Part shown: positions 1 to 64,000 of the stretch, in pieces
Numbering within the stretch: position 1 is the stretch's first letter
How the letters are laid out: every line of letters begins with the position of its first letter
NCBI GenBank assembly: GCA_944320385.1
Contig: CALUHH010000002.1
Span: forward strand, 62,001 to 126,000
Length of the DNA stretch: 64,000 nucleotides
Reading direction: 5' to 3'
Source: an uncultured Atopobiaceae bacterium
GTDB taxonomy: Bacteria; Actinomycetota; Coriobacteriia; Coriobacteriales; Atopobiaceae
Translations under genes and position numbers: made by a program
The notes under the pieces: model-generated
Seen by the model: the letters and a program-made list of their open reading frames with translations, nothing else
The model's database searches: none
What the model was told of the DNA's origin: nothing

Positions 1-422
1 TCGTGCGGCGCAGCGACGGCGTGGTGGCCTACCAGCTTGCCGTGGTGGTCGACGACGCGCTCATGGGCGTGACGCAGGTGGTGCGCGGCCACGACCTGCT
101 GCCTTCGTGCGCGCGTCAGACCTACGTTGCGCGGCTGCTGGGCTGGGAGCCACCTCGCTACGGGCACGTCCCGCTGCTCGTGGCGCCAGACGGCAGACGC
201 CTTGCCAAGCGCGACCAAGACCTCGACCTCGGGGCGCTTCGCGAGCGCGGCGTTTCGGCGGAGCGCATCGTCGGCACGCTTGCGGCGGCAGCGGGCCTTG
301 CCGACGCAGGCTGCGAGGCACGTCCGGAGGAGCTCGTCACCGCCTTCTCCTGGGACAACATCGCCGCACACCGCGACGACATCGTCGTGGACGAGGTTTT
401 TCTCGGCGCGCTCTTGCGTTGA
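1..422 (+). CDS. gluQ: Glutamyl-Q tRNA(Asp) synthetase, C-terminal part (5' end outside window)
   Basis: The visible 139 codons match the second half of a class I GluRS-type catalytic domain. [15 protein letters not shown] near the start, followed by VVRGHDLL, is typical of this family, and LAKRDQD about 68 residues in stands for the KMSKS loop. Only about 70 residues follow that loop, whereas true glutamyl-tRNA synthetase carries a large anticodon-binding domain there. This favours GluQ-RS, which attaches glutamate to queuosine of tRNA(Asp). The reading frame is open through the left edge, so the start is not visible. It ends in TGA just before a tRNA pair. Confidence 0.8.
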
Positions 423-424
423 AG

Positions 425-453
425 TTGTGAGTTGCGCCGTTGTGGGGTATCAT
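425..453 (+). promoter_or_regulatory. Promoter of tRNA-Ser
   Basis: TTGTGA (425-430) and TATCAT (448-453) are separated by exactly 17 bases and lie 18 bases before the tRNA. This is a good sigma-A-type promoter. Confidence 0.6.
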
Positions 454-470
454 TCTCTCGCACCATCCAC

Positions 471-562
471 GGAGAGCTGACCGAGAGGCCGAAGGTGCTC
501 GCCTGCTAAGCGAGTATAGGATGCAAATCCTATCTGGGGTTCGAATCCCCAGCTCTCCGCCA
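471..562 (+). tRNA. tRNA-Ser(GCT)
   Basis: GGAGAGC at the 5' end pairs with GCTCTCC at the 3' end. The anticodon stem CTCGC/GCGAG encloses a loop with anticodon GCT. A long variable arm typical of class II tRNA-Ser is present, the T-loop reads GGTTCGAATCC, and CCA is encoded. Confidence 0.95.
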
Positions 563-571
563 GACAGCTCA

Positions 572-605
572 GGGCCCGTCCCGTCGCACGCGGGGCGGGC
601 CCTTC
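572..605 (+). terminator. Intrinsic terminator after tRNA-Ser
   Basis: A 12-bp GC-rich stem (572-583 with 591-602, one G-U type mismatch) is followed by a short T-rich stretch. Confidence 0.55.
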
Positions 606-649
606 TCGTCGGCCCTTCCCCACATCTCCAACATTTTTTGGATTCTCGC

Positions 650-678
650 TTGACGGGCGCGGGACCACGTGGCATTAT
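650..678 (+). promoter_or_regulatory. Promoter of tRNA-Arg(ACG)
   Basis: TTGACG (650-655), a 17-base spacer and CATTAT (673-678) lie 12 bases before the tRNA. Confidence 0.6.
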
Positions 679-690
679 TCTCAACTGCAC

Positions 691-767
691 GCGGCGTTAC
701 CTCAGCTGGATAGAGGACCTGACTACGAATCAGGGCGTCATAGGTTCGAATCCTATACGCCGCACCA
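691..767 (+). tRNA. tRNA-Arg(ACG)
   Basis: Acceptor strands GCGGCGT and ACGCCGC pair. The anticodon loop CTACGAA has anticodon ACG, the T-arm reads AGGTTCGAATCCT, and CCA is encoded. Confidence 0.95.
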
Positions 768-775
768 CGCAAACT

Positions 776-801
776 AAGGGGCTCCTTCGGGGGCCCCTTT
801 T
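776..801 (+). terminator. Intrinsic terminator after tRNA-Arg
   Basis: The stem AAGGGGCTCC / GGGGCCCCTT with a TTCG-type loop is followed by TTTT. Confidence 0.8.
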
Positions 802-876
802 GCGTTTTGCGTCTCGGGCCCCGCGCGCAGCCCGCGGGGCGGGGCTCAGGACGAGAAGAACGGCGCGGGAGCGGGG

Positions 877-1743
877 CTACGCCAGGCCAAAGTCCCTCAG
901 GCAGGCGTCGAGGTCCTCCTCGAAGGTGCCGAGCTCGATGCCCGCGGCCTGAATCTTCTCCGACGCCAGGCGGAAGTCGCGCGGGCGCTCGGCGTAGGTC
1001 TTCTCGTCTGGCAGGATGAGACGATCGAGCTCGGCGGCGGAACAGCCCAGCCGCTCGGCGACCAGACGCGCGGTCTCGTACGTGGTGCGGCCGTTCTGGC
1101 TGGCGAAGTGATACGCCCCGCTCGGCAGCGCGAGAATCTGCGGCAGCTGACTGGCAAAGCGCTGGGCGTAGGTCATGTTGCGGCGCTCGTGCACGCGGAA
1201 GGCGGCCGGCTCCCCCGAGCGCAGGGTCGCCATCACGTTGGTGAGGATGTTGGGAGAGGGCTTCACGCCCGGTAGGGCCAGCCCGAACATCCACGAGAAG
1301 CGCAGGATGAGGTAGTCGTCGACGTTCGCACGTATCCAGGCGTCGGCCTCCATCTTCTGCTGGCCGTAGCGCGTGGTCGACGCCTGCTCGTCGTCTTCCG
1401 AGAAGGGAGCCGTGCCCCCAGAGGCGTTGAAGCACTGCTCGGTGGAGATGAAGACGACGCGACGGCGGCGCTCGTGGCAGGCGCGCGCGATGGCGATCGC
1501 GGACTCCGTGTTCACGCGGTGCGTGCCCTCCGGGTCCTTCTCGCAGTGGGCCGTCGTGGCGTCGGCCGCCATGTGCAGGCAGACGTCAAAGTCGGCCGAG
1601 CGCACAAACTCCTCGACGCCCCTTGGGTCACGGAAGTCCACGTCCGTGTGCGACACGCGCACGAACTCGTAGCGCCCGGCGTTGTAGAGCTGCGCCAGGC
1701 TCGCAAGGTAGCCGCGGGCGCCCGTGATCAGAACTCGCTCCAT
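877..1743 (-). CDS. RmlD-family NAD(P)-dependent sugar-nucleotide reductase
   Basis: 288 aa, the usual length for the dTDP-4-dehydrorhamnose reductase (RmlD) branch of extended SDRs. The N-terminal nucleotide-binding loop reads ITGARGYLA, the Asp-Val-D region follows at residue 35, and the catalytic Tyr-Lys pair is in RYGQQK. The family reduces 4-keto sugars in deoxysugar synthesis. It is the last gene of deoC-manA-rmlD, with only 9 bases to manA. No rmlA, rmlB or rmlC lies nearby, so the true substrate is uncertain and other SDR epimerases or reductases remain possible. The stop TAG is followed by a copy of the recurrent CGAGAAGAACG element (852-862). Confidence 0.65.
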   Translation of the reverse strand: MERVLITGARGYLASLAQLYNAGRYEFVRVSHTDVDFRDPRGVEEFVRSADFDVCLHMAADATTAHCEKDPEGTHRVNTESAIAIARACHERRRRVVFISTEQCFNASGGTAPFSEDDEQASTTRYGQQKMEADAWIRANVDDYLILRFSWMFGLALPGVKPSPNILTNVMATLRSGEPAAFRVHERRNMTYAQRFASQLPQILALPSGAYHFASQNGRTTYETARLVAERLGCSAAELDRLILPDEKTYAERPRDFRLASEKIQAAGIELGTFEEDLDACLRDFGLA

Positions 1744-1752
1744 GCTCTCCTC

Positions 1753-2703
1753 CTAAGCGGCCTCGCCGGGGCGCGTGGCATAGCTGCGCAGCACCCGGCA
1801 GGTACCTTCGATGACGTACGACCCCGCGCTCGCGGGCATGAGCGCAGAGCGCGTGCGGGGCAGCTCGACCTCCCCCTCCGCCGTGCGCACCCGCGCGGTG
1901 CCCGCGACGCAGGAGAGCACCTCGTAGCGCCCGTGCATCCTATGCTCCCACGAACCGCGCACGTCCACGACGTCCGAGACAAACAGTCGATGGGTCACGC
2001 CGCGGCGCACGCCCGCCGGGGCGGACGGGTCAAAGGGCCCGAGGTGGTTGGGCTCGGGGCGGCACCCGGTCTGCAGCACGTCAAAGCCCTGCCTCACGTG
2101 GAGCTCCCGTCCACGGCCCCAGTCGCAGATGCGGTAGGTCTTGAAGCCGAGGCTCCCCACCTCGAGGGCAAAGACGCCCGCCCCGAGGGCATGCAGCGTG
2201 CCCGCGGGGATGAGGACGAAGTCGCCCTCGCTCACCGGGACCTTGCGGCCGTAGCGCTCGCCAATCGTGTCGTCCTCCGCCGCGGCGCGCAGGGCGTCGA
2301 CGTCGTCGGTCGTGGTCCCGCAGTAGATGAAGGAGCCCGGCTCTGCCGCGAGGATGTACCACGACTCGGTCTTCTCGTGATCGTTCTCGTGCGCGCGGGC
2401 ATAGGCCTCGTCCGGATGAACCTGCACGGACAGGTTCTCCGCGGCATCCATCACCAGAACCTGGACGATGCCGTCCTCGCTCGCCAGGTCGCCCATGATC
2501 TCGGGCCCATGGGCGCGCAGGAGCTCGTCGAGCGGCGTCCCGTCATACGCCCCGCCCTCCACGGCGTTGACGAGCCCCTCGTGCACCGAGACGTCAAACG
2601 ACTCGCCGTAGAGGACGTCGCCGGAGATGCCGCGCGCCTCGTTCACGCGCGGGCCGGACCAGACGGGAGAGATGTAGTTGGGCCGGAGCAGCAGAGGTCC
2701 CAT
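1753..2703 (-). CDS. manA: Mannose-6-phosphate isomerase, class I
   Basis: 316 aa, cupin-fold type I phosphomannose isomerase of the short Firmicute/actinobacterial form. Metal and active-site motifs are visible in order: SVQVHPDEAYA (Gln and His ligands), KTESWYIL (Glu ligand), PAGTLHALG (His ligand) and TYRICDWGR near the sugar pocket. It interconverts mannose-6-P and fructose-6-P, linking mannose to glycolysis or to GDP-mannose. It lies 9 bases after deoC in the same direction, so the two are co-transcribed. This suggests a sugar-salvage operon under the divergent GntR regulator. Confidence 0.9.
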   Translation of the reverse strand: MGPLLLRPNYISPVWSGPRVNEARGISGDVLYGESFDVSVHEGLVNAVEGGAYDGTPLDELLRAHGPEIMGDLASEDGIVQVLVMDAAENLSVQVHPDEAYARAHENDHEKTESWYILAAEPGSFIYCGTTTDDVDALRAAAEDDTIGERYGRKVPVSEGDFVLIPAGTLHALGAGVFALEVGSLGFKTYRICDWGRGRELHVRQGFDVLQTGCRPEPNHLGPFDPSAPAGVRRGVTHRLFVSDVVDVRGSWEHRMHGRYEVLSCVAGTARVRTAEGEVELPRTRSALMPASAGSYVIEGTCRVLRSYATRPGEAA

Positions 2704-2712
2704 CCGCGCCCC

Positions 2713-3423
2713 CTAGATCTCGATCGCGTTGGTGCCGGCCGCGGCCATGCGCGCCCTGAGCTCCTCCATGATGGGAACGCCCGCGCTGCACCCGATGCGC
2801 TCGGCGCCCGCCGCCACCATCGCGAGGAAGTCGTCAGCGGTGCGGATGCCGCCGGCGGCCTTGACCTTCACGCGCGCGTCCACGTGCTCGCGCATGAGGC
2901 GCACGTCCTCGACCGTGGCGCCCCCGGTCGAGAACCCCGTGGAGGTCTTCACGAAGGTGGGGAGCACCTCGCTCGCGATCTCGCAGAGACGAATCTTCTC
3001 GTCACGCGTGAGCAGGCAGTTCTCAAAGATGACCTTGGAGGGCACCGCCGTCTCGTTGCAGGCCGAGACGATGCCGTCCATCTCATCGTGGACATAGTCC
3101 CAGTTGCCAGCCTTGACCTCGGTGAGGTTGACGACGTAGTCGATCTCCGTCGCGCCGCTGGCTATGGCGTCGCGCGTCTCGAACACCTTGACGGCGATCG
3201 AGGTCTGACCGAGGGGAAAGCCAATGGCGGCGCCCACGTGGATGTCCGTCCCGGCAAGCAGCTCGGCACAGAGCCTCGACTGCACCGAGTTGATGGCGAC
3301 CATCCTGAAGTGATAGCGCCTTGCCTCGTCGCAGAGCTTCTCCATGTCCGCTCGCGTGGCATCGGCGTGCAGGTTGGTGTGATCGACGAGACGAGCAAGG
3401 TCATCGAGCGTGTAGCGCTTCAT
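2713..3423 (-). CDS. deoC: Deoxyribose-phosphate aldolase
   Basis: 236 aa class I aldolase of the DeoC family. The Schiff-base lysine sits in FVKTSTGF, and the second active-site lysine in KVKAAGGIR; the N-terminal [11 protein letters not shown] is also typical. It splits 2-deoxyribose-5-P into acetaldehyde and glyceraldehyde-3-P during nucleoside catabolism. The ATG follows the strong ribosome-binding site AGGAGG. It is the first gene of deoC-manA-rmlD, divergent from a GntR regulator whose intergenic palindromes lie just upstream. Confidence 0.93.
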
Positions 3424-3454
3424 GGCCGCGTCCTCCTGCTTCCTTTGAGGTCAA

Positions 3455-3498
3455 TATGTTGCTAACATAACAGTCAGAGGCGCGTAATATGTCACATA
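3455..3498. promoter_or_regulatory. Candidate GntR operators in the deoC / gntR divergent promoter
   Basis: Two AT-rich palindromes stand out from the GC-rich surroundings: TATGTT GCT AACATA (3455-3469) and TATGTCACATA (3488-3498), with a further ACATATATGT overlapping the second. Their spacing is about 30 bp, close to three helical turns. Location between the regulator and the operon suggests autoregulation and control of deoC-manA-rmlD. Binding itself is inferred. Confidence 0.5.
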
Positions 3499-3534
3499 TA
3501 TGTAAGTTCACAGCTTCTGCATGTGAGGCAGGCA

Positions 3535-4242
3535 ATGACTCTCTACGAGACCATCCGAAAAGACCTCCTCTCCAAGATTCTGGACGGGACGTATCCCGAG
3601 GGACAGATCATTCCCTCCGAGCTCGAGCTCGCCCAGATGTATGGCGTAAGCAGGCCCACCGTGCGCCAGGCGCTCAAGCTGCTCGCCGAGGAGGGCTACC
3701 TTGAGAAACGCCGGCGGCGCGGCACCGTCGTGACGCAGCCCAAGGTGGACCAGTCGTTCACGATGACCATCAGCAGCTTCGAGGACGCAATGCGGCTCGT
3801 CGGACGCATGCCCAAGACCACTGTGCTCGTCTTCAGAAGCGAGGGGGCAAACGAGGAGGTCGCGTGCGCCCTCGCCCTCAAGGAGGGCGAGCAGGTGTAC
3901 CGCCTCGTGCGCCTGCGCTACGCCGATGACGTCCCCAACGTCTTTGTGGAGAGCTATGTCCCCTGTGAACCCTATCCTGAGCTCGGCAGCTACGACTTCA
4001 ACGCGACGAGCCTCTACGCTGCCATGGAGGAGTGCGGCAGACCCGTCGTGAGCGCCCATAGGTGCCTTGAGGCAATCAAAGCGGACAGCGCGTCTGCCGC
4101 ACTTCTCGACGTCGAGCAGGGAGATCCTCTTCTGCTCTTCCACACGGTCGCGCAAGACGCAGAGGGAACGCCCGTTGAGTACTCGATAGCCACCTACCGC
4201 GGCGAGAGCAACCGCTTTGAGTTTGACGTGAGGCGCGCCTAG
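3535..4242 (+). CDS. GntR-family (HutC/UTRA subfamily) transcriptional regulator
   Basis: 235 aa from this ATG, which has GAGG six bases upstream; the in-frame GTG at 3523 has no ribosome-binding site. The N-terminal winged helix covers residues 1-70 (PSELELAQMYGVSRPTVRQ is the recognition region, followed by the wing RRRGTVV). A UTRA effector domain fills residues 85-230. UTRA domains usually sense sugar phosphates or similar small molecules. It is divergent from deoC-manA-rmlD, the likely target. The stop overlaps the stop of the convergent 117-aa gene by three bases. Confidence 0.88.
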   Translation: MTLYETIRKDLLSKILDGTYPEGQIIPSELELAQMYGVSRPTVRQALKLLAEEGYLEKRRRRGTVVTQPKVDQSFTMTISSFEDAMRLVGRMPKTTVLVFRSEGANEEVACALALKEGEQVYRLVRLRYADDVPNVFVESYVPCEPYPELGSYDFNATSLYAAMEECGRPVVSAHRCLEAIKADSASAALLDVEQGDPLLLFHTVAQDAEGTPVEYSIATYRGESNRFEFDVRRA

Positions 4243-4592
4243 CACGCGGCGGGCCTGAGCTGGCAGTCACCCCCGGACCCGCTGGAGCTGAACTCGTAGG
4301 GTATCCCCCGCTGGTCGCAGAGGTCCATGAGGTCCACGATGTCATGACGCTCGCTCGCGAGGTAGTCCCAGAGAGAGTCATCCGATCCGACAAAGCCGAT
4401 GGCGGCCAGCAGCGCCGAGACGGCGTCGGCCCCTAGGCTCACGCGAAGGGTCTTGCGCTCCTCGCCATAGGCGACCAGCACGGACGGCCCCTCAAGCTCC
4501 TCGCGCACCACGATCTTCTCGCCCTGCGAACCGACGAACATCCTCCGCACGTCGCCGGCGTGCTCGAAGCGCGCCACCTCCTGCTCCTGCAT
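4239..4592 (-). CDS. Uncharacterised 117-aa protein with LexA-type boxes in its promoter
   Basis: I do not recognise the family. The ATG at 4592 has GAGGAG seven bases upstream. The protein is soluble and acidic, without signal peptide or membrane segment. It has an N-terminal stretch of likely beta strands (about residues 5-55), a helical middle containing VSALLAAIGF, and a C-terminal tail rich in Ser and Gly (FSSSGSGGD). It is a single gene: serS upstream ends at a terminator and gntR converges on its 3' end. Its promoter carries two GAACAAGTGTT-type boxes, so induction by DNA damage is predicted. A role in the SOS response is inferred only from this. Confidence 0.8.
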   Translation of the reverse strand: MQEQEVARFEHAGDVRRMFVGSQGEKIVVREELEGPSVLVAYGEERKTLRVSLGADAVSALLAAIGFVGSDDSLWDYLASERHDIVDLMDLCDQRGIPYEFSSSGSGGDCQLRPAAC

Positions 4593-4625
4593 TCGAATCA
4601 CTCCTCTCGCGACTGTCCCGACCCG

Positions 4626-4661
4626 AGTATACCAGAACAAGTGTTTCGGGAACAAGTGTTC
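4626..4661 (-). promoter_or_regulatory. Promoter with tandem LexA-type (SOS) boxes
   Basis: On the minus strand, TTGTTC and TATACT (plus-strand 4626-4631) are separated by 18 bases. Overlapping the -35 and spacer are GAACAAGTGTTC (4650-4661, perfect GAACA/TGTTC arms) and GAACAAGTGTTT (4635-4646, one arm mismatch), 15 bp apart. These fit the GAACNNNNGTTC SOS box known from Gram-positive LexA. Confidence 0.7.
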
Positions 4662-4673
4662 TTTTTCTCTGCA

Positions 4674-4708
4674 CAAAAAAGGTCGCCTGCGCCGCGGGCG
4701 ACCTTTCT
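4674..4708. terminator. Bidirectional intrinsic terminator between serS and the 117-aa gene
   Basis: The stem GGTCGCC (4681-4687) / GGCGACC (4697-4703) has an A-run on the left and TTTCTTT on the right, so the minus-strand serS transcript ends in a U-run. Confidence 0.8.
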
Positions 4709-4717
4709 TTGCGAGGC

Positions 4718-6004
4718 CTACGCCTCGGGCTTGATGAGCTCGACGCCCCCCATGTAGGGACGCAGCGCCTCGGGCACCGTGATGGAGCCGTCCGCGTTCT
4801 GGTAGTTCTCCATGATCGCCGCCATGGTGCGGCCCACCGCGAGGCCAGAGCCGTTGAGCGTGTGCACGTAGCGCGTGCCCTTGAACTCCGCCGGGTCCTT
4901 GTAGCGGATGTTGGCGCGGCGCGCCTGGAAGTCCCAGCAGTTGGAGCAGGAGGAGATCTCCTTGTAGGCGTTGTAGCTGGGCAGCCACACCTCGAGGTCG
5001 TAGCACTTGCACGCGGAGAAGCCGATGTCGCCGGTGCACAGCGTCACCACGTGGTACGGCAGCTCAAGCGCCTGGAGCACCGCCTCGGCCTCGGAGACCA
5101 TGCTCTCGAGCTGGTTCATCGAGTCCTCGGGCTTGGCAAACTTGACCATCTCGACCTTGTCGAACTGGTGCACGCGGATGATGCCGCGCGTGTCGCGGCC
5201 GGCGGAGCCCGCCTCCTCGCGGAAGCACGGCGTGAACGCGGTGTACCAGAGGGGCAGCTGGCTGGCCTCGAGCACCTCGCCGCGGTGCAGGTTGGTGAGC
5301 ATGACCTCCGCCGTGGGGATGAGGTAGAGGTCGGGGTTGACGTGGTAGAGGTCGTCCTCGAACTTGGGCAGCTGACCGGTGCCAAAGAGGGTCTCGCGGT
5401 TGGTGATGACGGGCATCCACCACTCCTTGAAGCCCGCCTTCACGTGCATGTCCACCATGAAGCTGATGAGGGCGCGCTCCATGCGGGCGCCCATGCCGCC
5501 GAGCACGTAGAAGCGGGCGCCGGCGACCTTGACGCCGCGGTCGAAGTCGATCATGCCGGTGGCGGGGCCCAGGTCCCAGTGCGCCTTGGGCTCGAAGTCG
5601 AACTCGCGCGGGGTGCCCCAGCGGCGAACCTCGGGGTTGTCAGAGTCGTCCTTGCCGTAGGGCACGCTCTCGTGCGGGATGTTGGGGATGCGCGACACGA
5701 GGTCGAAGAGGGCGTCCTCGACCTCGCCGCGGCGGCCGTCCAGCTCGGCGATGCGGTCCTTGTTGGCCGCGACCTGCGCCTTGGCCGCCTCCGCCTCGTC
5801 CTTCTTGCCCTCGCGCATGAGCAGGCCGATCTGCTTGGAGACAGCGTTGCGCTCGGCCTGGAGCTTCTCGACCTCGGCGATGACGGAGCGGCGCTCCTCG
5901 TCGAGCTCGAAGAACCTCTCGCGGTCCCAGTGCGCGTTCTGGCGGGACTCGCAGGACTTGTCAACGAGATCTGGGTTCTCGCGGACGAACTTGATGTCGA
6001 GCAT
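4718..6004 (-). CDS. serS: Seryl-tRNA synthetase
   Basis: 428 aa, normal for bacterial SerRS. Residues 1-110 form the tRNA-binding coiled coil ([17 protein letters not shown] region). The class II catalytic domain follows, with motif 2 in [20 protein letters not shown] and motif 3 in [14 protein letters not shown]. It charges tRNA(Ser) with serine. The start [10 protein letters not shown] is the standard family start. It is monocistronic, with a terminator directly after the stop, and divergent from a 62-aa membrane protein gene. Confidence 0.96.
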
Positions 6005-6106
6005 GCTGGCTCCTTGCTCTTGTCGCTTGCTGGCGCCTGCGCTCGCGCGCGGCTCTCCAAGTATATACTTGTGCGGATGAAACCACACGTATTTGGGAGG
6101 CAGCAC

Positions 6107-6295
6107 ATGCAGGCGATCGGCGACTTCTTCACCTGGCTCTTCAGCGACAAGACCGGTGTCATCTGCCTGATCCTCGGCGGCATCGTGCTGTGCCTGATCA
6201 TCGCCGTCGTCATGGAGCGCCTGACCAAGCGCCGCTACTACAACCACGAGAAGGGCGAGGGCGACTGGGACCTCTTCGGCGACGACGCCGAGTAG
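6107..6295 (+). CDS. Small single-pass membrane protein, 62 aa, unknown function
   Basis: The start ATG at 6107 is preceded by GGGAGG with a six-base gap; an in-frame ATG at 6077 lacks such a site. The product starts [12 protein letters not shown], has one hydrophobic segment at about residues 16-36 ([18 protein letters not shown]), then a basic stretch (RLTKRRYY) and an acidic end ([11 protein letters not shown]). The positive-inside rule suggests a cytoplasmic C-terminus. The family is not recognised. Divergent from serS. Confidence 0.65.
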
Positions 6296-6509
6296 CGCCG
6301 CGGCCGCTCCGGGGCACGCGTCTTCTCGCGTTGTGCACACCCTTCGGCGTTGTGTACGCAGATTCAAAAAAGATAGGGCGTTCTTCTCGGAGAATCCGCT
6401 GGTAGATGGCTTGGCAGCGAGACGTTGGATTCTGAGCGGTGTACACATCGCAGGCGAGTGTACACATCGCGAGGAACCGAGAAGAGCAGGCGAGAAGGAC
6501 GCGCGCACG
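6296..6509. other. Intergenic stretch with repeated GTGTACAC palindromes
   Basis: No gene is seen. It holds a 13-bp direct repeat GTGTACACATCGC at 6439-6451 and 6458-6470 (19-bp spacing), a related TGTGCACA at 6332-6339, and a reverse-strand copy of the CGAGAAGAACG element at 6379-6389. Palindromic 8-mers repeated at this spacing could be operator sites, but no promoter they would govern is obvious. Confidence 0.5.
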
Positions 6510-6541
6510 AAAAGGGCCCCGGCGCGATGCCGAGGCCCCTT
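6510..6541 (-). terminator. Intrinsic terminator of tRNA-Leu
   Basis: The GC-rich hairpin GGGCCCCGGC / GCCGAGGCCCC (one bulge) is followed by a U-run in the minus-strand transcript. Confidence 0.75.
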
Positions 6542-6548
6542 GCTGTCA

Positions 6549-6635
6549 TGGTGCGGGCGAAAGGACTTGAACCTTCATGGAGTTGCCCCCATACGGACCT
6601 GAACCGTACGCGTCTGCCAATTCCGCCACGCCCGC
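6549..6635 (-). tRNA. tRNA-Leu(CAG)
   Basis: Acceptor strands GCGGGCG and CGCCCGC pair. The anticodon loop TTCAGGT has anticodon CAG. A long variable arm of class II type is present, and CCA is encoded. Confidence 0.93.
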
Positions 6636-6646
6636 GTGCAGAGGTC

Positions 6647-6675
6647 ATTCTAGCGCATGCCCCGCGGCCTGCCAA
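6647..6675 (-). promoter_or_regulatory. Promoter of tRNA-Leu
   Basis: On the minus strand TTGGCA and TAGAAT are separated by exactly 17 bases, 11 bases before the tRNA. TAGAAT also precedes the minus-strand Arg, Lys and Gly tRNAs in this window. Confidence 0.65.
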
Positions 6676-6735
6676 GAGGTTTTTCGGGGTAGAATGTCCC
6701 CACACGGCACACGCAGCTAAATCGAGGGAGGAGCC

Positions 6736-8478
6736 GTGAGCGACACGCCAGGCACGGTCGGCGCGGGCGCCACGCAGGGGCGCGCCACGCCCCCGGAGGA
6801 GATTCTGCTCGGGCGGTACCGGGTGCTCGCGCGCCGGGGAACCGGCGGCTTTGGCACGGTCTGCACCTGCTGGGACCTGCGTCTGCAGCGGCGCGTGGCC
6901 ATCAAGCGCATGCCGCTTCTCGCCGAGACCGGCACCACCGCGGAGGAGGCGCTCGCGGAGGCGCGCACGGCGTGCATGCTCAGCCACCCCAACATCGTCA
7001 CGATGCTCGACTTCGAGGCCGACGGCGCCTACGCCTACCTCGTCATGGAGTATGTCGACGGCCTCAACCTCGCCGAGCTTCTCGCCCGCGTGGAGGGCGG
7101 CCAGCTCACCGCCGAGGAGTGCGCGCACGTGGTCTCCTCGGTCGCGCGGGCCCTGGCCTTCGCGCACGAGAACCGCGTGCTGCACCTCGACATCAAGCCC
7201 ACCAACATCCTCATCGACCGCCAGGGCACGGTCAAGCTCGCCGACTTTGGCATGGCGACGCTCTCCTCCGCCGCCGGCTACGGCGACGCGCGCGGCGGCA
7301 CGGTGGGCTACATGCCGCCCGAGCAGATCGAGGGCATGCTGGTCGACGAGCGCACCGACGTCTTCGCGCTCGCGGTCGTGGCCTGCCAGGCGCTCACGGG
7401 GCAGAGCCCCTTCGCCGCGCCGACCGCGGCCGGCTCGCTCGACAAAATCCGTCGCGGCGCCGCGCGCAGCGTCCTGAGGGCGTGCCCCGGGCTCGACCCC
7501 CTCGCCGCCGAGACGCTGCTCGCCGCCCTCTCCCCCGAGCCCTCGGCCCGCACGCCCGACGTCCTCGACCTCGCCGACGACCTGGTCTCCTGCCTCGGCG
7601 ACCCCCACGCGGGCGCCGCCTCGCTGCGCGAGCTCGTCGAGCAGGCCGAGGTCGACGACCCCGCGGAAGACCCCCGACCCGGGGCCGCGCTCGCCCTGGC
7701 GCGCCCCTGGCTTCCCGGCGCCATCGTCCGCGCCCTCTCCGCCCTTCTCGCCTTTGCGGTCCTGAGGCACGTCCTGCCCGCGCTTCCCGGGGCCGACGAC
7801 CAGTTCATCGCCATCGCCTCGCTCGCCTGTGCGGGCGCGACGGCGCTCTGGCCCCCGCTGGGCTCGGTCCTCGCCGGCGGCGCGCTCGTGGCGGCCCTCG
7901 CCACGACGCACCCCACCTCGGCGTCCTTCCCGCTCGCCGCGTGCTGCGCCGTCGCCCTCTCCGCCTGGTGGGCGCTCGCCGGCCGCACCGACCACCTCGG
8001 GAGCGCCGCGCTGCTGCTGCCCTGCTGCCTCCCCTCGCCCTCCGCGGGCGCCCCGCTCGCGGGGTTTGCCCTCGACCCCCTTCCCGCCGCGCTCACCGGT
8101 GCGGTGGGCTACCTTGCGGGAAGCCTCTTCCACCTTGCCGTCGAGCAGGGCTTTTCTGCCCTCGCCGTGGTCGCGGCGCTTCCTCAGGCATGGGCGCGGC
8201 CGTCGTTTCTGGTGCTCGTGGCAGGATCGGCCGCCTGCGCGCTGACGAGCTCGCTGGTCGCCATGAGGGGCTCGGTCGCGGCGGGCATCGTGGGGCAGAC
8301 GCTCGGGCTCGCCTGCCTGCTCGTGTCCGAGGCGCTGGCCGCCGGGATGGAGAATGGCGGTATATGGGCCACTCCCCGTGGGGATGCGGCCCTCGTTGCG
8401 GTACTCTTATTCGTGCTTTTGTGCACCGCGACTGTCCTGAGAGGCCCGCTCTTCGAGGACCAGGAAGGCGATGAATAG
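6736..8478 (+). CDS. Ser/Thr protein kinase with a polytopic membrane C-terminus
   Basis: 580 aa from a GTG preceded by GGGAGGA. Residues 25-290 are a Hanks-type kinase domain: glycine loop RGTGGFGTV, Lys57 in VAIKRM, catalytic loop HLDIKPTN (150-157; HLD instead of the usual HRD) and DFG at 170-172. From about residue 315 the protein is almost entirely hydrophobic, with roughly seven to nine predicted membrane segments and no PASTA repeats. It is the first gene of a six-gene operon and overlaps fhaA by 8 bases. It occupies the place of pknA-like kinases in the actinobacterial cell-wall cluster, but the polytopic C-terminus is unlike PknA. The ligand or role of the membrane part is unknown. 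Confidence 0.88.
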   Translation: MSDTPGTVGAGATQGRATPPEEILLGRYRVLARRGTGGFGTVCTCWDLRLQRRVAIKRMPLLAETGTTAEEALAEARTACMLSHPNIVTMLDFEADGAYAYLVMEYVDGLNLAELLARVEGGQLTAEECAHVVSSVARALAFAHENRVLHLDIKPTNILIDRQGTVKLADFGMATLSSAAGYGDARGGTVGYMPPEQIEGMLVDERTDVFALAVVACQALTGQSPFAAPTAAGSLDKIRRGAARSVLRACPGLDPLAAETLLAALSPEPSARTPDVLDLADDLVSCLGDPHAGAASLRELVEQAEVDDPAEDPRPGAALALARPWLPGAIVRALSALLAFAVLRHVLPALPGADDQFIAIASLACAGATALWPPLGSVLAGGALVAALATTHPTSASFPLAACCAVALSAWWALAGRTDHLGSAALLLPCCLPSPSAGAPLAGFALDPLPAALTGAVGYLAGSLFHLAVEQGFSALAVVAALPQAWARPSFLVLVAGSAACALTSSLVAMRGSVAAGIVGQTLGLACLLVSEALAAGMENGGIWATPRGDAALVAVLLFVLLCTATVLRGPLFEDQEGDE

Positions 8479-9565
8479 AACTATGAGCTTCCTTAGCGAT
8501 TTCGAGGGGCGCATCGGCTCCGTGTTCGGAGCCGCACCGCAAGGCTACACCGAGCCCTTCTCGTTCAAGAAGCTCGCGAAGCGCGCGGCTCGCGAGATGG
8601 AGAACGAGACGTACGAGATTGACGGCGTCGACACCGCGCCCGGACTCTACACCGTGCTGGTCTCCGCCACGGACGACTCCCTCATGCGCCCGCTCTACGA
8701 ACAGATCACCTACGAGACGGCGTCGTTTGTGACCGCGCAGGCCCAGAAGAGGGGCTACACGTTCGTGGGCAACCCCCTCGTGCGCTTCATGGTCGACCCC
8801 TCGCTCAAGCCCGGCAAGTTCGCCGTCTTTGCCGAGAACGTCGACGCCCACACCCTCAACCGCCTGCGCGAGGAGGAGCGCGCCTTCCTGGCCGGCAGCT
8901 CAAGCGCCGGCGGCGCGGCCGCCCAGGTCAACCGCCGCGGCGCGGCGCCCAAGCCAACGCCCCGGCAGGCCCCGACCCCGCGCGCCGACGAGGCGGACGC
9001 CTTCGCGGCCCCCGCGCCGCGCCGCGCCCAGCCCGCCGCCCTCGACCCCGACGCGGGCCTCGAGGTCATCCCGCCCGAGTTCGAGGAGCCCGCGCCGGCG
9101 CCCGTCGCCTCCGCGTCCGCCTCGACGCCGATGCCCGTGCCGCTCGCCGACGCCGCGCTCGTCGCGTCTGCCGCGGTGCCCCAGACCCAGCGCAAGAGCG
9201 TCCCGCTCGTGGACATGCGCCGCGTCACGAGCGAGGCGAGCTCCTCCTACGCCGCCGCGCCCTCCCATGACGGCGCCTCCTGCCTGCTCATCGACCGCCA
9301 GACCGGGCGGACCTTCAGCGCCCAGGCCCCCTCGGCGGTCATCGGGCGCGAGCGCTCCCAGGCGAGCATCGTCCTGCGCGACCCCAACGTCTCGCGCGCG
9401 CACGCCGAGCTCTCCTACGACGGCTCCGGCTGGCGCATCACCGACCTCAACTCAACCAACGGGACCCTCGTCAACGACGTCGACGTCACCTCCTGCCCGC
9501 TGCAGGACGGCGACCTCATCACCCTGGGCCTCGTGAACCTCGAGTTCCGGGAGATTCGCCGATGA
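8471..9565 (+). CDS. fhaA: FhaA-like protein (DUF3662 domain plus FHA domain)
   Basis: 364 aa. Residues 1-125 match the FhaA N-terminal domain (DUF3662; FLSDFEGRIGSVFG start). A disordered Ala/Pro-rich linker follows (about 130-265). Residues 270-364 form an FHA domain with IGRERSQA, VSRAHAEL and NSTNGTLVN, the conserved Gly-Arg, Ser-x-x-His and Asn-Gly positions that bind phosphothreonine. In mycobacteria FhaA binds phosphorylated MviN (MurJ) to restrain peptidoglycan synthesis. The start ATG has AGGAAGG upstream and lies inside the end of the kinase gene, so translation is coupled. Confidence 0.9.
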   Translation: MNRTMSFLSDFEGRIGSVFGAAPQGYTEPFSFKKLAKRAAREMENETYEIDGVDTAPGLYTVLVSATDDSLMRPLYEQITYETASFVTAQAQKRGYTFVGNPLVRFMVDPSLKPGKFAVFAENVDAHTLNRLREEERAFLAGSSSAGGAAAQVNRRGAAPKPTPRQAPTPRADEADAFAAPAPRRAQPAALDPDAGLEVIPPEFEEPAPAPVASASASTPMPVPLADAALVASAAVPQTQRKSVPLVDMRRVTSEASSSYAAAPSHDGASCLLIDRQTGRTFSAQAPSAVIGRERSQASIVLRDPNVSRAHAELSYDGSGWRITDLNSTNGTLVNDVDVTSCPLQDGDLITLGLVNLEFREIRR

Positions 9566-9975
9566 TCGACCTCGTGCTCTTCGCCGGCCGCATCCTTCTC
9601 GTGGTCGTCCTCTACGTCTTCCTGTTCGCGGTCATGCGGACGGGCGTGGGCCTCGTGCGCGGCCAGCGCCGCGACGCCGCCATCTGGGCGATCGACGTCG
9701 AGAAGGGCAAGAAGGCCCTGCGCGGTCTGCACGTCGACATCCTCGGCCCCGTCGTCGTGGGCCGCTCCCCCTCCTCGGACGTCGTGATCGACGAGCCCTA
9801 CGTCTCGTCCACGCACGCGCGCTTCACCCTGCAGGGCCCCGCCCTCGTGCTCGAGGACCTTGGCTCCACCAACGGGACCCTCGTCAACGGCCACGTCATC
9901 GACCAGCCCGTCACGCTGAGGGAGGATGACGAAGTCCAGGTGGGCGACACCATCATGCGGGTGACGCGCGGATGA
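9562..9975 (+). CDS. fhaB: FhaB-like membrane-anchored FHA protein
   Basis: 137 aa. One N-terminal membrane segment (about residues 5-28) is followed by a short basic linker (RGQRRD) and an FHA domain (residues 60-137) with VVGRSPSSD, VSSTHARF and LGSTNGTLVNG. The layout matches FhaB (FipA), which in mycobacteria joins kinase signalling to the division machinery. The ATG overlaps the fhaA stop as ATGA, and its own stop overlaps the next start in the same way. Confidence 0.9.
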   Translation: MIDLVLFAGRILLVVVLYVFLFAVMRTGVGLVRGQRRDAAIWAIDVEKGKKALRGLHVDILGPVVVGRSPSSDVVIDEPYVSSTHARFTLQGPALVLEDLGSTNGTLVNGHVIDQPVTLREDDEVQVGDTIMRVTRG

Positions 9976-11225
9976 CGGCCGAGGACCTCCAGACATCCGT
10001 CCCGCTGGAGCCCACCAACGCTCCCGGGCGCGCCGAGATCCCCGTGGAGGGGCGCGCCGGCGCAGACGCCGTCTCGGGCGCCAACGAGTTCATCTCGTGG
10101 GGCGCGAGGAGCGACGTGGGCCTGGTGCGCGGCCACAACGAGGACTCCTTCCTCCTGCGCGCCCCGCTCTTCGTCGTCTCGGACGGCATGGGCGGCCACG
10201 CAGCCGGCGAGATCGCCAGCTCCGTGGCCGTGGAGACCATAGGCGAGCGCGCCCCCGGCACCGCCGACGACGTCCTGCTCGGCGCGGCGGTCGAGGCCGC
10301 CAACCTCGCGGTCATCCGTGGCGCCGAGGAGGGGATCGGCAAGCCCGGCATGGGCTGCACCGCCACCGCCGCGCTCATCGAGAAGAACAAGATGGCCGTC
10401 GCCCACGTGGGCGACTCCCGCATATACGTGCTGCGCCACGGGACCCTCGTGCGCGTCACGCACGACCACTCCTACGTGGAGGAGCTCGTCGACTCCGGCC
10501 AGATCACCGCCGACGAGGCGCGCACGCACCCCTCGCGCTCCATCATCACGCGCGCCCTGGGCTCAGACCCCGACATGTACGCGGACCACTTCTCGCTCGA
10601 GGTCAACAATGGGGACCGCATCATCCTGTGCTCCGACGGCCTCTCGAGCATGATCTCAGACAGCGAGCTCGAGGCCGTGGCGGTCTCGAGCGCCACCCCG
10701 CAGCAGGCGGCGGACAACCTCGTCGCCGCCGCGCTCACCGCGGGAGGCTCCGACAACGTCACCGTCGTCGTGGTGGACGTGCTCAACGACGGCCTGGCCG
10801 ACGCCGCGCGACGCCGCCTGCTCCACCGCGCCGCCGGCGTCTCCGGCGTCATCGCCGCGGTTCTCGCCGTCGTCATCCTCGTGAGCTTTGCCTTCATCCG
10901 CGGCGAGTGGTACCTCGGCGTCAACAACGGCACCGTGGCCATCTACCGCGGCATCCAGGGAGACATCCTCGGCATCCCGCTGAACGAGCTCGTGGGGACG
11001 AGCGCCGTCTCCATCACCGACCTCCCCGCCTCGGTGCAAGACCAGCTCGAGGCGGGCATCCGCGTGCAGAACGAGCAGGCGGCCCTCGACACCATCAACT
11101 CCTACCGCGACCAGATCTACGAGGAGCAGGAGAAGGCGGCGCAGCTCGCGCAGGAGGTCAGCTCCGAGGAGGGCGCAGAGGCGCCCGACCAGACCGACTC
11201 CGGCCAGACGGACGGGGGCGAGTAG
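9972..11225 (+). CDS. PstP-like PP2C-family Ser/Thr protein phosphatase
   Basis: 417 aa. After a 40-residue N-terminal extension the PP2C domain runs to about residue 270. Metal-binding motifs are seen: [42 protein letters not shown] and [12 protein letters not shown] single membrane segment follows at about 288-310 and an extracellular tail of about 105 residues ends in an acidic, Glu/Asp/Gln-rich stretch. It should reverse phosphorylation by the two kinases of the same operon, acting on the inner face of the membrane. The ATGA overlap with fhaB and the adjacent SEDS-PBP start show tight coupling. Confidence 0.92.
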
Positions 11226-11226
11226 C

Positions 11227-14187
11227 ATGGGCCTCAGGAAGAACCGCTACGCCGGCGGACAGAGCCGCGCGGAGGTCGGGGCCCTCGCGTCCGCCACCTC
11301 CGCGCCCCGGGACGAGAAGGGCCTCTCGCGCAGGAACACCGAGCTCTTCCTCCTGCTGCTCGCGGCGGTCCCCGTGATCTTGCTCTACGCGATGTACGTC
11401 GTGACCTCCAACCAGCAGATCAGCGTCCAGACGCTCGGGGTGCCCCTCGGGCTTCTCGGCGCCTTCGCCGCGGCGCACGTTGCGATCCGCTTCCTGGCGC
11501 CCGGCGCCGACCCGGCCATACTGCCCGTCGTCTTTGCGCTCTCGGGCATCGGCATCACCTTCCTCACCAGGCTCGCGCCGGACGCCGCCGTGAGCCAGGT
11601 CGTGTGGCTCTACCTCTCCGTGGGCGTGATGGTCGCGGTGCTGGCGCTGGTGCGCAACCTCGACAAGCTCGCCGACTACAAGTACACCCTCGGCATCGCG
11701 GGCATAGTCCTTCTCGTCCTGCCCATGCTCGTGGGCACCGAGCGCTACGGCTCCAAGCTCTGGATCTACATCGGCAGCTTTGGCTTCCAGCCCGGCGAGT
11801 TCGCCAAGATCGCGCTTGTCCTGTTCCTGGCGTTTTACCTCGCCTCCAACCGCGAGGCGCTCTCGGTCTCGATGCGCGGGATCGGGCCCGTCAAGATCCC
11901 GCAGCCCCGGATGCTCGTGCCCATCGTGGTCATGTGGGGCATCAGCCTGCTCGTCGTGGTCTTTGAGACCGACCTGGGCAGCGCCCTGCTCTTCTTCACG
12001 TTCTTTGTCATCATGCTCTACGTGGCCACGGGCCGCGTGAGCTACGTCGTGGTGAGCGTGGCCCTGCTCGCCGTGGCGGGCGTGGCCTGCTACCAGCTCT
12101 TCGGCCACGTTCAGACGCGCGTCAACATGTGGGTAGACCCGTGGTCGGACGCCTCCGGCGGCGGCTACCAGATCGTGCAGTCGCTCTACTCGCTGGCGGA
12201 CGGCGGCCTCACGGGCACCGGAATCGGCAAGGGCATGGCCACGCTCATCCCCGTGGTCTCGAGCGACTTCATCTTCTCCGCCATCGGCGAGGAGATGGGT
12301 CTTCTCGGCGCCTCCGGCGTCCTGATGCTCTACCTGCTGCTGGGCGTGCGCGGCTTCGCCACCGCGGCGCGCGCCAAGTCCGACACCTCGGCCTTCGCCG
12401 CGGTAGGCCTCACGAGCGCCGTCGTGTTCCAGGCGTTTCTCATCGTGGGCGGCGTCACCAAGCTCCTGCCCCTCACGGGCGTGACCCTGCCCTTCGTGAG
12501 CCAGGGCGGCACGTCGCTGCTGGCGTGCTTCATCATCGTCGGCCTGCTGCTGCGCGCCGGCGACGAGGGCACCGGGCGCGAGGCCCAGATGGAGAGCGGC
12601 CTCACGGGCGAGAAGAGCAGCGTCGACGACATGCTCTCCCTCGCGCCGAGCGGTTCCGCCGCGCCGGCCGAGGCCGTCGTCCACGGCGCCCACGCACGCG
12701 CGAGCTTCAGCCTGCAGACCGCGGAGTCGGGCGTGCTCGGCCGCGTGGCCCTGGGCAAGCGCCTCACGGCGCTCATCACGGTCTTCTCGGTTCTGTTTGC
12801 GGTCCTTATCGCCAACCTCACCTACGTTCAGATGGTCGACGCGGACCGCGTGCAGAACCTCCCCACCAACAACCACACGATCGCCAAGAGCGCCTACGTC
12901 CAGCGCGGCGCCATCATCACCGCGGACGGCGTGACCCTCGCCGAGAGCGTCCAGCAGGCAGATGGCAGCTACCTGCGAAACTATCCGCAGGGCTCGCTCG
13001 CGCGCCACACCGTCGGCTACGTCTCGACCCAGTACGGCAGCTCCGGCGTCGAGGCCACGATGAACGAGACGCTCACGGGCCACGCCGACTACTCGGACTG
13101 GCGCAGCGCCCTCTACGCGCTCGCCGGCGTCCAGCAGCCCGGGTCCACCGTCGTCCTCACCGTCAACTCGCAGATCCAGCGCGCGGCGGAGGAGGCGCTG
13201 TCCGGCTACACCGGGGCGATCGTCGTCCTCGACCCCAAGACCGGCGCCGTGCTGGCCAAGGCCTCCAACCCCACCTACACCGTCGACCAGCTCGACGCCG
13301 TCATCGCCGAGGGGGCCAACGGCGAGCTGCTCGATCGCACCACGCAGGCCCTCTACTCCCCGGGCTCCTCGTTCAAGAGCGTCACGCTCTCCGCCGCCCT
13401 GGACTCCGGCACCGCCTCGCTCGACGACGTCTACTACGCCGGGCCCACGCTCGAGATCGGCGGGGGCGAGGTCAGCAACTACGGCGACTACGACTACGGC
13501 GAGCCCACGCTCAAGGAGGCCTTCGCGCTGTCGTCCAACACGGTCTTCGGCCAGCTCGGCGTCGAGGTCGGTCCCGACCTGCTCGTGAGCTACGCCAACG
13601 CCTTCGGCTTTGGCCGCAACCTCGGCCAGGACTTCACCTCGCTCGCCTCGCTCATGCCCGTCCCGTCCGAGATGACGGAGTGGGAGACGGCCTGGGCCGC
13701 ATGCGGCCAGCCCGTGGGCCAGCACGAGAGCCCCGCCGGCCCGCAGGTCACCGTCATGCAAAACGCCGTGATCGCGCAGGCCATCGCCAACGGCGGCGTC
13801 GCCATGGACCCCTATGTGGTCGACCACGTCCTCTCCCCGGAGGGGGTGGTCACCGCCACCACGTCCCCGCGCTCGCTGGGACAGTCCATCTCCGCCCAGA
13901 CCGCCGAGCAGGTCAAGGAGGCCATGCTCGGGGTCGTCGACCACGGCACGGGCACCAACGCCCAGATCGCGGGCGCGCAGGTCGCCGGCAAGACCGGCAC
14001 CGCGCAGGTGGAGAACGGCAACATCAACTCGTTCTTTATCGGCTTTGCGCCGTATGACAACCCGACGCTGGTCATCTCGGTCTGCGTCGAGGGGCAGGGT
14101 GCCGACGTCGAGGGCTTTGCCGCCAGGCTGGCGGGCAAGGTCCTCGCGCAGGCGCTCCAGGTCCAGTCATCCGGCGCCGGCACCTGA
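11227..14187 (+). CDS. Fused FtsW/RodA (SEDS) glycosyltransferase and penicillin-binding protein
   Basis: 986 aa, one uninterrupted frame. Residues 40-445 are a polytopic SEDS glycan polymerase (RodA/FtsW), with the extracellular motif VDPWSD (candidate catalytic Asp304) followed by [18 protein letters not shown] hydrophilic linker (445-510) leads to a single membrane anchor (512-532) and a transpeptidase domain: SSFK (Ser714 nucleophile, Lys717), SSN (769-771) and KTG (922-924). The anchor and PBP part resemble PbpA. In M. tuberculosis rodA and pbpA are separate neighbours; here they are one protein that could both polymerise and cross-link peptidoglycan. Lies between the phosphatase and PASTA kinase genes. 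Confidence 0.93.
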
Positions 14188-14197
14188 AGGGGCTGAG

Positions 14198-14208
14198 CGA
14201 GAAGAACG
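14198..14208 (+). repeat. Recurrent CGAGAAGAAC element (representative copy)
   Basis: CGAGAAGAACG between the SEDS-PBP and PASTA-kinase genes. Other copies on the plus strand: 852, 16580, 18756, 24287, 28906, 32381, 48382, 53606. On the minus strand: 6379, 50740, 61692, and one overlapping the ribosome-binding site at 22776-22785. Nearly all are intergenic, often extended to GCGAGAAGAACGCGC. Function unknown. Confidence 0.7.
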
Positions 14209-14302
14209 CGCAAGACCAGACACGCAGCACACGCAGCACAGACGCACGGCCTCACTTGAGAGAAAACACGCGGCGCGGGCCGCGAGCGGGATGGGAGAGA
14301 GC

Positions 14303-16327
14303 ATGCCAGGGATGATTCTCGGCGGACGCTACCAGGTACAGGACAAGATCGGATCAGGCGGCATGGCCACGGTCTATCGCGGGCTCGACGAGGTGCTCGG
14401 GCGCACCGTCGCCATCAAGACGATGCTGCCCCAGTACGCGAGCGACCCCTCCTTCGCCGCCCGCTTCAAGCAGGAGGCCCAGGCGGCGGCCGCGCTGCAG
14501 AGCCCCTACATCGTGAGCGTCTACGACTGGGGCAAGGACGCCGACACCTACTACATCGTCATGGAGTACCTGCGCGGCACCGACCTCAAGAGCGGCATCC
14601 GCAAGCACGGCGCGCTCGACTGCAAGAAGGTCGCGCAGATCGGCTCGCAGATCGCGCAGGCGCTCTCGGTGGCGCACAAGCACGACATCATCCACCGAGA
14701 CATCAAGCCGCAGAACATCATGGTGCAGCCCGACGGCAACATCAAGGTGATGGACTTCGGCATCGCGCGCGCCAAGAACAGCCATCTCACGCAGGACAAC
14801 TCCGTGCTTGGCACCGCGCACTACGTCTCCCCCGAGCAGACCCAGGGCAAGGACCTCGGCCCCACGACCGACATCTACTCGCTCGGCATCGTCATGTACG
14901 AGGCGGCCACCGGCCAGGTCCCCTTCCAGGGCGACGACGCCATCTCGGTGGCCCTCAAGCAGGTCAACGAGCAGCCCAAGCCGCCCAGCGAGCTCAATCC
15001 CGCGGTTGACCCCTCGCTTGAGTCGATCATCCTCAAGTGCATGCAGAAGAGCCCCGCGGCGCGCTTCCAGACGGCAGACGAGCTCTACCACGTGCTGCGC
15101 GACTACCTCGCGGGCCGCATGCAGGCCGTCAACAACGCCACCGCCATGCTCGCCGCCCAGGCCACCAACAAGATCGAGCGCGGCGCGGGCGTCCAACCCG
15201 TCAAGAGCGGCACCGCGACGATGCCGCGCGTGGAGCGCACCAACCGCTATCGCGCACAGAGCGCCACCGAGCAGGCTGCCGAGGAGGAGGCAGCGCGCGA
15301 GCGCAGGCACCGCAGAAACGTCATTCTGGGCGTCATCGGCGCCCTTCTCGCCGTGGCCGTGGTCGCGGCCATCGTGGTCTCGGCCCTCAGCTCCGGGGCC
15401 AAGACCAAGTCCGTGCCCGATCTCATCGGCAGGACGCAGGACGAGGCCATCGCCATGATCCTCGAGAACGGCTTCGAGGTCGGCGACGTCGAGCCGGGCT
15501 ACTCGAAGGACTACGAGGAGGGCCTCGTCTTCGACCAGAGCCCCACCTCGACCCAGACCGCCGAGGAGGGCACCAAGATCGACATCTTCGTCTCGCAGGG
15601 CGAGAGCCCCGTCGACCAGGTTGAGGTCCCCGACCTCACCAACTGCACGCAGGAGGAGGCGGACGAGCGCCTCGAGGCACGCGGTCTCAAGGGGCGCCGA
15701 GGCGACGACCAGCCGAGCGACACGATCGAGGACGGCAGGGTCTGCGCCCAGGACCCCGAGGAGGGCGAGACCGTCGGCCGCGGCAGCTTCATCACCTACC
15801 ACCTCTCCTCGGGCGCCGAGCCCATCGAGGTCCCCGACGTTGCCGGCCAGAACGCCGACGCCGCCGAGCAGGCCCTCAAGGACCTGGGGCTCACCGTCAA
15901 GCGCGACTACGACTACAGCTCGACCGACGCCGAGGGCACGGTCTTCCGCACCGACCCCGACGCGGGCACCGAGGTGGAGAAGGGCCAGGAGGTCACCATC
16001 TACATCTCGCAGGGCCCCAAGCCCGTTGACACGACCGTCAGCGTGCCCTCCTACGTGGGCTACGACTACAGCATCGCCTACAGCGAGCTCTCTGCCCTCG
16101 GGTTCAACGTCGTTCTTGCGCAGGGCAGCCCCTCCGGCGGCAAGGTTCTCAGCCAGTACCCCACGGGCACCGCCGAGAAGGGCGCCACGATTACGATCAC
16201 GCTCGAGGCCTACCCCGACCCCAACGGCGGAACCACCGGCGGCGGCACCGGCGGCGGCACCACGGGCGGCGAGACCGGCGGCGGCACGGACACGCCTTCC
16301 ATCGGCGAGGGCGACGGGGTCTCGTAG
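14303..16327 (+). CDS. pknB: PASTA-domain Ser/Thr protein kinase (PknB/StkP type)
   Basis: 674 aa from this ATG, preceded by GGGAGAGAG; an ATG 12 bases upstream has no ribosome-binding site. Kinase domain residues 8-270: IGSGGMATVY, Lys39 in VAIKTM, HRDIKPQN (131-138), DFG (151-153). A juxtamembrane region follows, then one membrane segment (340-361) and four extracellular PASTA repeats starting at VPDLIG, VPDLTN, VPDVAG and VPSYVG. The protein ends in a Gly/Thr-rich tail. PASTA repeats sense muropeptides or lipid II, and the kinase tunes wall growth through substrates such as the FHA proteins encoded upstream. Last gene of the operon, closed by a strong terminator. Confidence 0.95.
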   Translation: MPGMILGGRYQVQDKIGSGGMATVYRGLDEVLGRTVAIKTMLPQYASDPSFAARFKQEAQAAAALQSPYIVSVYDWGKDADTYYIVMEYLRGTDLKSGIRKHGALDCKKVAQIGSQIAQALSVAHKHDIIHRDIKPQNIMVQPDGNIKVMDFGIARAKNSHLTQDNSVLGTAHYVSPEQTQGKDLGPTTDIYSLGIVMYEAATGQVPFQGDDAISVALKQVNEQPKPPSELNPAVDPSLESIILKCMQKSPAARFQTADELYHVLRDYLAGRMQAVNNATAMLAAQATNKIERGAGVQPVKSGTATMPRVERTNRYRAQSATEQAAEEEAARERRHRRNVILGVIGALLAVAVVAAIVVSALSSGAKTKSVPDLIGRTQDEAIAMILENGFEVGDVEPGYSKDYEEGLVFDQSPTSTQTAEEGTKIDIFVSQGESPVDQVEVPDLTNCTQEEADERLEARGLKGRRGDDQPSDTIEDGRVCAQDPEEGETVGRGSFITYHLSSGAEPIEVPDVAGQNADAAEQALKDLGLTVKRDYDYSSTDAEGTVFRTDPDAGTEVEKGQEVTIYISQGPKPVDTTVSVPSYVGYDYSIAYSELSALGFNVVLAQGSPSGGKVLSQYPTGTAEKGATITITLEAYPDPNGGTTGGGTGGGTTGGETGGGTDTPSIGEGDGVS

Positions 16328-16372
16328 GCTCCGGGGCTCTCCGCTGACCCATCGCTTTCTCAAAGCATGCGG

Positions 16373-16409
16373 GCGGCCCGGTACGCGCTGACGTACCGGG
16401 CCGCTTTAT
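16373..16409 (+). terminator. Intrinsic terminator of the kinase/SEDS-PBP operon
   Basis: A perfect 12-bp stem GCGGCCCGGTAC / GTACCGGGCCGC (16373-16404) is followed by TTTAT. Confidence 0.88.
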
Positions 16410-16678
16410 CTTGGGGAGCCGTCGGGCGAGAATGACAGCGCTCGCGACATCTCCCACTGGCCTGACACACAAATCGCCTTTTGTGTACGTGGCAGAGTCA
16501 GGCTTTGAAGCGACATGTTCTTGTCGATAAAGCTTTTGGGTTTGGAGCTTATCCCTGCCTCAAATTGGCCTCTCTGGGTCGAGAAGAACCCTCCGCCAGC
16601 TACACAAATCGCCTTTTGTGTAGGCCTCATACACAAAAGGCGATTTGCGCGTGCCGGCACCGGCGCCTCTGGCACGAC
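16410..16678. repeat. Intergenic palindromic repeats built on ACACAAATCGCCTTTTGTGT
   Basis: No gene is seen. Copy 1 at 16467-16486 and copy 2 at 16602-16621 share the same 20 bases; copy 3 is the reverse complement (16631-16647). Copies 2 and 3 form a 17-bp perfect inverted repeat around a 9-base loop. Each unit also folds on its own, with ACACAAA / TTTGTGT arms. A CGAGAAGAACC element sits at 16580. The arrangement resembles small REP-like or MITE-like elements. Confidence 0.7.
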
Positions 16679-16717
16679 AAAAAAGCAGGTCGGGGCAGCT
16701 TGCCAACCCCGACCTGC
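16679..16717 (-). terminator. Intrinsic terminator of tRNA-Arg(CCT)
   Basis: A perfect 11-bp stem GCAGGTCGGGG / CCCCGACCTGC (16685-16717) leads into a six-base U-run on the minus strand. Confidence 0.88.
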
Positions 16718-16725
16718 GATTTCCC

Positions 16726-16801
16726 TGGTGCCCCCGGGCCGATTCGAACGGCCGACACCCGCTTTAGGAGAGCGGTGCTCTATCCCCTGAGCTACGAAGG
16801 C
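16726..16801 (-). tRNA. tRNA-Arg(CCT)
   Basis: GCCTTCG at the 5' end pairs with CGGGGGC (two G-U pairs). The anticodon loop CTCCTAA has anticodon CCT, the T-arm contains GTTCGAATC, and CCA is encoded. TAGAAT lies upstream on the minus strand. Confidence 0.93.
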
Positions 16802-16838
16802 ATGGAACGCTATTCTATCACCGCCCGGCGGTGCGCGC

Positions 16839-17471
16839 CTACTTCGTCTTGTCGCCCTTCTTGGCGGTCTCCTTGGCGTGCTCCTGCTCAAGAAGCTCGA
16901 GGAGCTTCTTGTCGGAGAGCCCGCGGACGCGGCTCTCGGTCTGCTTGCGGTACGGACGGCGCTTGGCCCAGTCGTAGATGAAGCTCGCGATCATGAAGCC
17001 GTACGCCGCAACGAGCGAGCCCACCGAGAGGATGCCCTGCCAGGAGCCCATGTCCGGGTTCTGGCCAAAGGCATAGACGCAGACGAGCGAGATCACGGCG
17101 AGAGCCAGGCCCGCGCCGAGAATGATCCAGAAGATGCGCTCCGTCCGCTTGTAGTCGGGGTTGCTGCGCAGGAGGATGTCGTAGGCGCGGTTGCGGAAGT
17201 CCTGCTCCTCGCGCTCGCGACGCTTGCGCTCGCGCTTCTCCTCCTTGGTCTCGGCCTCCCCGCCGAGGGCGCCGGCCTGCTTGGGCCTGGACGCCGTGCG
17301 GACGGATGCGGCGGCCTCACGCGAGGGCTTGGCCTTGGCGGCGGAGCTTCGCGAGAAGCCCTTCTTCTCCTCCTCGCCGGCGCCGAGGTTCTCGACCTCC
17401 TTCTTGGGACGGCCGATGACGTTGCCCTCGGCCTCGCGGCGAGCGCCGTCGATGGTATCGCGCAGTGACAT
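16839..17471 (-). CDS. Membrane protein of unknown function with charged N-terminal half
   Basis: 210 aa. The first 110 residues are hydrophilic and strongly charged, ending in a Lys/Glu/Arg-rich helix (KEEKRERKRREREEQD). Two membrane segments follow at about 112-134 and 144-165, and then a basic/acidic C-terminal tail ending in KKGDKTK. The family is not recognised. The start follows GGGAG and lies 9 bases after purC, so it is co-transcribed with purC; the link to purine synthesis is probably only positional. The N-terminal half is likely a flexible or coiled-coil cytoplasmic region. Confidence 0.75.
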   Translation of the reverse strand: MSLRDTIDGARREAEGNVIGRPKKEVENLGAGEEEKKGFSRSSAAKAKPSREAAASVRTASRPKQAGALGGEAETKEEKRERKRREREEQDFRNRAYDILLRSNPDYKRTERIFWIILGAGLALAVISLVCVYAFGQNPDMGSWQGILSVGSLVAAYGFMIASFIYDWAKRRPYRKQTESRVRGLSDKKLLELLEQEHAKETAKKGDKTK

Positions 17472-17480
17472 TGAACTCCC

Positions 17481-18362
17481 TTACGCCTTGACGGGCTTGA
17501 ACTCGGTGCCGGTGATGATCTGGAACGCCTCCTGGTAGCGGGCGGACGTGCCCTCGATGACCTCGGCCGGGATGCGCGGCGGCTCGCCGGTCATGTCCCA
17601 GTTGGCGCGCAGCCAGTCGCGCACGTACTGCTTGTCGTAGCTCGGCTGGACCTTGCCCTCCTCGTAGGAGTCTGCCGGCCAGAAGCGGCTGGAGTCGGGC
17701 GTGAGGCACTCGTCGATGAGGGTGAGCCTGCCGTCGATGAAGCCAAACTCGAACTTGGTGTCGGCGATGATGATGCCCTGCTCGGCAGCGTAGTCGGCAG
17801 CGGCCTTGTAGATGGAGAGCGAGGCGTCGCGCAGCTGCTCGGCCACGTCGGTGCCCACGATCTCGCAGCAGCGCTCAAAGGAGATGTTCTCGTCGTGGTC
17901 GCCGAGCTCGGCCTTGGTGGACGGGGTGAAGATCGGCTCGGGAAGCTTGGAGGCCTCCGTCAGGCCGTCGGGCAGCTTGATGCCGCAGACGGTGCCGTCC
18001 TCGTCGTAGGTCTTCTTGCCGGAGCCGGTGAGGTAGCCGCGGACGATGCACTCGATGGGCACGGTCTGCGCCTTCTTCACGAGCATGGAGCGGCCCGCGA
18101 GGTAGTCGGCATAGGGCTTGAACTCCTCGGGCAGGTCTGCCACGTCACAGGAGATCATGTGGTTGGGGATGAGGTCGGCAAAGCGCTCGAACCAGAAGGC
18201 CGAGATGCGCGTGAGAATCTCACCCTTGTGCGGGATCTCGTCGGGCAGGATGAAGTCATACGCGCTGATGCGGTCGGACGCGACCATGAGGAGGCTGTCC
18301 CCGCAGTCGTAGATGTCCCTCACCTTGCCATGCGAATCCGGACGAAGCCCCATCTCGGCCAT
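17481..18362 (-). CDS. purC: Phosphoribosylaminoimidazole-succinocarboxamide synthase
   Basis: 293 aa SAICAR synthetase of the longer single-domain type. Family signatures are clear: GKVRDIYD at the start, LMVASDRISAYDFILP, and IIADTKFEFGF followed by LIDECLTPDSSRFW. It couples CAIR and aspartate using ATP in de novo purine synthesis. The start MAEMGLRPD is chosen because AGGGA precedes it; an in-frame ATG nine codons upstream is less supported. Upstream lies the 41-bp repeat array, which therefore sits in the purC promoter/leader region. Confidence 0.94.
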   Translation of the reverse strand: MAEMGLRPDSHGKVRDIYDCGDSLLMVASDRISAYDFILPDEIPHKGEILTRISAFWFERFADLIPNHMISCDVADLPEEFKPYADYLAGRSMLVKKAQTVPIECIVRGYLTGSGKKTYDEDGTVCGIKLPDGLTEASKLPEPIFTPSTKAELGDHDENISFERCCEIVGTDVAEQLRDASLSIYKAAADYAAEQGIIIADTKFEFGFIDGRLTLIDECLTPDSSRFWPADSYEEGKVQPSYDKQYVRDWLRANWDMTGEPPRIPAEVIEGTSARYQEAFQIITGTEFKPVKA

Positions 18363-18471
18363 GGTCGATTCCCTTCGACGTGTTTGCACTCAACCTCTTA
18401 GTATACCGTTCTCAAGCCAGTGGGTTCTTCTCCATGCGCAAACGGCCCCCCTCGCACGGAGACGCGGATGC

Positions 18472-18815
18472 GCTTAGGTTTTGCGCCTCGTCCAGCAATT
18501 CCGCGTTGCGGCGCTTAAGAATCGCGCTTCGTCCGAGCTGCGGGCTACAGCGTGCTTAGGTTATTCGCTTCGTCCGGCGTTTCGGGCTCGGCGCGCTTAA
18601 GAATCGAGGCCCGTCCGGGGACCGCGGCGGTTCCGTGCTTAAAGATCGCGCCCCATCCTGAAGGTGCGGCGCCCGGAGAGAGGCGTCCTCTCCGGACGAA
18701 GCCCGATTTATAAGCAAGCAGGCCCGTCCTTCTCGGACACAGGCGATTTCCTAAGCGAGAAGAACGGCCATCTCCAGACGCGGCACAATTCCTAAGCGCA
18801 GTCACAGCCCCACTG
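18472..18815. repeat. Array of eight degenerate repeats, 41-bp period, with an orientation switch
   Basis: GCTTA begins at 18472, 18513, 18554, 18595 and 18637 (steps 41, 41, 41, 42). Its reverse complement TAAGC begins at 18711, 18752 and 18793 (steps 41, 41). Aligned copies share about 23 bases: GCTTA, then G/A-rich AT bases, then CGCGC-like, then CGTCCG; the other 18 bases vary. The first five copies point right and the last three left. No open frame explains it. Period and strand switch suggest a selected array, for example protein-binding sites at four helical turns or a structured RNA. Confidence 0.75.
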
Positions 18816-18843
18816 CCCCTTATCTCGGTGAGCATCAAACCCA

Positions 18844-18962
18844 GCGCCGCACGCCGCGGATGCGGGCCCTTCTCAGCCGCGCGCAGTTCTGCAGCGCGCG
18901 CCCTTTGCGCGCGAAGCTGTCTGAGCGCGGCGAGAAGGGCCCGCATCCGCGGCGTGCGGCGC
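18844..18962 (-). terminator. Long inverted repeat at the 3' end of the sensor kinase gene
   Basis: A perfect 31-bp inverted repeat (18844-18874 with 18932-18962) encloses 57 bases. After a one-base bulge the stem continues (GCCGCGC / GCGCGGC), and the loop holds its own GCGCGC hairpin. The repeat touches the kinase stop codon. No U-run follows, so Rho-independent termination is uncertain; it could protect the 3' end or block read-through into purC. Confidence 0.6.
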
Positions 18963-20482
18963 TACTTGTCCTGCGGCTTGCGAGGGCGGCGCTGGGGGAT
19001 GCGCAGCGTGAAGGTGGTGCCCTTGCCGACCTCGGACTCGACGATGATCGTGCCGTTGTGACGGTCGACGATCTCCTTGGTGATGGCCAGGCCCACACCC
19101 AGGCCGCCACTCACGCGCTCGCGGCTCACGTCGGAGCGCCAGAAGCGCGCGAAGGTCTGCGGGATGTCCTCCTTGGCGATGCCGATGCCCGTGTCCTGCA
19201 CCGAGATGAGGATGTCGGAGCGGTCCTGGCGCAGGGACACCTTCACCCAGCCGTCGGGGTTGGTGTAGCGCATGGCGTTGCTCATGAGGTTGACGATGGC
19301 CTCGCGCAGCAGGTCGGGGTCGACGTCGGCGTAGAGCTCTCCGTGAGGGGTCTCGTCGACGTAGCGCAGGTGCAGGCCCTTCTCGTGGAAGAGCTGGTGC
19401 TGCGAGGAGACCAGGCTCTTGACGAGGTAGGCGACGTCGGTGCGCTCGCAGTTGAACTCGGTCGTGCCGTTCTCGAGGCGCGAGAGCTTGAGCATGGCGT
19501 CGATGAGGCGCGAGAGGCGGCGGACCTCGGAGGCCACGACCTCGAAGTGCTCGTCGTCGGCGGGCAGGACGCCGTCCTGCATGGCCTCCACCGTGGCCTG
19601 CATGGCCATGAGCGGGGTGCGCAGCTCGTGGGCCACGTCGCCGGTGAGGCGGTGCTCGAGCTTGATGTCGCGCTCGATGGTGCTCGCCATGTCGTCGAAG
19701 GTCTCGCCGAGCTGGCCGATCTCGTCCGGGCCGGTCACGCCCGTGCGGGCCGTGAGGTCGCCGTTTCTGATCTGCTTGGCGGTGGAGGTGATGCGCTGGA
19801 TGGGGCGCGCCATGCCGCGCGAGACGAAGTAGCCGATGACGCACGCGAGGATCGTGGCTATCGCGGCGGCGGTGGCGATGGCGCCGTAGGAGTTGGAGCG
19901 GAAGGAGGCGTCGGACTTGGTGAGCAGGGCGTCAGAGCCCAGGGCCCACAGCCGCACGGTGCCGACCTCCTCGCCGGAGGCGTTGACGATCGGCGAGGAG
20001 ACGAGCGCGCCCTGCGCCGTGGGCACCACCGACGGCGCGGTCGTGTGCCCGCGCGCGGCGCCCGGCGCCGTCGCCCAGGTGTCGTCGTAGAGGACGTGGC
20101 CGTCGGAGTCGGTGATCTGGACCACGATGTCCGACGAGAGGCTCGAGGCAGCGGCGGCGGCCTCGGCGGCCGCGGTGACGTCGATCTCGCCGTCGGCCTT
20201 GATGGTCGCCGAGATGCTCGCCGAGGTGGAGTCGGCGATCGCCTGCATGTTCTGGCGCGTGTAGGCCGTGAACTGACGCTCCCACACGATGGCCAGAACC
20301 ACGACGAGCACGACCGCCGTCATGACTGCCGTGAGGGCAAACGCCAGGGTCAGGCTCGTCGCATAGGGGCGCCCCCGCTTGGGCGAGGGCTTTATGGTGT
20401 TCCAGGTGCTGCGGGCGGAGCGCCGCTCGGGGGCGTCCTGCTCGGGGGTCTCGACGCCCCCCGTGTCAAAGCGCGCCGACAT
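18962..20482 (-). CDS. Two-component sensor histidine kinase
   Basis: 506 aa. A cytoplasmic N-terminus of 40 residues is followed by membrane segment 1 (43-66), an extracellular sensor domain of about 130 residues, membrane segment 2 (199-220), HAMP (221-275), and HisKA with phospho-acceptor His285 in GDVAHELRTPL. HATPase_c follows, with NLMSNAMRYTN, DTGIGI and GGLGVGLAI. The topology and short extracellular domain resemble PhoR/BaeS-type envelope sensors. The gene starts 12 bases after its response regulator. The signal is unknown. Confidence 0.92.
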   Translation of the reverse strand: MSARFDTGGVETPEQDAPERRSARSTWNTIKPSPKRGRPYATSLTLAFALTAVMTAVVLVVVLAIVWERQFTAYTRQNMQAIADSTSASISATIKADGEIDVTAAAEAAAAASSLSSDIVVQITDSDGHVLYDDTWATAPGAARGHTTAPSVVPTAQGALVSSPIVNASGEEVGTVRLWALGSDALLTKSDASFRSNSYGAIATAAAIATILACVIGYFVSRGMARPIQRITSTAKQIRNGDLTARTGVTGPDEIGQLGETFDDMASTIERDIKLEHRLTGDVAHELRTPLMAMQATVEAMQDGVLPADDEHFEVVASEVRRLSRLIDAMLKLSRLENGTTEFNCERTDVAYLVKSLVSSQHQLFHEKGLHLRYVDETPHGELYADVDPDLLREAIVNLMSNAMRYTNPDGWVKVSLRQDRSDILISVQDTGIGIAKEDIPQTFARFWRSDVSRERVSGGLGVGLAITKEIVDRHNGTIIVESEVGKGTTFTLRIPQRRPRKPQDK

Positions 20483-20494
20483 GCCGGGCGCCGC

Positions 20495-21217
20495 CTAGCG
20501 CGCGGCCTGGTCGGCCGCCTTCTCGGGAGCCTCGAAGCGGTAGCCGACGCCGTGGACGGTGTAGAGCCAGCGCGGGTTGCGCGGGTCGTCGCCGAGCTTG
20601 GCGCGCAGGTTCTTGACGTGGGAGTCGATGGTGCGCTCGTAGCCCTCGAAGTCGTAGCCCAGGACCTTCTCGACGAGCTCCATGCGCGTGTAGACGCGAC
20701 CCGGGTAGCGCGCGAGCGTGGTCAGCAGCTTGAACTCCGACGCGGTGAGGTCGACCTCGCGGCCCTCGACGAGGACCTTGTGGCCGGAGATGTCAATCAC
20801 GAGGTCGCCGAAGTCGAGCACCTCGAGCTGCGGCTCCGCCTCGGCGTGGGCGCGGCGCAGCAGGGCGCGCACGCGCGCGACGAGCTCGCGGGGCGAGAAG
20901 GGCTTGATGAGGTAGTCGTCCGCGCCGAGCTCCAGGCCGATGATGCGATCCTCGACCTCGCCCTTTGCCGTGAGCATGATGATGGGCACGTTGGAGGTCT
21001 CGCGGATGGCGCGGCAGACGCGCTCGCCCGAGAGCTTGGGCAGCATCAGGTCAAGGATCACGAGGTCGAAGGTATGCTTCTCGAACTCCTCGACGGCGCT
21101 CTGGCCGTCGCCGACCCCGCGCACGATGTAGTTCTCGCGCTCGAGATACGCCGCGACCGCGTCGCGAATCGCCTTCTCGTCCTCAACCAGCAGGATCTTC
21201 TTCTCGTCTGAAGCCAT
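20495..21217 (-). CDS. OmpR/PhoB-family response regulator
   Basis: 240 aa. Receiver domain residues 6-120 with acidic pocket EDE (12-14), phospho-acceptor Asp56 in LVILDLMLP, Thr in MLTAKGE and Lys in LIKPFSP. A winged-helix DNA-binding domain occupies residues 135-230, ending in the typical WLYTVHGVGYRFE. The ATG follows GGGAGG. It forms a two-gene operon with the histidine kinase. The upstream gap to the lipoprotein gene is about 90 bases and holds a TCGCCGGG / CCCGGCGA inverted repeat, which may end the upstream transcript. Confidence 0.95.
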   Translation of the reverse strand: MASDEKKILLVEDEKAIRDAVAAYLERENYIVRGVGDGQSAVEEFEKHTFDLVILDLMLPKLSGERVCRAIRETSNVPIIMLTAKGEVEDRIIGLELGADDYLIKPFSPRELVARVRALLRRAHAEAEPQLEVLDFGDLVIDISGHKVLVEGREVDLTASEFKLLTTLARYPGRVYTRMELVEKVLGYDFEGYERTIDSHVKNLRAKLGDDPRNPRWLYTVHGVGYRFEAPEKAADQAAR

Positions 21218-21305
21218 CTTGGCCTCCCTGTTGCCTCTTTGCGTCGCCGGGGGTTCGGCCGTAAGCACCTTTAGTGTACCCCACGTTCCGCCCGGCGATT
21301 CCCTC

Positions 21306-22508
21306 TTACAGGCGGAAGGTACGCACGGCAACGGAAGCGGGGTATCCGGTGTCGGGGTCCTTGACGGTCGAGAAGGTCACGAACTGGTCGCACTCGCCGG
21401 CGCGGGCCGGGTACTCGCCGTAGTCGACGGAGCGATCCATCGAGACGAGCGTCGAGTACGTCCTGTTTGCCAGGTCGAGGACGAGGTAGGAGGAGTTGCT
21501 CTTGATCACGAAGACGTCGCCCTTGCCGCAGCCGCACTCGGAGGGCTCGCGGTTGAGCTTGGAGAAGCCCGCGGAGGACGTCCCCATGTAGGTGCCCATC
21601 TTGCTGAGAAGCCCGCCGGAGCTGTAGCTTGCCTCAACCGAAACGAGAAACCGCTCGCCAACGCGGGTGGCGCGGAAGGGGCGCACGCTCGCCGGCATCA
21701 CGAGCTGGTCGACCTTGGTCGCCATGTCGTCGGAGAGCGCGTAGGCGGTGACGCCGTAGAACACGCCCTCGTCGGCGTGGACGCGCGGCGCGAGGATGAC
21801 GTCCCCGCCGCTGACCATCGGAGCGGTGGCAAAGCGCCCCGGTGACTCCACGACCGCACGGGCGTCGGCGTCGCCCTCGCGCCAGAGGTAGCACCGCGAG
21901 CTCTCCGTGGTCTTGGAGCCGCTCGTCGAGGGCTGGACCTGCCAGATTACGCGCGAGCCGGACACCGCGAAGGGCGCCGGGTCGTAGTCCGCCGTCCCCT
22001 CCCAGAGCATCTTGGTCTCCCCGGAGAGCTGGCCCGCCGTGAAGGGCGCGGCGTAGAGCGCCCACGACCTCGTGACGAGGTCGAGCTCGACCCACGCGTA
22101 CACCGTGTCCGAGCACCTGACGTCGTAGATGACCGTCGTCGACTCCGCGCCGAGCGGAGCGGAGACGACCTCGAGCAGCTCGCCGGAGGAGAGCGACAGC
22201 GCGGAGGCCTTCACCATGGGCAGGGCGGACGACCCCGCGGTGATCACCGGCGCCCACGTTCCCTCCGTGGGGCGCAAGACGTTGCCGAGCGGCAGCGTCC
22301 AGCTGGCCTCTTCCTTGAGCGGGAGCTCCGCCTCGGTGAACGAGGCGAGCACGTCCTCGGCGGAGTCCTCGTCGACGACCGTCGGGTCGGCGTCCTGCTC
22401 GTCGGGCCCGTGCGTGCAGCCCGAGAGAACCCCCACGGCGGCAGCGAGCGCGCCGCCCGCCGCGGCGGTCTTGAAGAAGGAGCGCCTTGTCAGCTTGGGA
22501 GCGCGCAC
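21306..22508 (-). CDS. Tat-exported lipoprotein of unknown function
   Basis: 400 aa from a GTG two bases after the upstream stop, which suggests translational coupling. The N-terminus has a twin-arginine motif TRRSFFKT, a hydrophobic Ala-rich stretch and a lipobox LSGC, so it should leave through Tat and be lipid-anchored on the outer face of the membrane. The mature part looks beta-rich, with repeated short strands such as SRVIWQVQPS and GGDVILAPRV, consistent with a beta-propeller. A Cys-Gly-Cys-Gly motif occurs at about residue 325. The family is not identified. Confidence 0.78.
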   Translation of the reverse strand: MRAPKLTRRSFFKTAAAGGALAAAVGVLSGCTHGPDEQDADPTVVDEDSAEDVLASFTEAELPLKEEASWTLPLGNVLRPTEGTWAPVITAGSSALPMVKASALSLSSGELLEVVSAPLGAESTTVIYDVRCSDTVYAWVELDLVTRSWALYAAPFTAGQLSGETKMLWEGTADYDPAPFAVSGSRVIWQVQPSTSGSKTTESSRCYLWREGDADARAVVESPGRFATAPMVSGGDVILAPRVHADEGVFYGVTAYALSDDMATKVDQLVMPASVRPFRATRVGERFLVSVEASYSSGGLLSKMGTYMGTSSAGFSKLNREPSECGCGKGDVFVIKSNSSYLVLDLANRTYSTLVSMDRSVDYGEYPARAGECDQFVTFSTVKDPDTGYPASVAVRTFRL

Positions 22509-22510
22509 GC

Positions 22511-22777
22511 TCAGGCCTGCTGGGCGGTGGCGGCGGCCTCCGTGAGGGCGCGGGCGAGCTGGTCGGCGCACGACGTCGGGCGCGGGCCGCAGGTGTTGCC
22601 CGCGAGGATACCCGCGATCTCGTCGACCCTGTGCCCCGCGACGAGCTTGCTCACGGCCTTGAGGTTGCCGTTGCAGCCCCCCTCAAAGGAGACCCGCTCG
22701 ATGGTCTTGCCGTCGTCGGACAGGTCGATGTGGATGGCGCGCGAGCAGACGCCGCGCGGCGTGTAGTCAAAGTGCAC
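22511..22777 (-). CDS. TSCPD-domain protein (TIGR03905-like), 88 aa
   Basis: Starts at a GTG with AAGGAG upstream. Conserved Cys positions are seen: GVCSRAI, EGGCNGNL, GNTCGPRPTSCADQ; the last gives the TSCPD-type signature named after a C-terminal segment of some ribonucleotide reductases. Stand-alone members are small and of unknown function, possibly metal- or nucleotide-binding. It lies directly upstream of the Tat lipoprotein and just downstream of a REP-like palindrome that separates it from purB. Confidence 0.75.
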   Translation of the reverse strand: MHFDYTPRGVCSRAIHIDLSDDGKTIERVSFEGGCNGNLKAVSKLVAGHRVDEIAGILAGNTCGPRPTSCADQLARALTEAAATAQQA

Positions 22778-22790
22778 GTTCTTCTCCTTA

Positions 22791-22867
22791 GTGGGTCAAT
22801 TGGGGACAGACCCCTTTTGACCCATTAGTTCGATGGGTCAAAAGGGGTCTGTCCCCAATTGACCCAC
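22791..22867. repeat. REP-like nested palindrome, copy A
   Basis: A perfect 35-bp inverted repeat (22791-22825 and 22833-22867) surrounds a 7-base centre. Each arm starts with TGGGTCAATTGGGGACAG and ends with TGACCCA, so each arm also folds alone. The arm core is the same as in copy B (58680-58755), while the centres differ. Likely non-autonomous REP/MITE-type element. Confidence 0.85.
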
Positions 22868-22873
22868 TTGCAA

Positions 22874-24220
22874 TCACTCGAAGCTCAGGGACTCCAGGCG
22901 GTCAAAGACCACGCCGGCGCGCGTGAGGAAGGCGCGCGGGTCGAAGATGGCGTCGAGCTCCTCGGCCGGCACGGTGCAGCGCGGGTCCGCCTCGAGCTTC
23001 TCGCGGAAGGTGGTGCCGCCGGCGCACTGCTGCACCTCGCGCCAGGTGGCCATGGCGTTCTCCTGGACGATGGCGTAGGCCTCCTCGCGCGTGATGCCGG
23101 TCTCCACGAGGGCCAGCAGCACCTTGGACGAGAAGATCAGGCCGCGCGTCTTGTTGAGGTTGGCGAGCATCTGGGCGGGATAGAGGATCAGGCCGTCCAC
23201 GATGCGGATGAGGCACTGGAACATGTGGTCGAGGGCGATGAAGCTGTCGGCCTGCGCCACGCGCTCGGCGGAGCTGTGGGAGATGTCGCGCTCGTGCCAG
23301 AGGGCCACGTTGTCAAAGGCGACCTGCGCGTTGGCCTTTACCACGCGAGAGAGGCCGCAGACCTTCTCCACGGTGATGGGGTTGCGCTTGTGCGGCATGG
23401 CGGAGCTGCCCTTCTGGCCCTTGCGGAACGGCTCCTCGGCCTCGAGGGTGTCGGTCTTCTGGAGGTTGCGGATCTCGGTGGCGATGCGCTCGCAGGTGGC
23501 GGCGGTGGTGGCCAGGACGCCGGCGAGGTAGGCGTGGTGGTCGCGCGAGATGACCTGCGTGGACAGCGGGTCGTGGACCAGACCCAGGTGCTCGCAGACG
23601 TACTCCTCGACAAACGGGTCGATGGAGGAGTAGGTGCCCACAGCTCCGGAGATGGCGCCAAAGGCCACGTTGGCGCGGGCGTCCTTGAGACGGTCGTAGT
23701 CGCGCTTGAGCTCCCAGGCCCAGCTGCCGAACTTCATGCCAAAGGTCATGGGCTCGGCGTGGATGCCGTGCGTGCGGCCCACGCAGAGGGTGTCGCGCTC
23801 CTCGAAGGCGCGGCGCTTGCAGATCTCGCCGAGCTTCTTGCAGTCCTCGATGAGGATGTCGGTGGCCTGGACGAGCTGGTAGCAGAGGGCCGTGTCACCG
23901 AGGTCGGAGGACGTCATGCCAAAGTGGACCCAGCGGGACGGCTTGGGCTCGCCCTCGGGGACGTCGCGGTCGATGTACTCGCCCATGTTGGTGAGGAAGG
24001 CGATGACGTCATGGTTGGTCACGGCCTCGATGGCGTCGACCTCGTCCTTGTTGAAGTCGGCGTGCGCGCGGATCCAGGCGGCCTCCTCGCGCGTGATGCC
24101 GATCTTGCCCATCTCGGCGTGGGCCTCGCAGGCCAGGACCTCGATCTCCTGCCAGATGCGGTACTTGTTCTCAAGCGAGAAGATGTGTCCCATCTCCGGA
24201 CGGGTATAGCGGTCGATCAT
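22874..24220 (-). CDS. purB: Adenylosuccinate lyase
   Basis: 448 aa, aspartase/fumarase superfamily. The signature loop GSSAMPHKRNP is present, together with GRTHGIHAEPMTFG and HFGMTSSDLGDT, which position the catalytic His and Ser. It acts twice in purine synthesis, on SAICAR (made by PurC, encoded 4.5 kb away) and on adenylosuccinate. The ATG follows GAGGAGG. A CGAGAAGAACG element lies about 67 bases upstream, and a REP-like palindrome begins seven bases after the stop. Confidence 0.96.
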   Translation of the reverse strand: MIDRYTRPEMGHIFSLENKYRIWQEIEVLACEAHAEMGKIGITREEAAWIRAHADFNKDEVDAIEAVTNHDVIAFLTNMGEYIDRDVPEGEPKPSRWVHFGMTSSDLGDTALCYQLVQATDILIEDCKKLGEICKRRAFEERDTLCVGRTHGIHAEPMTFGMKFGSWAWELKRDYDRLKDARANVAFGAISGAVGTYSSIDPFVEEYVCEHLGLVHDPLSTQVISRDHHAYLAGVLATTAATCERIATEIRNLQKTDTLEAEEPFRKGQKGSSAMPHKRNPITVEKVCGLSRVVKANAQVAFDNVALWHERDISHSSAERVAQADSFIALDHMFQCLIRIVDGLILYPAQMLANLNKTRGLIFSSKVLLALVETGITREEAYAIVQENAMATWREVQQCAGGTTFREKLEADPRCTVPAEELDAIFDPRAFLTRAGVVFDRLESLSFE

Positions 24221-24322
24221 GGGGGCCTCCTCGGCGTGGGCGCTCTGCTTTTCCGCCCCTGATTCTACCTCAGGCACACCGTCTGGCGAGAAGAACGCGC
24301 GGCCCCACGCTCTTCTCACGAG

Positions 24323-24348
24323 CGGGGCCTCGCATGAGCGAGGCCCCG
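24323..24348 (-). terminator. Hairpin downstream of the LPETG protein gene
   Basis: A perfect 10-bp stem CGGGGCCTCG / CGAGGCCCCG with a 6-base loop lies 45 bases after the gene. No clear U-run follows on the minus strand, so termination is probable but not certain. Confidence 0.5.
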
Positions 24349-24392
24349 AAGGCGCCGCCCGTCGGGCGACGTTTGGTCCTGTGTCGTGCGCG

Positions 24393-25949
24393 CTAGCGCT
24401 CCGTGCTCCGGCGCATCACGAGCGTGACGGCGACCGCCGCCCCGCCCACGACCGCGAGCACGGCGGGCGCGGAGAGGTCGAGCTCGTCGCCCGTCTCGGG
24501 CAGCGGCTCCGGAACCTCGCTCCAGCGCGCGTAGAGCGTGAGGTCGCAGGTCACGGGCGTGGAGAAGTCGTAGGGGCAGCGCGCCCAGCCGTCGTCATAG
24601 AGGTACCAGCCCTCGAACTTCCAGCCCTTGAGCGCGGGGTCGGCCGGACGGGCGACCGCCTTGCCGCCCACGACCTCGACTTCCGCGTTCTTGGTGCTCT
24701 TGACGCAGTCGTCAAAGGTCACCGTGTAGACGGGGAGCCGGGGGATGGTCACGTCGGCGGCGGAGACCTCCTTGGTCAGGGCCTCGTCGGAGAAGAGGCG
24801 CCCGCAGGTGGCGCAGCTCCAGTGCGCCCTTGTTCCCTCGGCCTCCGCGGTGGCGGCGACGGCCTCGTGGAAGACGGGGCTGTGCCCCGGTGCGGGGATG
24901 GCCAGGGACGCGGCGTCCGTCGGCACGGTCGCAGCCTCGTCGGCGTAGGGCGCGCCGCACGCGGCGCAGCGCCAGTGGGCGCCCGCGCCCGCCTCGGTGC
25001 ACGTGGCGGCCTTCTCGGCCACGGCCTCGAGCTGGTGGGCGGCGGGGATGGTCAGGTCCTCGGGCGCGACCTCCTGCGTCCCCTCCGCGTCGGCGAAGAG
25101 CGCGTCGCAGCCGGAGCACGCCCAGTGCGCGCGCGTGCCGTCGGTCGTGCACGTCGCGGAAACCTCCTCGACGAGCGTCAGGTCGTGGACGTGCTCGGGC
25201 TCCTCGGCGGGGTCGGGATCCGTGCCGGTCTCGGGGTCAGTTCCGGGCTCGGGGTCAGTTCCGGGCTCGGGGTCGTCTCCGCCCCGCGGCTCGGGGTCGA
25301 TCCCCGGGTCGTCCGGATCGACCTGCGTCGCAGGGTCGGGGTCGGACGCCTCGCTGGACACGACGGACCAGCCGCCGTCCTTCTCGACCGCGACGTAGCC
25401 CTCCGCAAGGTAGTCCTCGGGCGGCTGCACGGAGAAGAGCCCGCCCTCGATCGCGCAGGCGCCCTCCGCGACTATGGGGAACGCCCCATCGGGGCCGACC
25501 AGCGCGCCGGCCTGGGACTCGCTGCTGTCACGGACCACGAGCATGCCGTCGCGCACGACGATCGACGCCGTGAGCACGTGCCCGTTGAGGTCGAGGGTCA
25601 CCACCGTCGTGGTGACGAGCTGGGACGTTGCCTCTATGTCAGCCGAGAGCATGACCTCGCCGCCGACGTCGAGCTCGAGCGCCAGCTCCTCCGCCGAGGC
25701 GGCAATCCCGTCGGGGACAAACCCGGCGCCTGGGTCGGGCGGGGCGTCCGTCCCGGCCCTAGAGGCGGGCTCGGCCTCGACGACCGGCATCGTCACGTCA
25801 TCCACGGTCTCGACCGTGACGCTCGGCGAGCCGCCGGCAGCATCATCCTCCATCGCATACGCGGCTGCGCCCAGAAACGGCGCGAGGGCAAGCGCGGTGC
25901 CGAGCAGCACCGCGAGGGGCCATCCGACCCATCTGCGATCCCGTCTCAT
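24393..25949 (-). CDS. Sortase-anchored (LPETG) surface protein with repeated Cys-pair modules
   Basis: 518 aa. A signal peptide covers residues 1-31 (basic start, long hydrophobic core, AAAYA cleavage region). A beta-rich domain runs to about 215, then a Pro/Asp/Glu repeat linker (EPGTDP units). Three similar modules follow, each with a conserved HWxCxxC pattern (AHWACSGC, AHWRCAAC, AHWSCATC) followed by F/Y-x-D/S-x-E/A. A Listeria/Bacteroides-type (InlB-like) repeat of about 70 residues comes next (GWKFEGWYL, LTLYARW). The cell-wall anchor is LPETG (483-487), a membrane segment and RRSTER. No sortase gene lies nearby. Probably a wall-attached adhesin-like protein. Confidence 0.85.
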   Translation of the reverse strand: MRRDRRWVGWPLAVLLGTALALAPFLGAAAYAMEDDAAGGSPSVTVETVDDVTMPVVEAEPASRAGTDAPPDPGAGFVPDGIAASAEELALELDVGGEVMLSADIEATSQLVTTTVVTLDLNGHVLTASIVVRDGMLVVRDSSESQAGALVGPDGAFPIVAEGACAIEGGLFSVQPPEDYLAEGYVAVEKDGGWSVVSSEASDPDPATQVDPDDPGIDPEPRGGDDPEPGTDPEPGTDPETGTDPDPAEEPEHVHDLTLVEEVSATCTTDGTRAHWACSGCDALFADAEGTQEVAPEDLTIPAAHQLEAVAEKAATCTEAGAGAHWRCAACGAPYADEAATVPTDAASLAIPAPGHSPVFHEAVAATAEAEGTRAHWSCATCGRLFSDEALTKEVSAADVTIPRLPVYTVTFDDCVKSTKNAEVEVVGGKAVARPADPALKGWKFEGWYLYDDGWARCPYDFSTPVTCDLTLYARWSEVPEPLPETGDELDLSAPAVLAVVGGAAVAVTLVMRRSTER

Positions 25950-26077
25950 GATTCCCGCCCTTCTCGCGTAGGAAATGGGGATACCTACCAAGAAGATGCC
26001 CGCATATTCAGGAACGCTTCAGCTGTTAAGACCCCTGTCGGCAGACGATGCGGAAGTGTCGGCAGACGCGCTGGAAC

Positions 26078-27472
26078 CTAGGAGGCGAGGTCCTTCTCGT
26101 CCGCGGAGAGCGCGGCATGGGCCTCGCCGAGCTGCACGACCACGGCGTCATGGCCGGTGCCGCCGTAGGTCACGCGCGCGTTGGCGATGCCGGCGGGGTC
26201 GAGGTCTCGGGCGATGTCCTCCTCGAAGAGCGGGCTCGCGGCGGCAAACTCCTCGGCCGTGAGGTCCTCCAGGCCCTTGCCGTGCTTCTCGCAATAGAGC
26301 ACGAGCTCGCCCACCACGCGGTGCGCCTCGCGGAAGGGCATCCCCTTCTTGGCCAGGTAGTCGGCCACGTCCGTGGCGGCGGAGAAGCCCGTGCCGGCCT
26401 GGGCGAGCATGGCGTCGGCGTTCACCGTCATGGTCTCGACCATGCCCGCGGCGATCTCCATGCAGTCCGAGAGCGTGCGCGCGGCGTCGAGCGGGCCCTC
26501 CTTGCACTCCTGGAGGTCCTTGTTGTAGGCGAGCGGCAGCGACTTCATGGTGGTGAGCAGGGCCATGAGGTCGCCGTAGACGCGGCCGGTCTTGCCGCGC
26601 GTGAGCTCGGCGAAGTCGGGGTTCTTCTTCTGCGGCATGATCGAGGAGCCGGTGGAGTAGCTGTCCGAGAGCGTGATGAAGCCAAACTCGGTGGAGCTCC
26701 AGAGCACGATCTCCTCGCAGAGGCGCGAGAGGTGCATCATCGAGACGGCGCAGGCGTACTCGAGGTCGAGCAGGTAGTCGCGGTCGGAGACGGCGTCGAG
26801 CGAGTTGGGGATCGTGCGCGAGAAGCCCAGCAGCTCCGTGGTGCGCGCGCGGTCGAGCGGGTAGGTGGTTCCGGCGAGCGCGGCGGCGCCGAGCGGGTTG
26901 GCGTCCGCGGCCGTGCGCGCGGCGACGAGGCGCGTGAAGTCGCGCGAGAACATCCAGAAGTATGCGAGCAGGTGGTGCGAGAGCAGCACGGGCTGGGCGT
27001 GCTGGAGGTGCGTGTAGCCGGGCATCACGACGTCGAGGTTCTTCTCGGCCGCGTCGAGCAGGATGCGGCGCAGGGCCATGTTGCCGGTCAGCAGCTGGTC
27101 GCAGAGCTCCTTGGCGAGCAGGCGGATGTCGGTTGCCACCTGGTCGTTGCGCGAGCGCCCCGTGTGAAGGCGCCCGCCGGCCGCGCCGATCGCGCGGGTG
27201 AGCGCGCCCTCGACGGCCATGTGGACGTCCTCGTCGTTGACGTCCCAGGGGAAGGCGCCCGCCTCGATCTGCGCGGCGATGTCGGCGAGGCCCTGGTCGA
27301 TCGCCGCCTGGTCCTCGCTGGAAATGATGCCCCGCTCGGCGAGCATGCGGGCGTGGGCACGGCTGCCGGCGATGTCGTGGGCCGCCATGTTCTTGTCGAC
27401 CTCGAGGCTTGCGCCAAACTCCTGCGTGAACTGGTCCACGCCCTTCTCGAACCTGCCGCCCCACAGCGCCAT
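26078..27472 (-). CDS. argH: Argininosuccinate lyase
   Basis: 464 aa, normal length. The signature GSSIMPQKKNPD is followed by the activation-loop region; GRSRNDQVATD and GYTHLQHAQP carry other active-site residues. It splits argininosuccinate into arginine and fumarate. The ATG follows GGAAGGAG. It lies 123 bases downstream of argG in the same direction; the gap holds a GC-rich hairpin and a small REP-like palindrome. No other arginine genes are in the window. Confidence 0.96.
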   Translation of the reverse strand: MALWGGRFEKGVDQFTQEFGASLEVDKNMAAHDIAGSRAHARMLAERGIISSEDQAAIDQGLADIAAQIEAGAFPWDVNDEDVHMAVEGALTRAIGAAGGRLHTGRSRNDQVATDIRLLAKELCDQLLTGNMALRRILLDAAEKNLDVVMPGYTHLQHAQPVLLSHHLLAYFWMFSRDFTRLVAARTAADANPLGAAALAGTTYPLDRARTTELLGFSRTIPNSLDAVSDRDYLLDLEYACAVSMMHLSRLCEEIVLWSSTEFGFITLSDSYSTGSSIMPQKKNPDFAELTRGKTGRVYGDLMALLTTMKSLPLAYNKDLQECKEGPLDAARTLSDCMEIAAGMVETMTVNADAMLAQAGTGFSAATDVADYLAKKGMPFREAHRVVGELVLYCEKHGKGLEDLTAEEFAAASPLFEEDIARDLDPAGIANARVTYGGTGHDAVVVQLGEAHAALSADEKDLAS

Positions 27473-27517
27473 CGTGGCTCCTTCCTCGCTGTTTTGCCGC
27501 GTCTAGCTTACCAAGAC

Positions 27518-27583
27518 GGCCGGCCGGGAGAGCGTCCCGGCCGGCCTCATCAAACTTTTCTGTAATTTGGGGACTGTCCCCAA
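27518..27583. repeat. argG-argH spacer: 12-bp hairpin and a short REP-like palindrome
   Basis: GGCCGGCCGGGA / TCCCGGCCGGCC (27518-27546) is a perfect hairpin without a U-run towards argH. Beside it TTGGGGACTGTCCCCAA (27567-27583) is a palindrome followed by TTGACAGAC, nearly the same as the copy at 63118-63134. Both lie in the transcript between argG and argH. Confidence 0.7.
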
Positions 27584-27595
27584 TTGACAGACGGG

Positions 27596-28825
<1,230 letters not shown>

Positions 28826-29141
28826 GATGTTTCCCTTTCCTTTGGGTGTTGGATGCGTCTACACAGAAATGCCCCGACGTCGCGGGGCGCAGGAGCTCGG
28901 TCTGTCGAGAAGAACCGTCAAGCTAGAGCGTCGCGCGCGACATCGCGGGCGAGATTCGTCGCATCTGGCGTCGGGCGAGCTGGGAGGAGGCGGCACACGC
29001 GTGCGCGCTGTGAACGTTCATCAACGTTGGCCTCCTCAGTAGTTGAGCGGGCGCGGGCTATTGGCCCGCGGCTGTCTGACGAGGTGACTATAGGGCTTGC
29101 GCGCAGGGGCGGCGAGAAGAGACTCCGTCTCGAAACAATTC
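28826..29141. other. Intergenic region upstream of argG
   Basis: About 315 bases without a convincing gene. It contains a GCCCCG / CGGGGC hairpin (28871-28888), the CGAGAAGAACC element (28906), a TGAACGTTCA palindrome (29011-29020) and a CGCGGGC / GCCCGCG hairpin near 29053-29071. The palindrome could be a regulator site for argG. It lacks the AT-rich centre of the usual ArgR box, so I do not assign it. Confidence 0.45.
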
Positions 29142-29169
29142 GAGGCCCCGGGACAGGGCCCGGGACCTC
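29142..29169 (-). terminator. Terminator-like hairpin after rpiB
   Basis: GAGGCCCCGGG and GGGCCCGGGACCTC form a GC-rich stem-loop directly after the rpiB stop. The minus-strand transcript then continues into a T/A-rich stretch (GAATTGTTT). Confidence 0.6.
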
Positions 29170-29174
29170 GGGAG

Positions 29175-29636
29175 CTACTCGGCCGCGACGAGACGCTGCG
29201 TGTCCTGGATCTCCATGATCTGGCCCACGCGGCGGGCGTGACGGCCGCCCTCGAACTCGGCGTCCATCCATGCGTCGACGATGCACTTGGCCATCTCGGG
29301 CCCGATGACGCGCGCGCCGAAGCAGATGACGTTGCTGTTGTTGTGGCGCTTGGAGAGCTCGGCGGAGTACGGCTCGGAGCACACGCAGGCGCGCACGCCG
29401 TCGACCTTGTTGGCCGCGAGGCTGATGCCCACGCCCGTGCCGCAGATGAGCACGCCGCCGTCCACCTCGCCGTCGGCGACGAGGCGCCCCACGCGGTAGC
29501 CGCTGATGGCGTAGTCGAAGCTCTCCGTGCTGTTGGTGCCCACGTCCACGAGCTCGACGCCGCGGGCGCGCAGGTGCTCGACGACCTCGGCCTTGATGGC
29601 GAGCGCGGTGTGGTCGTTTCCAATGGCAAGACGCAT
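29175..29636 (-). CDS. rpiB: Ribose-5-phosphate isomerase B
   Basis: 153 aa, RpiB/LacAB family. MRLAIGNDHTA at the start holds the substrate-binding Asp-His; CGTGVGISLAANK contains the catalytic Cys and the anion-binding loop; the region around SKRHNNSNVICFGAR is also typical. It interconverts ribose-5-P and ribulose-5-P. The ATG follows AGGGGG. It lies downstream of the split transketolase genes, but a perfect 13-bp hairpin with a U-run ends only about 13 bases before its start. Confidence 0.93.
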   Translation of the reverse strand: MRLAIGNDHTALAIKAEVVEHLRARGVELVDVGTNSTESFDYAISGYRVGRLVADGEVDGGVLICGTGVGISLAANKVDGVRACVCSEPYSAELSKRHNNSNVICFGARVIGPEMAKCIVDAWMDAEFEGGRHARRVGQIMEIQDTQRLVAAE

Positions 29637-29648
29637 TGTTCCCCCTGG

Positions 29649-29686
29649 AAAAAGGGCGCGCCCGGGCAAGCTGGCCCGGGCGCGCC
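29649..29686 (-). terminator. Intrinsic terminator or attenuator between the transketolase genes and rpiB
   Basis: A perfect 13-bp stem GGCGCGCCCGGGC / GCCCGGGCGCGCC (29655-29686) is followed on the minus strand by TTTTT, and then at once by the rpiB ribosome-binding site. There is no space for a separate promoter, so rpiB expression would depend on read-through or on a promoter inside the stem region. Confidence 0.8.
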
Positions 29687-29697
29687 GGATGACGGCG

Positions 29698-30639
29698 CTA
29701 CTTGGAGAGAAGCCCCTCGACCGCAGCCACGACGCCAGCAGCGTCGAGGCCGTACTTGTGGAGCAGGTCCACGGCGGGTCCGGACTCGCCGAAGACGTCG
29801 TTGACGCCCAGCTTGCGCAGCGGCACGGGGCTCTCGGCGAGGGCCGCCAGCACGGCGTCGCCCAGTCCGCCGATCACGGAGTGCTCCTCGGCGGTGACCA
29901 CGTGGCCGGTCTTGGCCGCGCTCGCGCGGACGAGCTCCTCGTCCAGCGGCTTGATGGTGTGGATGTTGATGACCTCGGCGGAGACGCCCTTGGCAGCGAG
30001 CTCGTCGGCGGCGGCGAGCGCCTCGGCGACCATGAGGCCGGTCGCGACGATCGTCACGTCGGTGCCCTCGCGCAGGACGACGCCCTTGCCCAGGTGGAAC
30101 TCGTAGGTGTCGGGGTCGTTGAACACGGGGACGGCGAGGCGGCCGAAGCGCATGTAGACGGGGCCGTCGGTCTCGTAGGCGGCGCGCACGGCGGCCTTGG
30201 CCTCGACGTCGTCCGCCGGCACGATGACCGTCATGCCCGGGATGGTGCGCATGAGGGCGATGTCCTCGTTGCACTGGTGCGTGGCGCCGTCCTCGCCCAC
30301 GGAGATGCCGGCGTGCGTGGCGCCGATCTTCACGTTGAGGTGCGGGTAGCCGATGGAGTTGCGGACCTGCTCGAAGGCGCGGCCGGCGGCGAACATCGCG
30401 AAGGTGCTCGCAAAGGCCACGCGACCCGTGGTGGCGACGCCGGCGGCCAGGCCCATCATGTTGGACTCGGCGATGCCCGCGTCGAAGAAGCGGTCGGGGT
30501 AGGCGGCCTTGAACTTGCCGGTCTGCGTGGCGGCCGCGAGGTCCGCGTCAAAGACGACGAAGTCGTCGTGCTCGGCGCCGAGCTCCACGAGGGCCTCGCC
30601 GTAGCTCTGGCGCGTGGCGACCTTCTTGACGTCAGCCAT
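29698..30639 (-). CDS. Transketolase, C-terminal subunit
   Basis: 313 aa. It contains the pyrimidine-binding and C-terminal domains of a transketolase encoded as two proteins: FDADLAAATQTG, FDAGIAESNMMGLAAG (with the Glu that activates the thiamin ring), ISVGEDGATHQ and a C-terminal domain with VSAEVINIHTIKPLDEE. It works together with the N-terminal subunit encoded just upstream, moving two-carbon units in the pentose phosphate pathway. The start overlaps the upstream stop as TAATG. Confidence 0.94.
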   Translation of the reverse strand: MADVKKVATRQSYGEALVELGAEHDDFVVFDADLAAATQTGKFKAAYPDRFFDAGIAESNMMGLAAGVATTGRVAFASTFAMFAAGRAFEQVRNSIGYPHLNVKIGATHAGISVGEDGATHQCNEDIALMRTIPGMTVIVPADDVEAKAAVRAAYETDGPVYMRFGRLAVPVFNDPDTYEFHLGKGVVLREGTDVTIVATGLMVAEALAAADELAAKGVSAEVINIHTIKPLDEELVRASAAKTGHVVTAEEHSVIGGLGDAVLAALAESPVPLRKLGVNDVFGESGPAVDLLHKYGLDAAGVVAAVEGLLSK

Positions 30640-31469
30640 TAGAGCTCCTTCCCAGCGGCCTCGAGCTCGGCCATGCCCTGCTCGAACTGCTCGTCGTCGG
30701 GGGCCTTGCCGTGCCAGCCCACCTGGTTCTCCATGAACGAGACGCCCTTGCCCTTCACCGTCTCGGCGACGATGCACACGGGCTGTCCCTTGACCTCGCG
30801 CGCCTCGGCGAAGGCGGCGCGGATCTGCGCCATGTCGTTGCCGTCGGCGAGCTCGATGACGTGGAACTTGAAGGCGCGGAACTTGTCGGCGATGGGCATC
30901 GCGGAGTTGACCTCCTCGATGGTGCCGTCGATCTGCAGGCCGTTGTGGTCCACGATCACGACGAGGTTGTCCAGGCCGTGGTTGCCGGCGAACATGGCCG
31001 CCTCCCAGACCTGGCCCTCCTCGATCTCGCCGTCGCCGAGCAGCGTGTAGACGCGATAGCTGTCGCCCCAGTGCTGGGCGGCGAGCGCCATGCCCACGGC
31101 GGCGGAGATGCCCTGGCCGAGCGAGCCGGTGGACATGTCGACGCCCGGGGTGTCGTTCATGTTGGGGTGGCCCTGCAGGTGGCTGCCGATGTGGCGCAGC
31201 GTCTCGAGGTCCTCCTTGGGGAAGAACCCGCGCTCGGCGAGCGCCGCGTAGAGGCCCGGCGCCGTGTGGCCCTTGGAGAGGACGAGGCGGTCGCGGTCGG
31301 CCTTGTGCGGGTCGGCCGGATCGACGTTCATCTCCTCAAAGTACAGGTACGCAAAGAGGTCCGCAGCGGAGAGCGAGCCGCCGGGATGGCCCGACTTTGC
31401 GGCGTGCGTGCCCACGAGAATGCCCTTGCGAATCTCGTTGGCAACGCGCCTGAGCTCGGTGTCAGTCAT
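30639..31469 (-). CDS. Transketolase, N-terminal subunit
   Basis: 276 aa. Thiamin-diphosphate-binding half of a split transketolase: AAKSGHPGGSLSAAD near the start, SKGHTAPGLYA, SLGQGISAAVGMAL, and the ThDP signature beginning GDGEIEEGQVWEA and ending in DHNGLQ. The ATG follows a perfect AAGGAGG. The two halves together give normal transketolase length. Neighbours (small transaldolase, araD-like epimerase, rpiB) show a pentose-phosphate block. Confidence 0.94.
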   Translation of the reverse strand: MTDTELRRVANEIRKGILVGTHAAKSGHPGGSLSAADLFAYLYFEEMNVDPADPHKADRDRLVLSKGHTAPGLYAALAERGFFPKEDLETLRHIGSHLQGHPNMNDTPGVDMSTGSLGQGISAAVGMALAAQHWGDSYRVYTLLGDGEIEEGQVWEAAMFAGNHGLDNLVVIVDHNGLQIDGTIEEVNSAMPIADKFRAFKFHVIELADGNDMAQIRAAFAEAREVKGQPVCIVAETVKGKGVSFMENQVGWHGKAPDDEQFEQGMAELEAAGKEL

Positions 31470-31640
31470 TCTGCCTCCTTCTCGTTTCTCACGGTTCGTC
31501 AAATGAGTCACAGGTGGAACAAGCGTCAGCGAGCGGCCGCCCGGCGCCCCAGATCGTCGCGAAAGAGGAGCGACGCGTACTGAGTACGCGAGCGACGAAT
31601 GAGCGGCGAGGTGGGGCACCCGGCGGCGGCGCAGCGTCGA

Positions 31641-32324
31641 CTACTGAGCGGCGACGACCTTAGCCCAGTCGGCGTCGAAGGCGGCCATGCCCTGGTCGGT
31701 CAGCGGGTGCTTGAGGCACTTCTTGAGCGCGCCGAAGGGCACGGTGGCGATGTCGGCGCCGAGCAGGGCGGCCTGGGTCACGTGGTTGGGCGTGCGCACG
31801 GAGGCGGTGATGATCTCGACCTGGTCGTCGACGTTCTTGCCGGTCCAGTCGTAGTTGCCGATGCAGGCCACGACGTCGGCGAGCTGGGAGATGCCGTCCT
31901 CGGCGATGTCGTCGAAGCGGCCGACGAACGGGGAGATGTAGCGCGCGCCGGCGTTGGCGGCGAGCAGGGCCTGGGTGGCCGAGAAGACCAGCGTCATGTT
32001 GATGCGGACGCCCTCGGAGGCGAGCTGGTGCGTGGCGGCGAGCGCCTCGGCGCAGATCGGCAGCTTGACCACGATGTTGGGCGCGAGCGCGGACAGGCGG
32101 CGGCCGTCCTCGATCATGCCCTCGGTGGTCTTGGCCTGGGACTCGGCGGAGACGGGCAGGCCGGCGCAGAGCTCAGCGATCTTGACCATGTGGTCCTCGA
32201 AGTCGGCGAGCTTGCCGCCGGTGCGGGCGTACAGGCTCGGGTTGGTGGTGACGCCGGCGAGGCAGCCCCAGGAGAGAGCTTCCTTGATCTCGTCGAGATC
32301 GGCGGTGTCGATGAAGAACTTCAT
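31641..32324 (-). CDS. Small transaldolase / fructose-6-phosphate aldolase family
   Basis: 227 aa, of the short TalC/Fsa type rather than the long transaldolase. FFIDTADLDEI at the start, GVTTNPSL, and the Schiff-base lysine in NIVVKLPI are diagnostic. It either transfers dihydroxyacetone in the pentose phosphate pathway or cleaves fructose-6-P; sequence alone cannot separate these. Next to the split transketolase genes, transaldolase activity is more likely. A CGAGAAGAACG element lies about 57 bases upstream, at the end of the araD-like gene. Confidence 0.88.
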   Translation of the reverse strand: MKFFIDTADLDEIKEALSWGCLAGVTTNPSLYARTGGKLADFEDHMVKIAELCAGLPVSAESQAKTTEGMIEDGRRLSALAPNIVVKLPICAEALAATHQLASEGVRINMTLVFSATQALLAANAGARYISPFVGRFDDIAEDGISQLADVVACIGNYDWTGKNVDDQVEIITASVRTPNHVTQAALLGADIATVPFGALKKCLKHPLTDQGMAAFDADWAKVVAAQ

Positions 32325-32393
32325 GGCAAAACCCCTCTCTTTCATGTCGTGGCGCGTCTGCGCCCTCAGTCCAAAAAAGCCGAGAAGAACGCG

Positions 32394-33104
32394 CTAGTGC
32401 GCCCCTCCCTGTCCATAGTAAGCGTTCGGGCCGTGCTTGCGCATGTAATGCTTGTCCAGAAGGTACTGGGGCGCGGGGCCGCAGTGTGGTGCGAGCGCCT
32501 CGGTGTCGATGGCCATGCGCGCGACCTCCTCGACCACGACGGCGTGGTAGACGGCCTGCGCGGCGTCCTTGCCCCAGGAGAAGGGGCCGTGGTTGCGCAC
32601 GAGCGTCGCCGGCACGGCCACCGGGTCGATGCCGCGGGCAGCGAAGCCCTCGACGATGACGTTGCCGGTCTCGAGCTCGTAGGCGCGCTCAATCTCGGCC
32701 TCCGTGAGACCGCGCATGCAGGGCACGGGGCCGTAGAAGTAGTCGGCGTGCGTGGTGCCGTAGGCCGGGATGTCGCGGCCGGCCTGCGCCCACGCGCAGG
32801 CGGAGCGGGAGTGGGTGTGGACGACGCCCCCGACCTCGTTGCCCCAGGCGCGGTAGAGCGCGGCATGCGTGGCGGTGTCGGAGGACGGGTTGAGCTCGCC
32901 CTCGACCACCTTGCCGTCCAGGTCGCAGACGACCATGTTCTCCGGGGACAGGTCCTCGTAGTCCACGCCGGAGGGCTTGATCACGAAGAGGCCCTTCTCG
33001 CGGTCGAGCTCGGAGGCGTTGCCCCAGGTGAAGACAACCAGGCCGTGCCTGGGGAGGTCCATGTTGGCCTCGTAGACCTTCTCGCGCAGCTCCTTGAGCA
33101 TCAT
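32394..33104 (-). CDS. L-ribulose-5-phosphate 4-epimerase family (AraD/SgbE/UlaF)
   Basis: 236 aa class II aldolase/epimerase. Substrate and zinc-binding motifs are in order: [58 protein letters not shown] (two zinc His) and [10 protein letters not shown]. It converts L-ribulose-5-P to D-xylulose-5-P and so feeds the transketolase genes downstream. Two adjacent ATG codons are possible starts; the upstream one is given. Upstream are a REP-like hairpin and the remains of a DeoR-type gene on the other strand. Confidence 0.9.
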
Positions 33105-33127
33105 GTCCTTCTCTCTCCTTTCAGAAT

Positions 33128-33158
33128 GGGTCAAAAGGGGTCTGTCCCCTTTTGACCC
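33128..33158. repeat. REP-like hairpin, copy C (single unit)
   Basis: GGGTCAAAAGGGG (33128-33140) and CCCCTTTTGACCC (33146-33158) form a perfect 13-bp hairpin around TCTGT. The bases match one arm of copies A and B, with the outer AATTG replaced by AAAAG. It abuts the DeoR-type remnant. Confidence 0.8.
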
Positions 33159-33160
33159 CA

Positions 33161-33282
33161 CCTACGCCCCGCTCGACCGCGTGGCGCTGCTCATCACCGA
33201 CACGGGCGCCACCGACGAGGACGTCGAGATCCTCAAGGAGGCCGGCATCCACGAGGTTCTCCGCGTGCCGCACCTTAATTAG
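33161..33282 (+). pseudogene. Remnant of a DeoR-family regulator (C-terminal end only)
   Basis: About 40 codons resemble the end of a DeoR/GlpR-type sensor domain: LLITDTGATDEDVEILKEAG followed by a short end and TAA. In complete proteins this Ile-Thr-Asp segment closes the sugar-phosphate-binding domain. No winged helix or remaining domain lies upstream; the frame runs directly into the REP-like hairpin at 33128-33158. The regulator may once have controlled the adjacent araD/transketolase genes. The family assignment rests on a short match. Confidence 0.5.
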
Positions 33283-33359
33283 CGGGCGAGACAATCGACC
33301 ATGTTTGGTCGACTTGGTCGAATACGTGGGCGTTGTTCGGCAACTTGGTCGACAAAGAA

Positions 33360-33391
33360 GGGGCCGGACGTCGAGAAGGACGTCCGGCCCC
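33360..33391 (-). terminator. Intrinsic terminator of tRNA-Lys
   Basis: A perfect 11-bp stem GGGGCCGGACG / CGTCCGGCCCC with loop TCGAGAAGGA; CTTCTTTG follows on the minus strand. Confidence 0.8.
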
Positions 33392-33403
33392 AGCTGTGTG
33401 CGA

Positions 33404-33479
33404 TGGTGCGCCGTCAGGGCTTCGAACCCTGGACCTTGGGATTAAAAGTCCCCTGCTCTACCAGCTGAGCTAACGGCGC
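33404..33479 (-). tRNA. tRNA-Lys(TTT)
   Basis: Acceptor GCGCCGT / ACGGCGC; anticodon loop CTTTTAA with anticodon TTT; T-loop GGTTCGAAGCC; CCA encoded. TAGAAT lies just upstream on the minus strand. Confidence 0.95.
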
Positions 33480-33507
33480 GCGCCAACGATTCTACCACGC
33501 GTGCGCG

Positions 33508-34788
33508 CTACTCCCAGGCCCACTGGCCGTTAACGAACACGGGAACCTCGGAGCCGTCCGCGCAGACGCCAAAGACGTTGAGGTCATCGGCGCCGATCAT
33601 GAAGTCAACGTGGGTGCTGCTCTGGTTGACGCCACGGGCGAGCAGGTCGTCCTTGCTGAGGTTGGCGCCGCCCTCGAGGCACTCGGGAAATCCCATGCCC
33701 AGGGCGAGGTGGCAGCTCGCGTTCTCGTCGTAGAGGGTGTCAAAGAACAGGGTCTCGCTCTGGCGGATCGGCGTGTTCTTGGACACGAGCGCGACCTCGC
33801 CGAGGCGGCGCGCCCCCTCGTCGGTCTCGAGGATGTGACGCAGGACCTCCTTGCCCTGGGCCGCGTCGAAGTCGACCACGCGGCCGCCCTCGAAGCGCAG
33901 CCAGAAGTCGCGCACGACCTGGCCGGAGCGGACGAGCGGCAGGGTCGAGTGGACCACGCCCTCGGCGCGCAGGCGGTCGGGCGAGGTGAAGACCTCCTCG
34001 GTGGGGATGTTGGGGAAGAAGGTCACGCCGTCGCGCGTGCGGCCCGCACCGCCGTCCCAGACGTGCGCGGCGGGCAGGCCCACCGTGAGGTCCGTGCCGT
34101 TGGACGACTTATAGCGCAGGGCGTCGAAGTGACGCGAGTTGAGGAAGCGCTTGGTCTTCTCGAAGGATGCGTTGTGGGTCTCCCAGGCGCTCTCCGGATC
34201 CTCCCCGTCGGCGCGGGAGACCTCGAGGACGAGGGTCCAAAGGCGATAGAGGGCCTCGGGCGCGGAGACGTCAGGGAAGACCTCGCGCGCCCAGGCGCTC
34301 ACGGGGACGCCGGCGATGCACCAGGCGTTGTGGCCAAAGTCCATGCCGTCACGGAAGGCTCGGCACTCGGTGTTGCGCGCCTTGGCCGCCGCCGCGGGCT
34401 TGGCCGGGTCGACGCCCTTGAGCGCGGAGGGGTCCGAGCCCGTGAGAAACAGGAAGGCCGCGCCCGCCTCGGCGAGCGAGTTGAGCTGCTCGACCTGCCA
34501 GGAGGGCGTCGTCTCGAAGAAGCCGAGCGGGCAGTTCTCGTAGGTGAGGCGGCTGACCGTGTCGTCCTGCCAGATGACGGTCACGTGCCCCGCGCCGGCG
34601 CGGTAGGCGGCGCTCACGACGCGGCGGGCGAAGTCGGCGCCGTCAACCGGTGCCTGCAGCACGAGCTCCTGGTCGGTCTGGAGGGCGACGCCCTTCTTCA
34701 CGAGCAGCTCTGCATAGAGGTCGATCTGGTCGGAGAGCGCCTCGGTCGCGAGACGGCACTCCTCGTCGGTCATGGGGAGCGGTGCCAC
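33508..34788 (-). CDS. Aminopeptidase, M29 (AmpS/AmpT) family
   Basis: 426 aa from a GTG with GGAAAGGAA upstream. The M29 family pattern is visible: LPLVRSGQVVRDFWLRFEGG, ALVSKNTPIRQ, FFDTLYDENASCHLALGMG and NQSSTHVDFMIG, which together hold the Glu, His and Asp metal ligands, with a C-terminal GQWAWE. These are broad, metal-dependent cytoplasmic aminopeptidases. Monocistronic, flanked on both sides by tRNA genes. Confidence 0.9.
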   Translation of the reverse strand: MAPLPMTDEECRLATEALSDQIDLYAELLVKKGVALQTDQELVLQAPVDGADFARRVVSAAYRAGAGHVTVIWQDDTVSRLTYENCPLGFFETTPSWQVEQLNSLAEAGAAFLFLTGSDPSALKGVDPAKPAAAAKARNTECRAFRDGMDFGHNAWCIAGVPVSAWAREVFPDVSAPEALYRLWTLVLEVSRADGEDPESAWETHNASFEKTKRFLNSRHFDALRYKSSNGTDLTVGLPAAHVWDGGAGRTRDGVTFFPNIPTEEVFTSPDRLRAEGVVHSTLPLVRSGQVVRDFWLRFEGGRVVDFDAAQGKEVLRHILETDEGARRLGEVALVSKNTPIRQSETLFFDTLYDENASCHLALGMGFPECLEGGANLSKDDLLARGVNQSSTHVDFMIGADDLNVFGVCADGSEVPVFVNGQWAWE

Positions 34789-34845
34789 GGTGCTTCCTTT
34801 CCGGGTGTGACGGCGCCTGACGCCATAGTTCTACCCACATGCGAA

Positions 34846-34863
34846 GGGCCCCTTGCGGGGCCC
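34846..34863 (-). terminator. Hairpin after tRNA-Gly
   Basis: GGGCCCC / GGGGCCC with loop TTGC, nine bases beyond the tRNA. Only a weak U-run follows. Confidence 0.55.
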
Positions 34864-34872
34864 TGAAAGTTC

Positions 34873-34947
34873 TGGAGCGGGCAACGGGACTCGAACCCGC
34901 GAATGTCAGCTTGGGAAGCTGATGCCTTACCACTTGGCGATGCCCGC
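34873..34947 (-). tRNA. tRNA-Gly(CCC)
   Basis: Acceptor GCGGGCA / TGCCCGC; anticodon loop TTCCCAA with anticodon CCC; T-arm GGTTCGAGTCC; CCA encoded. TAGAAT lies upstream on the minus strand. Confidence 0.95.
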
Positions 34948-35072
34948 GTGCGAGTGTTGATTCTACCACAGCCCACAGAGAAGGACGTTGGCGCGGCGAG
35001 CGTGCACGCTATGTGCACGAGCGGCGCGTGAGGTAGACTTTCCCCCGTCGCTTAGCGTCGTGAGGAGAGAAG

Positions 35073-35609
35073 ATGAGCGCGCGCCAGACCTGTCGCATTG
35101 GGATCTCCGTCGCACTTCTCGCCGTCTCGGCCGCCGTCACCGTCCCGCTGGGACCCGTCCCCTTCACGCTGCAGACGATGGTCCTCGCGCTGCTGCCGGC
35201 TGCCCTCGGCTGGCGGACGGCCGCCTGCTCCGCGGCGCTCTACCTGCTGCTCGGGGCCGTGGGACTACCGGTTTTCTCGGGCTTGTCGGGCGGCCTCGGG
35301 CATCTGCTGGGCCCCACGGGGGGCTTTCTCTGGGGCTTTCTCGTCGGAACGGCGCTCGGCGGGACGCTCTGTCGAGCGGCGGGGCACTCGCGCCTCGGCG
35401 AGGCGCTCGGCGTCGTAGCGATGCTGCTGGCGTCATACGCTGCGGGGACGATGCAGCTTGCCCTCGTTATGGGCCTATCGGTCCCTGCGGCAGCGTCCAT
35501 GGCGGTGCTGCCCTTCGTCGGTCCCGACGCTCTCAAGCTCGTCGCCGGCGTGAGCGCCGGACGCGCGGTGAGGCGGGCGCTCTCCGACGCTCCCCAGAGG
35601 GTCCGATAG
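35073..35609 (+). CDS. bioY: BioY biotin transporter, S component
   Basis: 178 aa with about six membrane segments. Family features: PLGPVPFTLQTMVLAL near residue 27, LYLLLGAVGLPVFSGLSGGL, and GPTGGFLWGFL with the conserved Gly-Pro-Thr-Gly-Gly turn. It binds biotin in the membrane and works with the shared ECF module (EcfA/EcfT), which is not in this window. The start ATG follows GAGGAGAG. No biotin synthesis genes are nearby, consistent with biotin auxotrophy, but that is only inference. Confidence 0.93.
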   Translation: MSARQTCRIGISVALLAVSAAVTVPLGPVPFTLQTMVLALLPAALGWRTAACSAALYLLLGAVGLPVFSGLSGGLGHLLGPTGGFLWGFLVGTALGGTLCRAAGHSRLGEALGVVAMLLASYAAGTMQLALVMGLSVPAAASMAVLPFVGPDALKLVAGVSAGRAVRRALSDAPQRVR

Positions 35610-36000
35610 TCGTTCGTGTAGCTTTTGTGAAGGTTGATTCAGGGCCCTGCGGGCCTCACTTCTCGCACCGATGCGGCGCGGGTGGTCGCGGCGGCGCGCG
35701 GGCGGATTCGGCAGTCAGGCCGCAGCTGCCGAAAAGCTCCGACAAAGCTGAGGCAACGTCTCAGAAAAGCGCCTGGATGTAGCCTGTCCCTCCCATCATC
35801 GACGGGAGGAGCGACATGGCAGGGAAGACGAGAAGGACCGTGGGGGCCCGGGCGACAACGAGGCGCAGGCGGGCCGGTCCCGTCGCGCGCCTGCGGGGCG
35901 GCGACGCACTGCGCGGAGGAAAGCCGCCCGCGGTCGGACATGCCGGCCGCGGGCGGATTGAGAGACAGCTGTGCGCGCCATGAGCGGCGCGGGAGGGCCG
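35610..36000. other. Intergenic region after bioY; doubtful 55-aa ORF
   Basis: No clear gene. An ORF at 35816-35983 (+) starts with ATG behind a perfect GGGAGGA and encodes a very Arg-rich 55-residue peptide. Its 3' half contains a perfect 10-bp inverted repeat CCGCCCGCGG (35924-35933) / CCGCGGGCGG (35947-35956), which looks like a terminator for the minus-strand or plus-strand neighbours. Coding is therefore doubtful. Confidence 0.4.
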
Positions 36001-38361
36001 CTAGGCGCGGCGGATGGCCTCCGTGACGAGCTCGGTCACGAGCGTTGCCTGGTCGCCGCTCACGTTCTCGGCGACGTCGTCGGCGGTGTGGGAAAGCGCG
36101 GGGAGCCCGTGCTCGTTGACGCCCATGATCGTGACGGAGCGCATGGAGGAGCTCATTGCGGGCCACGCGTCCGTCGTGGTCCAGTCAAAGCTCTTCTGCG
36201 CCAGCTCGGCGTGGAGATCGTTGGCGACGTTGGTGAGGATGCGGCCCAGGCGGCGGTCGGTGCGACGCGTGCCCTCGGCGCCCTCGCGCGTGAGGACGCT
36301 GAGCTCGCCGGCGCCGACGCAGTCGAGGTTCACGATGAAGCAGCCGCGGATCTCCTGACGGTGCTGCTGGAGGAAGGAGCGCATGCCGGCGTGGTCGAGC
36401 GAGGAGCCGCCGAGCGCGACGAACCAGACGTCGTGGCAGACGAGGGCGTCGTCGCCGAGGGTGAGGATCTCGTCGACCATCTCCTCCTCGGTCGGGACGG
36501 ACTCGGCCTCGTCCTCGTCGACGAAGCGCAGACCGCCCCTCACGGCGGCGCCGCCCTTCCAGACGGGGTCGTCCTCGTCAGCAGAGGAGCCAAGCCAGTC
36601 GCCGGACTGCTCCTCTTCCTCCTCGCTCTTCTCTGCCCTCTTGGCAAGGGCCCCCTTGATGCGGCCGAGCAGCGAGGACAGGGCGCCCTTGCCGCGCTCA
36701 GCGGTGGAGGCGAGGGTCTCGATGGGCTCGGGCGCGGCGACCTCGGGCGCGGATTCGGGGGCGGGCTCGTCCTCGGCGGCGGCTGGCGCGGGCGCGCTGC
36801 TGCGGCCAAAGCGGAACTTGCTCGGGGACACGCGCGTGGCGTCCGGGTCGCCGAGCGGGTCGGACTCGTTCAGGGACGGGTCGGGCAGGTCGAAGAGGGA
36901 CGCGCGACGCGCGACGTTGGAGACCTGCGGGCGGTAGGTCGACGTGCCCCACTCGGGGTCGTCGGGCGCCGCCGGACGCGCGGGTGCGGGCTGGGGCGCC
37001 GGCTGGGTGGCGTCGGGGTCGAGCGCGCCCTCGTCGATGGTGGTGAGGCCAGAGGAGTCCTTGGGCCCCACGCCGCGGGGGTCGTCGTCCATGACGAGGG
37101 AGAAGCGGCCGCCGGACAGCAGGTCCTCGCGCGTGGTCTCGGCGTCTCCCTCTGCCGCGTCGGGAACGGGAGAGAGCGGCACCGTCCCCTCGATGGAGGA
37201 GGTCTCGTCGGCCTCGTCGACAGCCTCCTCGGCGGCCTCGGGCTCCGGGGCGGCCTCGGGCTCCCCCGTGCCCTCGGGCTCCTCCTCGGGCTCGGGCAGG
37301 GGGTCGATGTCGAAGAGGGACACGGGAGCGGCGGCCGAGGGCGCAGAGGCGGGAGAGGCGACGGGCTCGGATGCGGGCTCGGGCGTCACGTACTCGATCT
37401 CGCAGCTCTCGGGAAGGATCTCGAGCGAGCGCAGGACGTCGGCGCCGTGGCGCGTGCCGACGACCTTGACGGGCGCGGGCGCCGAGCTGGCGGGCGCCGG
37501 GACGGGCGCGGGCGCGGCGTCGGAATCGGCGGGGACCTCCTGGTCGAGGGGCTCCTGCCCCTCCTCGGGGGCGACGTCCTCGTCGGAGGGGACGTCGGCC
37601 TGGGGGCGCTCGGGCTCGCGCGGCAGCGGGACCAGGCCGCTCGGGTGGACGTTCTCCATCACGCCCAGAAGGGCGGCGACGGATGCCTTGTTGTCGTTGG
37701 CGCCGAGCGTGCACGGGGACACGCGCTCGTAGATGCTGCCCGCGGCAAGGAGGACGGCGGGCAGGGACGCCACGATGCCGAGGAGCCAGAACACGATGCG
37801 CGCCGGCGCGGGGATGAAGCCGAGCACCTGGATGAACGCGCACAGCGCCACGGCGTAGCGACACAGGGCGGCCGCCTTGACGATGAGGGGGAGGTACGGG
37901 GCGAAGGGCATCGAGTAGAGGAAGTTCTCGCGCGGGGTGTCGTAGTGCGCCACGACCACCACGGGGCGGTTGCCCTTGGCCACGAGCGGGCCCGTGGCGC
38001 GGTGCACGGCCACGACGTTCTGGCTGCGCGCGGAGGGACCGAAGGAGAGCGACGGCGCGCGGCCGAAGAGACGCAGCGCGGCGAGGATAGTAGGTATCAA
38101 GGCAAGGATGAGGCCGATGACGGCGAGGGCCACCACGCCGACGCCGGAGACGAGGACGCCCACGAACATGAGGATGGAGAGAATCGCGGGGAAGAGGTTC
38201 GAGAGGGCCGGCGCGTCAAACTCCTCGACGCTCGGCTCCACGTCGTGATGGCTCATCAGGTTCGCGATGGTCTGGGCGGCCTGCAGTTCCTCCTGGCTGT
38301 TGGCAGGGGCGATTCCGACCCTCTGGTTGAGGTAGTCGAGGTAGTCATGTGTCATGGCCAT
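36001..38361 (-). CDS. Membrane-bound M28-peptidase-like protein with a long disordered insertion
   Basis: 786 aa. Parts of an M28 aminopeptidase fold are recognisable: VVVVAHYDTP (139-142 zinc region), GANDNKAS (220-226), VNLDCVGAG (about 677-685) and LSHTADD (757-762). Four hydrophobic segments lie at about 57-72, 75-97, 160-183 and 187-209, so the first part is membrane-embedded. Between the second and third motifs sits an insertion of about 395 residues rich in Pro, Ala, Glu and Asp. Where M28 enzymes have a Glu-Glu pair, this protein has ALGGSSLD. It may be an inactive relative. Divergent from the WYL pair. Confidence 0.75.
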   Translation of the reverse strand: MAMTHDYLDYLNQRVGIAPANSQEELQAAQTIANLMSHHDVEPSVEEFDAPALSNLFPAILSILMFVGVLVSGVGVVALAVIGLILALIPTILAALRLFGRAPSLSFGPSARSQNVVAVHRATGPLVAKGNRPVVVVAHYDTPRENFLYSMPFAPYLPLIVKAAALCRYAVALCAFIQVLGFIPAPARIVFWLLGIVASLPAVLLAAGSIYERVSPCTLGANDNKASVAALLGVMENVHPSGLVPLPREPERPQADVPSDEDVAPEEGQEPLDQEVPADSDAAPAPVPAPASSAPAPVKVVGTRHGADVLRSLEILPESCEIEYVTPEPASEPVASPASAPSAAAPVSLFDIDPLPEPEEEPEGTGEPEAAPEPEAAEEAVDEADETSSIEGTVPLSPVPDAAEGDAETTREDLLSGGRFSLVMDDDPRGVGPKDSSGLTTIDEGALDPDATQPAPQPAPARPAAPDDPEWGTSTYRPQVSNVARRASLFDLPDPSLNESDPLGDPDATRVSPSKFRFGRSSAPAPAAAEDEPAPESAPEVAAPEPIETLASTAERGKGALSSLLGRIKGALAKRAEKSEEEEEQSGDWLGSSADEDDPVWKGGAAVRGGLRFVDEDEAESVPTEEEMVDEILTLGDDALVCHDVWFVALGGSSLDHAGMRSFLQQHRQEIRGCFIVNLDCVGAGELSVLTREGAEGTRRTDRRLGRILTNVANDLHAELAQKSFDWTTTDAWPAMSSSMRSVTIMGVNEHGLPALSHTADDVAENVSGDQATLVTELVTEAIRRA

Positions 38362-38538
38362 ACTGGGGGTCCTTTTGCAGAGTCTCTCGAGACGAATCCT
38401 TTGACGTGCATACAACTCAAAGAGTATACGTCTTATCCTTGGTGTTCGTTAAAAAAGCCGCAGATGTGCCGAGCTTCAACGCAAGTGGGATGCGACCGGC
38501 GCGGCCCGAGAGGTCCCGGAAGGGTGGTGGAGGGCAGC

Positions 38539-39504
38539 ATGAGGGTCACGAGGGACGACGAGCGGGCGAGAAGGGTCTGCTCGCTCGCGCTCGAGTTCAT
38601 GAGCGCGCGTGCGCCCGTGAGCTCGTCGGACGTGGCCCGCGGCTTCTATGCCGACCTCTCCGCCGACAGCTTCCGCAAGGCGTTCGCGCGCGACCGCGCC
38701 GTTCTCGCGGCATGCGGCCTGAGCGTCGTCGAGGTCGGCCGCGCGGAGGGCGAGGCCGCCTGGGGAATCGACGAGCGGCGCTCGTACGCCGAGGGCGTCG
38801 AGCTCTCCGCGGGCGAGGCGGGGGCCCTCGAGATCGCCTGCCAGGGGCTTCTCGACGACCCCACGTTTCCCCTCGCGGAGGACCTGCGGCTCGCCCTCGC
38901 AAAGGTCGCGCGCGCGTTTTCCGACGTGCCGGCGCTCGTCGCCTCGTCGGGAAGACATGACGGCGGAGCCCTCCCGGCCGTCGCGCGCGCCCTGGTGGAG
39001 GGACGCGGCCTCGGCGTCACCTACACCGACGCCCTGGGCAGCTCCTCCCGGCGCCGGCTCGCCCCATATGGGTTCTTTGGGCTGAGGGGCGCGCTCTACC
39101 TCGTCGCCGACGAGCTCGACGACGCCGACGAGCCGACGGGCGCGCCGCGGACCTATAGGCTCGACCGCTTTGGCGAGGTGCGCGTTCTCGAGGGGGTCCC
39201 GTGCGAGGTCCCGCGGGACTTCTCCGTCCTCGACTGGCGGCGCCTCCCCTTCCAGCTGGGCCCGAGCCAGCGGCTGCTGACGCTCGCGGTCCCCGAGGAC
39301 CGGGCGGAGGCCGTGCGCGAGGCGTCCCTGGAGCAGGGGTCCCTCTCGCGCGAGGGCGGGCGCGTCCTCTGGAGGGTCGACGGCTGTGACCTCGATGCCG
39401 CGGCGAGCTGGGCCGTCTCCCAGGGCCTCGAGCCGATCGACCCCCCGGAGCTCGTGAGCGCGTGGGAGCGCGTCCTGAGGGGGGTGGTCGGCGATGTCTC
39501 GTAG
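38539..39504 (+). CDS. WYL-domain transcriptional regulator, PafB-like
   Basis: 321 aa. N-terminal helix-turn-helix region (1-65, SSDVARGFYADLSADSFRKAF), a middle helical segment, a WYL domain (about 150-235, with GALYLVADELDD in place of Trp-Tyr-Leu and the ligand-contact stretch TYRLDRFGEV) and a C-terminal WCX extension. The ATG follows GGAGGG. It overlaps the next WYL gene by 11 bases. Paired WYL proteins of this layout are PafB/PafC, which activate LexA-independent DNA-damage genes in mycobacteria; the assignment rests on arrangement and domain type. Confidence 0.78.
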   Translation: MRVTRDDERARRVCSLALEFMSARAPVSSSDVARGFYADLSADSFRKAFARDRAVLAACGLSVVEVGRAEGEAAWGIDERRSYAEGVELSAGEAGALEIACQGLLDDPTFPLAEDLRLALAKVARAFSDVPALVASSGRHDGGALPAVARALVEGRGLGVTYTDALGSSSRRRLAPYGFFGLRGALYLVADELDDADEPTGAPRTYRLDRFGEVRVLEGVPCEVPRDFSVLDWRRLPFQLGPSQRLLTLAVPEDRAEAVREASLEQGSLSREGGRVLWRVDGCDLDAAASWAVSQGLEPIDPPELVSAWERVLRGVVGDVS

Positions 39505-40435
39505 CGGGGCAGGTCGGGATACGGGCAGGCCGGGAGCCCTCGGGCAGGCCCGCGAGCTCGTGGCGCTTGCCTCGAGCCTGAGCGAGGCGGGAGACTCCCT
39601 CTCCGCCGACGCCGTCGCGGCGCGCCTCGGCATGGGGCGGGCGCAGGCAGAGAAGCTCGTGGGGCTCCTCGCCACGGCGGCCACGGCCGACGGGACGGGC
39701 CTTCCCCTGGTGGAAGACGGCGACGGCGCGCTCACGCTTCTGCTGGACGCGGGCGTCCGCGGGCGCCGCCTCAAGCTCAACCTCGCGGAGACCGCCGCGC
39801 TTCTCGCCGCGCTCGACCGCATGGGGGTGGCGGCGGACGACCCGCTGAGGGAGCGCCTCGAGGGGTCTCTTCCCGGCGACGCCCCCGACGAGGGGCTCGT
39901 CCACCGGATGCTCGGCGAGCTCTCCTCGGGCGGGGGCGTCCTGCTCACCTGCGCGCGGGCCCTGCGCGAGGGGATGGACCTGCGCTTCTCGTACCAAGGG
40001 GCTGAAGGGGGCACGGCGCGCGGGAGGCAGGTGCGTCCCGAGGGGATTCGACACGAGGAGGGGCGCTGGTACCTCGACGCCTATGACCTGGGGCGGCATG
40101 GCGAGCGCACGTTCCGCCTCGACCGCATGGAAGGCGTCGAGGCCATCTCGCCGGCGCCGCCCGAGGCTCGCGGGGCGCGCCGGCGGGCACATACGGTCAC
40201 GCTGACGTTCTCGGACGCCCGCTACCTCGACCTGTTGCCCTGGCACGACCTTACGGTCGAGAAGGGCACTGAGTCGGGCACCGTCTGCGCGACCATCCCC
40301 TATTACGGCGGGATGTGGCTGCCCCGCATGGTCGCCGCGTGCGGCGGGGCCGTGACGGCCGACGACGCGGACGTCAACGCCCTGGCGAAAGGTTACGCCC
40401 GCTCCCAGCTGCGGCAGTTCGAGGGGTCCCGATAG
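39494..40435 (+). CDS. WYL-domain transcriptional regulator, PafC-like
   Basis: 313 aa. Winged-helix-like N-terminus (residues 15-90), a helical middle, and a WYL domain with the exact triad in EEGRWYLDAYD followed by TFRLDRMEGVE. The C-terminal WCX-type domain begins near HTVTLTFSDARYLDLLP. It is translationally coupled to the preceding PafB-like gene and should form a heterodimer with it. Ends convergently, 31 bases from dinG. Confidence 0.8.
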   Translation: MSRSGAGRDTGRPGALGQARELVALASSLSEAGDSLSADAVAARLGMGRAQAEKLVGLLATAATADGTGLPLVEDGDGALTLLLDAGVRGRRLKLNLAETAALLAALDRMGVAADDPLRERLEGSLPGDAPDEGLVHRMLGELSSGGGVLLTCARALREGMDLRFSYQGAEGGTARGRQVRPEGIRHEEGRWYLDAYDLGRHGERTFRLDRMEGVEAISPAPPEARGARRRAHTVTLTFSDARYLDLLPWHDLTVEKGTESGTVCATIPYYGGMWLPRMVAACGGAVTADDADVNALAKGYARSQLRQFEGSR

Positions 40436-40466
40436 GGGCGGGGTCGCAGCGGGACGTCAGGCGCGC

Positions 40467-43397
40467 TCACTCGTGACTCGCGCGCCAGAGGCTGAGGAAG
40501 CGCCCGACGTTTGCGGCCTCGAGCCTTGTCACGCTCTTTGACGGCAGCGAGCTCACGAACAGGCGCCCGTAGCCCTTGGTCACGAGCCGCGAGTCGGCCA
40601 GGACGAGCACGCCCGTGTCGGTTGACGAGCGGATGAGGCGCCCCGCGGCCTGCTTGACCGAGATCACGGCGTCGGGCAGCGAGTACTTCCACCATGCGCG
40701 GTCCTCGCGCAGGTCGCGCTCGCGGACGAGCGGGTCGTTGGGGCTCGCAAAGGGCAGCTTGGGGATGACCACGCAGCGCAGGGTGTCTCCCGTGGCGTCA
40801 AACCCCTCCCAGAACGAGCGCAGCGCCATCAGCGAGAGGCTCTTCTCCTCCATGAAGCGCTGCCTGAGGCGCCGCGGGGAGGCGCCGCGGCTCTGGCACG
40901 CCACGTCGAGGCCCGCCGCGGCAAGGCGCGGCTGCAGCGCGTCGTAGGCGCGCTCCATGTCGCGCCTGTTGGTGAACAGCGTCAGGACCGACCCTCCCAT
41001 GGCCACGTGCACGTCAAAGAGCAGATCCTCGAGGGCGGCGAGGTAGGAGCGGTCGCTCGGTGCCGGGAGGTCGCGCGCCACGACGACCGACATGTTGGCG
41101 TCGAAGTCAAAGCTCGAGTCCAGGCGCACGTCGCGGTGCGTGCCCTCCCCGAGCAGGTCGAGCCCCACCGCGTGGTCGAAGTGGGAGAAGTCGTCGCCCA
41201 CGGCGATCGTTGCGGAGGTGAAGACGACGCTCTCCATCTCGGGGAGCCACCTCGTGGCCAGGTCGGCCCCCACGTCGAGCTTCTCGGCGACCAGGCGCTC
41301 CGAGGAGATCTTTCTCCTGGCCCTGGTGAGCTGCGCCGAGTACACGTAGCTTGGGTCGGTCCCGTCGCAGATGAGCTCGATGCCGGCCGCGAGGTCGCGC
41401 AGGAAGCGGGCCGACTCGCCGAGGTCGGCCGCGAGGGCGGGCTCCTCGGCTGCCATGGCCTCGCCCGCCTCGGCGAGCTGGCGCACCGCCTCCCCCACGG
41501 CCTCCACCGCGGCGGCACCCGCCTCCGCGACGACGGCCCATTCGGACGTGGCGCGCACGTCCTGCCCGAGCCACAGCGTCACCGCGTCGTAGCCGCCGTC
41601 GCTGCGCGCCACCGAGCCGAGCTCGCGCACGGCGACAAACAGGTCGGCAACAGACACCGCGGCGCGGGAGAGCGTCGCCGCCGCCTTGGCGAGAAGACCG
41701 ACCACCAGCGTCGAGGACTCAAGCGCCATCGCACGCACCATCAGGTTGTGAATCGTGCCCGTCGTGGTGCCCCCCAGCAGCTCGAAGGCCGCGCGGGCCT
41801 CCTCGCCCGACACCTCGACGGCCCACTGGCGGCGAGCCTCGGCCTCCAGGCCGTGGGCCTCGTCCACCACCCAGTGACGCACCGGCGGCAAGATCTTGCC
41901 CTCGGAGGTCACGTTTCTCAGCAGCAGCGAGTGGTTCGTCACCACCACGTCCGCACAGGCGGCCCGCCGGCGGGCGCCGTGGAGCGGGCACTCGTTGGGA
42001 AAGTAGGGACATCGGGCGCGCAGGCACTCGGCCGGGGAGGTCGTGAGCATAGCGCGCGGGACGTAGCGCCAGCGAATCCCCAGGGCGTCGACGTCGCCGT
42101 CGGGGGACTGACAGGCAAAGGCGTACACGACGGCGATCGCCGTGAGCATGTCGCAGGCAACGGCGTTGTCCGAGCGCCCGTCGTGCGCCGCGGCCGCGAG
42201 CGGCAGGTCGTCTTTGACCGCGCGGTCGAGCCGGTGCAGGCAGGGGTAGTGGTCGTAGCCCTTGAGGCTCACAAAGCTGACCCCTCCCGGAAGCGCCGCG
42301 GCAAGCGCCGGGAGCTCGTGGGAGACGAGCTGGTCGGTGAGGGCGTTGGTCTTGGTGGCCACGCCCACGGTGACGTTGTTCCTCTTCGCAAACAGCACCT
42401 CGGGCAGGAGGTAGGCCACGGACTTGCCCACGCCGGTCCCCGCCTCGATCGCGCGGTGCGTCGAGGTGGCGAGGGCCTCCGCGACCTCGCGGGCCATGGC
42501 GACCTGCTCCGGGCGGCGCTCCGCGCGCTCGTACATGCGCGACACGACGCCGCCGGGCTCAAAGCCCCGCTCCACCTCGGCGGCGGCCACGGCCGTCGTC
42601 GACACCTCGGCGGCGTCGACGCGCGGCTCTCCCTGCGCGCGCCTCACCAGGGACGCCCTGACCTCCTTGAGCGAGAAGGGCCGCGCCGCTGCGTCCGCGG
42701 CATCGGCGAGGTGGGAGAAGATGGGCCTGAGCGGCCAGGTCACCTCCGGGTGCATGTCCGCGAGAAGGGCGAGCAGGCCCTGGGGCAGGTCCGAGAGCGC
42801 GAGCAGCAGGATGCGCCACAGCCCGCAGAGGGCGTCGACGTCGTCGCCCGCCCGGTGCGTCACCGAGGCACAACCAAAGGCACCGGCCATGTCCGCGAGG
42901 CGGTGCGTGGTGAGGCACGGAAGCGCTATGCGGGAGAGCGAGAGCGTGTCCACCCAGGTGTCGGAGACCGCCGCGCCGCCCGGGACCGCCTCTATGAAGG
43001 TCCTGTCAAAGGTCGCGTTGTGCGCGAGCACGGGGGAGCCCCCGACAAACTCCGCGAGAGCCGCCACGGCCTCGCGGGGCAAGGGAGCGTCGGCGACGTC
43101 ACGGTTTGAGATGCCGGTGAGACGCGAGATCTCGGGCGGGATCGGGCGCCCCGGGTGCACGAAGGTCTCGAAGCGGCCCACGACCTCCCGGCCCGAGAGA
43201 CGCGCGGCGGAGATCTCGATGAGGCCGCAGTCCTTGAAGGAGAGGCCCGTCGTCTCGGTGTCGAGCACGACGACGTCCTCCTCGAGCGGTCCGAAGTCGC
43301 GACCCTCGGCCCTTCTCTCGAGGCTCAGGTAGCGGGCCCGCACGTCGTCGGGGGTGCCCGGCGCGATGAGGTCCTTGAGCGCGGGCGCTGTCGTCAT
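40467..43397 (-). CDS. dinG: DinG-family helicase with N-terminal DEDDh exonuclease domain
   Basis: 976 aa. Residues 40-205 are a DnaQ-like 3'-5' exonuclease with LDTETTGL (46-48 acidic pair), AHNATFD (126-131) and HRAGDDVD (181-186). The XPD/Rad3-type helicase follows: Walker A AGTGVGKS (319-326), DEAH box, and motif VI KQAAGRLIRSS near the end. Cysteines in CLRARCPYFPNEC plus an upstream YPCLHR fit the four-Cys iron-sulfur cluster. The same fusion is known in Bacillus DinG. It probably resolves R-loops or damaged forks. Overlaps the ddl stop by four bases. Confidence 0.92.
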   Translation of the reverse strand: MTTAPALKDLIAPGTPDDVRARYLSLERRAEGRDFGPLEEDVVVLDTETTGLSFKDCGLIEISAARLSGREVVGRFETFVHPGRPIPPEISRLTGISNRDVADAPLPREAVAALAEFVGGSPVLAHNATFDRTFIEAVPGGAAVSDTWVDTLSLSRIALPCLTTHRLADMAGAFGCASVTHRAGDDVDALCGLWRILLLALSDLPQGLLALLADMHPEVTWPLRPIFSHLADAADAAARPFSLKEVRASLVRRAQGEPRVDAAEVSTTAVAAAEVERGFEPGGVVSRMYERAERRPEQVAMAREVAEALATSTHRAIEAGTGVGKSVAYLLPEVLFAKRNNVTVGVATKTNALTDQLVSHELPALAAALPGGVSFVSLKGYDHYPCLHRLDRAVKDDLPLAAAAHDGRSDNAVACDMLTAIAVVYAFACQSPDGDVDALGIRWRYVPRAMLTTSPAECLRARCPYFPNECPLHGARRRAACADVVVTNHSLLLRNVTSEGKILPPVRHWVVDEAHGLEAEARRQWAVEVSGEEARAAFELLGGTTTGTIHNLMVRAMALESSTLVVGLLAKAAATLSRAAVSVADLFVAVRELGSVARSDGGYDAVTLWLGQDVRATSEWAVVAEAGAAAVEAVGEAVRQLAEAGEAMAAEEPALAADLGESARFLRDLAAGIELICDGTDPSYVYSAQLTRARRKISSERLVAEKLDVGADLATRWLPEMESVVFTSATIAVGDDFSHFDHAVGLDLLGEGTHRDVRLDSSFDFDANMSVVVARDLPAPSDRSYLAALEDLLFDVHVAMGGSVLTLFTNRRDMERAYDALQPRLAAAGLDVACQSRGASPRRLRQRFMEEKSLSLMALRSFWEGFDATGDTLRCVVIPKLPFASPNDPLVRERDLREDRAWWKYSLPDAVISVKQAAGRLIRSSTDTGVLVLADSRLVTKGYGRLFVSSLPSKSVTRLEAANVGRFLSLWRASHE

Positions 43398-44365
43398 GCC
43401 TTCCCCTGGCCGGCGGCCTCGAGGGCATACTCGACGAAGCGCGCGCAGAGCTCCGGGAACTCGATGCCGCCGTGGCGCGCAGAGTCGGGCAGCAGGCTCT
43501 CGGCCGTCATGCCCGGGATGGTGTTGGTCTCCAAGATCACGGGGTCGCCCTCGGCCGTCACGATGAAGTCGCTGCGCGAGCAGCCGCGGCAGCCGAGAGC
43601 GCGATGGGCGCGGACGGCGAGGTCCTGCGCCTTGGCATAGACGCCCGGCTCCAGGCGGGCGGGGATGACGTGGTGCATCGCGGAGGGCTCGTACTTGACC
43701 TTGAGGTCATAGAACTCGGCACCCGTCACGATCTCGACGATGGGAAGCGCCCGCGGGTCGTCGTTTCCGATGACGGGGACGGTGATCTCGGTGCCCTGGA
43801 CGCACTCCTCCACCAGGACGCGCCCGCCCTGGGCGCCGGCCACGCGGATGGCCTCGTTGAGGGCTGCGCGCTCAGTCACGCGCGTGATGCCGTAGGACGA
43901 GCCGTTGGCCGCAGGCTTGACGAACAGCGGCAGACCCATCGACTCGACGACCTTGTCGACCTGCGCCTCCGTGAGCGTCGTGCCCGATGCCACGTCAAAG
44001 CCGCGCGGGGCGCGAATGCCCGCGGCGGCATAGACGGCCTTGGCGATCTCCTTCTCGGTGGCGGCGGCAGAGGCGGCGACGCCGGAGAAGGTGTAGGGCA
44101 TGTGCAGGATCTCGAGAAGGCCCTGGACGCAGCCGTCCTCTCCCCAGCGGCCGTGCATCGCGACGAACGCAACGTCGTAGCCGCCGCTCACGAGGCGGGA
44201 GAGAAAGTCCCTCTCGGCGAGGTCGAGCAGGTCGACGCCTGCGAACCCGGCCTCCACGAGGGCCGCGCGGCACTCCCGCGCAGAGGAGAGCGAGATCTCC
44301 CGCTCGTCGGACCAGCCGCCGCAGATGACGACGATCCTCTTGCCCAGCAGCTCTTCTCTGTCCAT
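43394..44365 (-). CDS. ddl: D-alanine--D-alanine ligase
   Basis: 323 aa ATP-grasp enzyme. CGGWSDEREISLSSA at the N-terminus, VAMHGRWGEDGCVQGLLE, VKPAANGSSYGI, and the C-terminal CRGCSRSDF and ILETNTIPGMT (metal-binding Glu and Asn) are diagnostic. It makes the D-Ala-D-Ala dipeptide of peptidoglycan. The ATG has GGAGGAG upstream. It is the first gene of a two-gene operon with dinG, divergent from rlmN. Confidence 0.96.
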   Translation of the reverse strand: MDREELLGKRIVVICGGWSDEREISLSSARECRAALVEAGFAGVDLLDLAERDFLSRLVSGGYDVAFVAMHGRWGEDGCVQGLLEILHMPYTFSGVAASAAATEKEIAKAVYAAAGIRAPRGFDVASGTTLTEAQVDKVVESMGLPLFVKPAANGSSYGITRVTERAALNEAIRVAGAQGGRVLVEECVQGTEITVPVIGNDDPRALPIVEIVTGAEFYDLKVKYEPSAMHHVIPARLEPGVYAKAQDLAVRAHRALGCRGCSRSDFIVTAEGDPVILETNTIPGMTAESLLPDSARHGGIEFPELCARFVEYALEAAGQGKA

Positions 44366-44465
44366 CAAAGCTCCTCCGGCGCTCGGCGCCCATACGCTAG
44401 ACTCTTGGTTGAATCAGAACCACATGAAGCATACTCCAACGTGCGAGGCAGACGGAGGGCGAGAC

Positions 44466-45530
44466 ATGCCAACAGGAACCGACCAGACGACGGGCACGGC
44501 CGGCGAGCGCCGGGACCTGCACACCCTGACCCACGGCGAGATCGCCGAGATCCTCTCGGAGCTTGGTCAGCCCTCCTTCAGGGTCAAGCAGGTCGAGGAG
44601 TGGGTGTGGTCGAAGAACGCCCAGTCGTTCGACGACATGACCAACCTGCCCAAGACGCTGCGCGAGCAGCTTTCCGAGCGCCTGACGCTCGGCGGGGTCG
44701 AGGAGGTCGCCCGGCAGGTCTCCGTGGACGGGAGCAGGAAGTACCTGCTGCGCTTCCCGGACGGCGTGAGCGTCGAGTGCGTCGGCATGCCGTCGCGCGG
44801 CAAGCTCGCCGTCTGCGCATCCACCCAGGCGGGGTGCCCCATGGGATGCGCCTTCTGCGCCACGGGAGCCGCAGGCCTCACGCGCTCCCTCACCGCCGCG
44901 GAGATATACGAGCAGGTCATGCACGTGCGCGACGACTTCAACACGCGCGTCACGAGCGTCGTCTTCATGGGCCAGGGCGAGCCCTTCCTCAACTACGACG
45001 CCACGCTGGGCGCCCTGAGGAGGCTCAACGACCCTGACGGCGCGGGCATCGGGGCACGCCACCTCACGGTCTCCACCTGCGGCGTCATCCCGCAGATCAT
45101 GCGCTTTGCCAACGAGCCCGAGCAGTTCACGCTGGCCATCTCGCTGCACTCGGCCGTCCAGCGGACGAGAAACGCGCTCATGCCCGGCGTGCGCAAGTAC
45201 TCCCTCATCAACCTCTACAACGTCATGGGCGAGTACGTCAACAAGACCGGACGCCGCCCCACCTACGAGTACGCGCTCATAGGCGGCGTCAATGACACCG
45301 ACAGCGAGCTCCAGGCACTCTGCGACTTCTGCGAGGGCACGCTCGCCCACGTCAACCTCATCCAGCTCAACGAGGTCGAGGGGTCGAAGTTCCGCCCCTC
45401 CACCGACGTGCGCGCCCAGGACTTCGTGCGCGCCCTGGGCGCGGTCGGCGTCGAGGCAACGGTGCGAAACTCCCGAGGATCCGACATCGACGCTGCGTGC
45501 GGCCAGCTCAAGCAGAGGATTCGTTCTTAG
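44466..45530 (+). CDS. rlmN: Dual-specificity 23S rRNA/tRNA adenine-C2 methyltransferase
   Basis: 354 aa radical-SAM enzyme. The iron-sulfur motif is in GCPMGCAFCATG. LPKTLRE, VVFMGQGEPFLNY, and the two methyl-transfer cysteines (one in LTVSTCGVIP, the other in DIDAACGQL near the end) match RlmN. It methylates A2503 of 23S rRNA and A37 of some tRNAs. The chosen ATG follows GGAGGG; an upstream ATG at 44424 has no comparable site. Confidence 0.95.
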   Translation: MPTGTDQTTGTAGERRDLHTLTHGEIAEILSELGQPSFRVKQVEEWVWSKNAQSFDDMTNLPKTLREQLSERLTLGGVEEVARQVSVDGSRKYLLRFPDGVSVECVGMPSRGKLAVCASTQAGCPMGCAFCATGAAGLTRSLTAAEIYEQVMHVRDDFNTRVTSVVFMGQGEPFLNYDATLGALRRLNDPDGAGIGARHLTVSTCGVIPQIMRFANEPEQFTLAISLHSAVQRTRNALMPGVRKYSLINLYNVMGEYVNKTGRRPTYEYALIGGVNDTDSELQALCDFCEGTLAHVNLIQLNEVEGSKFRPSTDVRAQDFVRALGAVGVEATVRNSRGSDIDAACGQLKQRIRS

Positions 45531-45562
45531 TTTAGAACATTTGTTCGTAATTGATGCAAAGT

Positions 45563-45592
45563 CGAGGGCTCGGGCGGAAACCCGAGCCCTCG
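45563..45592. terminator. Bidirectional terminator between rlmN and the parAB operon
   Basis: A perfect 12-bp stem CGAGGGCTCGGG / CCCGAGCCCTCG with a 6-base loop lies between convergent genes. U-runs are weak on both sides. Confidence 0.65.
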
Positions 45593-45606
45593 CGTGTTCC
45601 GAGCAA

Positions 45607-45849
45607 CTAGAACCCGAGACGCTCCCACTGGAGCCTGACCTCGCGCTGACGTTCCGTCATGTCCTCCTTCACCTCGGTACCATAGAGGTCGCTCACGCGG
45701 GCCGAGATGTCGTCACAGGCGTCTTTTACGCTGCGCGCCGCAGCCTTAACCCCCTCTTTTGCCTCGTCGCTCAGGCCAAACCTATAGAGAAGCGCACCCG
45801 CGCCAACAAGCGTTCCCAAGGCGAGCGCATACCCAAGCATCCTCTTCAT
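45607..45849 (-). CDS. Small membrane-anchored protein, 80 aa, in the parAB operon
   Basis: One N-terminal membrane segment (about residues 4-22, LGYALALGTLVGAGALLYRF) followed by an amphipathic helical, charged tail (DEAKEGVKAAARSVKDACDD). The layout resembles YtxH-like small proteins, but no family is assigned. Its ATG directly follows the parB stop (TAGATG), so translation is coupled to parB. It ends before a terminator shared with rlmN. Confidence 0.65.
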   Translation of the reverse strand: MKRMLGYALALGTLVGAGALLYRFGLSDEAKEGVKAAARSVKDACDDISARVSDLYGTEVKEDMTERQREVRLQWERLGF

Positions 45850-46716
45850 CTATGACCACGTCCCCGGTCCGGCGAGAAGATCGACGATGCGCGCAAGCTC
45901 GTCCTCGGAGGAGAACTCAATCTCGATCTTATTCTTGCCCCGCACGTTCTTGACCCTCACATTGGTGTCCAGCGCGAGGCGCATCTGTCGTGCCGCGCGC
46001 TTGAACGACTGCGGAAGCGGAGCGCGGCGCGGGCGGTCGTCGTCCTGGGTGACAGAAAACGTCGCAGCGAGACTTTCTGTCTGACGGACGGACAAATGCT
46101 CGCTCACGACCTTATGAGCGAGGGCGACCCTACCCTCGTCGCTCGGCACCGCCAGAATCGCCCGAGCGTGCCCGGCCGTGAGACGGCCCTCGTCGACGAG
46201 CTCCTGCACCTCCTCGGGAAGGTCGAGTAGCCTCAGCGTGTTGGTGATCGTCGAGCGCGACTTCGAGAGGATCTTGGCCAACTCCTCCTGCGTCAGGCCC
46301 TTCTCTTTGATGAGTTGACGATAGCCGCTTGCCTCCTCGAGGGGACTGAGGTCCGAGCGCTGGAGATTCTCAATGAGGGCCAGCTTGAAGACATCATCGT
46401 CAGAGATCTCGCGGATGATGACCGGGACCTCCTCGAGCCCCGCCTCGCATGCGGCCTGATACCGTCGCTCTCCCGCGACGATCTCGTAGAAGTCCCCCTT
46501 CTTGCGCACGAGGAGCGGTTGGAGCACGCCGTTCTGCTTGATTGAGTCCGCAAGCTCGGCGAGCTCGTCGGGCTTGAACAGCTTGCGGGGCTGCCCCTTG
46601 TTCGGTCGAATCTGTGCGAGAGGGAGCACCGAGTCAGGTCTCATTCCGGCAGTCTCGGCATCCGCCTCGCCCACGAGCAGCCCAAGGCCCTTGCCAAGAC
46701 CTGATTTCTTAGCCAC
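45850..46716 (-). CDS. parB: Chromosome partitioning protein ParB
   Basis: 288 aa from a GTG with GGGAGG upstream, overlapping the end of parA. LPLAQIRPNKGQPRK opens the ParB/Srx domain; EIVAGERRYQAA holds the CTP-binding arginine box; LIENLQRSDLSPLEEA follows; the helix-turn-helix KILSKSRSTITNTLRLLDLP contacts parS; and a C-terminal dimerisation domain ends the protein. It loads at parS and spreads as a CTP-dependent clamp to guide origin segregation. Candidate parS sites lie about 0.8-1.0 kb upstream. Confidence 0.96.
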   Translation of the reverse strand: MAKKSGLGKGLGLLVGEADAETAGMRPDSVLPLAQIRPNKGQPRKLFKPDELAELADSIKQNGVLQPLLVRKKGDFYEIVAGERRYQAACEAGLEEVPVIIREISDDDVFKLALIENLQRSDLSPLEEASGYRQLIKEKGLTQEELAKILSKSRSTITNTLRLLDLPEEVQELVDEGRLTAGHARAILAVPSDEGRVALAHKVVSEHLSVRQTESLAATFSVTQDDDRPRRAPLPQSFKRAARQMRLALDTNVRVKNVRGKNKIEIEFSSEDELARIVDLLAGPGTWS

Positions 46717-47509
46717 GTGCGACCACCTCCCGTGCCAGCTTCTGATAGGCCAACGCACCCTTGCTCATGCGGGCGTAGAGCGAGATGGGCAGGCCATGGC
46801 TCGGAGCCTCGGAGAGCTTGACGTTCCTGGGAATGATGCTCTTGAACATCTTCTTGCCAAAGTACTCCTGAACCTCGTCCACCACTTGCTTGGAGAGCGT
46901 CGTCCTGCTGTCAAACATCGTCATGACGACGCCAAAGATCTCAAGGTTCGGGTTCATGCGGCGCTTCACCATCTGCATCGACTCAAGGAGCTTCGCAACG
47001 CCCTCAAGCGCGTAGTACTCGCACTGAATTGGGATGATGAGCGAGTCTGCGGCCACGAGTGCGTTGATGGTCAGAAGACCCAGCGAAGGCGGACAGTCAA
47101 TGAAGACGTAGTCAAACTCGTCCTTGATCTTCTCGACAGACTCCTTGAGGATGGACTCGCGTGACATCTCTGCCACGAGCTCGATCTCGGCCGTGGCAAG
47201 CTGAATCGTTGCCGGGGCAATGAAGACGCCCTTCGCACAGGTCTCTCTTATCACGTCCTCGATGGGCACGTCGTGGAGAATCACATCATATATATCGTGC
47301 TCGAGCTCTTCCTTCTCGACACCAAAGCCGCTCGTCGCGTTTCCCTGAGGGTCAAAGTCAATGACAAGAACTTTCTTCTTCCCCTCAGCAAGACATGCTG
47401 CCAGATTGACGACGGTCGTTGACTTTCCCACACCACCCTTCTGGTTGATGACAGCAATGACCTTGCTGTCACGCTGTGGTAGGCCTCGTTTTACGTCTGT
47501 GTAGTTCAT
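46709..47509 (-). CDS. parA: Chromosome partitioning ATPase ParA (Soj)
   Basis: 266 aa MinD/ParA ATPase. Deviant Walker A in NQKGGVGKSTT, Walker A' in VIDFDPQGN and Walker B in VFIDCPPSLG. The short N-terminus lacks a DNA-binding domain, so it is the chromosomal type. It moves ParB-parS complexes over the nucleoid. The ATG follows GGAGG. Two parS-like sites form an inverted repeat in its leader, which may allow feedback by ParB. Confidence 0.96.
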   Translation of the reverse strand: MNYTDVKRGLPQRDSKVIAVINQKGGVGKSTTVVNLAACLAEGKKKVLVIDFDPQGNATSGFGVEKEELEHDIYDVILHDVPIEDVIRETCAKGVFIAPATIQLATAEIELVAEMSRESILKESVEKIKDEFDYVFIDCPPSLGLLTINALVAADSLIIPIQCEYYALEGVAKLLESMQMVKRRMNPNLEIFGVVMTMFDSRTTLSKQVVDEVQEYFGKKMFKSIIPRNVKLSEAPSHGLPISLYARMSKGALAYQKLAREVVARG

Positions 47510-47553
47510 TGAGCCTCCAAGTCGATGAGAGTGGTTCCCTCATCATAGTAATG

Positions 47554-47599
47554 GGTTCCACGTGAAACAGGGCGCTGGCATCCTGTTTCACGTGGAACC
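47554..47599. promoter_or_regulatory. Pair of parS-like sites as an 18-bp inverted repeat
   Basis: GGTTCCACGTGAAACAGG (47554-47571) and CCTGTTTCACGTGGAACC (47582-47599) are exact reverse complements around 10 bases. Each contains a parS core differing by one or two bases from TGTTTCACGTGAAACA. They lie between parA and rsmG and could also fold in RNA. Confidence 0.85.
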
Positions 47600-47625
47600 T
47601 TTCACTGACTTTCATCAAACGGTGA

Positions 47626-48354
47626 CTATTCACCGAGCGGGAATCTCTTGGCCTCGCCCGCCTTTCTCGGCAACAAGATCGAGGGCTTCCTCTTCTTTAT
47701 ATATATGAGTATCTCCCGGTGTCCCAACTCATGCGGAAGCTCGAACGTTTCACGTGAAACGGGGACGAGCCCACATATATCGGCAGCCTTTGCCGCATGC
47801 TCAAGTTCCTCCTCGGAGGGTCGCGCCTTCTCGAGCACGAGCATTCCCTCGTTCTTGAGAATCGGCGCCGCATACTCGATGATGACGTTGGACTGGGCTA
47901 CGGCACGCGCAAACACATAGTCCTGAGACCGGGGATGCTCGCTGGCGTAGTCCTCCACGCGCGCGTGCAGTGCATGAAGCGCGGTCAGCCCGAGCTGAGC
48001 GGCAAACTCACCGACAGCGAGCATCTTTTTGTTAACGGAGTCAACGAGAAGACCATGTGCCCCCGTCATAATGCCCAGAGGAATGCCCGGGAACCCAGCG
48101 CCCGTCCCAATGTCCATGAAACGCGTGGAGCGGTCCATGGCGACCCCAGGGCAGGCAAGTGGAAGCAGGGAGTCGACCACGTGAAGCGTGACGGCCTCAA
48201 GCGGGTCGGTGATGCGCGTGAGGTTGACGACCTTGTTCTTCTCGATGACCAACAGGAGGTGCTTGACGAGCTGGCGCGCCTGTCCGTCATCACACTCGAT
48301 TCCAAACAGCGAGAGCTCGTCTCTGACGCGTGCCTCGAGAGCCTGAGCGTCCAT
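47626..48354 (-). CDS. rsmG: 16S rRNA (guanine527-N7)-methyltransferase
   Basis: 242 aa, GidB/RsmG family. KNKVVNLTRITDP, the SAM-binding FMDIGTGAGFPGIPL and VFARAVAQ are diagnostic. It methylates G527 of 16S rRNA. The ATG has AGGAGG four bases upstream. A third parS core lies inside the gene (47746-47761). It sits upstream of parA-parB, the classic order near the origin. Confidence 0.95.
   Translation of the reverse strand: MDAQALEARVRDELSLFGIECDDGQARQLVKHLLLVIEKNKVVNLTRITDPLEAVTLHVVDSLLPLACPGVAMDRSTRFMDIGTGAGFPGIPLGIMTGAHGLLVDSVNKKMLAVGEFAAQLGLTALHALHARVEDYASEHPRSQDYVFARAVAQSNVIIEYAAPILKNEGMLVLEKARPSEEELEHAAKAADICGLVPVSRETFELPHELGHREILIYIKKRKPSILLPRKAGEAKRFPLGE
47746..47761. promoter_or_regulatory. 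parS site inside rsmG
   Basis: CGTTTCACGTGAAACG is a perfect 16-bp palindrome with the full GTTTCACGTGAAAC core, about 3 kb from candidate oriC. Confidence 0.9.
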
Positions 48355-48395
48355 GAATCCTCCTGACAAAAAACCACGATGCGAGAAGAACTGTC

Positions 48396-48426
48396 AAAAA
48401 AGGGAGGGCACCAGAGGCGCCCTCCC
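48396..48426 (-). terminator. Intrinsic terminator of the rpmH-rnpA-yidD-yidC-jag operon
   Basis: GGGAGGGC / GCCCTCCC (48402-48426) followed on the minus strand by six T. A CGAGAAGAACT element lies next to it (48382), in the short rsmG leader. Confidence 0.85.
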
Positions 48427-48449
48427 AGACGATACCATGTGTGGAGCAG

Positions 48450-49022
48450 CTACACCGCGGTGATGACGACGTGGCGCTCGGGATCCTCACCCTCGGAGTG
48501 CGTGACGACGCCCTCGTCGTTGAGGAGCGCGAGATGCACCAGGCGGCGCTCGTAGGCGTTCATCGGCGCGAGCGACACCTTGCCGTGACGCTTCTTGGCG
48601 CGCGCGGCAGAGGAGCGGGCCAAATCCTGAATCTTCTTCTTGCGGCGGTTCTTGTAGCCCTCGATGTCCACGACGACCGGGTAATAGAACCTGATCTTGC
48701 TGCTGAGGAGAGACGTGAGGACCATCTGCAGGGCGTCGAGGGTGCGGCCGTGACGACCGATGAGGACCGCGAGGTCGCCGCCGTTGACGTCGAGGATGAG
48801 CTCGCCGTCCTCGCCGTCATACTCGTCGATGGAGGACGAGGTCTCGCCAAAGAGGGCGAGGATCTCCTTGAGGTAGCCGACGGCGAGGTCCGCGATGCGG
48901 TCCATCTCCTCGTCGGTCAGAGTCTGGCCGGACTCGTAGTGCTCTCGGATGGAGGAGAACTCGTCCTGAGGCGCAACATCTGCCTGCGCGGCCTCCGAGC
49001 CCTCGAGAATCTCTTCCTCCAT
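48450..49022 (-). CDS. jag: Jag/KhpB-type RNA-binding protein
   Basis: 190 aa. A KH domain (about 75-130, ALIGRHGRTLDALQMV carries the GxxG loop) is followed by an R3H domain (about 135-190, LAPMNAYERRLVHLAL with the Arg-x-x-x-His motif). The N-terminal 40 residues are acidic and lack the full Jag-N domain. It binds RNA and is linked to cell division and elongation control in Gram-positives. The ATG follows GGAGG; located after yidC as usual. Confidence 0.92.
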   Translation of the reverse strand: MEEEILEGSEAAQADVAPQDEFSSIREHYESGQTLTDEEMDRIADLAVGYLKEILALFGETSSSIDEYDGEDGELILDVNGGDLAVLIGRHGRTLDALQMVLTSLLSSKIRFYYPVVVDIEGYKNRRKKKIQDLARSSAARAKKRHGKVSLAPMNAYERRLVHLALLNDEGVVTHSEGEDPERHVVITAV

Positions 49023-49070
49023 GCCTACCTCCAAACGCAACGGTAAAGTTGAAGTAAATAAGCGCTAATA

Positions 49071-49829
49071 CTAGTTCTTCTTGTGCGGGCGGGCCTTCTT
49101 CTCCTTGCGCACGACATCGACCTCAATCGGTCGGTTTGCCGCCTCGGCCTCGGCCTCCGCCTTGGCCTTCTCCATCACGCGCTGGGTGATGACCTTCTGC
49201 TGCACGACCTGCCACAGCGAGGAGGTCACGTAGTACAGCAGGACGGCCGCGGGGACGCCCCAGCCAAACCAGAGCATCATGAGGGCCATGACGCCGCCCA
49301 TGATCATGGTCTGGCTGCGCTGGGACTCGGACTGCGTCGTGACGTTCATGATCATGGGGATGAACGTGAGAACGCCAAACAGCACGTCAAAGAGGATGTA
49401 GGGAATGGCCGCCTGCAGGCCGCTCGCATCGAGGACGCCCTGCGCGGACTGCGCGATGGACGGCAGGATGGAGAAGAAGCAGGCGTCGGCGGGAACCTGG
49501 CGAGCCACGGTGAACAGGCCAAAGAAGACCGGCATCTGCAGGAAGATGGGCAGGCAGCCGCCGAGGGGGTTGAACTTCATGTCGGCGTAGATCTTGCGCA
49601 GCTCCTCGGCCTGGCGCTCGGGGTCATCGGCGTAGCGCTCCTGAATCTCCTGGAGCTTGGGCTGCATGACCTGCATGCGCGCCGTCGACTTGGTCGAGTG
49701 GGCCATGAGGGGCGTGAGCAGAAGACGGATGATCACCGTCAGGATGATGACGGCGAGGCCCCAGTCTCCGACGATACCCTGGATGCTTGCGAGCACCCAG
49801 GTCAGAAAGTTAATGAACCAGTCCCACAT
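49071..49829 (-). CDS. yidC: Membrane protein insertase YidC
   Basis: 252 aa, short Gram-positive form without the large periplasmic domain. Five membrane segments are predicted. TVIIRLLLTPLMAHSTKSTARM includes the conserved groove Arg, and NPLGGCLPIFLQMPVFFGLF is the family signature. The tail is basic (RKEKKARPHKKN), as expected for ribosome contact. It lacks an obvious lipobox. The start after GGAGGA removes an unsupported N-terminal extension. Confidence 0.95.
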   Translation of the reverse strand: MWDWFINFLTWVLASIQGIVGDWGLAVIILTVIIRLLLTPLMAHSTKSTARMQVMQPKLQEIQERYADDPERQAEELRKIYADMKFNPLGGCLPIFLQMPVFFGLFTVARQVPADACFFSILPSIAQSAQGVLDASGLQAAIPYILFDVLFGVLTFIPMIMNVTTQSESQRSQTMIMGGVMALMMLWFGWGVPAAVLLYYVTSSLWQVVQQKVITQRVMEKAKAEAEAEAANRPIEVDVVRKEKKARPHKKN

Positions 49830-49848
49830 GCTTCCTCCGCTCCGTCCG

Positions 49849-50067
49849 TCAGGGGACGGGATCGTACCCACCTGCGTGCAGGGGGTGACACCTGAGAATC
49901 CTGCGAAGCCCAAGCCAGACGCCCCGGACGAGCCCGTAGCGACTGATGGCCTGATAGGCGTACTCCGAGCAGGTGGGTGTATAGATGCACCGCGCGCCCA
50001 TCAAAGGCGAGATGTGCCTCTGATAGAAGCGGATGGCGCCGAGCGCCGCCGAGGCGCGGCGGGCCAT
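49849..50067 (-). CDS. yidD: Membrane protein insertion efficiency factor YidD
   Basis: 72 aa. [14 protein letters not shown] and the Cys motif [15 protein letters not shown] are diagnostic, ending in HAGGYDPVP. It aids YidC-dependent insertion at the membrane. The ATG overlaps the rnpA stop as ATGA. Confidence 0.95.
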
Positions 50068-50387
50068 CAGAGCCCCGCTCTGGCAAGGAGCCTCCTCAGC
50101 GCCGCGGCCACCTGCTCGGGGGAGCTGTCGTGTGTCTGCTGCGTCGAGAAGAGAATTACGTCAAAGCCGTCCCTCGGAAGGGCGCAGTCGCGCGCGGCCT
50201 CTCTGAGGACCCGCTTGCACCTGTTCCTGAAGACGGCATTCCCAAGCCGCTTAGCAGCGACGAAGGCGACCCTTCCCGGGACGCCCTCGTCGCTGCCGGC
50301 AACTCGAATTCGCAGGAGCGCATCGTTGTAGCGCCTCCCGCGCGAGAAGACCCTCTCAAAATCTCTCTTGGACTTGATGGTCTCCAA
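50067..50387 (-). CDS. rnpA: Ribonuclease P protein component
   Basis: 106 aa. [16 protein letters not shown] at the start and the RNA-binding signature [13 protein letters not shown] are typical. It supports 5' processing of tRNA by the RNase P ribozyme. The start is most likely TTG at 50387, nine bases after the rpmH stop; no ATG lies nearby and the ribosome-binding site is weak, suggesting coupling to rpmH. Confidence 0.92.
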
Positions 50388-50396
50388 CGCGGCGTG

Positions 50397-50531
50397 CTAG
50401 ACGGTGAGGCGCTTGCGACCCTTGGCACGGCGACGGGCCAGGACGGCGCGGCCGCCCTTGGTGGCCATGCGGGCACGGAACCCGTGGGTGGTGGCGCGCT
50501 TGCGCTTGTTCGGCTGGTAGGTGCGCTTCAT
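50397..50531 (-). CDS. rpmH: 50S ribosomal protein L34
   Basis: 44 aa, very basic: [18 protein letters not shown], then the conserved [19 protein letters not shown]. The ATG follows GGAGGA. First gene of the rpmH-rnpA-yidD-yidC-jag operon, transcribed away from the origin. Confidence 0.97.
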
Positions 50532-50871
50532 AGCTATTCCTCCCGGTTTTGGGTATAGACATCCTTCTGAATAAGCCCAGAGATTGTAAGGGTCTTGCCC
50601 CTGACCTGTCAATTTATCCTCAAAAGAATCTTTTCGGAGACCCCCGCGGGAGGTGACGCTCGCGCCAGAAAGCTTCCATGCGAGGTGGATTCATTTTTGC
50701 ATATACGCGAAATATGACGCACAAATGTTATTCTTTTCACGTTCTTCTCGTCTGAGTATTCCCAGTTTTCGACATGTTTTTATCCGCTGTTGAAAACTTT
50801 CATTCACATCGAATTCTCAGTGAAAAGTTATCTACAGACGTCGAACGGATGTCGAAAGGTGGGGCGGCGCG
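50532..50871. other. Candidate chromosomal origin oriC (rpmH side)
   Basis: About 340 bases without a gene, notably AT-rich in a GC-rich chromosome (for example around 50695-50740). DnaA-box-like 9-mers: TTATCCTCA (50614-50622), TTATCCGCT (50780-50788) and TTATCTACA (50828-50836), each one or two bases from TTATCCACA. Its place between rpmH and the dnaA side matches oriC in many bacteria. A reverse CGAGAAGAACG element lies at 50740-50750. The dnaA-dnaN gap is the alternative. Confidence 0.6.
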
Positions 50872-51840
50872 ATGGCACGGGACTTCTATCCCTTTGTGGA
50901 GGGTGACGACGCGGACGCCGCGCTCAGGGTCACCCATCCCGCGCGCATCGCCGTCTACGACGACACCGCCGCGGCCCCGCGCGTGGTCGTCGTGGAGCCC
51001 CGGGACGTCCGCGGCTACCTCGAGGAGATCACCTCCGAGGTGAGCCGCCTCTCGCGCGAGCAGGGCGGCACGATACCTTTCATGGTCATCCGCGAGATCG
51101 TGGAGAACTTCGTACACGCCTACTTCGAGGCGCCCACGATCACGATCTTGGACGGCGGCAACACCATCCGCTTCTCCGACCAGGGGCCGGGCATAAAGGA
51201 GAAGTCCCGCGCGCTCGAGTACGGCACGACCTCGGCCACGGAGGAGATGCGCCACTACATCCGCGGCGTGGGGTCGGGGCTGCCCTACGCCCAGCAATAC
51301 ATGGTCGACAAGGGCGGCAGCCTGGAGATCGAGGACAACATCGCGGGCGGCACCGTGGTCACCATCTCCACGCACCCGGCCCCCGACGCCCGCGCGCTCA
51401 CCGGCGCCGAGGAGGACCCGGCGGTCGGGGAGGGCGGCGCATGGGCGGCTCCCGCGGCCGCGCCGGCTGCGGGATGGCCCCAGCAGCCGGGCTGGGGCTG
51501 GCAGGCGCAGACGCCCTGGCCCGCCGCGGCGCCCAGCCCCTATCAACCGGCATACCAGCCCTACCAGCAGCCCTACCAGCAGACGTATGCTCCCGCGACG
51601 CCGACCCCGACAGCGGCGGCTGTGCCGGCCGCACGGCTCGACGAGCGCGGCAGGCAGGCGCTGCGCGTCGTCCTCGAGCGCGGCGCCGCGGGGCCGACCG
51701 ACCTCGTCCAGGCCTTCGGCTCCTCCGCGGCCACCTGGTCGCGCGCGCTCGCCGCTCTCGCCGCCCAGGGAGCCGTCGTCAAGCGGGGCCAGAAGTACCA
51801 GCCCACGGAGTTCGGCCAGTCCCTCGGCGGGATGATCTGA
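50872..51840 (+). CDS. GHKL-family ATPase with C-terminal winged helix, between oriC and dnaA
   Basis: 322 aa. The start has AAAGGTGG upstream. Residues 60-170 carry a GHKL ATP-binding fold: N-box in VIREIVENFVHA, G1 in FSDQGPGI and G2 in GVGSGLPYA. There is no histidine-kinase dimerisation domain. A Pro/Gln/Tyr-rich linker with PYQQ repeats (about 185-245) leads to a winged-helix-like domain (about 255-322, RQALRVVLERG and LVQAFGSSAATWSRALAAL). I do not know a named family. Position beside the origin and a DNA-binding-type C-terminus suggest a role linked to replication, transcription or sporulation-like control; this is inference. Confidence 0.82.
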   Translation: MARDFYPFVEGDDADAALRVTHPARIAVYDDTAAAPRVVVVEPRDVRGYLEEITSEVSRLSREQGGTIPFMVIREIVENFVHAYFEAPTITILDGGNTIRFSDQGPGIKEKSRALEYGTTSATEEMRHYIRGVGSGLPYAQQYMVDKGGSLEIEDNIAGGTVVTISTHPAPDARALTGAEEDPAVGEGGAWAAPAAAPAAGWPQQPGWGWQAQTPWPAAAPSPYQPAYQPYQQPYQQTYAPATPTPTAAAVPAARLDERGRQALRVVLERGAAGPTDLVQAFGSSAATWSRALAALAAQGAVVKRGQKYQPTEFGQSLGGMI

Positions 51841-51898
51841 CGGCCCCTCGTCCTTCTCGGCCGCCGAGCATCCGCCGACCGAGCAGTTGGTCGCCGGG

Positions 51899-51918
51899 TT
51901 ATCAACAATCGCTATACT
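51899..51918 (+). promoter_or_regulatory. dnaA promoter region with a DnaA-box-like site
   Basis: TTATCAACA (51899-51907) differs by one base from the DnaA box and lies just before TATACT (51913-51918), a good -10. DnaA autoregulation is plausible. Confidence 0.5.
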
Positions 51919-51958
51919 GGAGAGCGCTCTTTTTTCAACATTCGAGATTGCGAGCGCG

Positions 51959-53509
51959 ATGGAACTCTCCCTGGAATCCGACGCCGAGGCCCTGTGGCAG
52001 GACACCCTCGACCTTCTCTCCCAGCAGCAGCGGCTCCCCGAGTCGGTGCTCGCCATGCTGCGCAACTGCACGCCCGTCAGCATGGATGACGGGGTGCTCA
52101 AGCTCACCACGCCCATGAGGCTCGTCCTGAAGAACGTCTCCAAGAACGCCGGCGTGGTCGAGGAGTGCCTGACGCAGGCGGCCTTCGAGCCCATGCGCCT
52201 CGAGGTCTCCTTTGTCCCCGCCGCGCCCGCGCAGGAGGGCGCACCCGCGCGCTCGAGCATGTCGCGCGCCGAGGCTGACGCCTGGGCCGCCGACACGGCG
52301 GACGTTCGCGCGACGCCGCGCAGCATCGTCGAGGACACCTGGGACGAGCGGCGCGCCGCCGAGGCGCGCGAGGAGGAGAACCGCCGCCGACGCGCGCGCA
52401 ACCCCCTCGTCGAGGACATCTCGCAGGCGACCTCCAAGCTCACCTTTGACCGATTTGTCCGCGGCGACGAGAACGACATCGCCTACCAGGCTGCCCTCCA
52501 GGTGGCCAACGGCATGAACAGCACCTACAACCCGCTGTTCATCTACGGCAAGAGCGGCCTGGGCAAGACCCACCTGCTGCGCGCGATCCAGAACTACGTC
52601 GCCCGCAACGACCCCTCGCGCCTGTGCGTCTACCGCGACGCGTCGAGCTTCATCACCGACTACACCGAGGCGATGCGCCACTCCGAGCGCTCGGCGGCCT
52701 CGGTCCTGCGCCAGAACTACGCCGACATCGACGTCCTCATCATCGACGACATCCAGAAGATGGCCGGCAAGGCGGGCACCGTGGGCTTCTTCTTCGACAC
52801 CTTCAACGAGCTCGTGGGCAACGGCAAGCAGATCGTGCTCGCCGCCGACCGCACGCCGGCGCAGCTCGGCATGGGCAAGGACGGGTTCGACGAGCGCGTC
52901 ACGAGCCGTCTGAGCTCCGGGTTCACGACCCCCATCCAAGTTCCGAGCTACGAGCTCAAGCTCCGCCTCATCGAGACCTTCTGCGAGCGCATGCGCGAGG
53001 ACGCCGAGCGCGAGAACGTGCCGGCGCTCTCCGGGTCGGTGCCGCGCGAGGCCATGAGCTACATGGCCGAGCTCGCGGGGACCAACATCCGCGTCATCGA
53101 GGGCTTCTGCCAGCGCTGCCTGTTCGCGGCCACGGCGGCCGAGGGGCGCGGCGCCGAGATCGCGCGCGAGGAGATCGAGGGCATAGCCAAGGAGTGCTGG
53201 CCCTCCTCCATGCGCACCGTCTCGATCGAGGACGTGCAGCGGGCGGTCGAGAAGTACTACGACATCGACCACACGAGCCTCGTCGGCAACAAGCGCCACA
53301 AGGGCCTCATGGAGGCGCGCCACGTTGCGATCTGGCTCTCGCGCGAGCTCTGCGACCGCACCCTCGCCGACATCGGCAAGCACTTCGGCGGGCGCAGCCA
53401 CGCCACGGTCATGCACAGCATCGGCGTCGTCGACGAGGCCAAGCGCGACGACAAGGCCTTCTACGACCGCCTCATGACGATCCGCGAGTCCATCACGGGC
53501 AACCTCTAG
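51959..53509 (+). CDS. dnaA: Chromosomal replication initiator DnaA
   Basis: 516 aa from the ATG at MELSLESDAEALW. Domain I covers residues 1-85, a variable acidic/basic linker 90-155, and the AAA+ domain from 158 with Walker A GKSGLGKT (197-204) and Walker B VLIIDDIQ. C-terminal domain IV carries the DNA-binding signature ADIGKHFGGRSHATVMHSI. It opens oriC. The ribosome-binding site is weak. An upstream in-frame start would add an unconserved 24 residues. Confidence 0.96.
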   Translation: MELSLESDAEALWQDTLDLLSQQQRLPESVLAMLRNCTPVSMDDGVLKLTTPMRLVLKNVSKNAGVVEECLTQAAFEPMRLEVSFVPAAPAQEGAPARSSMSRAEADAWAADTADVRATPRSIVEDTWDERRAAEAREEENRRRRARNPLVEDISQATSKLTFDRFVRGDENDIAYQAALQVANGMNSTYNPLFIYGKSGLGKTHLLRAIQNYVARNDPSRLCVYRDASSFITDYTEAMRHSERSAASVLRQNYADIDVLIIDDIQKMAGKAGTVGFFFDTFNELVGNGKQIVLAADRTPAQLGMGKDGFDERVTSRLSSGFTTPIQVPSYELKLRLIETFCERMREDAERENVPALSGSVPREAMSYMAELAGTNIRVIEGFCQRCLFAATAAEGRGAEIAREEIEGIAKECWPSSMRTVSIEDVQRAVEKYYDIDHTSLVGNKRHKGLMEARHVAIWLSRELCDRTLADIGKHFGGRSHATVMHSIGVVDEAKRDDKAFYDRLMTIRESITGNL

Positions 53510-53746
53510 GACATGTAGAGGAGTCTGTAGAGATGCTGTCGAGAGGGGCGGAAAAGAGGCCGAGAGATGTTGAATGGTTTTCTACATCTGTGCGCGGTGT
53601 TGAGCGAGAAGAACGCGCACACACTTTCCCAAAGCCCTTCTCATATGTCATGAACTGCGAGTTTGTGAGTTTTTGAACTTTTTGACACGCTCTATTACTA
53701 CTACTGTTCTTATGTACTCATCTAAAGATAAGAGAAAGGGTCGCCC
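53510..53746. other. dnaA-dnaN spacer: AT-rich, possible second origin element and dnaN promoter
   Basis: 237 bases without a gene. TTTTCTACA (53579-53587) and two TGTAGAG sequences near 53516 and 53531 are weak DnaA-box relatives. A CGAGAAGAACG element lies at 53606. TTGACA at 53682-53687 may be a -35 for dnaN. Confidence 0.5.
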
Positions 53747-54847
53747 ATGAAGTTCACCGTCAGCCAGTCCTCCCTCATGAAGGCCCTCACCGTGGTCTCC
53801 AAGGGCATGGGCGCCAACTCCACCCTGCCCATCCTCTCGGGCATCTACGTCCGCGCCGCCGAGGGAACGCTCGAGTTCCAGACCAACAACCTCACCATCT
53901 CCATCCGCCACCTCGTCCCCGCCAACGTGGAGGAGCCTGGAGAGGCGGTCGTCTCCGGAAAGGTCCTCACGAGCATCGTGAAGAACCTCTCCGACGCCGC
54001 GGTCACCTTCGAGGGTGCTGACCGCACCCTGCAGATCTCGTGCGAGAAGTCGACCTTCCGCCTGAACACGCTGAACCCCGCGGACTGGGCGGGCTTTCCC
54101 GAGGTCGAGCCCGAGCGCACGATCGAGCTCCCGAGCGACCTGCTCTCCAAGATGGTCGACAAGGTCTATCGCGTGACCTCGAAGGAGACCTCGAGGCCCA
54201 TCCTCCAGGGCATCCTGCTGACGGTCGAGGACAACACCATCCGCCTCGTCGCCACCGACTCGTTCCGCCTCGCGGTGTGCGACTCGTCGGTCGAGGCCGC
54301 GGCCGGCGAGGCGTTCCGCGCCATCGTCCCCGGCACGGTCTTCCACGACGTGCTGACGATGCCCACCATGACCGACGCGGTCTCCATCGGCACCACCGAG
54401 AGCCAGATCGTGTTCTCCTTCGGCAACACCACCTTCGTCTCGCGCCGCATCGAGGGCAACTTCCCCGACTACAAGCAGCTCCTCCCGCCGAGCTGCGCCA
54501 CGGCGGTCGGCCTCGACGTGGCCGAGTTCTCCGCCGCGCTCAAGCGCGTCTCGGTCATCGCGCTGCAGAACGCCTCGGTGCGCTTTGACATCGACGCCGA
54601 CGCGTCGATCATGCGCCTCTCGGCGCGCTCGCCCGAGCAGGGAGAGTCCTCGGAGACCATCCCGTGCGAGGTCGAGGGGCAGAGCCTCTCGATCGCGCTC
54701 AACTACCACTACGTCTTCGACTGCGTGAACGCCGTCTCCGAGAGCAAGGACCTGCGCCTCGAGCTCCAGGGGTCGGTGCAGCCGGGCATCTTCAAGTGCA
54801 ACGGGAAGGTCAACTACCTCTACCTCCTCATGCCGGTGCGCCTGTAG
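53747..54847 (+). CDS. dnaN: DNA polymerase III sliding clamp, beta subunit
   Basis: 366 aa, three clamp domains of about 120 residues. MKFTVSQSSLMKALTVVSKG at the start, LPILSGIYVRA, FRLAVCDSS and the C-terminal YLLMPVRL are standard. It forms the ring that holds polymerase on DNA. AGGG lies upstream of the ATG. Confidence 0.97.
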   Translation: MKFTVSQSSLMKALTVVSKGMGANSTLPILSGIYVRAAEGTLEFQTNNLTISIRHLVPANVEEPGEAVVSGKVLTSIVKNLSDAAVTFEGADRTLQISCEKSTFRLNTLNPADWAGFPEVEPERTIELPSDLLSKMVDKVYRVTSKETSRPILQGILLTVEDNTIRLVATDSFRLAVCDSSVEAAAGEAFRAIVPGTVFHDVLTMPTMTDAVSIGTTESQIVFSFGNTTFVSRRIEGNFPDYKQLLPPSCATAVGLDVAEFSAALKRVSVIALQNASVRFDIDADASIMRLSARSPEQGESSETIPCEVEGQSLSIALNYHYVFDCVNAVSESKDLRLELQGSVQPGIFKCNGKVNYLYLLMPVRL

Positions 54848-54853
54848 GGACCG

Positions 54854-55942
54854 ATGGGACTTCTCGTCACAGAGCTCGCGCTCGCGGACTTTCGCAGCTT
54901 CGAGCGCCTGAGCGTGCGCCTCTCCCCGGGGGTGAGCGTCTTCTGCGGCCCCAACGCCGCGGGCAAGACCAACACCGTCGAGGCGCTGCAGCTGCTCACC
55001 TCCGGCCAGTCCTTCCGCCACCCGGCTCCCGCCCAGCTCGTGCGCGACGGCGCCGAGAGCGCGCGCATAGACGCGCGCCTGGAGGGGGACGGGCGGGTGC
55101 TCGACGCGCGCCTCGACGTGGTGGCGGGAAGGAGGCAGTTCTCGCGCAACGGCAAGCGCTGCCAGGCGGCCGACATGCCCGGGGAGCTGCTGTCGGTGCT
55201 CTTCACGCCCGACGACCTGGCCCTGGTGAAGCGCGGCGCCTCCGTGCGCCGCGACGAGCTCGACGACTTTGGGCGCCAGGCCAACCGCGGCTACGCCAAC
55301 GTCCTGACCGCGTACCTGCGCTCCGTCGAGCAGAGAAACCGCCTGCTCAAGGACGAGTCTCCCGACGAGGGCCTGATCGAGGCCTGGGACGCGTCGGTCT
55401 CGCTCGGCGGCGCCACGCTGCTGCACGCCCGCTTGCGCCTCTTTGCGCGCCTGGCCGCGCGCGTGAGCGAGGTGTACGGCCGCGTGTCGGGCGGGGAGCG
55501 GCTGACCTGCGACTACGTCTGCACGCTCGGCGAGGGCGTCGAGACCCTCACGCGCGACGAGCTGCGCGACCTCTTCTACGAGCGCCTGCGCGCCGGCCGC
55601 GCCGAGGACCTGCGGCGACGCCAGACCTGCGTGGGCCCGCACCGCGACGACGTGGCCTTTTCCATCGAGGGCCGCGACGCGCGCTCCTTCGGGTCGCAGG
55701 GGCAGCAGCGCACGGTGGCGCTCGCCGTCAAGATGGCCGAGGTCGCCCTCGCCGAGGAGCTGCTGGGGTCGCGGCCGCTGCTGCTGCTCGACGACGTGAT
55801 GAGCGAGCTCGACGAGGCCCGCCGCGACGCCGTCATGTCCTACGTGCGCGCGGGCATCCAGACCGTGGTGACGACGACCAACCTCGGGTACTTCTCGTCA
55901 GAGCTGCTCGACGCGGCGGAGGTGATCCGGTTTGGCGGCTGA
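54854..55942 (+). CDS. recF: DNA replication and repair protein RecF
   Basis: 362 aa SMC-like ATPase. Walker A GPNAAGKT near residue 33, ABC signature SQGQQRTVALAVKMAE, Walker B LLLLDDVMSELD. It loads RecA at gaps together with RecO and RecR. Starts six bases after dnaN and overlaps the next gene by 11 bases. Confidence 0.96.
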   Translation: MGLLVTELALADFRSFERLSVRLSPGVSVFCGPNAAGKTNTVEALQLLTSGQSFRHPAPAQLVRDGAESARIDARLEGDGRVLDARLDVVAGRRQFSRNGKRCQAADMPGELLSVLFTPDDLALVKRGASVRRDELDDFGRQANRGYANVLTAYLRSVEQRNRLLKDESPDEGLIEAWDASVSLGGATLLHARLRLFARLAARVSEVYGRVSGGERLTCDYVCTLGEGVETLTRDELRDLFYERLRAGRAEDLRRRQTCVGPHRDDVAFSIEGRDARSFGSQGQQRTVALAVKMAEVALAEELLGSRPLLLLDDVMSELDEARRDAVMSYVRAGIQTVVTTTNLGYFSSELLDAAEVIRFGG

Positions 55943-56489
55943 GAGGCCCGGGCGCGCGGCGAGAAGCGAGATCGAGGCGCGGCTCCTCAGGCGCGAGGAG
56001 AGCCCCGTTGCCGTGGGAGACGTGTTCTCCGCGGTGATGGGAGACCTCGACGCCCGGGGCTCTGTGCGTTCCACGTGGAGCGCCGGCCGCGCGTGGTACG
56101 CCGTGAACGGCGACATCGAGCGGGCCCACACGACGGGCGTGTTCGTGCGCGAGCCCTCCGGCCGCCAGACGCTGCCCACGCTGATAGTCTACGTGGACTC
56201 CCGCGCACGGGCGACCGACTTCACGGCCAACCGCGAGATCTACCTGGGGAGGCTCGAGCGCGTGGGCTGGCGCTTCGAGGAGATTCAGTTCCGCGAGTCC
56301 AAGCGCCCGGCCGCCCGGCCCGCGCCGGCCCGCGAGAGGAGGTCCTTCTCACCCGACGCGCCTCCGCTCTCGGACGCGGACGCCGCCCGGATAGACGAGC
56401 TCTGCGCCGAGGTTCCCGAGTCGCTGAGAGACAGCGTCTCTCGTGCCATGAGAGAGTCGTGGCAGCGCACATCGGGACGGAATAGCTAA
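55932..56489 (+). CDS. DUF721 / DciA-like protein
   Basis: 185 aa starting at TTG with an unusually complete ribosome-binding site GGAGGTGATCC upstream, inside the end of recF. The middle (residues 25-118) resembles the DUF721 domain: VGDVFSAVMGDL, and TLIVYVDSRARATDFTANRE with the conserved strand-helix, ending in RVGWRFEEIQFRES. DciA loads the replicative helicase in many bacteria. A basic Pro-rich linker and a helical tail (PLSDADAARIDELCAEV) follow. Position between recF and gyrB matches actinobacterial DUF721 genes. Confidence 0.8.
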   Translation: MAAERPGRAARSEIEARLLRREESPVAVGDVFSAVMGDLDARGSVRSTWSAGRAWYAVNGDIERAHTTGVFVREPSGRQTLPTLIVYVDSRARATDFTANREIYLGRLERVGWRFEEIQFRESKRPAARPAPARERRSFSPDAPPLSDADAARIDELCAEVPESLRDSVSRAMRESWQRTSGRNS

Positions 56490-56627
56490 ATTCGTGAAGC
56501 CCTTCTTAGAAGGCTTCTCAGCGGCTCACAACAGGTATCATCATGCAAGTTGGGTCGATTTATGTCTCGGCCCGATGATGAACGGCCATGTTGGGCGCCC
56601 GCCGGGGCGCCGAGGGAGGAAGAGCGC

Positions 56628-58670
56628 GTGGCAAAGAAGAACGAGAACGAGTACGGCGCCGGAGAGATCAAGATCCTCGAGGGCCTCGAGGCGGTGCGCA
56701 AGCGCCCGGGCATGTACATCGGCACGACGAGCTCCGCGGGCCTGCACCACCTGGTGTGGGAGATCGTGGACAACTCCGTCGACGAGGCGATGGCGGGCTT
56801 CTGCACCAAGATCAAGGTGACGGTGCACCCCGACAACTCCATCACCGTCGAGGACAACGGCCGCGGCATCCCCGTGGAGAAGCACCCGGTCAAGAAGATC
56901 CCGACCCTCGAGGTCGTCCTCACCATCCTGCACGCCGGCGGCAAGTTCGACAACAACGCCTACAAGGTGTCGGGCGGCCTGCACGGCGTGGGCGTCTCCG
57001 TGGTCAACGCGCTCTCCAAGAGGCTCGTGGCGCAGGTCAAGCGCGACGGCAAGGTCTACGAGATGGCCTTCGAGCGCGGCAAGACCGTGCAGAAGATGAA
57101 GGTCGTGGGCTCCTCCAAGGCCACGGGCACCACGATCACCTTCTGGCCCGACGAGGAGATCTTCGAGACCACCACGTACAGCTACGACGTCCTGCACACC
57201 CACCTGCAGGAGACCGCCTTCCTCAACAAGAACCTCAAGATCGTCCTCACCGACGAGCGTGAGCTCACGCCGCGCGTGGACGAGTTCTGCTACGCCGGCG
57301 GCATCATCGACTTCGTGAAGTTCCGCAACGAGGGCAAGGACGTGCTGCCGGGCCTCTCCCGCCCGATCTACATCGAGGGCCGCTCCGACCCCGACGCGCC
57401 CGAGAGCCAGATGGGCGAGGTCGAGGTGTCCATGCAGTGGAACACCGGCTACTCGGAGGACACGCTCTCCTTTGCCAACGACATCTACACCGAGGAGGGC
57501 GGCATGCACCTCGAGGGCTTCCGCACGGCCCTCACCAAGGTGATCAACGACTACGGCCGCCGCCAGAACATCATCAAGGAGAAGGACTCCAACCTCGAGG
57601 GCGGCGACATCCGCGAGGGCCTCACGGCGGTCATCTCCGTGAAGCTGCCCGACCCGCAGTTCGAGGGTCAGACCAAGGCCAAGCTCGGCAGCTCCTACAT
57701 GCGCACGCTCACCAACCGCATCGTGTCCGCGGGCCTCGCCGAGTACCTCGAGGAGCACCCCAACCAGGCGCGCGAGATCCTGAAGAAGGCCTCCCAGGCC
57801 GCCAAGGGGCGCCTCGCCGCCCAGAAGGCGCGCCAGGCCACCCGCCGCAAGAGCCTGCTCGAGAGCGCCGCGCTTCCCGGCAAGCTCGCCGACTGCTCGG
57901 TGCGCGACGCCGAGATGACGGAGCTCTTCATCGTGGAGGGCGACTCGGCAGGCGGCTCGGCAAAGGACGGCCGCAGGCGCGACATCCAGGCCATCCTTCC
58001 GCTGCGCGGCAAGATCTTGAACGTCGAGCGCGTGGGCGACCACCGCGCGTTCTCCTCCGACACCATCCAGTCGCTGATCACCGCCATCGGCACCGGCGTC
58101 ACCACCGGCGCGGGCGACGGCGGCGACTTCGACATCACCAAGGCGCGCTACCACAAGATCATCATCATGACCGACGCCGACGTCGACGGCGCGCACATCC
58201 GCATCCTGCTGATGACCTTCTTCTACAAGTACATGCGCCCGCTGATCGACGCCGGCTACGTCTACATCGCCACGCCGCCGATCTTTGGCGTCAAGGTGCG
58301 CAACAAGATCCACTACGTCTACCCCGACGGAAAGACGCCCGAGGACGAGCTGCTGCGCCAGACCATCCGCGACCTCGGCCTCGACCCCGACGAGGAGGAC
58401 GACACCGACAAGTCCCAGGCGGCCATCAAGGGCTCGGGGCGCAAGCGCAAGGGCTACTCCGTCCAGCGCTACAAGGGTCTCGGAGAGATGGACCCCAAGC
58501 AGCTGGCGTCGACCACGATGGAACCCAAGACGCGCATCCTGCAGCGCGTGAGCATCGAGGACGCGGCCATGGCCGACCGTGCCGTCCGCGAGCTCATGGG
58601 CAATCAGGTCGAGTACCGCCGCGACTACATCGAGAAGCACGCGCACGACGCCCGCTTCCTCGACGCGTAA
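56628..58670 (+). CDS. gyrB: DNA gyrase subunit B
   Basis: 680 aa from a GTG with GAGGGAGGA upstream. GHKL ATPase domain with IVDNSVDEAMAG and GGLHGVGVSVVNALS; TOPRIM with VEGDSAGGSAKDGR and DADVDGAHIR; C-terminal GyrA-binding segment QRYKGLGEMDPKQL. It supplies ATP-driven supercoiling with GyrA. Separated from gyrA by 105 bases holding a REP-like palindrome. Confidence 0.97.
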   Translation: MAKKNENEYGAGEIKILEGLEAVRKRPGMYIGTTSSAGLHHLVWEIVDNSVDEAMAGFCTKIKVTVHPDNSITVEDNGRGIPVEKHPVKKIPTLEVVLTILHAGGKFDNNAYKVSGGLHGVGVSVVNALSKRLVAQVKRDGKVYEMAFERGKTVQKMKVVGSSKATGTTITFWPDEEIFETTTYSYDVLHTHLQETAFLNKNLKIVLTDERELTPRVDEFCYAGGIIDFVKFRNEGKDVLPGLSRPIYIEGRSDPDAPESQMGEVEVSMQWNTGYSEDTLSFANDIYTEEGGMHLEGFRTALTKVINDYGRRQNIIKEKDSNLEGGDIREGLTAVISVKLPDPQFEGQTKAKLGSSYMRTLTNRIVSAGLAEYLEEHPNQAREILKKASQAAKGRLAAQKARQATRRKSLLESAALPGKLADCSVRDAEMTELFIVEGDSAGGSAKDGRRRDIQAILPLRGKILNVERVGDHRAFSSDTIQSLITAIGTGVTTGAGDGGDFDITKARYHKIIIMTDADVDGAHIRILLMTFFYKYMRPLIDAGYVYIATPPIFGVKVRNKIHYVYPDGKTPEDELLRQTIRDLGLDPDEEDDTDKSQAAIKGSGRKRKGYSVQRYKGLGEMDPKQLASTTMEPKTRILQRVSIEDAAMADRAVRELMGNQVEYRRDYIEKHAHDARFLDA

Positions 58671-58679
58671 CCACAGCGA

Positions 58680-58755
58680 TGGGTCAATTGGGGACAGACC
58701 CCTTTTGACCCATTACGTCCAATGGGTCAAAAGGGGTCTGTCCCCAATTGACCCA
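58680..58755. repeat. REP-like nested palindrome, copy B, between gyrB and gyrA
   Basis: A perfect 35-bp inverted repeat (58680-58714 and 58721-58755) surrounds the 6-base centre ACGTCC. Arm sequence is the same as in copy A over TGGGTCAATTGGGGACAG and the following CCCCTTTTGACCCAT. It fills almost the entire gyrB-gyrA gap and would form a very stable RNA hairpin between the two reading frames. Confidence 0.85.
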
Positions 58756-58775
58756 CCCTGAGAGAAAGGCCACAC

Positions 58776-61529
<2,754 letters not shown>

Positions 61530-61534
61530 GCGAG

Positions 61535-61567
61535 CGGGGGACGTGCTTCGGCGCGTCCCCCGTTTTT
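61535..61567 (+). terminator. Intrinsic terminator of gyrA
   Basis: CGGGGGACG / CGTCCCCCG around a 10-base loop, followed by TTTTT. Confidence 0.88.
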
Positions 61568-61583
61568 GACGCAGGCCCGGGCT

Positions 61584-61654
61584 AGTACGCACAGTTCGAG
61601 AAACTCGTAATTTCGACCTGCGAATATACAAAACTCAATCGAACTGTGCGTACT
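61584..61654. repeat. 71-bp element with 16-bp terminal inverted repeats
   Basis: AGTACGCACAGTTCGA (61584-61599) and TCGAACTGTGCGTACT (61639-61654) are exact reverse complements. The 39-base interior is AT-richer than its surroundings. It lies between two terminators and carries no gene; MITE-like. Confidence 0.75.
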
Positions 61655-61673
61655 GCGGACCCGCGGCAGACAA

Positions 61674-61709
61674 AAAGCGCGCCGAGAAGAGCGTTCTTCT
61701 CGGCGCGCA
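61674..61709 (-). terminator. Intrinsic terminator of the BFN-domain gene, built from CGAGAAG arms
   Basis: A perfect 13-bp stem GCGCGCCGAGAAG / CTTCTCGGCGCGC (61678-61690, 61697-61709), followed on the minus strand by a T-run. It contains a minus-strand copy of the CGAGAAGAACG element. Confidence 0.88.
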
Positions 61710-61725
61710 ATGCGGTGCGGAGCCG

Positions 61726-62256
61726 CTACTCGGCGTCCTTCTCGCCCGGGGCGACGTTGAAGTCCTCGGGCGAGAGGCCCTCGACGAAGTTGTGGAACTC
61801 CTCGAGCTCGTGGGCCTCCTCGTCCTTCTCGACCCCGCGGAAGTCCGGCAGCGCGGCGGTCTCGAGGACCTGCTCGTCGGCGTAGATGGGCACGCCCAGG
61901 CGCACGGCGACCGCCAGCGCGTCCGAGGGGCGCGCGTCCACGAAGACGTGCTCGCCGTCCGCGCGCTCGAGGTCGAGCTGGGCGAAGAAGGTGGTGCCCT
62001 GGACGGCCATCACGCGCACGGACGCGCACCTGCCGCCGAGCTCCTTGATCGCGGAACCGAGCAGGTCGTGGGTCATGGGGCGCGAGCCCGGGCGGGGCGT
62101 CACGCCCATCGAGATGGCCGTCGCCTCCACTGACCCGATGCGGATGGGAAGCTGCAGCGCCGGCCCGTCGCCGTCGCTGGTGCGCAGCACGACGAGGGAG
62201 GCCACCGGCCCCCCGCCCACGACGATGCTCTCTATGCTCATCTCTCTCAGCGGCAC
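61726..62256 (-). CDS. Bifunctional nuclease (BFN/DUF151) domain protein
   Basis: 176 aa from a GTG with AGGAGGG upstream. The DUF151 fold is recognisable: LPIRIGSVEATAI, RPMTHDLLGSAIKELGG, FFAQLDLERADGEHVFVDARPSDALAVAVRLGVPIY. Plant homologues degrade RNA and DNA, but the role in bacteria is unclear. The last 35 residues form an acidic tail (EKDEEAHELEEF, PGEKDAE). Monocistronic. Confidence 0.88.
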   Translation of the reverse strand: MPLREMSIESIVVGGGPVASLVVLRTSDGDGPALQLPIRIGSVEATAISMGVTPRPGSRPMTHDLLGSAIKELGGRCASVRVMAVQGTTFFAQLDLERADGEHVFVDARPSDALAVAVRLGVPIYADEQVLETAALPDFRGVEKDEEAHELEEFHNFVEGLSPEDFNVAPGEKDAE

Positions 62257-62348
62257 GTTCCCTCCTGTTCTCTGAACGCATATCCTACCCAAACGAGGGG
62301 GATGAGCAACGCCCTTCACAGCATTTGGAGAGAAATCGGAAAAAGATG

Positions 62349-62377
62349 TTGACGGCCGCTCGAGCGCCGTGTAAAGT
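62349..62377 (+). promoter_or_regulatory. Promoter of tRNA-Ile
   Basis: TTGACG (62349-62354), 17-base spacer, TAAAGT (62372-62377), 13 bases before the tRNA. Confidence 0.7.
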
Positions 62378-62390
62378 ATCTCCTTGCGTT

Positions 62391-62467
62391 GGGCCTGTAG
62401 CTCAGTTGGTCAGAGCGTCCGGCTGATAACCGGGAGGTCACAAGTTCGAACCTTGTCAGGCCCACCA
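62391..62467 (+). tRNA. tRNA-Ile(GAT)
   Basis: Acceptor GGGCCTG / CAGGCCC; anticodon loop CTGATAA with anticodon GAT; T-arm AAGTTCGAACCTT; CCA encoded. Not inside an rRNA operon here. Confidence 0.95.
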
Positions 62468-62481
62468 CTTCCTGACAATAG

Positions 62482-62528
62482 TCGCCCCAGCGTTTGCCGA
62501 GTCGCCGCTGGGGCGATTATTATTTTTC
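62482..62528 (+). terminator. Intrinsic terminator between tRNA-Ile and tRNA-Ala
   Basis: A perfect 11-bp stem TCGCCCCAGCG / CGCTGGGGCGA is followed by TTATTATTTTT. It would stop most transcription before tRNA-Ala, which has no clear promoter of its own in the short gap. Confidence 0.85.
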
Positions 62529-62534
62529 AGGTGC

Positions 62535-62610
62535 GGGGACGTAGCTCAGCTGGGAGAGCGCGGGCTTTGCAAGCCTGAGGCCGTGGGTTCGAGCCCCATC
62601 GTCTCCACCA
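62535..62610 (+). tRNA. tRNA-Ala(TGC)
   Basis: Acceptor GGGGACG / CGTCTCC (one G-U pair); anticodon loop TTTGCAA with anticodon TGC; T-loop GGTTCGAGCCC; CCA encoded. Confidence 0.95.
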
Positions 62611-62620
62611 CGACTAGCCG

Positions 62621-62647
62621 CCGGGGTCCGTCAGGGCCCCGGTTTTT
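62621..62647 (+). terminator. Intrinsic terminator of tRNA-Ala
   Basis: CCGGGG / CCCCGG stem followed by TTTTT. Confidence 0.75.
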
Positions 62648-62693
62648 GTGTTTCAATGCTACTAGGACGGCGTCGGATCGGGAGGGTCCCAGG

Positions 62694-63116
62694 ATGACAG
62701 AGAAGAACATGCGGCGTGACGGGGTCTCCCCCGAGACCGACGAGCTCGCGAGCGAGCTCATGGGCAGCGCCTTCGATCTTCTCGCCGCGGGCGAGCCGTT
62801 CGAGGTCCTTCTCGTCGTGGAGGGCGCCGACGGCACCGTGTCGAGCTACGAGTTCGAGGACGACGGGCCCGAGGCCTGCCTCGAGGGCGCGCGCAACCGC
62901 GTCGCCGAGCTGGGCGACGTCGTGCGCTACGCCATCGCCTACGAGGGCGCCGTCGCAGGCGACGACGGCACCTACGCCGACGCCCTGCTCCTGGAGTTTG
63001 GCGAGCGCGGGTACCGGGCCTACTCCGCCTACTCCCTCATCGGCGGCAAGGGCACAGGCGACGGCTTCACGTGGACCGACCCCGCCCCCGCCGGCGAGAT
63101 GGACCCCCTTCTGTAA
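62694..63116 (+). CDS. Acidic cytoplasmic protein, 140 aa, unknown function
   Basis: The ATG has GGAGGG seven bases upstream. The protein is rich in Asp, Glu, Gly and Ala, without signal or membrane segment. Predicted layout: an N-terminal helix (residues 14-30, DELASELMGSAFDLL), then alternating strands and helices (FEVLLVVEGADGTVSSYEF, RVAELGDVVRYAIAYEG) and a final strand region with RGYRAYSAYSLIGGKG. Family not recognised. It sits between tRNA-Ala and typA, and a short REP-like palindrome follows its stop. Confidence 0.72.
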   Translation: MTEKNMRRDGVSPETDELASELMGSAFDLLAAGEPFEVLLVVEGADGTVSSYEFEDDGPEACLEGARNRVAELGDVVRYAIAYEGAVAGDDGTYADALLLEFGERGYRAYSAYSLIGGKGTGDGFTWTDPAPAGEMDPLL

Positions 63117-63117
63117 G

Positions 63118-63134
63118 TTGGGGACAGTCCCCAA
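63118..63134. repeat. Short REP-like palindrome
   Basis: TTGGGGACAGTCCCCAA directly after a stop codon, followed by TTAACAGAC. It differs in two bases from the copy at 27567-27583 and its flank. Confidence 0.7.
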
Positions 63135-63181
63135 TTAACAGACACCTTCTGAAAGCTCGACCTTTGCCTCCGTCTGCGCTG

Positions 63182-63187
63182 TATAAT
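63182..63187 (+). promoter_or_regulatory. Promoter -10 of typA
   Basis: TATAAT, a perfect -10, 46 bases before the start; no convincing -35 at normal spacing. Confidence 0.5.
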
Positions 63188-63233
63188 GCACCGGTCGCCG
63201 AATTGTTCGGTAACGAGAGAGCGAGAGGGACAA

Positions 63234-64000
<767 letters not shown>

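Follow-up and report, generated by a model that had tools for sequence, protein, structure and literature searches.

The intergenic region upstream of purC carries one of about 60 arrays of a short unit repeated at a 41-bp pitch, which are dispersed between the genes of a single Atopobiaceae genome and whose two halves face each other across a central gap that varies in steps of one DNA helical turn. I give an even chance to the reading that each array is a DNA platform for a cooperatively bound protein, with an architectural or insulating role that is not specific to purC. The genome read (G000) is that of a gut bacterium, 2.24 Mb in 58 contigs, and the window, which here means the whole stretch of 64,000 nucleotides that was analysed, lies on contig C2. 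A search of the literature found no description of such arrays.

The window array and its genome-wide family

The window array comprises eight units (18472-18797), five forward and then three reverse, and lies between the end of a sensor histidine kinase gene (18962..20482; HisKA, HATPase_c and HAMP domains) and the start of purC (SAICAR synthetase, 17481..18389; PF01259, E 8.3e-78), both on the minus strand. All eight copies listed by a first-pass annotation were recovered, with GCTTA starting at 18472, 18513, 18554, 18595 and 18637, and TAAGC at 18711, 18752 and 18793. The forward cores are unit 1 at 18471..18495 (a position-weight match with its GCTTA anchor at 18472), unit 2 at 18512..18536 (anchor 18513, 41 bp past unit 1), unit 3 at 18553..18577 (18554, +41), unit 4 at 18594..18618 (18595, +41), and unit 5 at 18636..18660 (18637, +42). 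The reverse cores on the minus strand are unit 6 at 18692..18716 (anchor 18715), unit 7 at 18733..18757 (18756, 41 bp off unit 6), and unit 8 at 18774..18798 (18797, 41 bp off unit 7). The annotated spacing of 41 or 42 bp thus holds for same-strand neighbours (41, 41, 41, and 42 bp forward; 41 and 41 bp reverse), while the strand switch itself measures 78 bp from anchor to anchor; this convergent junction, with its central gap at 18661..18691, belongs to a 78-bp class common to 25 other arrays. The conserved part of each unit, put earlier at about 23 bp, is indeed conserved but closer to 25 bp long.

The window contains six same-strand GCTTA pairs at 41 or 42 bp, including a run of five, and 60 Markov-simulated windows gave a mean of 0.03 pairs (maximum 1) and a longest run of 2. 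Because simulated windows almost never give such pairs or runs, a chance origin is excluded. The array contains no coding sequence and is not a CRISPR, both as annotated: the units are ~69% alike, occur in two orientations, and have purC and a kinase gene as neighbours.

Searching the genome with the array region as a DNA query returned 68 matches. An iterated weight matrix seeded with the eight units of the window then identified 285 distinct units in the first genome stretches read; a 30-kb piece of the window, taken as a control, contained no unit scoring as high. The total in the G000 DNA read was 437 units in 60 groups, which include two lone units inside genes (probably chance) and several array halves split by contig ends. 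The annotation had named further arrays of the same period in this genome as its supporting test, and these ~60 arrays are a positive answer. The unit consensus is YGCTTAAGRATCGCGCCYCRTCCGG (25 bp), followed by a weakly conserved spacer of ~16 bp, and several of its positions are pyrimidine-only or purine-only, as is often the case at protein-DNA contacts.

The geometry of the arrays is strict. Same-strand neighbours are exactly 41 bp apart in 311 of 328 cases, the others being 42 bp (n=11), 40 or 43 bp (n=3), or double pitch (n=3), and the strand switches comprise 49 convergent (inward) and 0 divergent cases. The central gap, measured between the innermost anchors, was 77/78 bp in 29 arrays, 67/68 bp in 16, 98/99 bp in two, and 57 and 109 bp in one each. 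These five classes agree with a 10.5-bp period (vector length 0.993), that is, steps of one DNA helical turn, although they are not all independent since arrays derive from one another. A typical array has 7 to 10 units, about four a side, and the number differs among arrays. The neighbouring genes formed 15 convergent, 18 tandem, and 2 divergent pairs.

The proposed tie to purC is not supported: dozens of unrelated genes adjoin the same element, and purC and its -10-like box ACGGTATACT (18400..18409, minus strand) are conserved across most of the genus, in relatives that have no array. The window array lies outside this box and is not a purC-specific operator.

Constraint on the arrays and the proposed protein platform

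Spacer identity between arrays was 0.354 and therefore saturated, as 0.355 is expected from column composition alone, while core identity was 0.69 overall and 95-99% at the best columns. Core, pitch, and phase have outlasted spacer sequence, and the spacers kept their length after losing any trace of common descent. Drift alone is unlikely to account for this, because neutral spacers with no remaining similarity would be expected to vary in length as well; the annotation's view that the period is selected and does not reflect a recent duplication is borne out. Parts of arrays are near-copied elsewhere, meaning that units shuffle between arrays, and this helps to randomise spacers too. That the arrays are a functionless, decaying accident of tandem duplication is very unlikely: same-strand neighbours are somewhat more alike than distant units and the closest relative holds decayed remnants, as such a repeat would predict, but the saturated spacers go together with phased gaps, an exact pitch, and convergence at all 49 junctions.

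A role as RNA was also considered, in which the arrays would act as bidirectional terminators or form the 3'-end structures of RNAs transcribed from both flanks. Arrays are rare between divergent genes, and transcripts from both sides would encounter the units in one order, which are both in keeping with this reading. However, no stem covariation was detected by mutual information in the 285 units, where position dependencies were local only with no long-range pairing, mirrored units were hardly more alike than others (8.33 vs 7.81), and the gap steps match the helical repeat of DNA (10.5 bp). At some loci, moreover, an array is already preceded by ordinary hairpins with T runs. An Rfam search found only tRNAs in the window, and the array region gave weak chance matches, none at gathering score. 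The RNA-family option of the annotation was consequently dropped and a role as RNA is improbable. Nesting of arrays in hairpins was rejected as a general rule (permutation P 0.26).

Because of pitch, orientation, and phase, bound and joined half-arrays are the most economical reading, and the multi-site platform that the annotation had listed among its options, with binding sites about four helical turns apart, became the best-supported one. Here, a protein encoded elsewhere would recognise the non-palindromic 25-bp site, with about four copies bound per side, some four helical turns apart and on nearly the same helix face, and the two half-arrays would face each other across a phase-keeping gap that permits joint assembly. 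The ~60 platforms between genes, rare between divergent promoters, would then probably serve chromosome organisation or block transcription and topology across gene ends. I infer protein binding, cooperativity, and the architectural role from this geometry; at the sequence level, the strict pitch, orientation, and quantised gaps, kept while the spacers became saturated, point strongly to a protein assembly on multiple sites. Two findings count against the platform: two close relatives (G009 and G018) are almost array-free, so that its function is dispensable in the genus, and whole-array near-copies together with the lack of the window array in the same two genomes mean that arrays also move or get copied. 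More tentatively, the arrays may form an undescribed class of element, an inward-facing, helically phased array with ~60 copies per chromosome that would nucleate a symmetric insulator or organiser assembly and be selected while spacers and units turn over. Such a protein, if found, would reveal a new system of chromosome organisation or insulation in Actinomycetota, or else a new kind of cargo-free mobile element.

Several known systems share parts of this layout. BIME/REP sequences with their RAYT transposases are dispersed, intergenic, present in ~10^2 copies, clustered in both orientations, and hot spots for insertion sequences (PMC2817692, PMC1525189). The arrays are likewise dispersed between genes and targeted by insertion sequences, but their units are non-palindromic, with a consensus that is not self-complementary and no stem covariation within units, and they always point inward at a fixed pitch of 41 bp, whereas REP alternate. 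REP/RAYT was also rejected as the source of the arrays: RAYT-type (Y1_Tnp) genes are present in 28 of the 31 genomes, the majority of them array-free. G000 has four such RAYT-like genes (L192-L195), each flanked by palindromic hairpins of its own (e.g. GGGACAGTTACCCCGGTGGGACAG) that are unrelated to the unit sequence. The partition site sopC of plasmid F (parS/sopC type) consists of twelve 43-bp tandem repeats (PMC6238139). It resembles the arrays in having tandem sites at about four helical turns, with protein binding putative for the arrays, which differ in being chromosomal, in occupying ~60 loci, in having two inward halves, and in sites that are not inverted repeats. Neisserial intergenic mosaic elements (dRS3/NIME) are short, clustered intergenic repeats used by mobile elements, as are the arrays; they are not known to have a fixed pitch or helical phasing, and their sequence is unrelated to the units described here.

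Distribution and mobility of the arrays

A profile of two units was searched across the 31 genomes of the genus and gave at least 200 matches in G000, 22 in G016, 10 in G018, 8 in G009, and 3 in G010, one weak match each in G001 and G045, and none in the other 24. The Coriobacteriia-wide search proposed by the annotation, done here as a class-wide scan of 396 genomes from 153 genera, showed arrays only in this genus, and thus in one small clade with no spread through the class. The array-bearing G016, G009, and G018 are the nearest to G000 by histidine kinase identity (94%, 90%, and 88%; all others at most 83%), which makes the array a clade trait. The single array of G010, a copy of a G000 locus at 96% identity, was probably exchanged or is contaminating, and one array of G016 (L110) is nearly identical to its G000 counterpart. 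Phage and plasmid records gave no match. Viral carriage was rejected, as three single pattern matches on viral contigs all lacked units, and two matches from a GTDB-wide pattern scan, in Clostridia (L119) and Turicibacter (L121), were chance matches with no array.

The gap between purC and the kinase gene is 60-95 bp long in distant relatives, and 250 bp in G009 and 224 bp in G018, where it holds hairpins and no array. The window array is consequently most likely a gain of the G000 lineage. Its edges, CGGAGA and CCCACTG, resemble two pieces of one older hairpin arm, and this resemblance suggests an insertion; an energy test for a split hairpin at the window was not significant (P 0.30). Several sites of G016, the closest relative, are also empty: of its 13 matching sites, 4 retain a single degenerate unit or a mini-pair (P <=0.003 each) and the rest no unit at all, which reflects either array decay in G016 or amplification in G000. 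At one gene end, both G018 and G000 carry an array, and hardly any unit or spacer can be aligned between them. Near-copies were found at different sites, with L024 and L027 88% identical over 330 bp and L033 and L049 88% identical over 206 bp. Short stretches around some arrays (L038/L060/L062 and L100/L110) are 98-100% identical between species that are otherwise several percent apart, and these near-identical sequences suggest recent interspecies exchange.

The main rival explanation for the arrays is a non-autonomous, MITE-like mobile element, made of two transposon ends of transposase-site arrays with almost nothing between them, in which core and phase would be kept because only arrays on which the transposase can assemble get copied. 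Such an origin is possible, though I would not expect it. The restriction to one clade, array numbers that differ between sister species, the empty purC/kinase gap of G009 and G018, the edges of the window array, and the near-copies at different sites are all consistent with it, and the ends of Tn7 and Mu likewise carry repeated, bipartite transposase sites of ~22 bp in two inverted sets. Unlike those ends, the arrays have no cargo and no conserved tips: no terminal inverted repeats were found, and nothing is conserved beyond the outermost unit, where the alignment holds no information. Where array sites were compared with their G016 counterparts, the majority too diverged, no clean target duplication was seen, and the saturated spacers indicate that most arrays are old. 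Unit number varies from array to array, and the energy test above lends the split hairpin no significance. No cognate transposase was found, with the reservation that the search for Mu_transpos_C (TnsB/Mu-type) had silent controls and is therefore uninformative. Neighbouring open reading frames, checked for a cis-encoded factor, were mostly housekeeping genes with nothing in common. A MutH-domain protein (Sau3AI-like; L105, 1722-3056) directly adjoins one array.

Insertion sequences and other repeats at the arrays

Many G000 contigs end inside arrays. All 20 ends of an IS element beginning TGTTGTGTGCCA... abut the CTTAAG-like core of a unit, and 17 of the 20 have another intact unit alongside. 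A related copy in G019 belongs to the IS481 family (NF033577, E 5e-84). This IS481-type family (L211-L230, L237-L264) differs in its insertion sites, which are CTAG-like in most species and CTTAAG in G000 and G001. The CTTAAG preference belongs to the element itself, since in G001 the copy occupies a CTTAAG that is not part of an array. In the fetched DNA of the G000 genome, 165 of 172 CTTAAG sites lie within arrays, and the only two in the window are in units 2 and 4 of its array. The element is a clear example of an IS481-family insertion sequence for which another repeat provides the only sites in this genome. For a second IS element, 5 of the 6 ends fall within arrays. REP sequences are IS targets as well (PMC1525189). 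If the arrays are protein platforms, IS elements may use them as safe landing sites.

Two further repeats were noted in the window. The inverted repeat reported next to the array is present, but its arms are perfect over 32 bp, not 31: it is a long hairpin at 18843..18963 (arms 18843-18874 and 18932-18963, 57-nt loop), located 3' of the histidine kinase gene, separate from the array. It belongs to a second dispersed family, which relatives lacking the array carry as well and whose members (including L124 and L125, between the kinase gene and purC) vary in arm sequence by copy and species with complementarity kept, and share a related loop-end sequence, CTTCTC...GAGAAG. The window holds 36 copies of the 9-mer GAGAAGRAC (e.g. 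18424-18432 and 18756-18764), of which 17 fall where no gene is predicted, and GAGAAGAAC reaches 5.6 times its order-4 Markov expectation. The 9-mer is often found as inverted pairs, in gene-end hairpins and array spacers, and its density and layout recall, by analogy, DNA uptake sequences.

Follow-up and report, generated by a model that had tools for sequence, protein, structure and literature searches.

Most of what is known about regulators of DnaA comes from a handful of model bacteria. SirA, DiaA and HobA are taxon-specific regulators of this kind (PMC13270200), and Soj also regulates DnaA (PMC4255298). The four are lineage-restricted tuners of DnaA assembly and may be functional analogues of the GHKL protein described below. 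To our knowledge none of them combines a GHKL ATPase with a winged helix, and we know of no GHKL ATPase acting as an initiation regulator in any bacterium. The gene order in Firmicutes is rnpA-rpmH-dnaA-dnaN, with nothing between rpmH and dnaA. The origins of Clostridioides difficile and Bacillus subtilis are bipartite, with boxes on both sides of dnaA, in the gap towards rpmH and in that towards dnaN, the DnaA-trio being in the latter (PMC7561715).

Among solved structures the closest GHKL protein is DIP2311 of Corynebacterium diphtheriae (PDB 3lmm), which is of unknown function. The region matched by the protein described here starts near residue 180-230 of a chain of 477-556 residues, at 15-18% identity; DIP2311 therefore has a large N-terminal domain that is missing in our protein. 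We take this domain to be AlbA_2-like, and DIP2311 presumably also has a winged helix after its GHKL domain. No link of DIP2311 to oriC is known to us. A glutamate four residues ahead of the N-box asparagine is the catalytic base in GyrB and MutL and the general base in SpoIIAB.

In the window (the whole 64,000-nucleotide stretch of DNA that was analysed, from an uncultured Atopobiaceae bacterium), rnpA and rpmH are encoded on the minus strand; dnaA (51959) and dnaN follow on the plus strand. A GHKL gene lies in the place that is empty in Firmicutes. The gene and its parts are as follows.

50872-51840, plus strand: gene for a GHKL ATPase with a winged helix, 322 aa (open reading frame with ATG start; HATPase_c 1e-8; one copy in G000).
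50938-51372, plus strand: conserved N-terminal hairpin and GHKL ATPase domain, residues about 23-167 (phylum-wide identity, model and 3lmm match).
51091-51120, plus strand: N box REIVENFVHA, residues 74-83 (E75, N79 and H82 invariant in 83/83 proteins).
51178-51195, plus strand: G1 box DQGPGI, residues 103-108 (D103, G105 and G107 invariant in 83/83).
51262-51282, plus strand: G2 box RGVGSGL, residues 131-137 (G132, G134 and G136 invariant in 83/83).
51394-51636, plus strand: variable Pro/Gln/Ala linker with PYQQ repeats (pLDDT under 50; lengths differ widely among relatives).
51640-51831, plus strand: C-terminal winged helix, residues about 257-320 (pLDDT 81-98; MarR-type structures at Z 10-12; alignable in distant relatives).

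The original prediction had described a 322-residue protein with N, G1 and G2 boxes, all of which were present. The protein is placed in the GHKL ATPase superfamily by its sequence, and ATP binding and hydrolysis are predicted. HATPase_c was the sole Pfam domain above cut-off (residues 71-167, 36 bits against a gathering score of 26.4, E=1e-8) and was matched by 25/25 proteins, namely the window protein and 24 relatives. About 22 residues stand ahead of the conserved part, and residues about 23-167 are 40-55% identical among relatives phylum-wide. The nine ATP-site residues listed above did not vary at all in 83 distinct proteins. A GGT motif is found at residues 159-161, and the ATP lid is short and kinase-like.

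An AlphaFold2 model of the window protein was built from 17 aligned Coriobacteriia sequences, and a second model was that of a short-linker relative. The former has a GHKL core, an N-terminal hairpin, a disordered lid and linker (the latter residues about 173-250) and a confident winged helix. Both models are moderate, with lid and linker at pLDDT under 50, and domain packing was left uninterpreted. The top solved match of the GHKL part was 3lmm in both (Z 12.5, 145 residues, 15% identity; Z 13.0 over 149 residues with the short-linker relative). Neither AlbA_2 nor HATPase_c_4 was listed by Pfam for the window protein and the 24 relatives. No solved relatives of the window protein were found by sequence; the matches of one distant relative, at E>=4e-4, were for the most part to kinases and SpoIIAB.

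The PYQQ-rich linker of the original prediction is real but not constant, being variable among relatives and almost missing in L077. The DNA-binding-type C-terminus that it had proposed proved to be a confident winged helix. Residues 252-322 matched MarR-type structures at Z 10-12 with an rmsd mostly of 1.0-2.2 Å, and the winged helix is also kept in relatives, a full-length alignment showing the GHKL and winged-helix architecture end to end. The fold is held in common with MarR/IclR-type transcription factors, but the protein falls below their Pfam cut-offs (HTH_IclR 16.2 bits against 22; MarR_2 14.6 against 27). The protein is small, is predicted to bind ATP and probably binds DNA. Its domains are known and the architecture has one loose precedent; what is new is the deeply conserved place inside the origin.

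The protein resembles SpoIIAB and RsbW in its small stand-alone GHKL domain, its N, G1 and G2 boxes and the glutamate before the N-box asparagine. A kinase of this type, or of the histidine-kinase CA type, could phosphorylate a partner such as DnaA or a response regulator. HATPase_c membership, the retained N-box glutamate and the alignable SpoIIAB structure (1tid, Z 8.7, 121 residues, 3.6 Å) are in line with such a function. The window protein differs from SpoIIAB/RsbW in its attached winged helix, and the spIIAB model (TIGR01925, NCBIfam) gave 11.3 bits, far under its cut-off of 135. Pfam scans of the protein and 24 relatives revealed no HisKA or other kinase part, as predicted originally, and no phospho-acceptor domain. 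The gene is flanked by the standard set of oriC neighbours, none of them a sigma factor or a STAS antagonist. A kinase is accordingly considered unlikely. Since the glutamate stands at the base position of GyrB, MutL and SpoIIAB, the protein could support either hydrolysis or phosphotransfer.

The N-box spacing and catalytic glutamate are shared with the ATPases of MutL, GyrB and type IIB topoisomerases, from which the protein differs in its short lid and its lack of transducer or clamp domains. A role in DNA repair or topology, of the MutL or type IIB topoisomerase kind and with the place at the origin a coincidence, could be proposed from the ENxIHA spacing (ENSLDA in MutL), weak MutL matches over residues 69-115 and HATPase_c_3 matches in 7/25 members. 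This is very improbable, however: transducer, nuclease and clamp domains are all missing from the protein, MutL models scored 9.5-11.5 bits against cut-offs of 180-840, the ATP lid is short as in kinases, and the link to dnaA is invariant. A match to an anti-sigma or MutL family was looked for and not found, both the spIIAB and the MutL models being far under their cut-offs. No NCBIfam model came near its cut-off, and PADLOC and PHROGs matches were partial and limited to common winged-helix or kinase-type parts. By these family tests the protein is neither a histidine kinase, SpoIIAB nor MutL.

The neighbouring genes and the putative origin elements of the window are given below, the DnaA-trio consensus being that of PMC8287927.

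50397-50531, minus strand: rpmH, the upstream neighbour (from translation).
50583-50612, minus strand: promoter-like site of rpmH, TTGACA-18-TACAAT, directed away from the gene (1 found against 0.1 expected from shuffles).
50766-50796, no strand assigned: first inverted pair of DnaA-type boxes (oriC1), TTTTCGACA-N13-TGTTGAAAA.
50828-50858, no strand assigned: second inverted pair of DnaA-type boxes, TTATCTACA-N13-TGTCGAAAG, 62 bp beyond the first.
51899-51940, plus strand: candidate dnaA promoter TATACT (51913-51918) between DnaA boxes TTATCAACA (51899) and TTTTCAACA (51932).
51959-53509, plus strand: dnaA (Bac_DnaA 1.9e-47, Bac_DnaA_C 1.7e-21).
53510-53746, no strand assigned: oriC2 gap, with DnaA box TTTTCTACA (53578-53586) and DnaA-trio CTATTACTACTACT (53692-53705).

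The trio-like run CTATTACTACTACT in the dnaA-dnaN gap is unique within the window and conserved in relatives, and unwinding probably takes place there. In this the origin resembles that of C. difficile, in which the trio is in the same gap (PMC7561715). With the trio in the dnaA-dnaN gap and DnaA-type boxes in the rpmH gap, the predicted origin is bipartite and the gene lies within it: on the placing of these elements, the gene and dnaA stand between its two halves. The original prediction had set the gene between oriC and dnaA. Boxes do lie between rpmH and the gene, but the sole DnaA-trio lies between dnaA and dnaN, and an oriC wholly upstream of the gene was corrected to a bipartite origin with the gene inside.

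Between rpmH and the gene, genomes of the window's genus have two inverted box pairs, TTWTCNACA-N13-TGTNGAAA, 62 bp apart. At least one pair was present in all 30 loci (L001-L030) and both in 23/30, slight variants being allowed. The four boxes stand at 0/22/62/84 bp, near whole helical turns, and the array ends about 13 bp ahead of the start codon of the gene. TTWTCNACA has seven sites in the 64 kb, 6/7 of them in the three gaps around the gene and dnaA. The same box word stands beside the DnaA-trio in this genus, and the array is for that reason most simply read as DnaA sites; it may possibly serve as an operator of the GHKL protein itself. The candidate dnaA promoter region is conserved in the genus alignment. 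With a promoter-like site of its own, dnaA would not need to be co-transcribed with the gene in this genus.

Outside the window's genus the four-box array is replaced elsewhere in the phylum by a triple DnaA box (0+/11-/23-) upstream of dnaA, which recurs with or without the gene (L048, L052, L056, L082, L085 and L090; also gene-less L106, L111 and L112). The triple box was rejected as the operator of the GHKL protein, being present in these three gene-less genomes and, in similar form, in L114; its presence there indicates that it serves DnaA. No other conserved operator was found in the rpmH gap in 32 lineages, only DnaA boxes and promoter words being enriched, and the winged helix is thus left with no known target.

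Several features would suit a general ATP-responsive transcription factor that acts through its MarR-type winged helix to shut down its own promoter along with other genes, dnaA being merely a read-through neighbour in the operon. Inverted repeats lie upstream of the start codon, and the gap from the stop codon of the gene to the first matched DnaA residue is operon-like, at <=21 bp, in L045, L048, L051, L056, L082, L085 and L086. The inverted boxes, on the other hand, bear DnaA-box sequence, the related triple box also occurs in gene-less genomes, and more frequent moves or duplications of such a gene would be expected. On balance a general transcription factor seems rather unlikely.

Conservation of the gene order, which had been proposed as a check, was confirmed: wherever the contigs of the examined loci (L001-L101, about 19 families) extend far enough, the gene adjoins dnaA. 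Opposite dnaA it is bordered by rpmH/rnpA, in divergent orientation, L049, L050 and L100 being the exceptions. In these three the gene and dnaA are co-inverted relative to dnaN, recF and gyrBA, and dnaN is now upstream. Such conservation, of the ATP-site residues as well as of position, rules out chance as an explanation. The oriC region is seldom rearranged, and an unrelated gene might have stayed put through inherited inertia; the whole parB-gyrA block is conserved in the genomes of the examined loci, which shows that neighbours persist without functional ties. Little credence is given to this explanation, as the gene and dnaA stay joined even where their segment is flipped relative to the remainder of the block, and the ATP site is under strict selection.

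The gene was present in 50/60 near relatives. Relatives known by name belong to Olsenella, Thermophilibacter, Atopobium and other Coriobacteriia. Sampling was confined to one phylum, Actinomycetota, across which strong matches (E<=4e-11) were found in 119/296 sampled genomes, covering all or most of residues 23-167; this number and the figure of about 19 families were counted manually in the result tables. Below the strong matches came one ambiguous match at 2e-8 and then a weak background of other ATPases. No homologues were found in phages or viral contigs. Plasmid matches were rejected as homologues, being under half-length at 29-36% identity and mostly annotated as ATP-binding or PAS proteins. 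Pairwise identity of the protein follows that of DnaN (r=0.92, means 38% and 37%, 325 pairs); the correlation with DnaA divergence was weaker (r=0.46, with partial DnaA fragments used). The divergence looks vertical.

Elsewhere in the phylum there are true absences, with rpmH and dnaA directly adjacent or the locus rearranged. The gene is missing from many of the phylum's genomes, including the 9.2-Mb G082. On the DnaA tree some gene-less genomes are nested within gene-bearing groups, which implies losses, likely including L112, L113 and L105. Presence and absence required 7 changes on this tree, at least 3 of them forced by well-supported branches. A single origin of the gene is not supported by the 7-change label, and the deep forks are poorly supported. 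In nine Coriobacteriales MAGs (G038, G039, G043, G044, G047, G050, G055, G057 and G058) the gene was apparently absent. Loss is not supported for these, in which no intact dnaA and no yidC was found, and dnaN in only two; the absences are read as assembly gaps on that account. Several of the nine are rated over 90% complete, and the origin region is probably missing systematically from their assemblies.

The replication- or cell-cycle-linked role that had been proposed from position is supported. Position next to dnaA, co-inversion with it, the invariant catalytic residues and divergence paced with DnaN favour a dnaA-linked role. The genomic data support a partnership with dnaA; we infer its mechanism, including ATP hydrolysis, dimerisation, contact with DnaA, the DNA that is bound and the sign of the effect. 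That the gene encodes a dedicated DnaA partner, a DNA-binding, ATP-gated protein that regulates dnaA expression, replication initiation or both, and is ancestral to much of Actinomycetota, is a reading for and against which we find the scales evenly set. Many genomes of the phylum lack the gene, which speaks against this reading and means that DnaA does not universally need it.

As such a partner, the GHKL domain would bind ATP and toggle the protein between two states, probably by a monomer-dimer change, with E75 available as catalytic base. The winged helix, on its flexible linker, would tether the protein to origin or dnaA-region DNA, where it would promote or restrain DnaA assembly or dnaA transcription. 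The DnaA-type boxes just ahead of the start codon suggest that DnaA in turn may control expression of the GHKL gene, closing a feedback loop. In the open-access literature, to which the search was confined (subscription journals and preprints were outside its scope), no published function or description of the GHKL-winged-helix family was found. The genomic data make the gene a strong candidate for a hitherto undescribed controller of chromosome replication timing. Sequence alone can hardly point more strongly to a missing initiation factor than by a gene that stays next to dnaA in many families and whose product has an invariant ATP site and a DNA-binding domain. This pointer concerns gut and oral Coriobacteriia and their environmental relatives, the cell cycles of the latter being almost unstudied.

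A wider proposal is made more tentatively and is rather doubtful: that a GHKL ATPase binding origin DNA and DnaA controls initiation in large parts of Actinomycetota and was lost in several lineages, and that one loss may accompany the DnaA domain-I dimer of class Actinomycetes. The residues of this dimer are conserved throughout class Actinomycetes but for the most part lacking from the phylum's other classes (PMC13270200). Their distribution may complement that of the GHKL gene, which is offered as a lead only.

Further observations were made on DnaA and its sites. The DnaA of the window's group has a very long branch, at 1.79 changes per column, and no DnaA_N domain I was found in the window DnaA by Pfam even at E 10. 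The box word has become TTWTCNACA; none of the seven window sites has a C as its sixth base. The 536-bp dnaA-dnaN gap of L088 has 18 DnaA boxes, mostly perfect TTATCCACA. In the window a 559-aa open frame runs antisense to the gene and dnaA (50800-52479, minus strand) and is probably a mere by-product of high GC coding sequence. A 185-aa ORF with no Pfam match at E 10 lies between recF and gyrB (55932-56489), in what we take to be the slot where Rv0004/DciA sits in mycobacteria.
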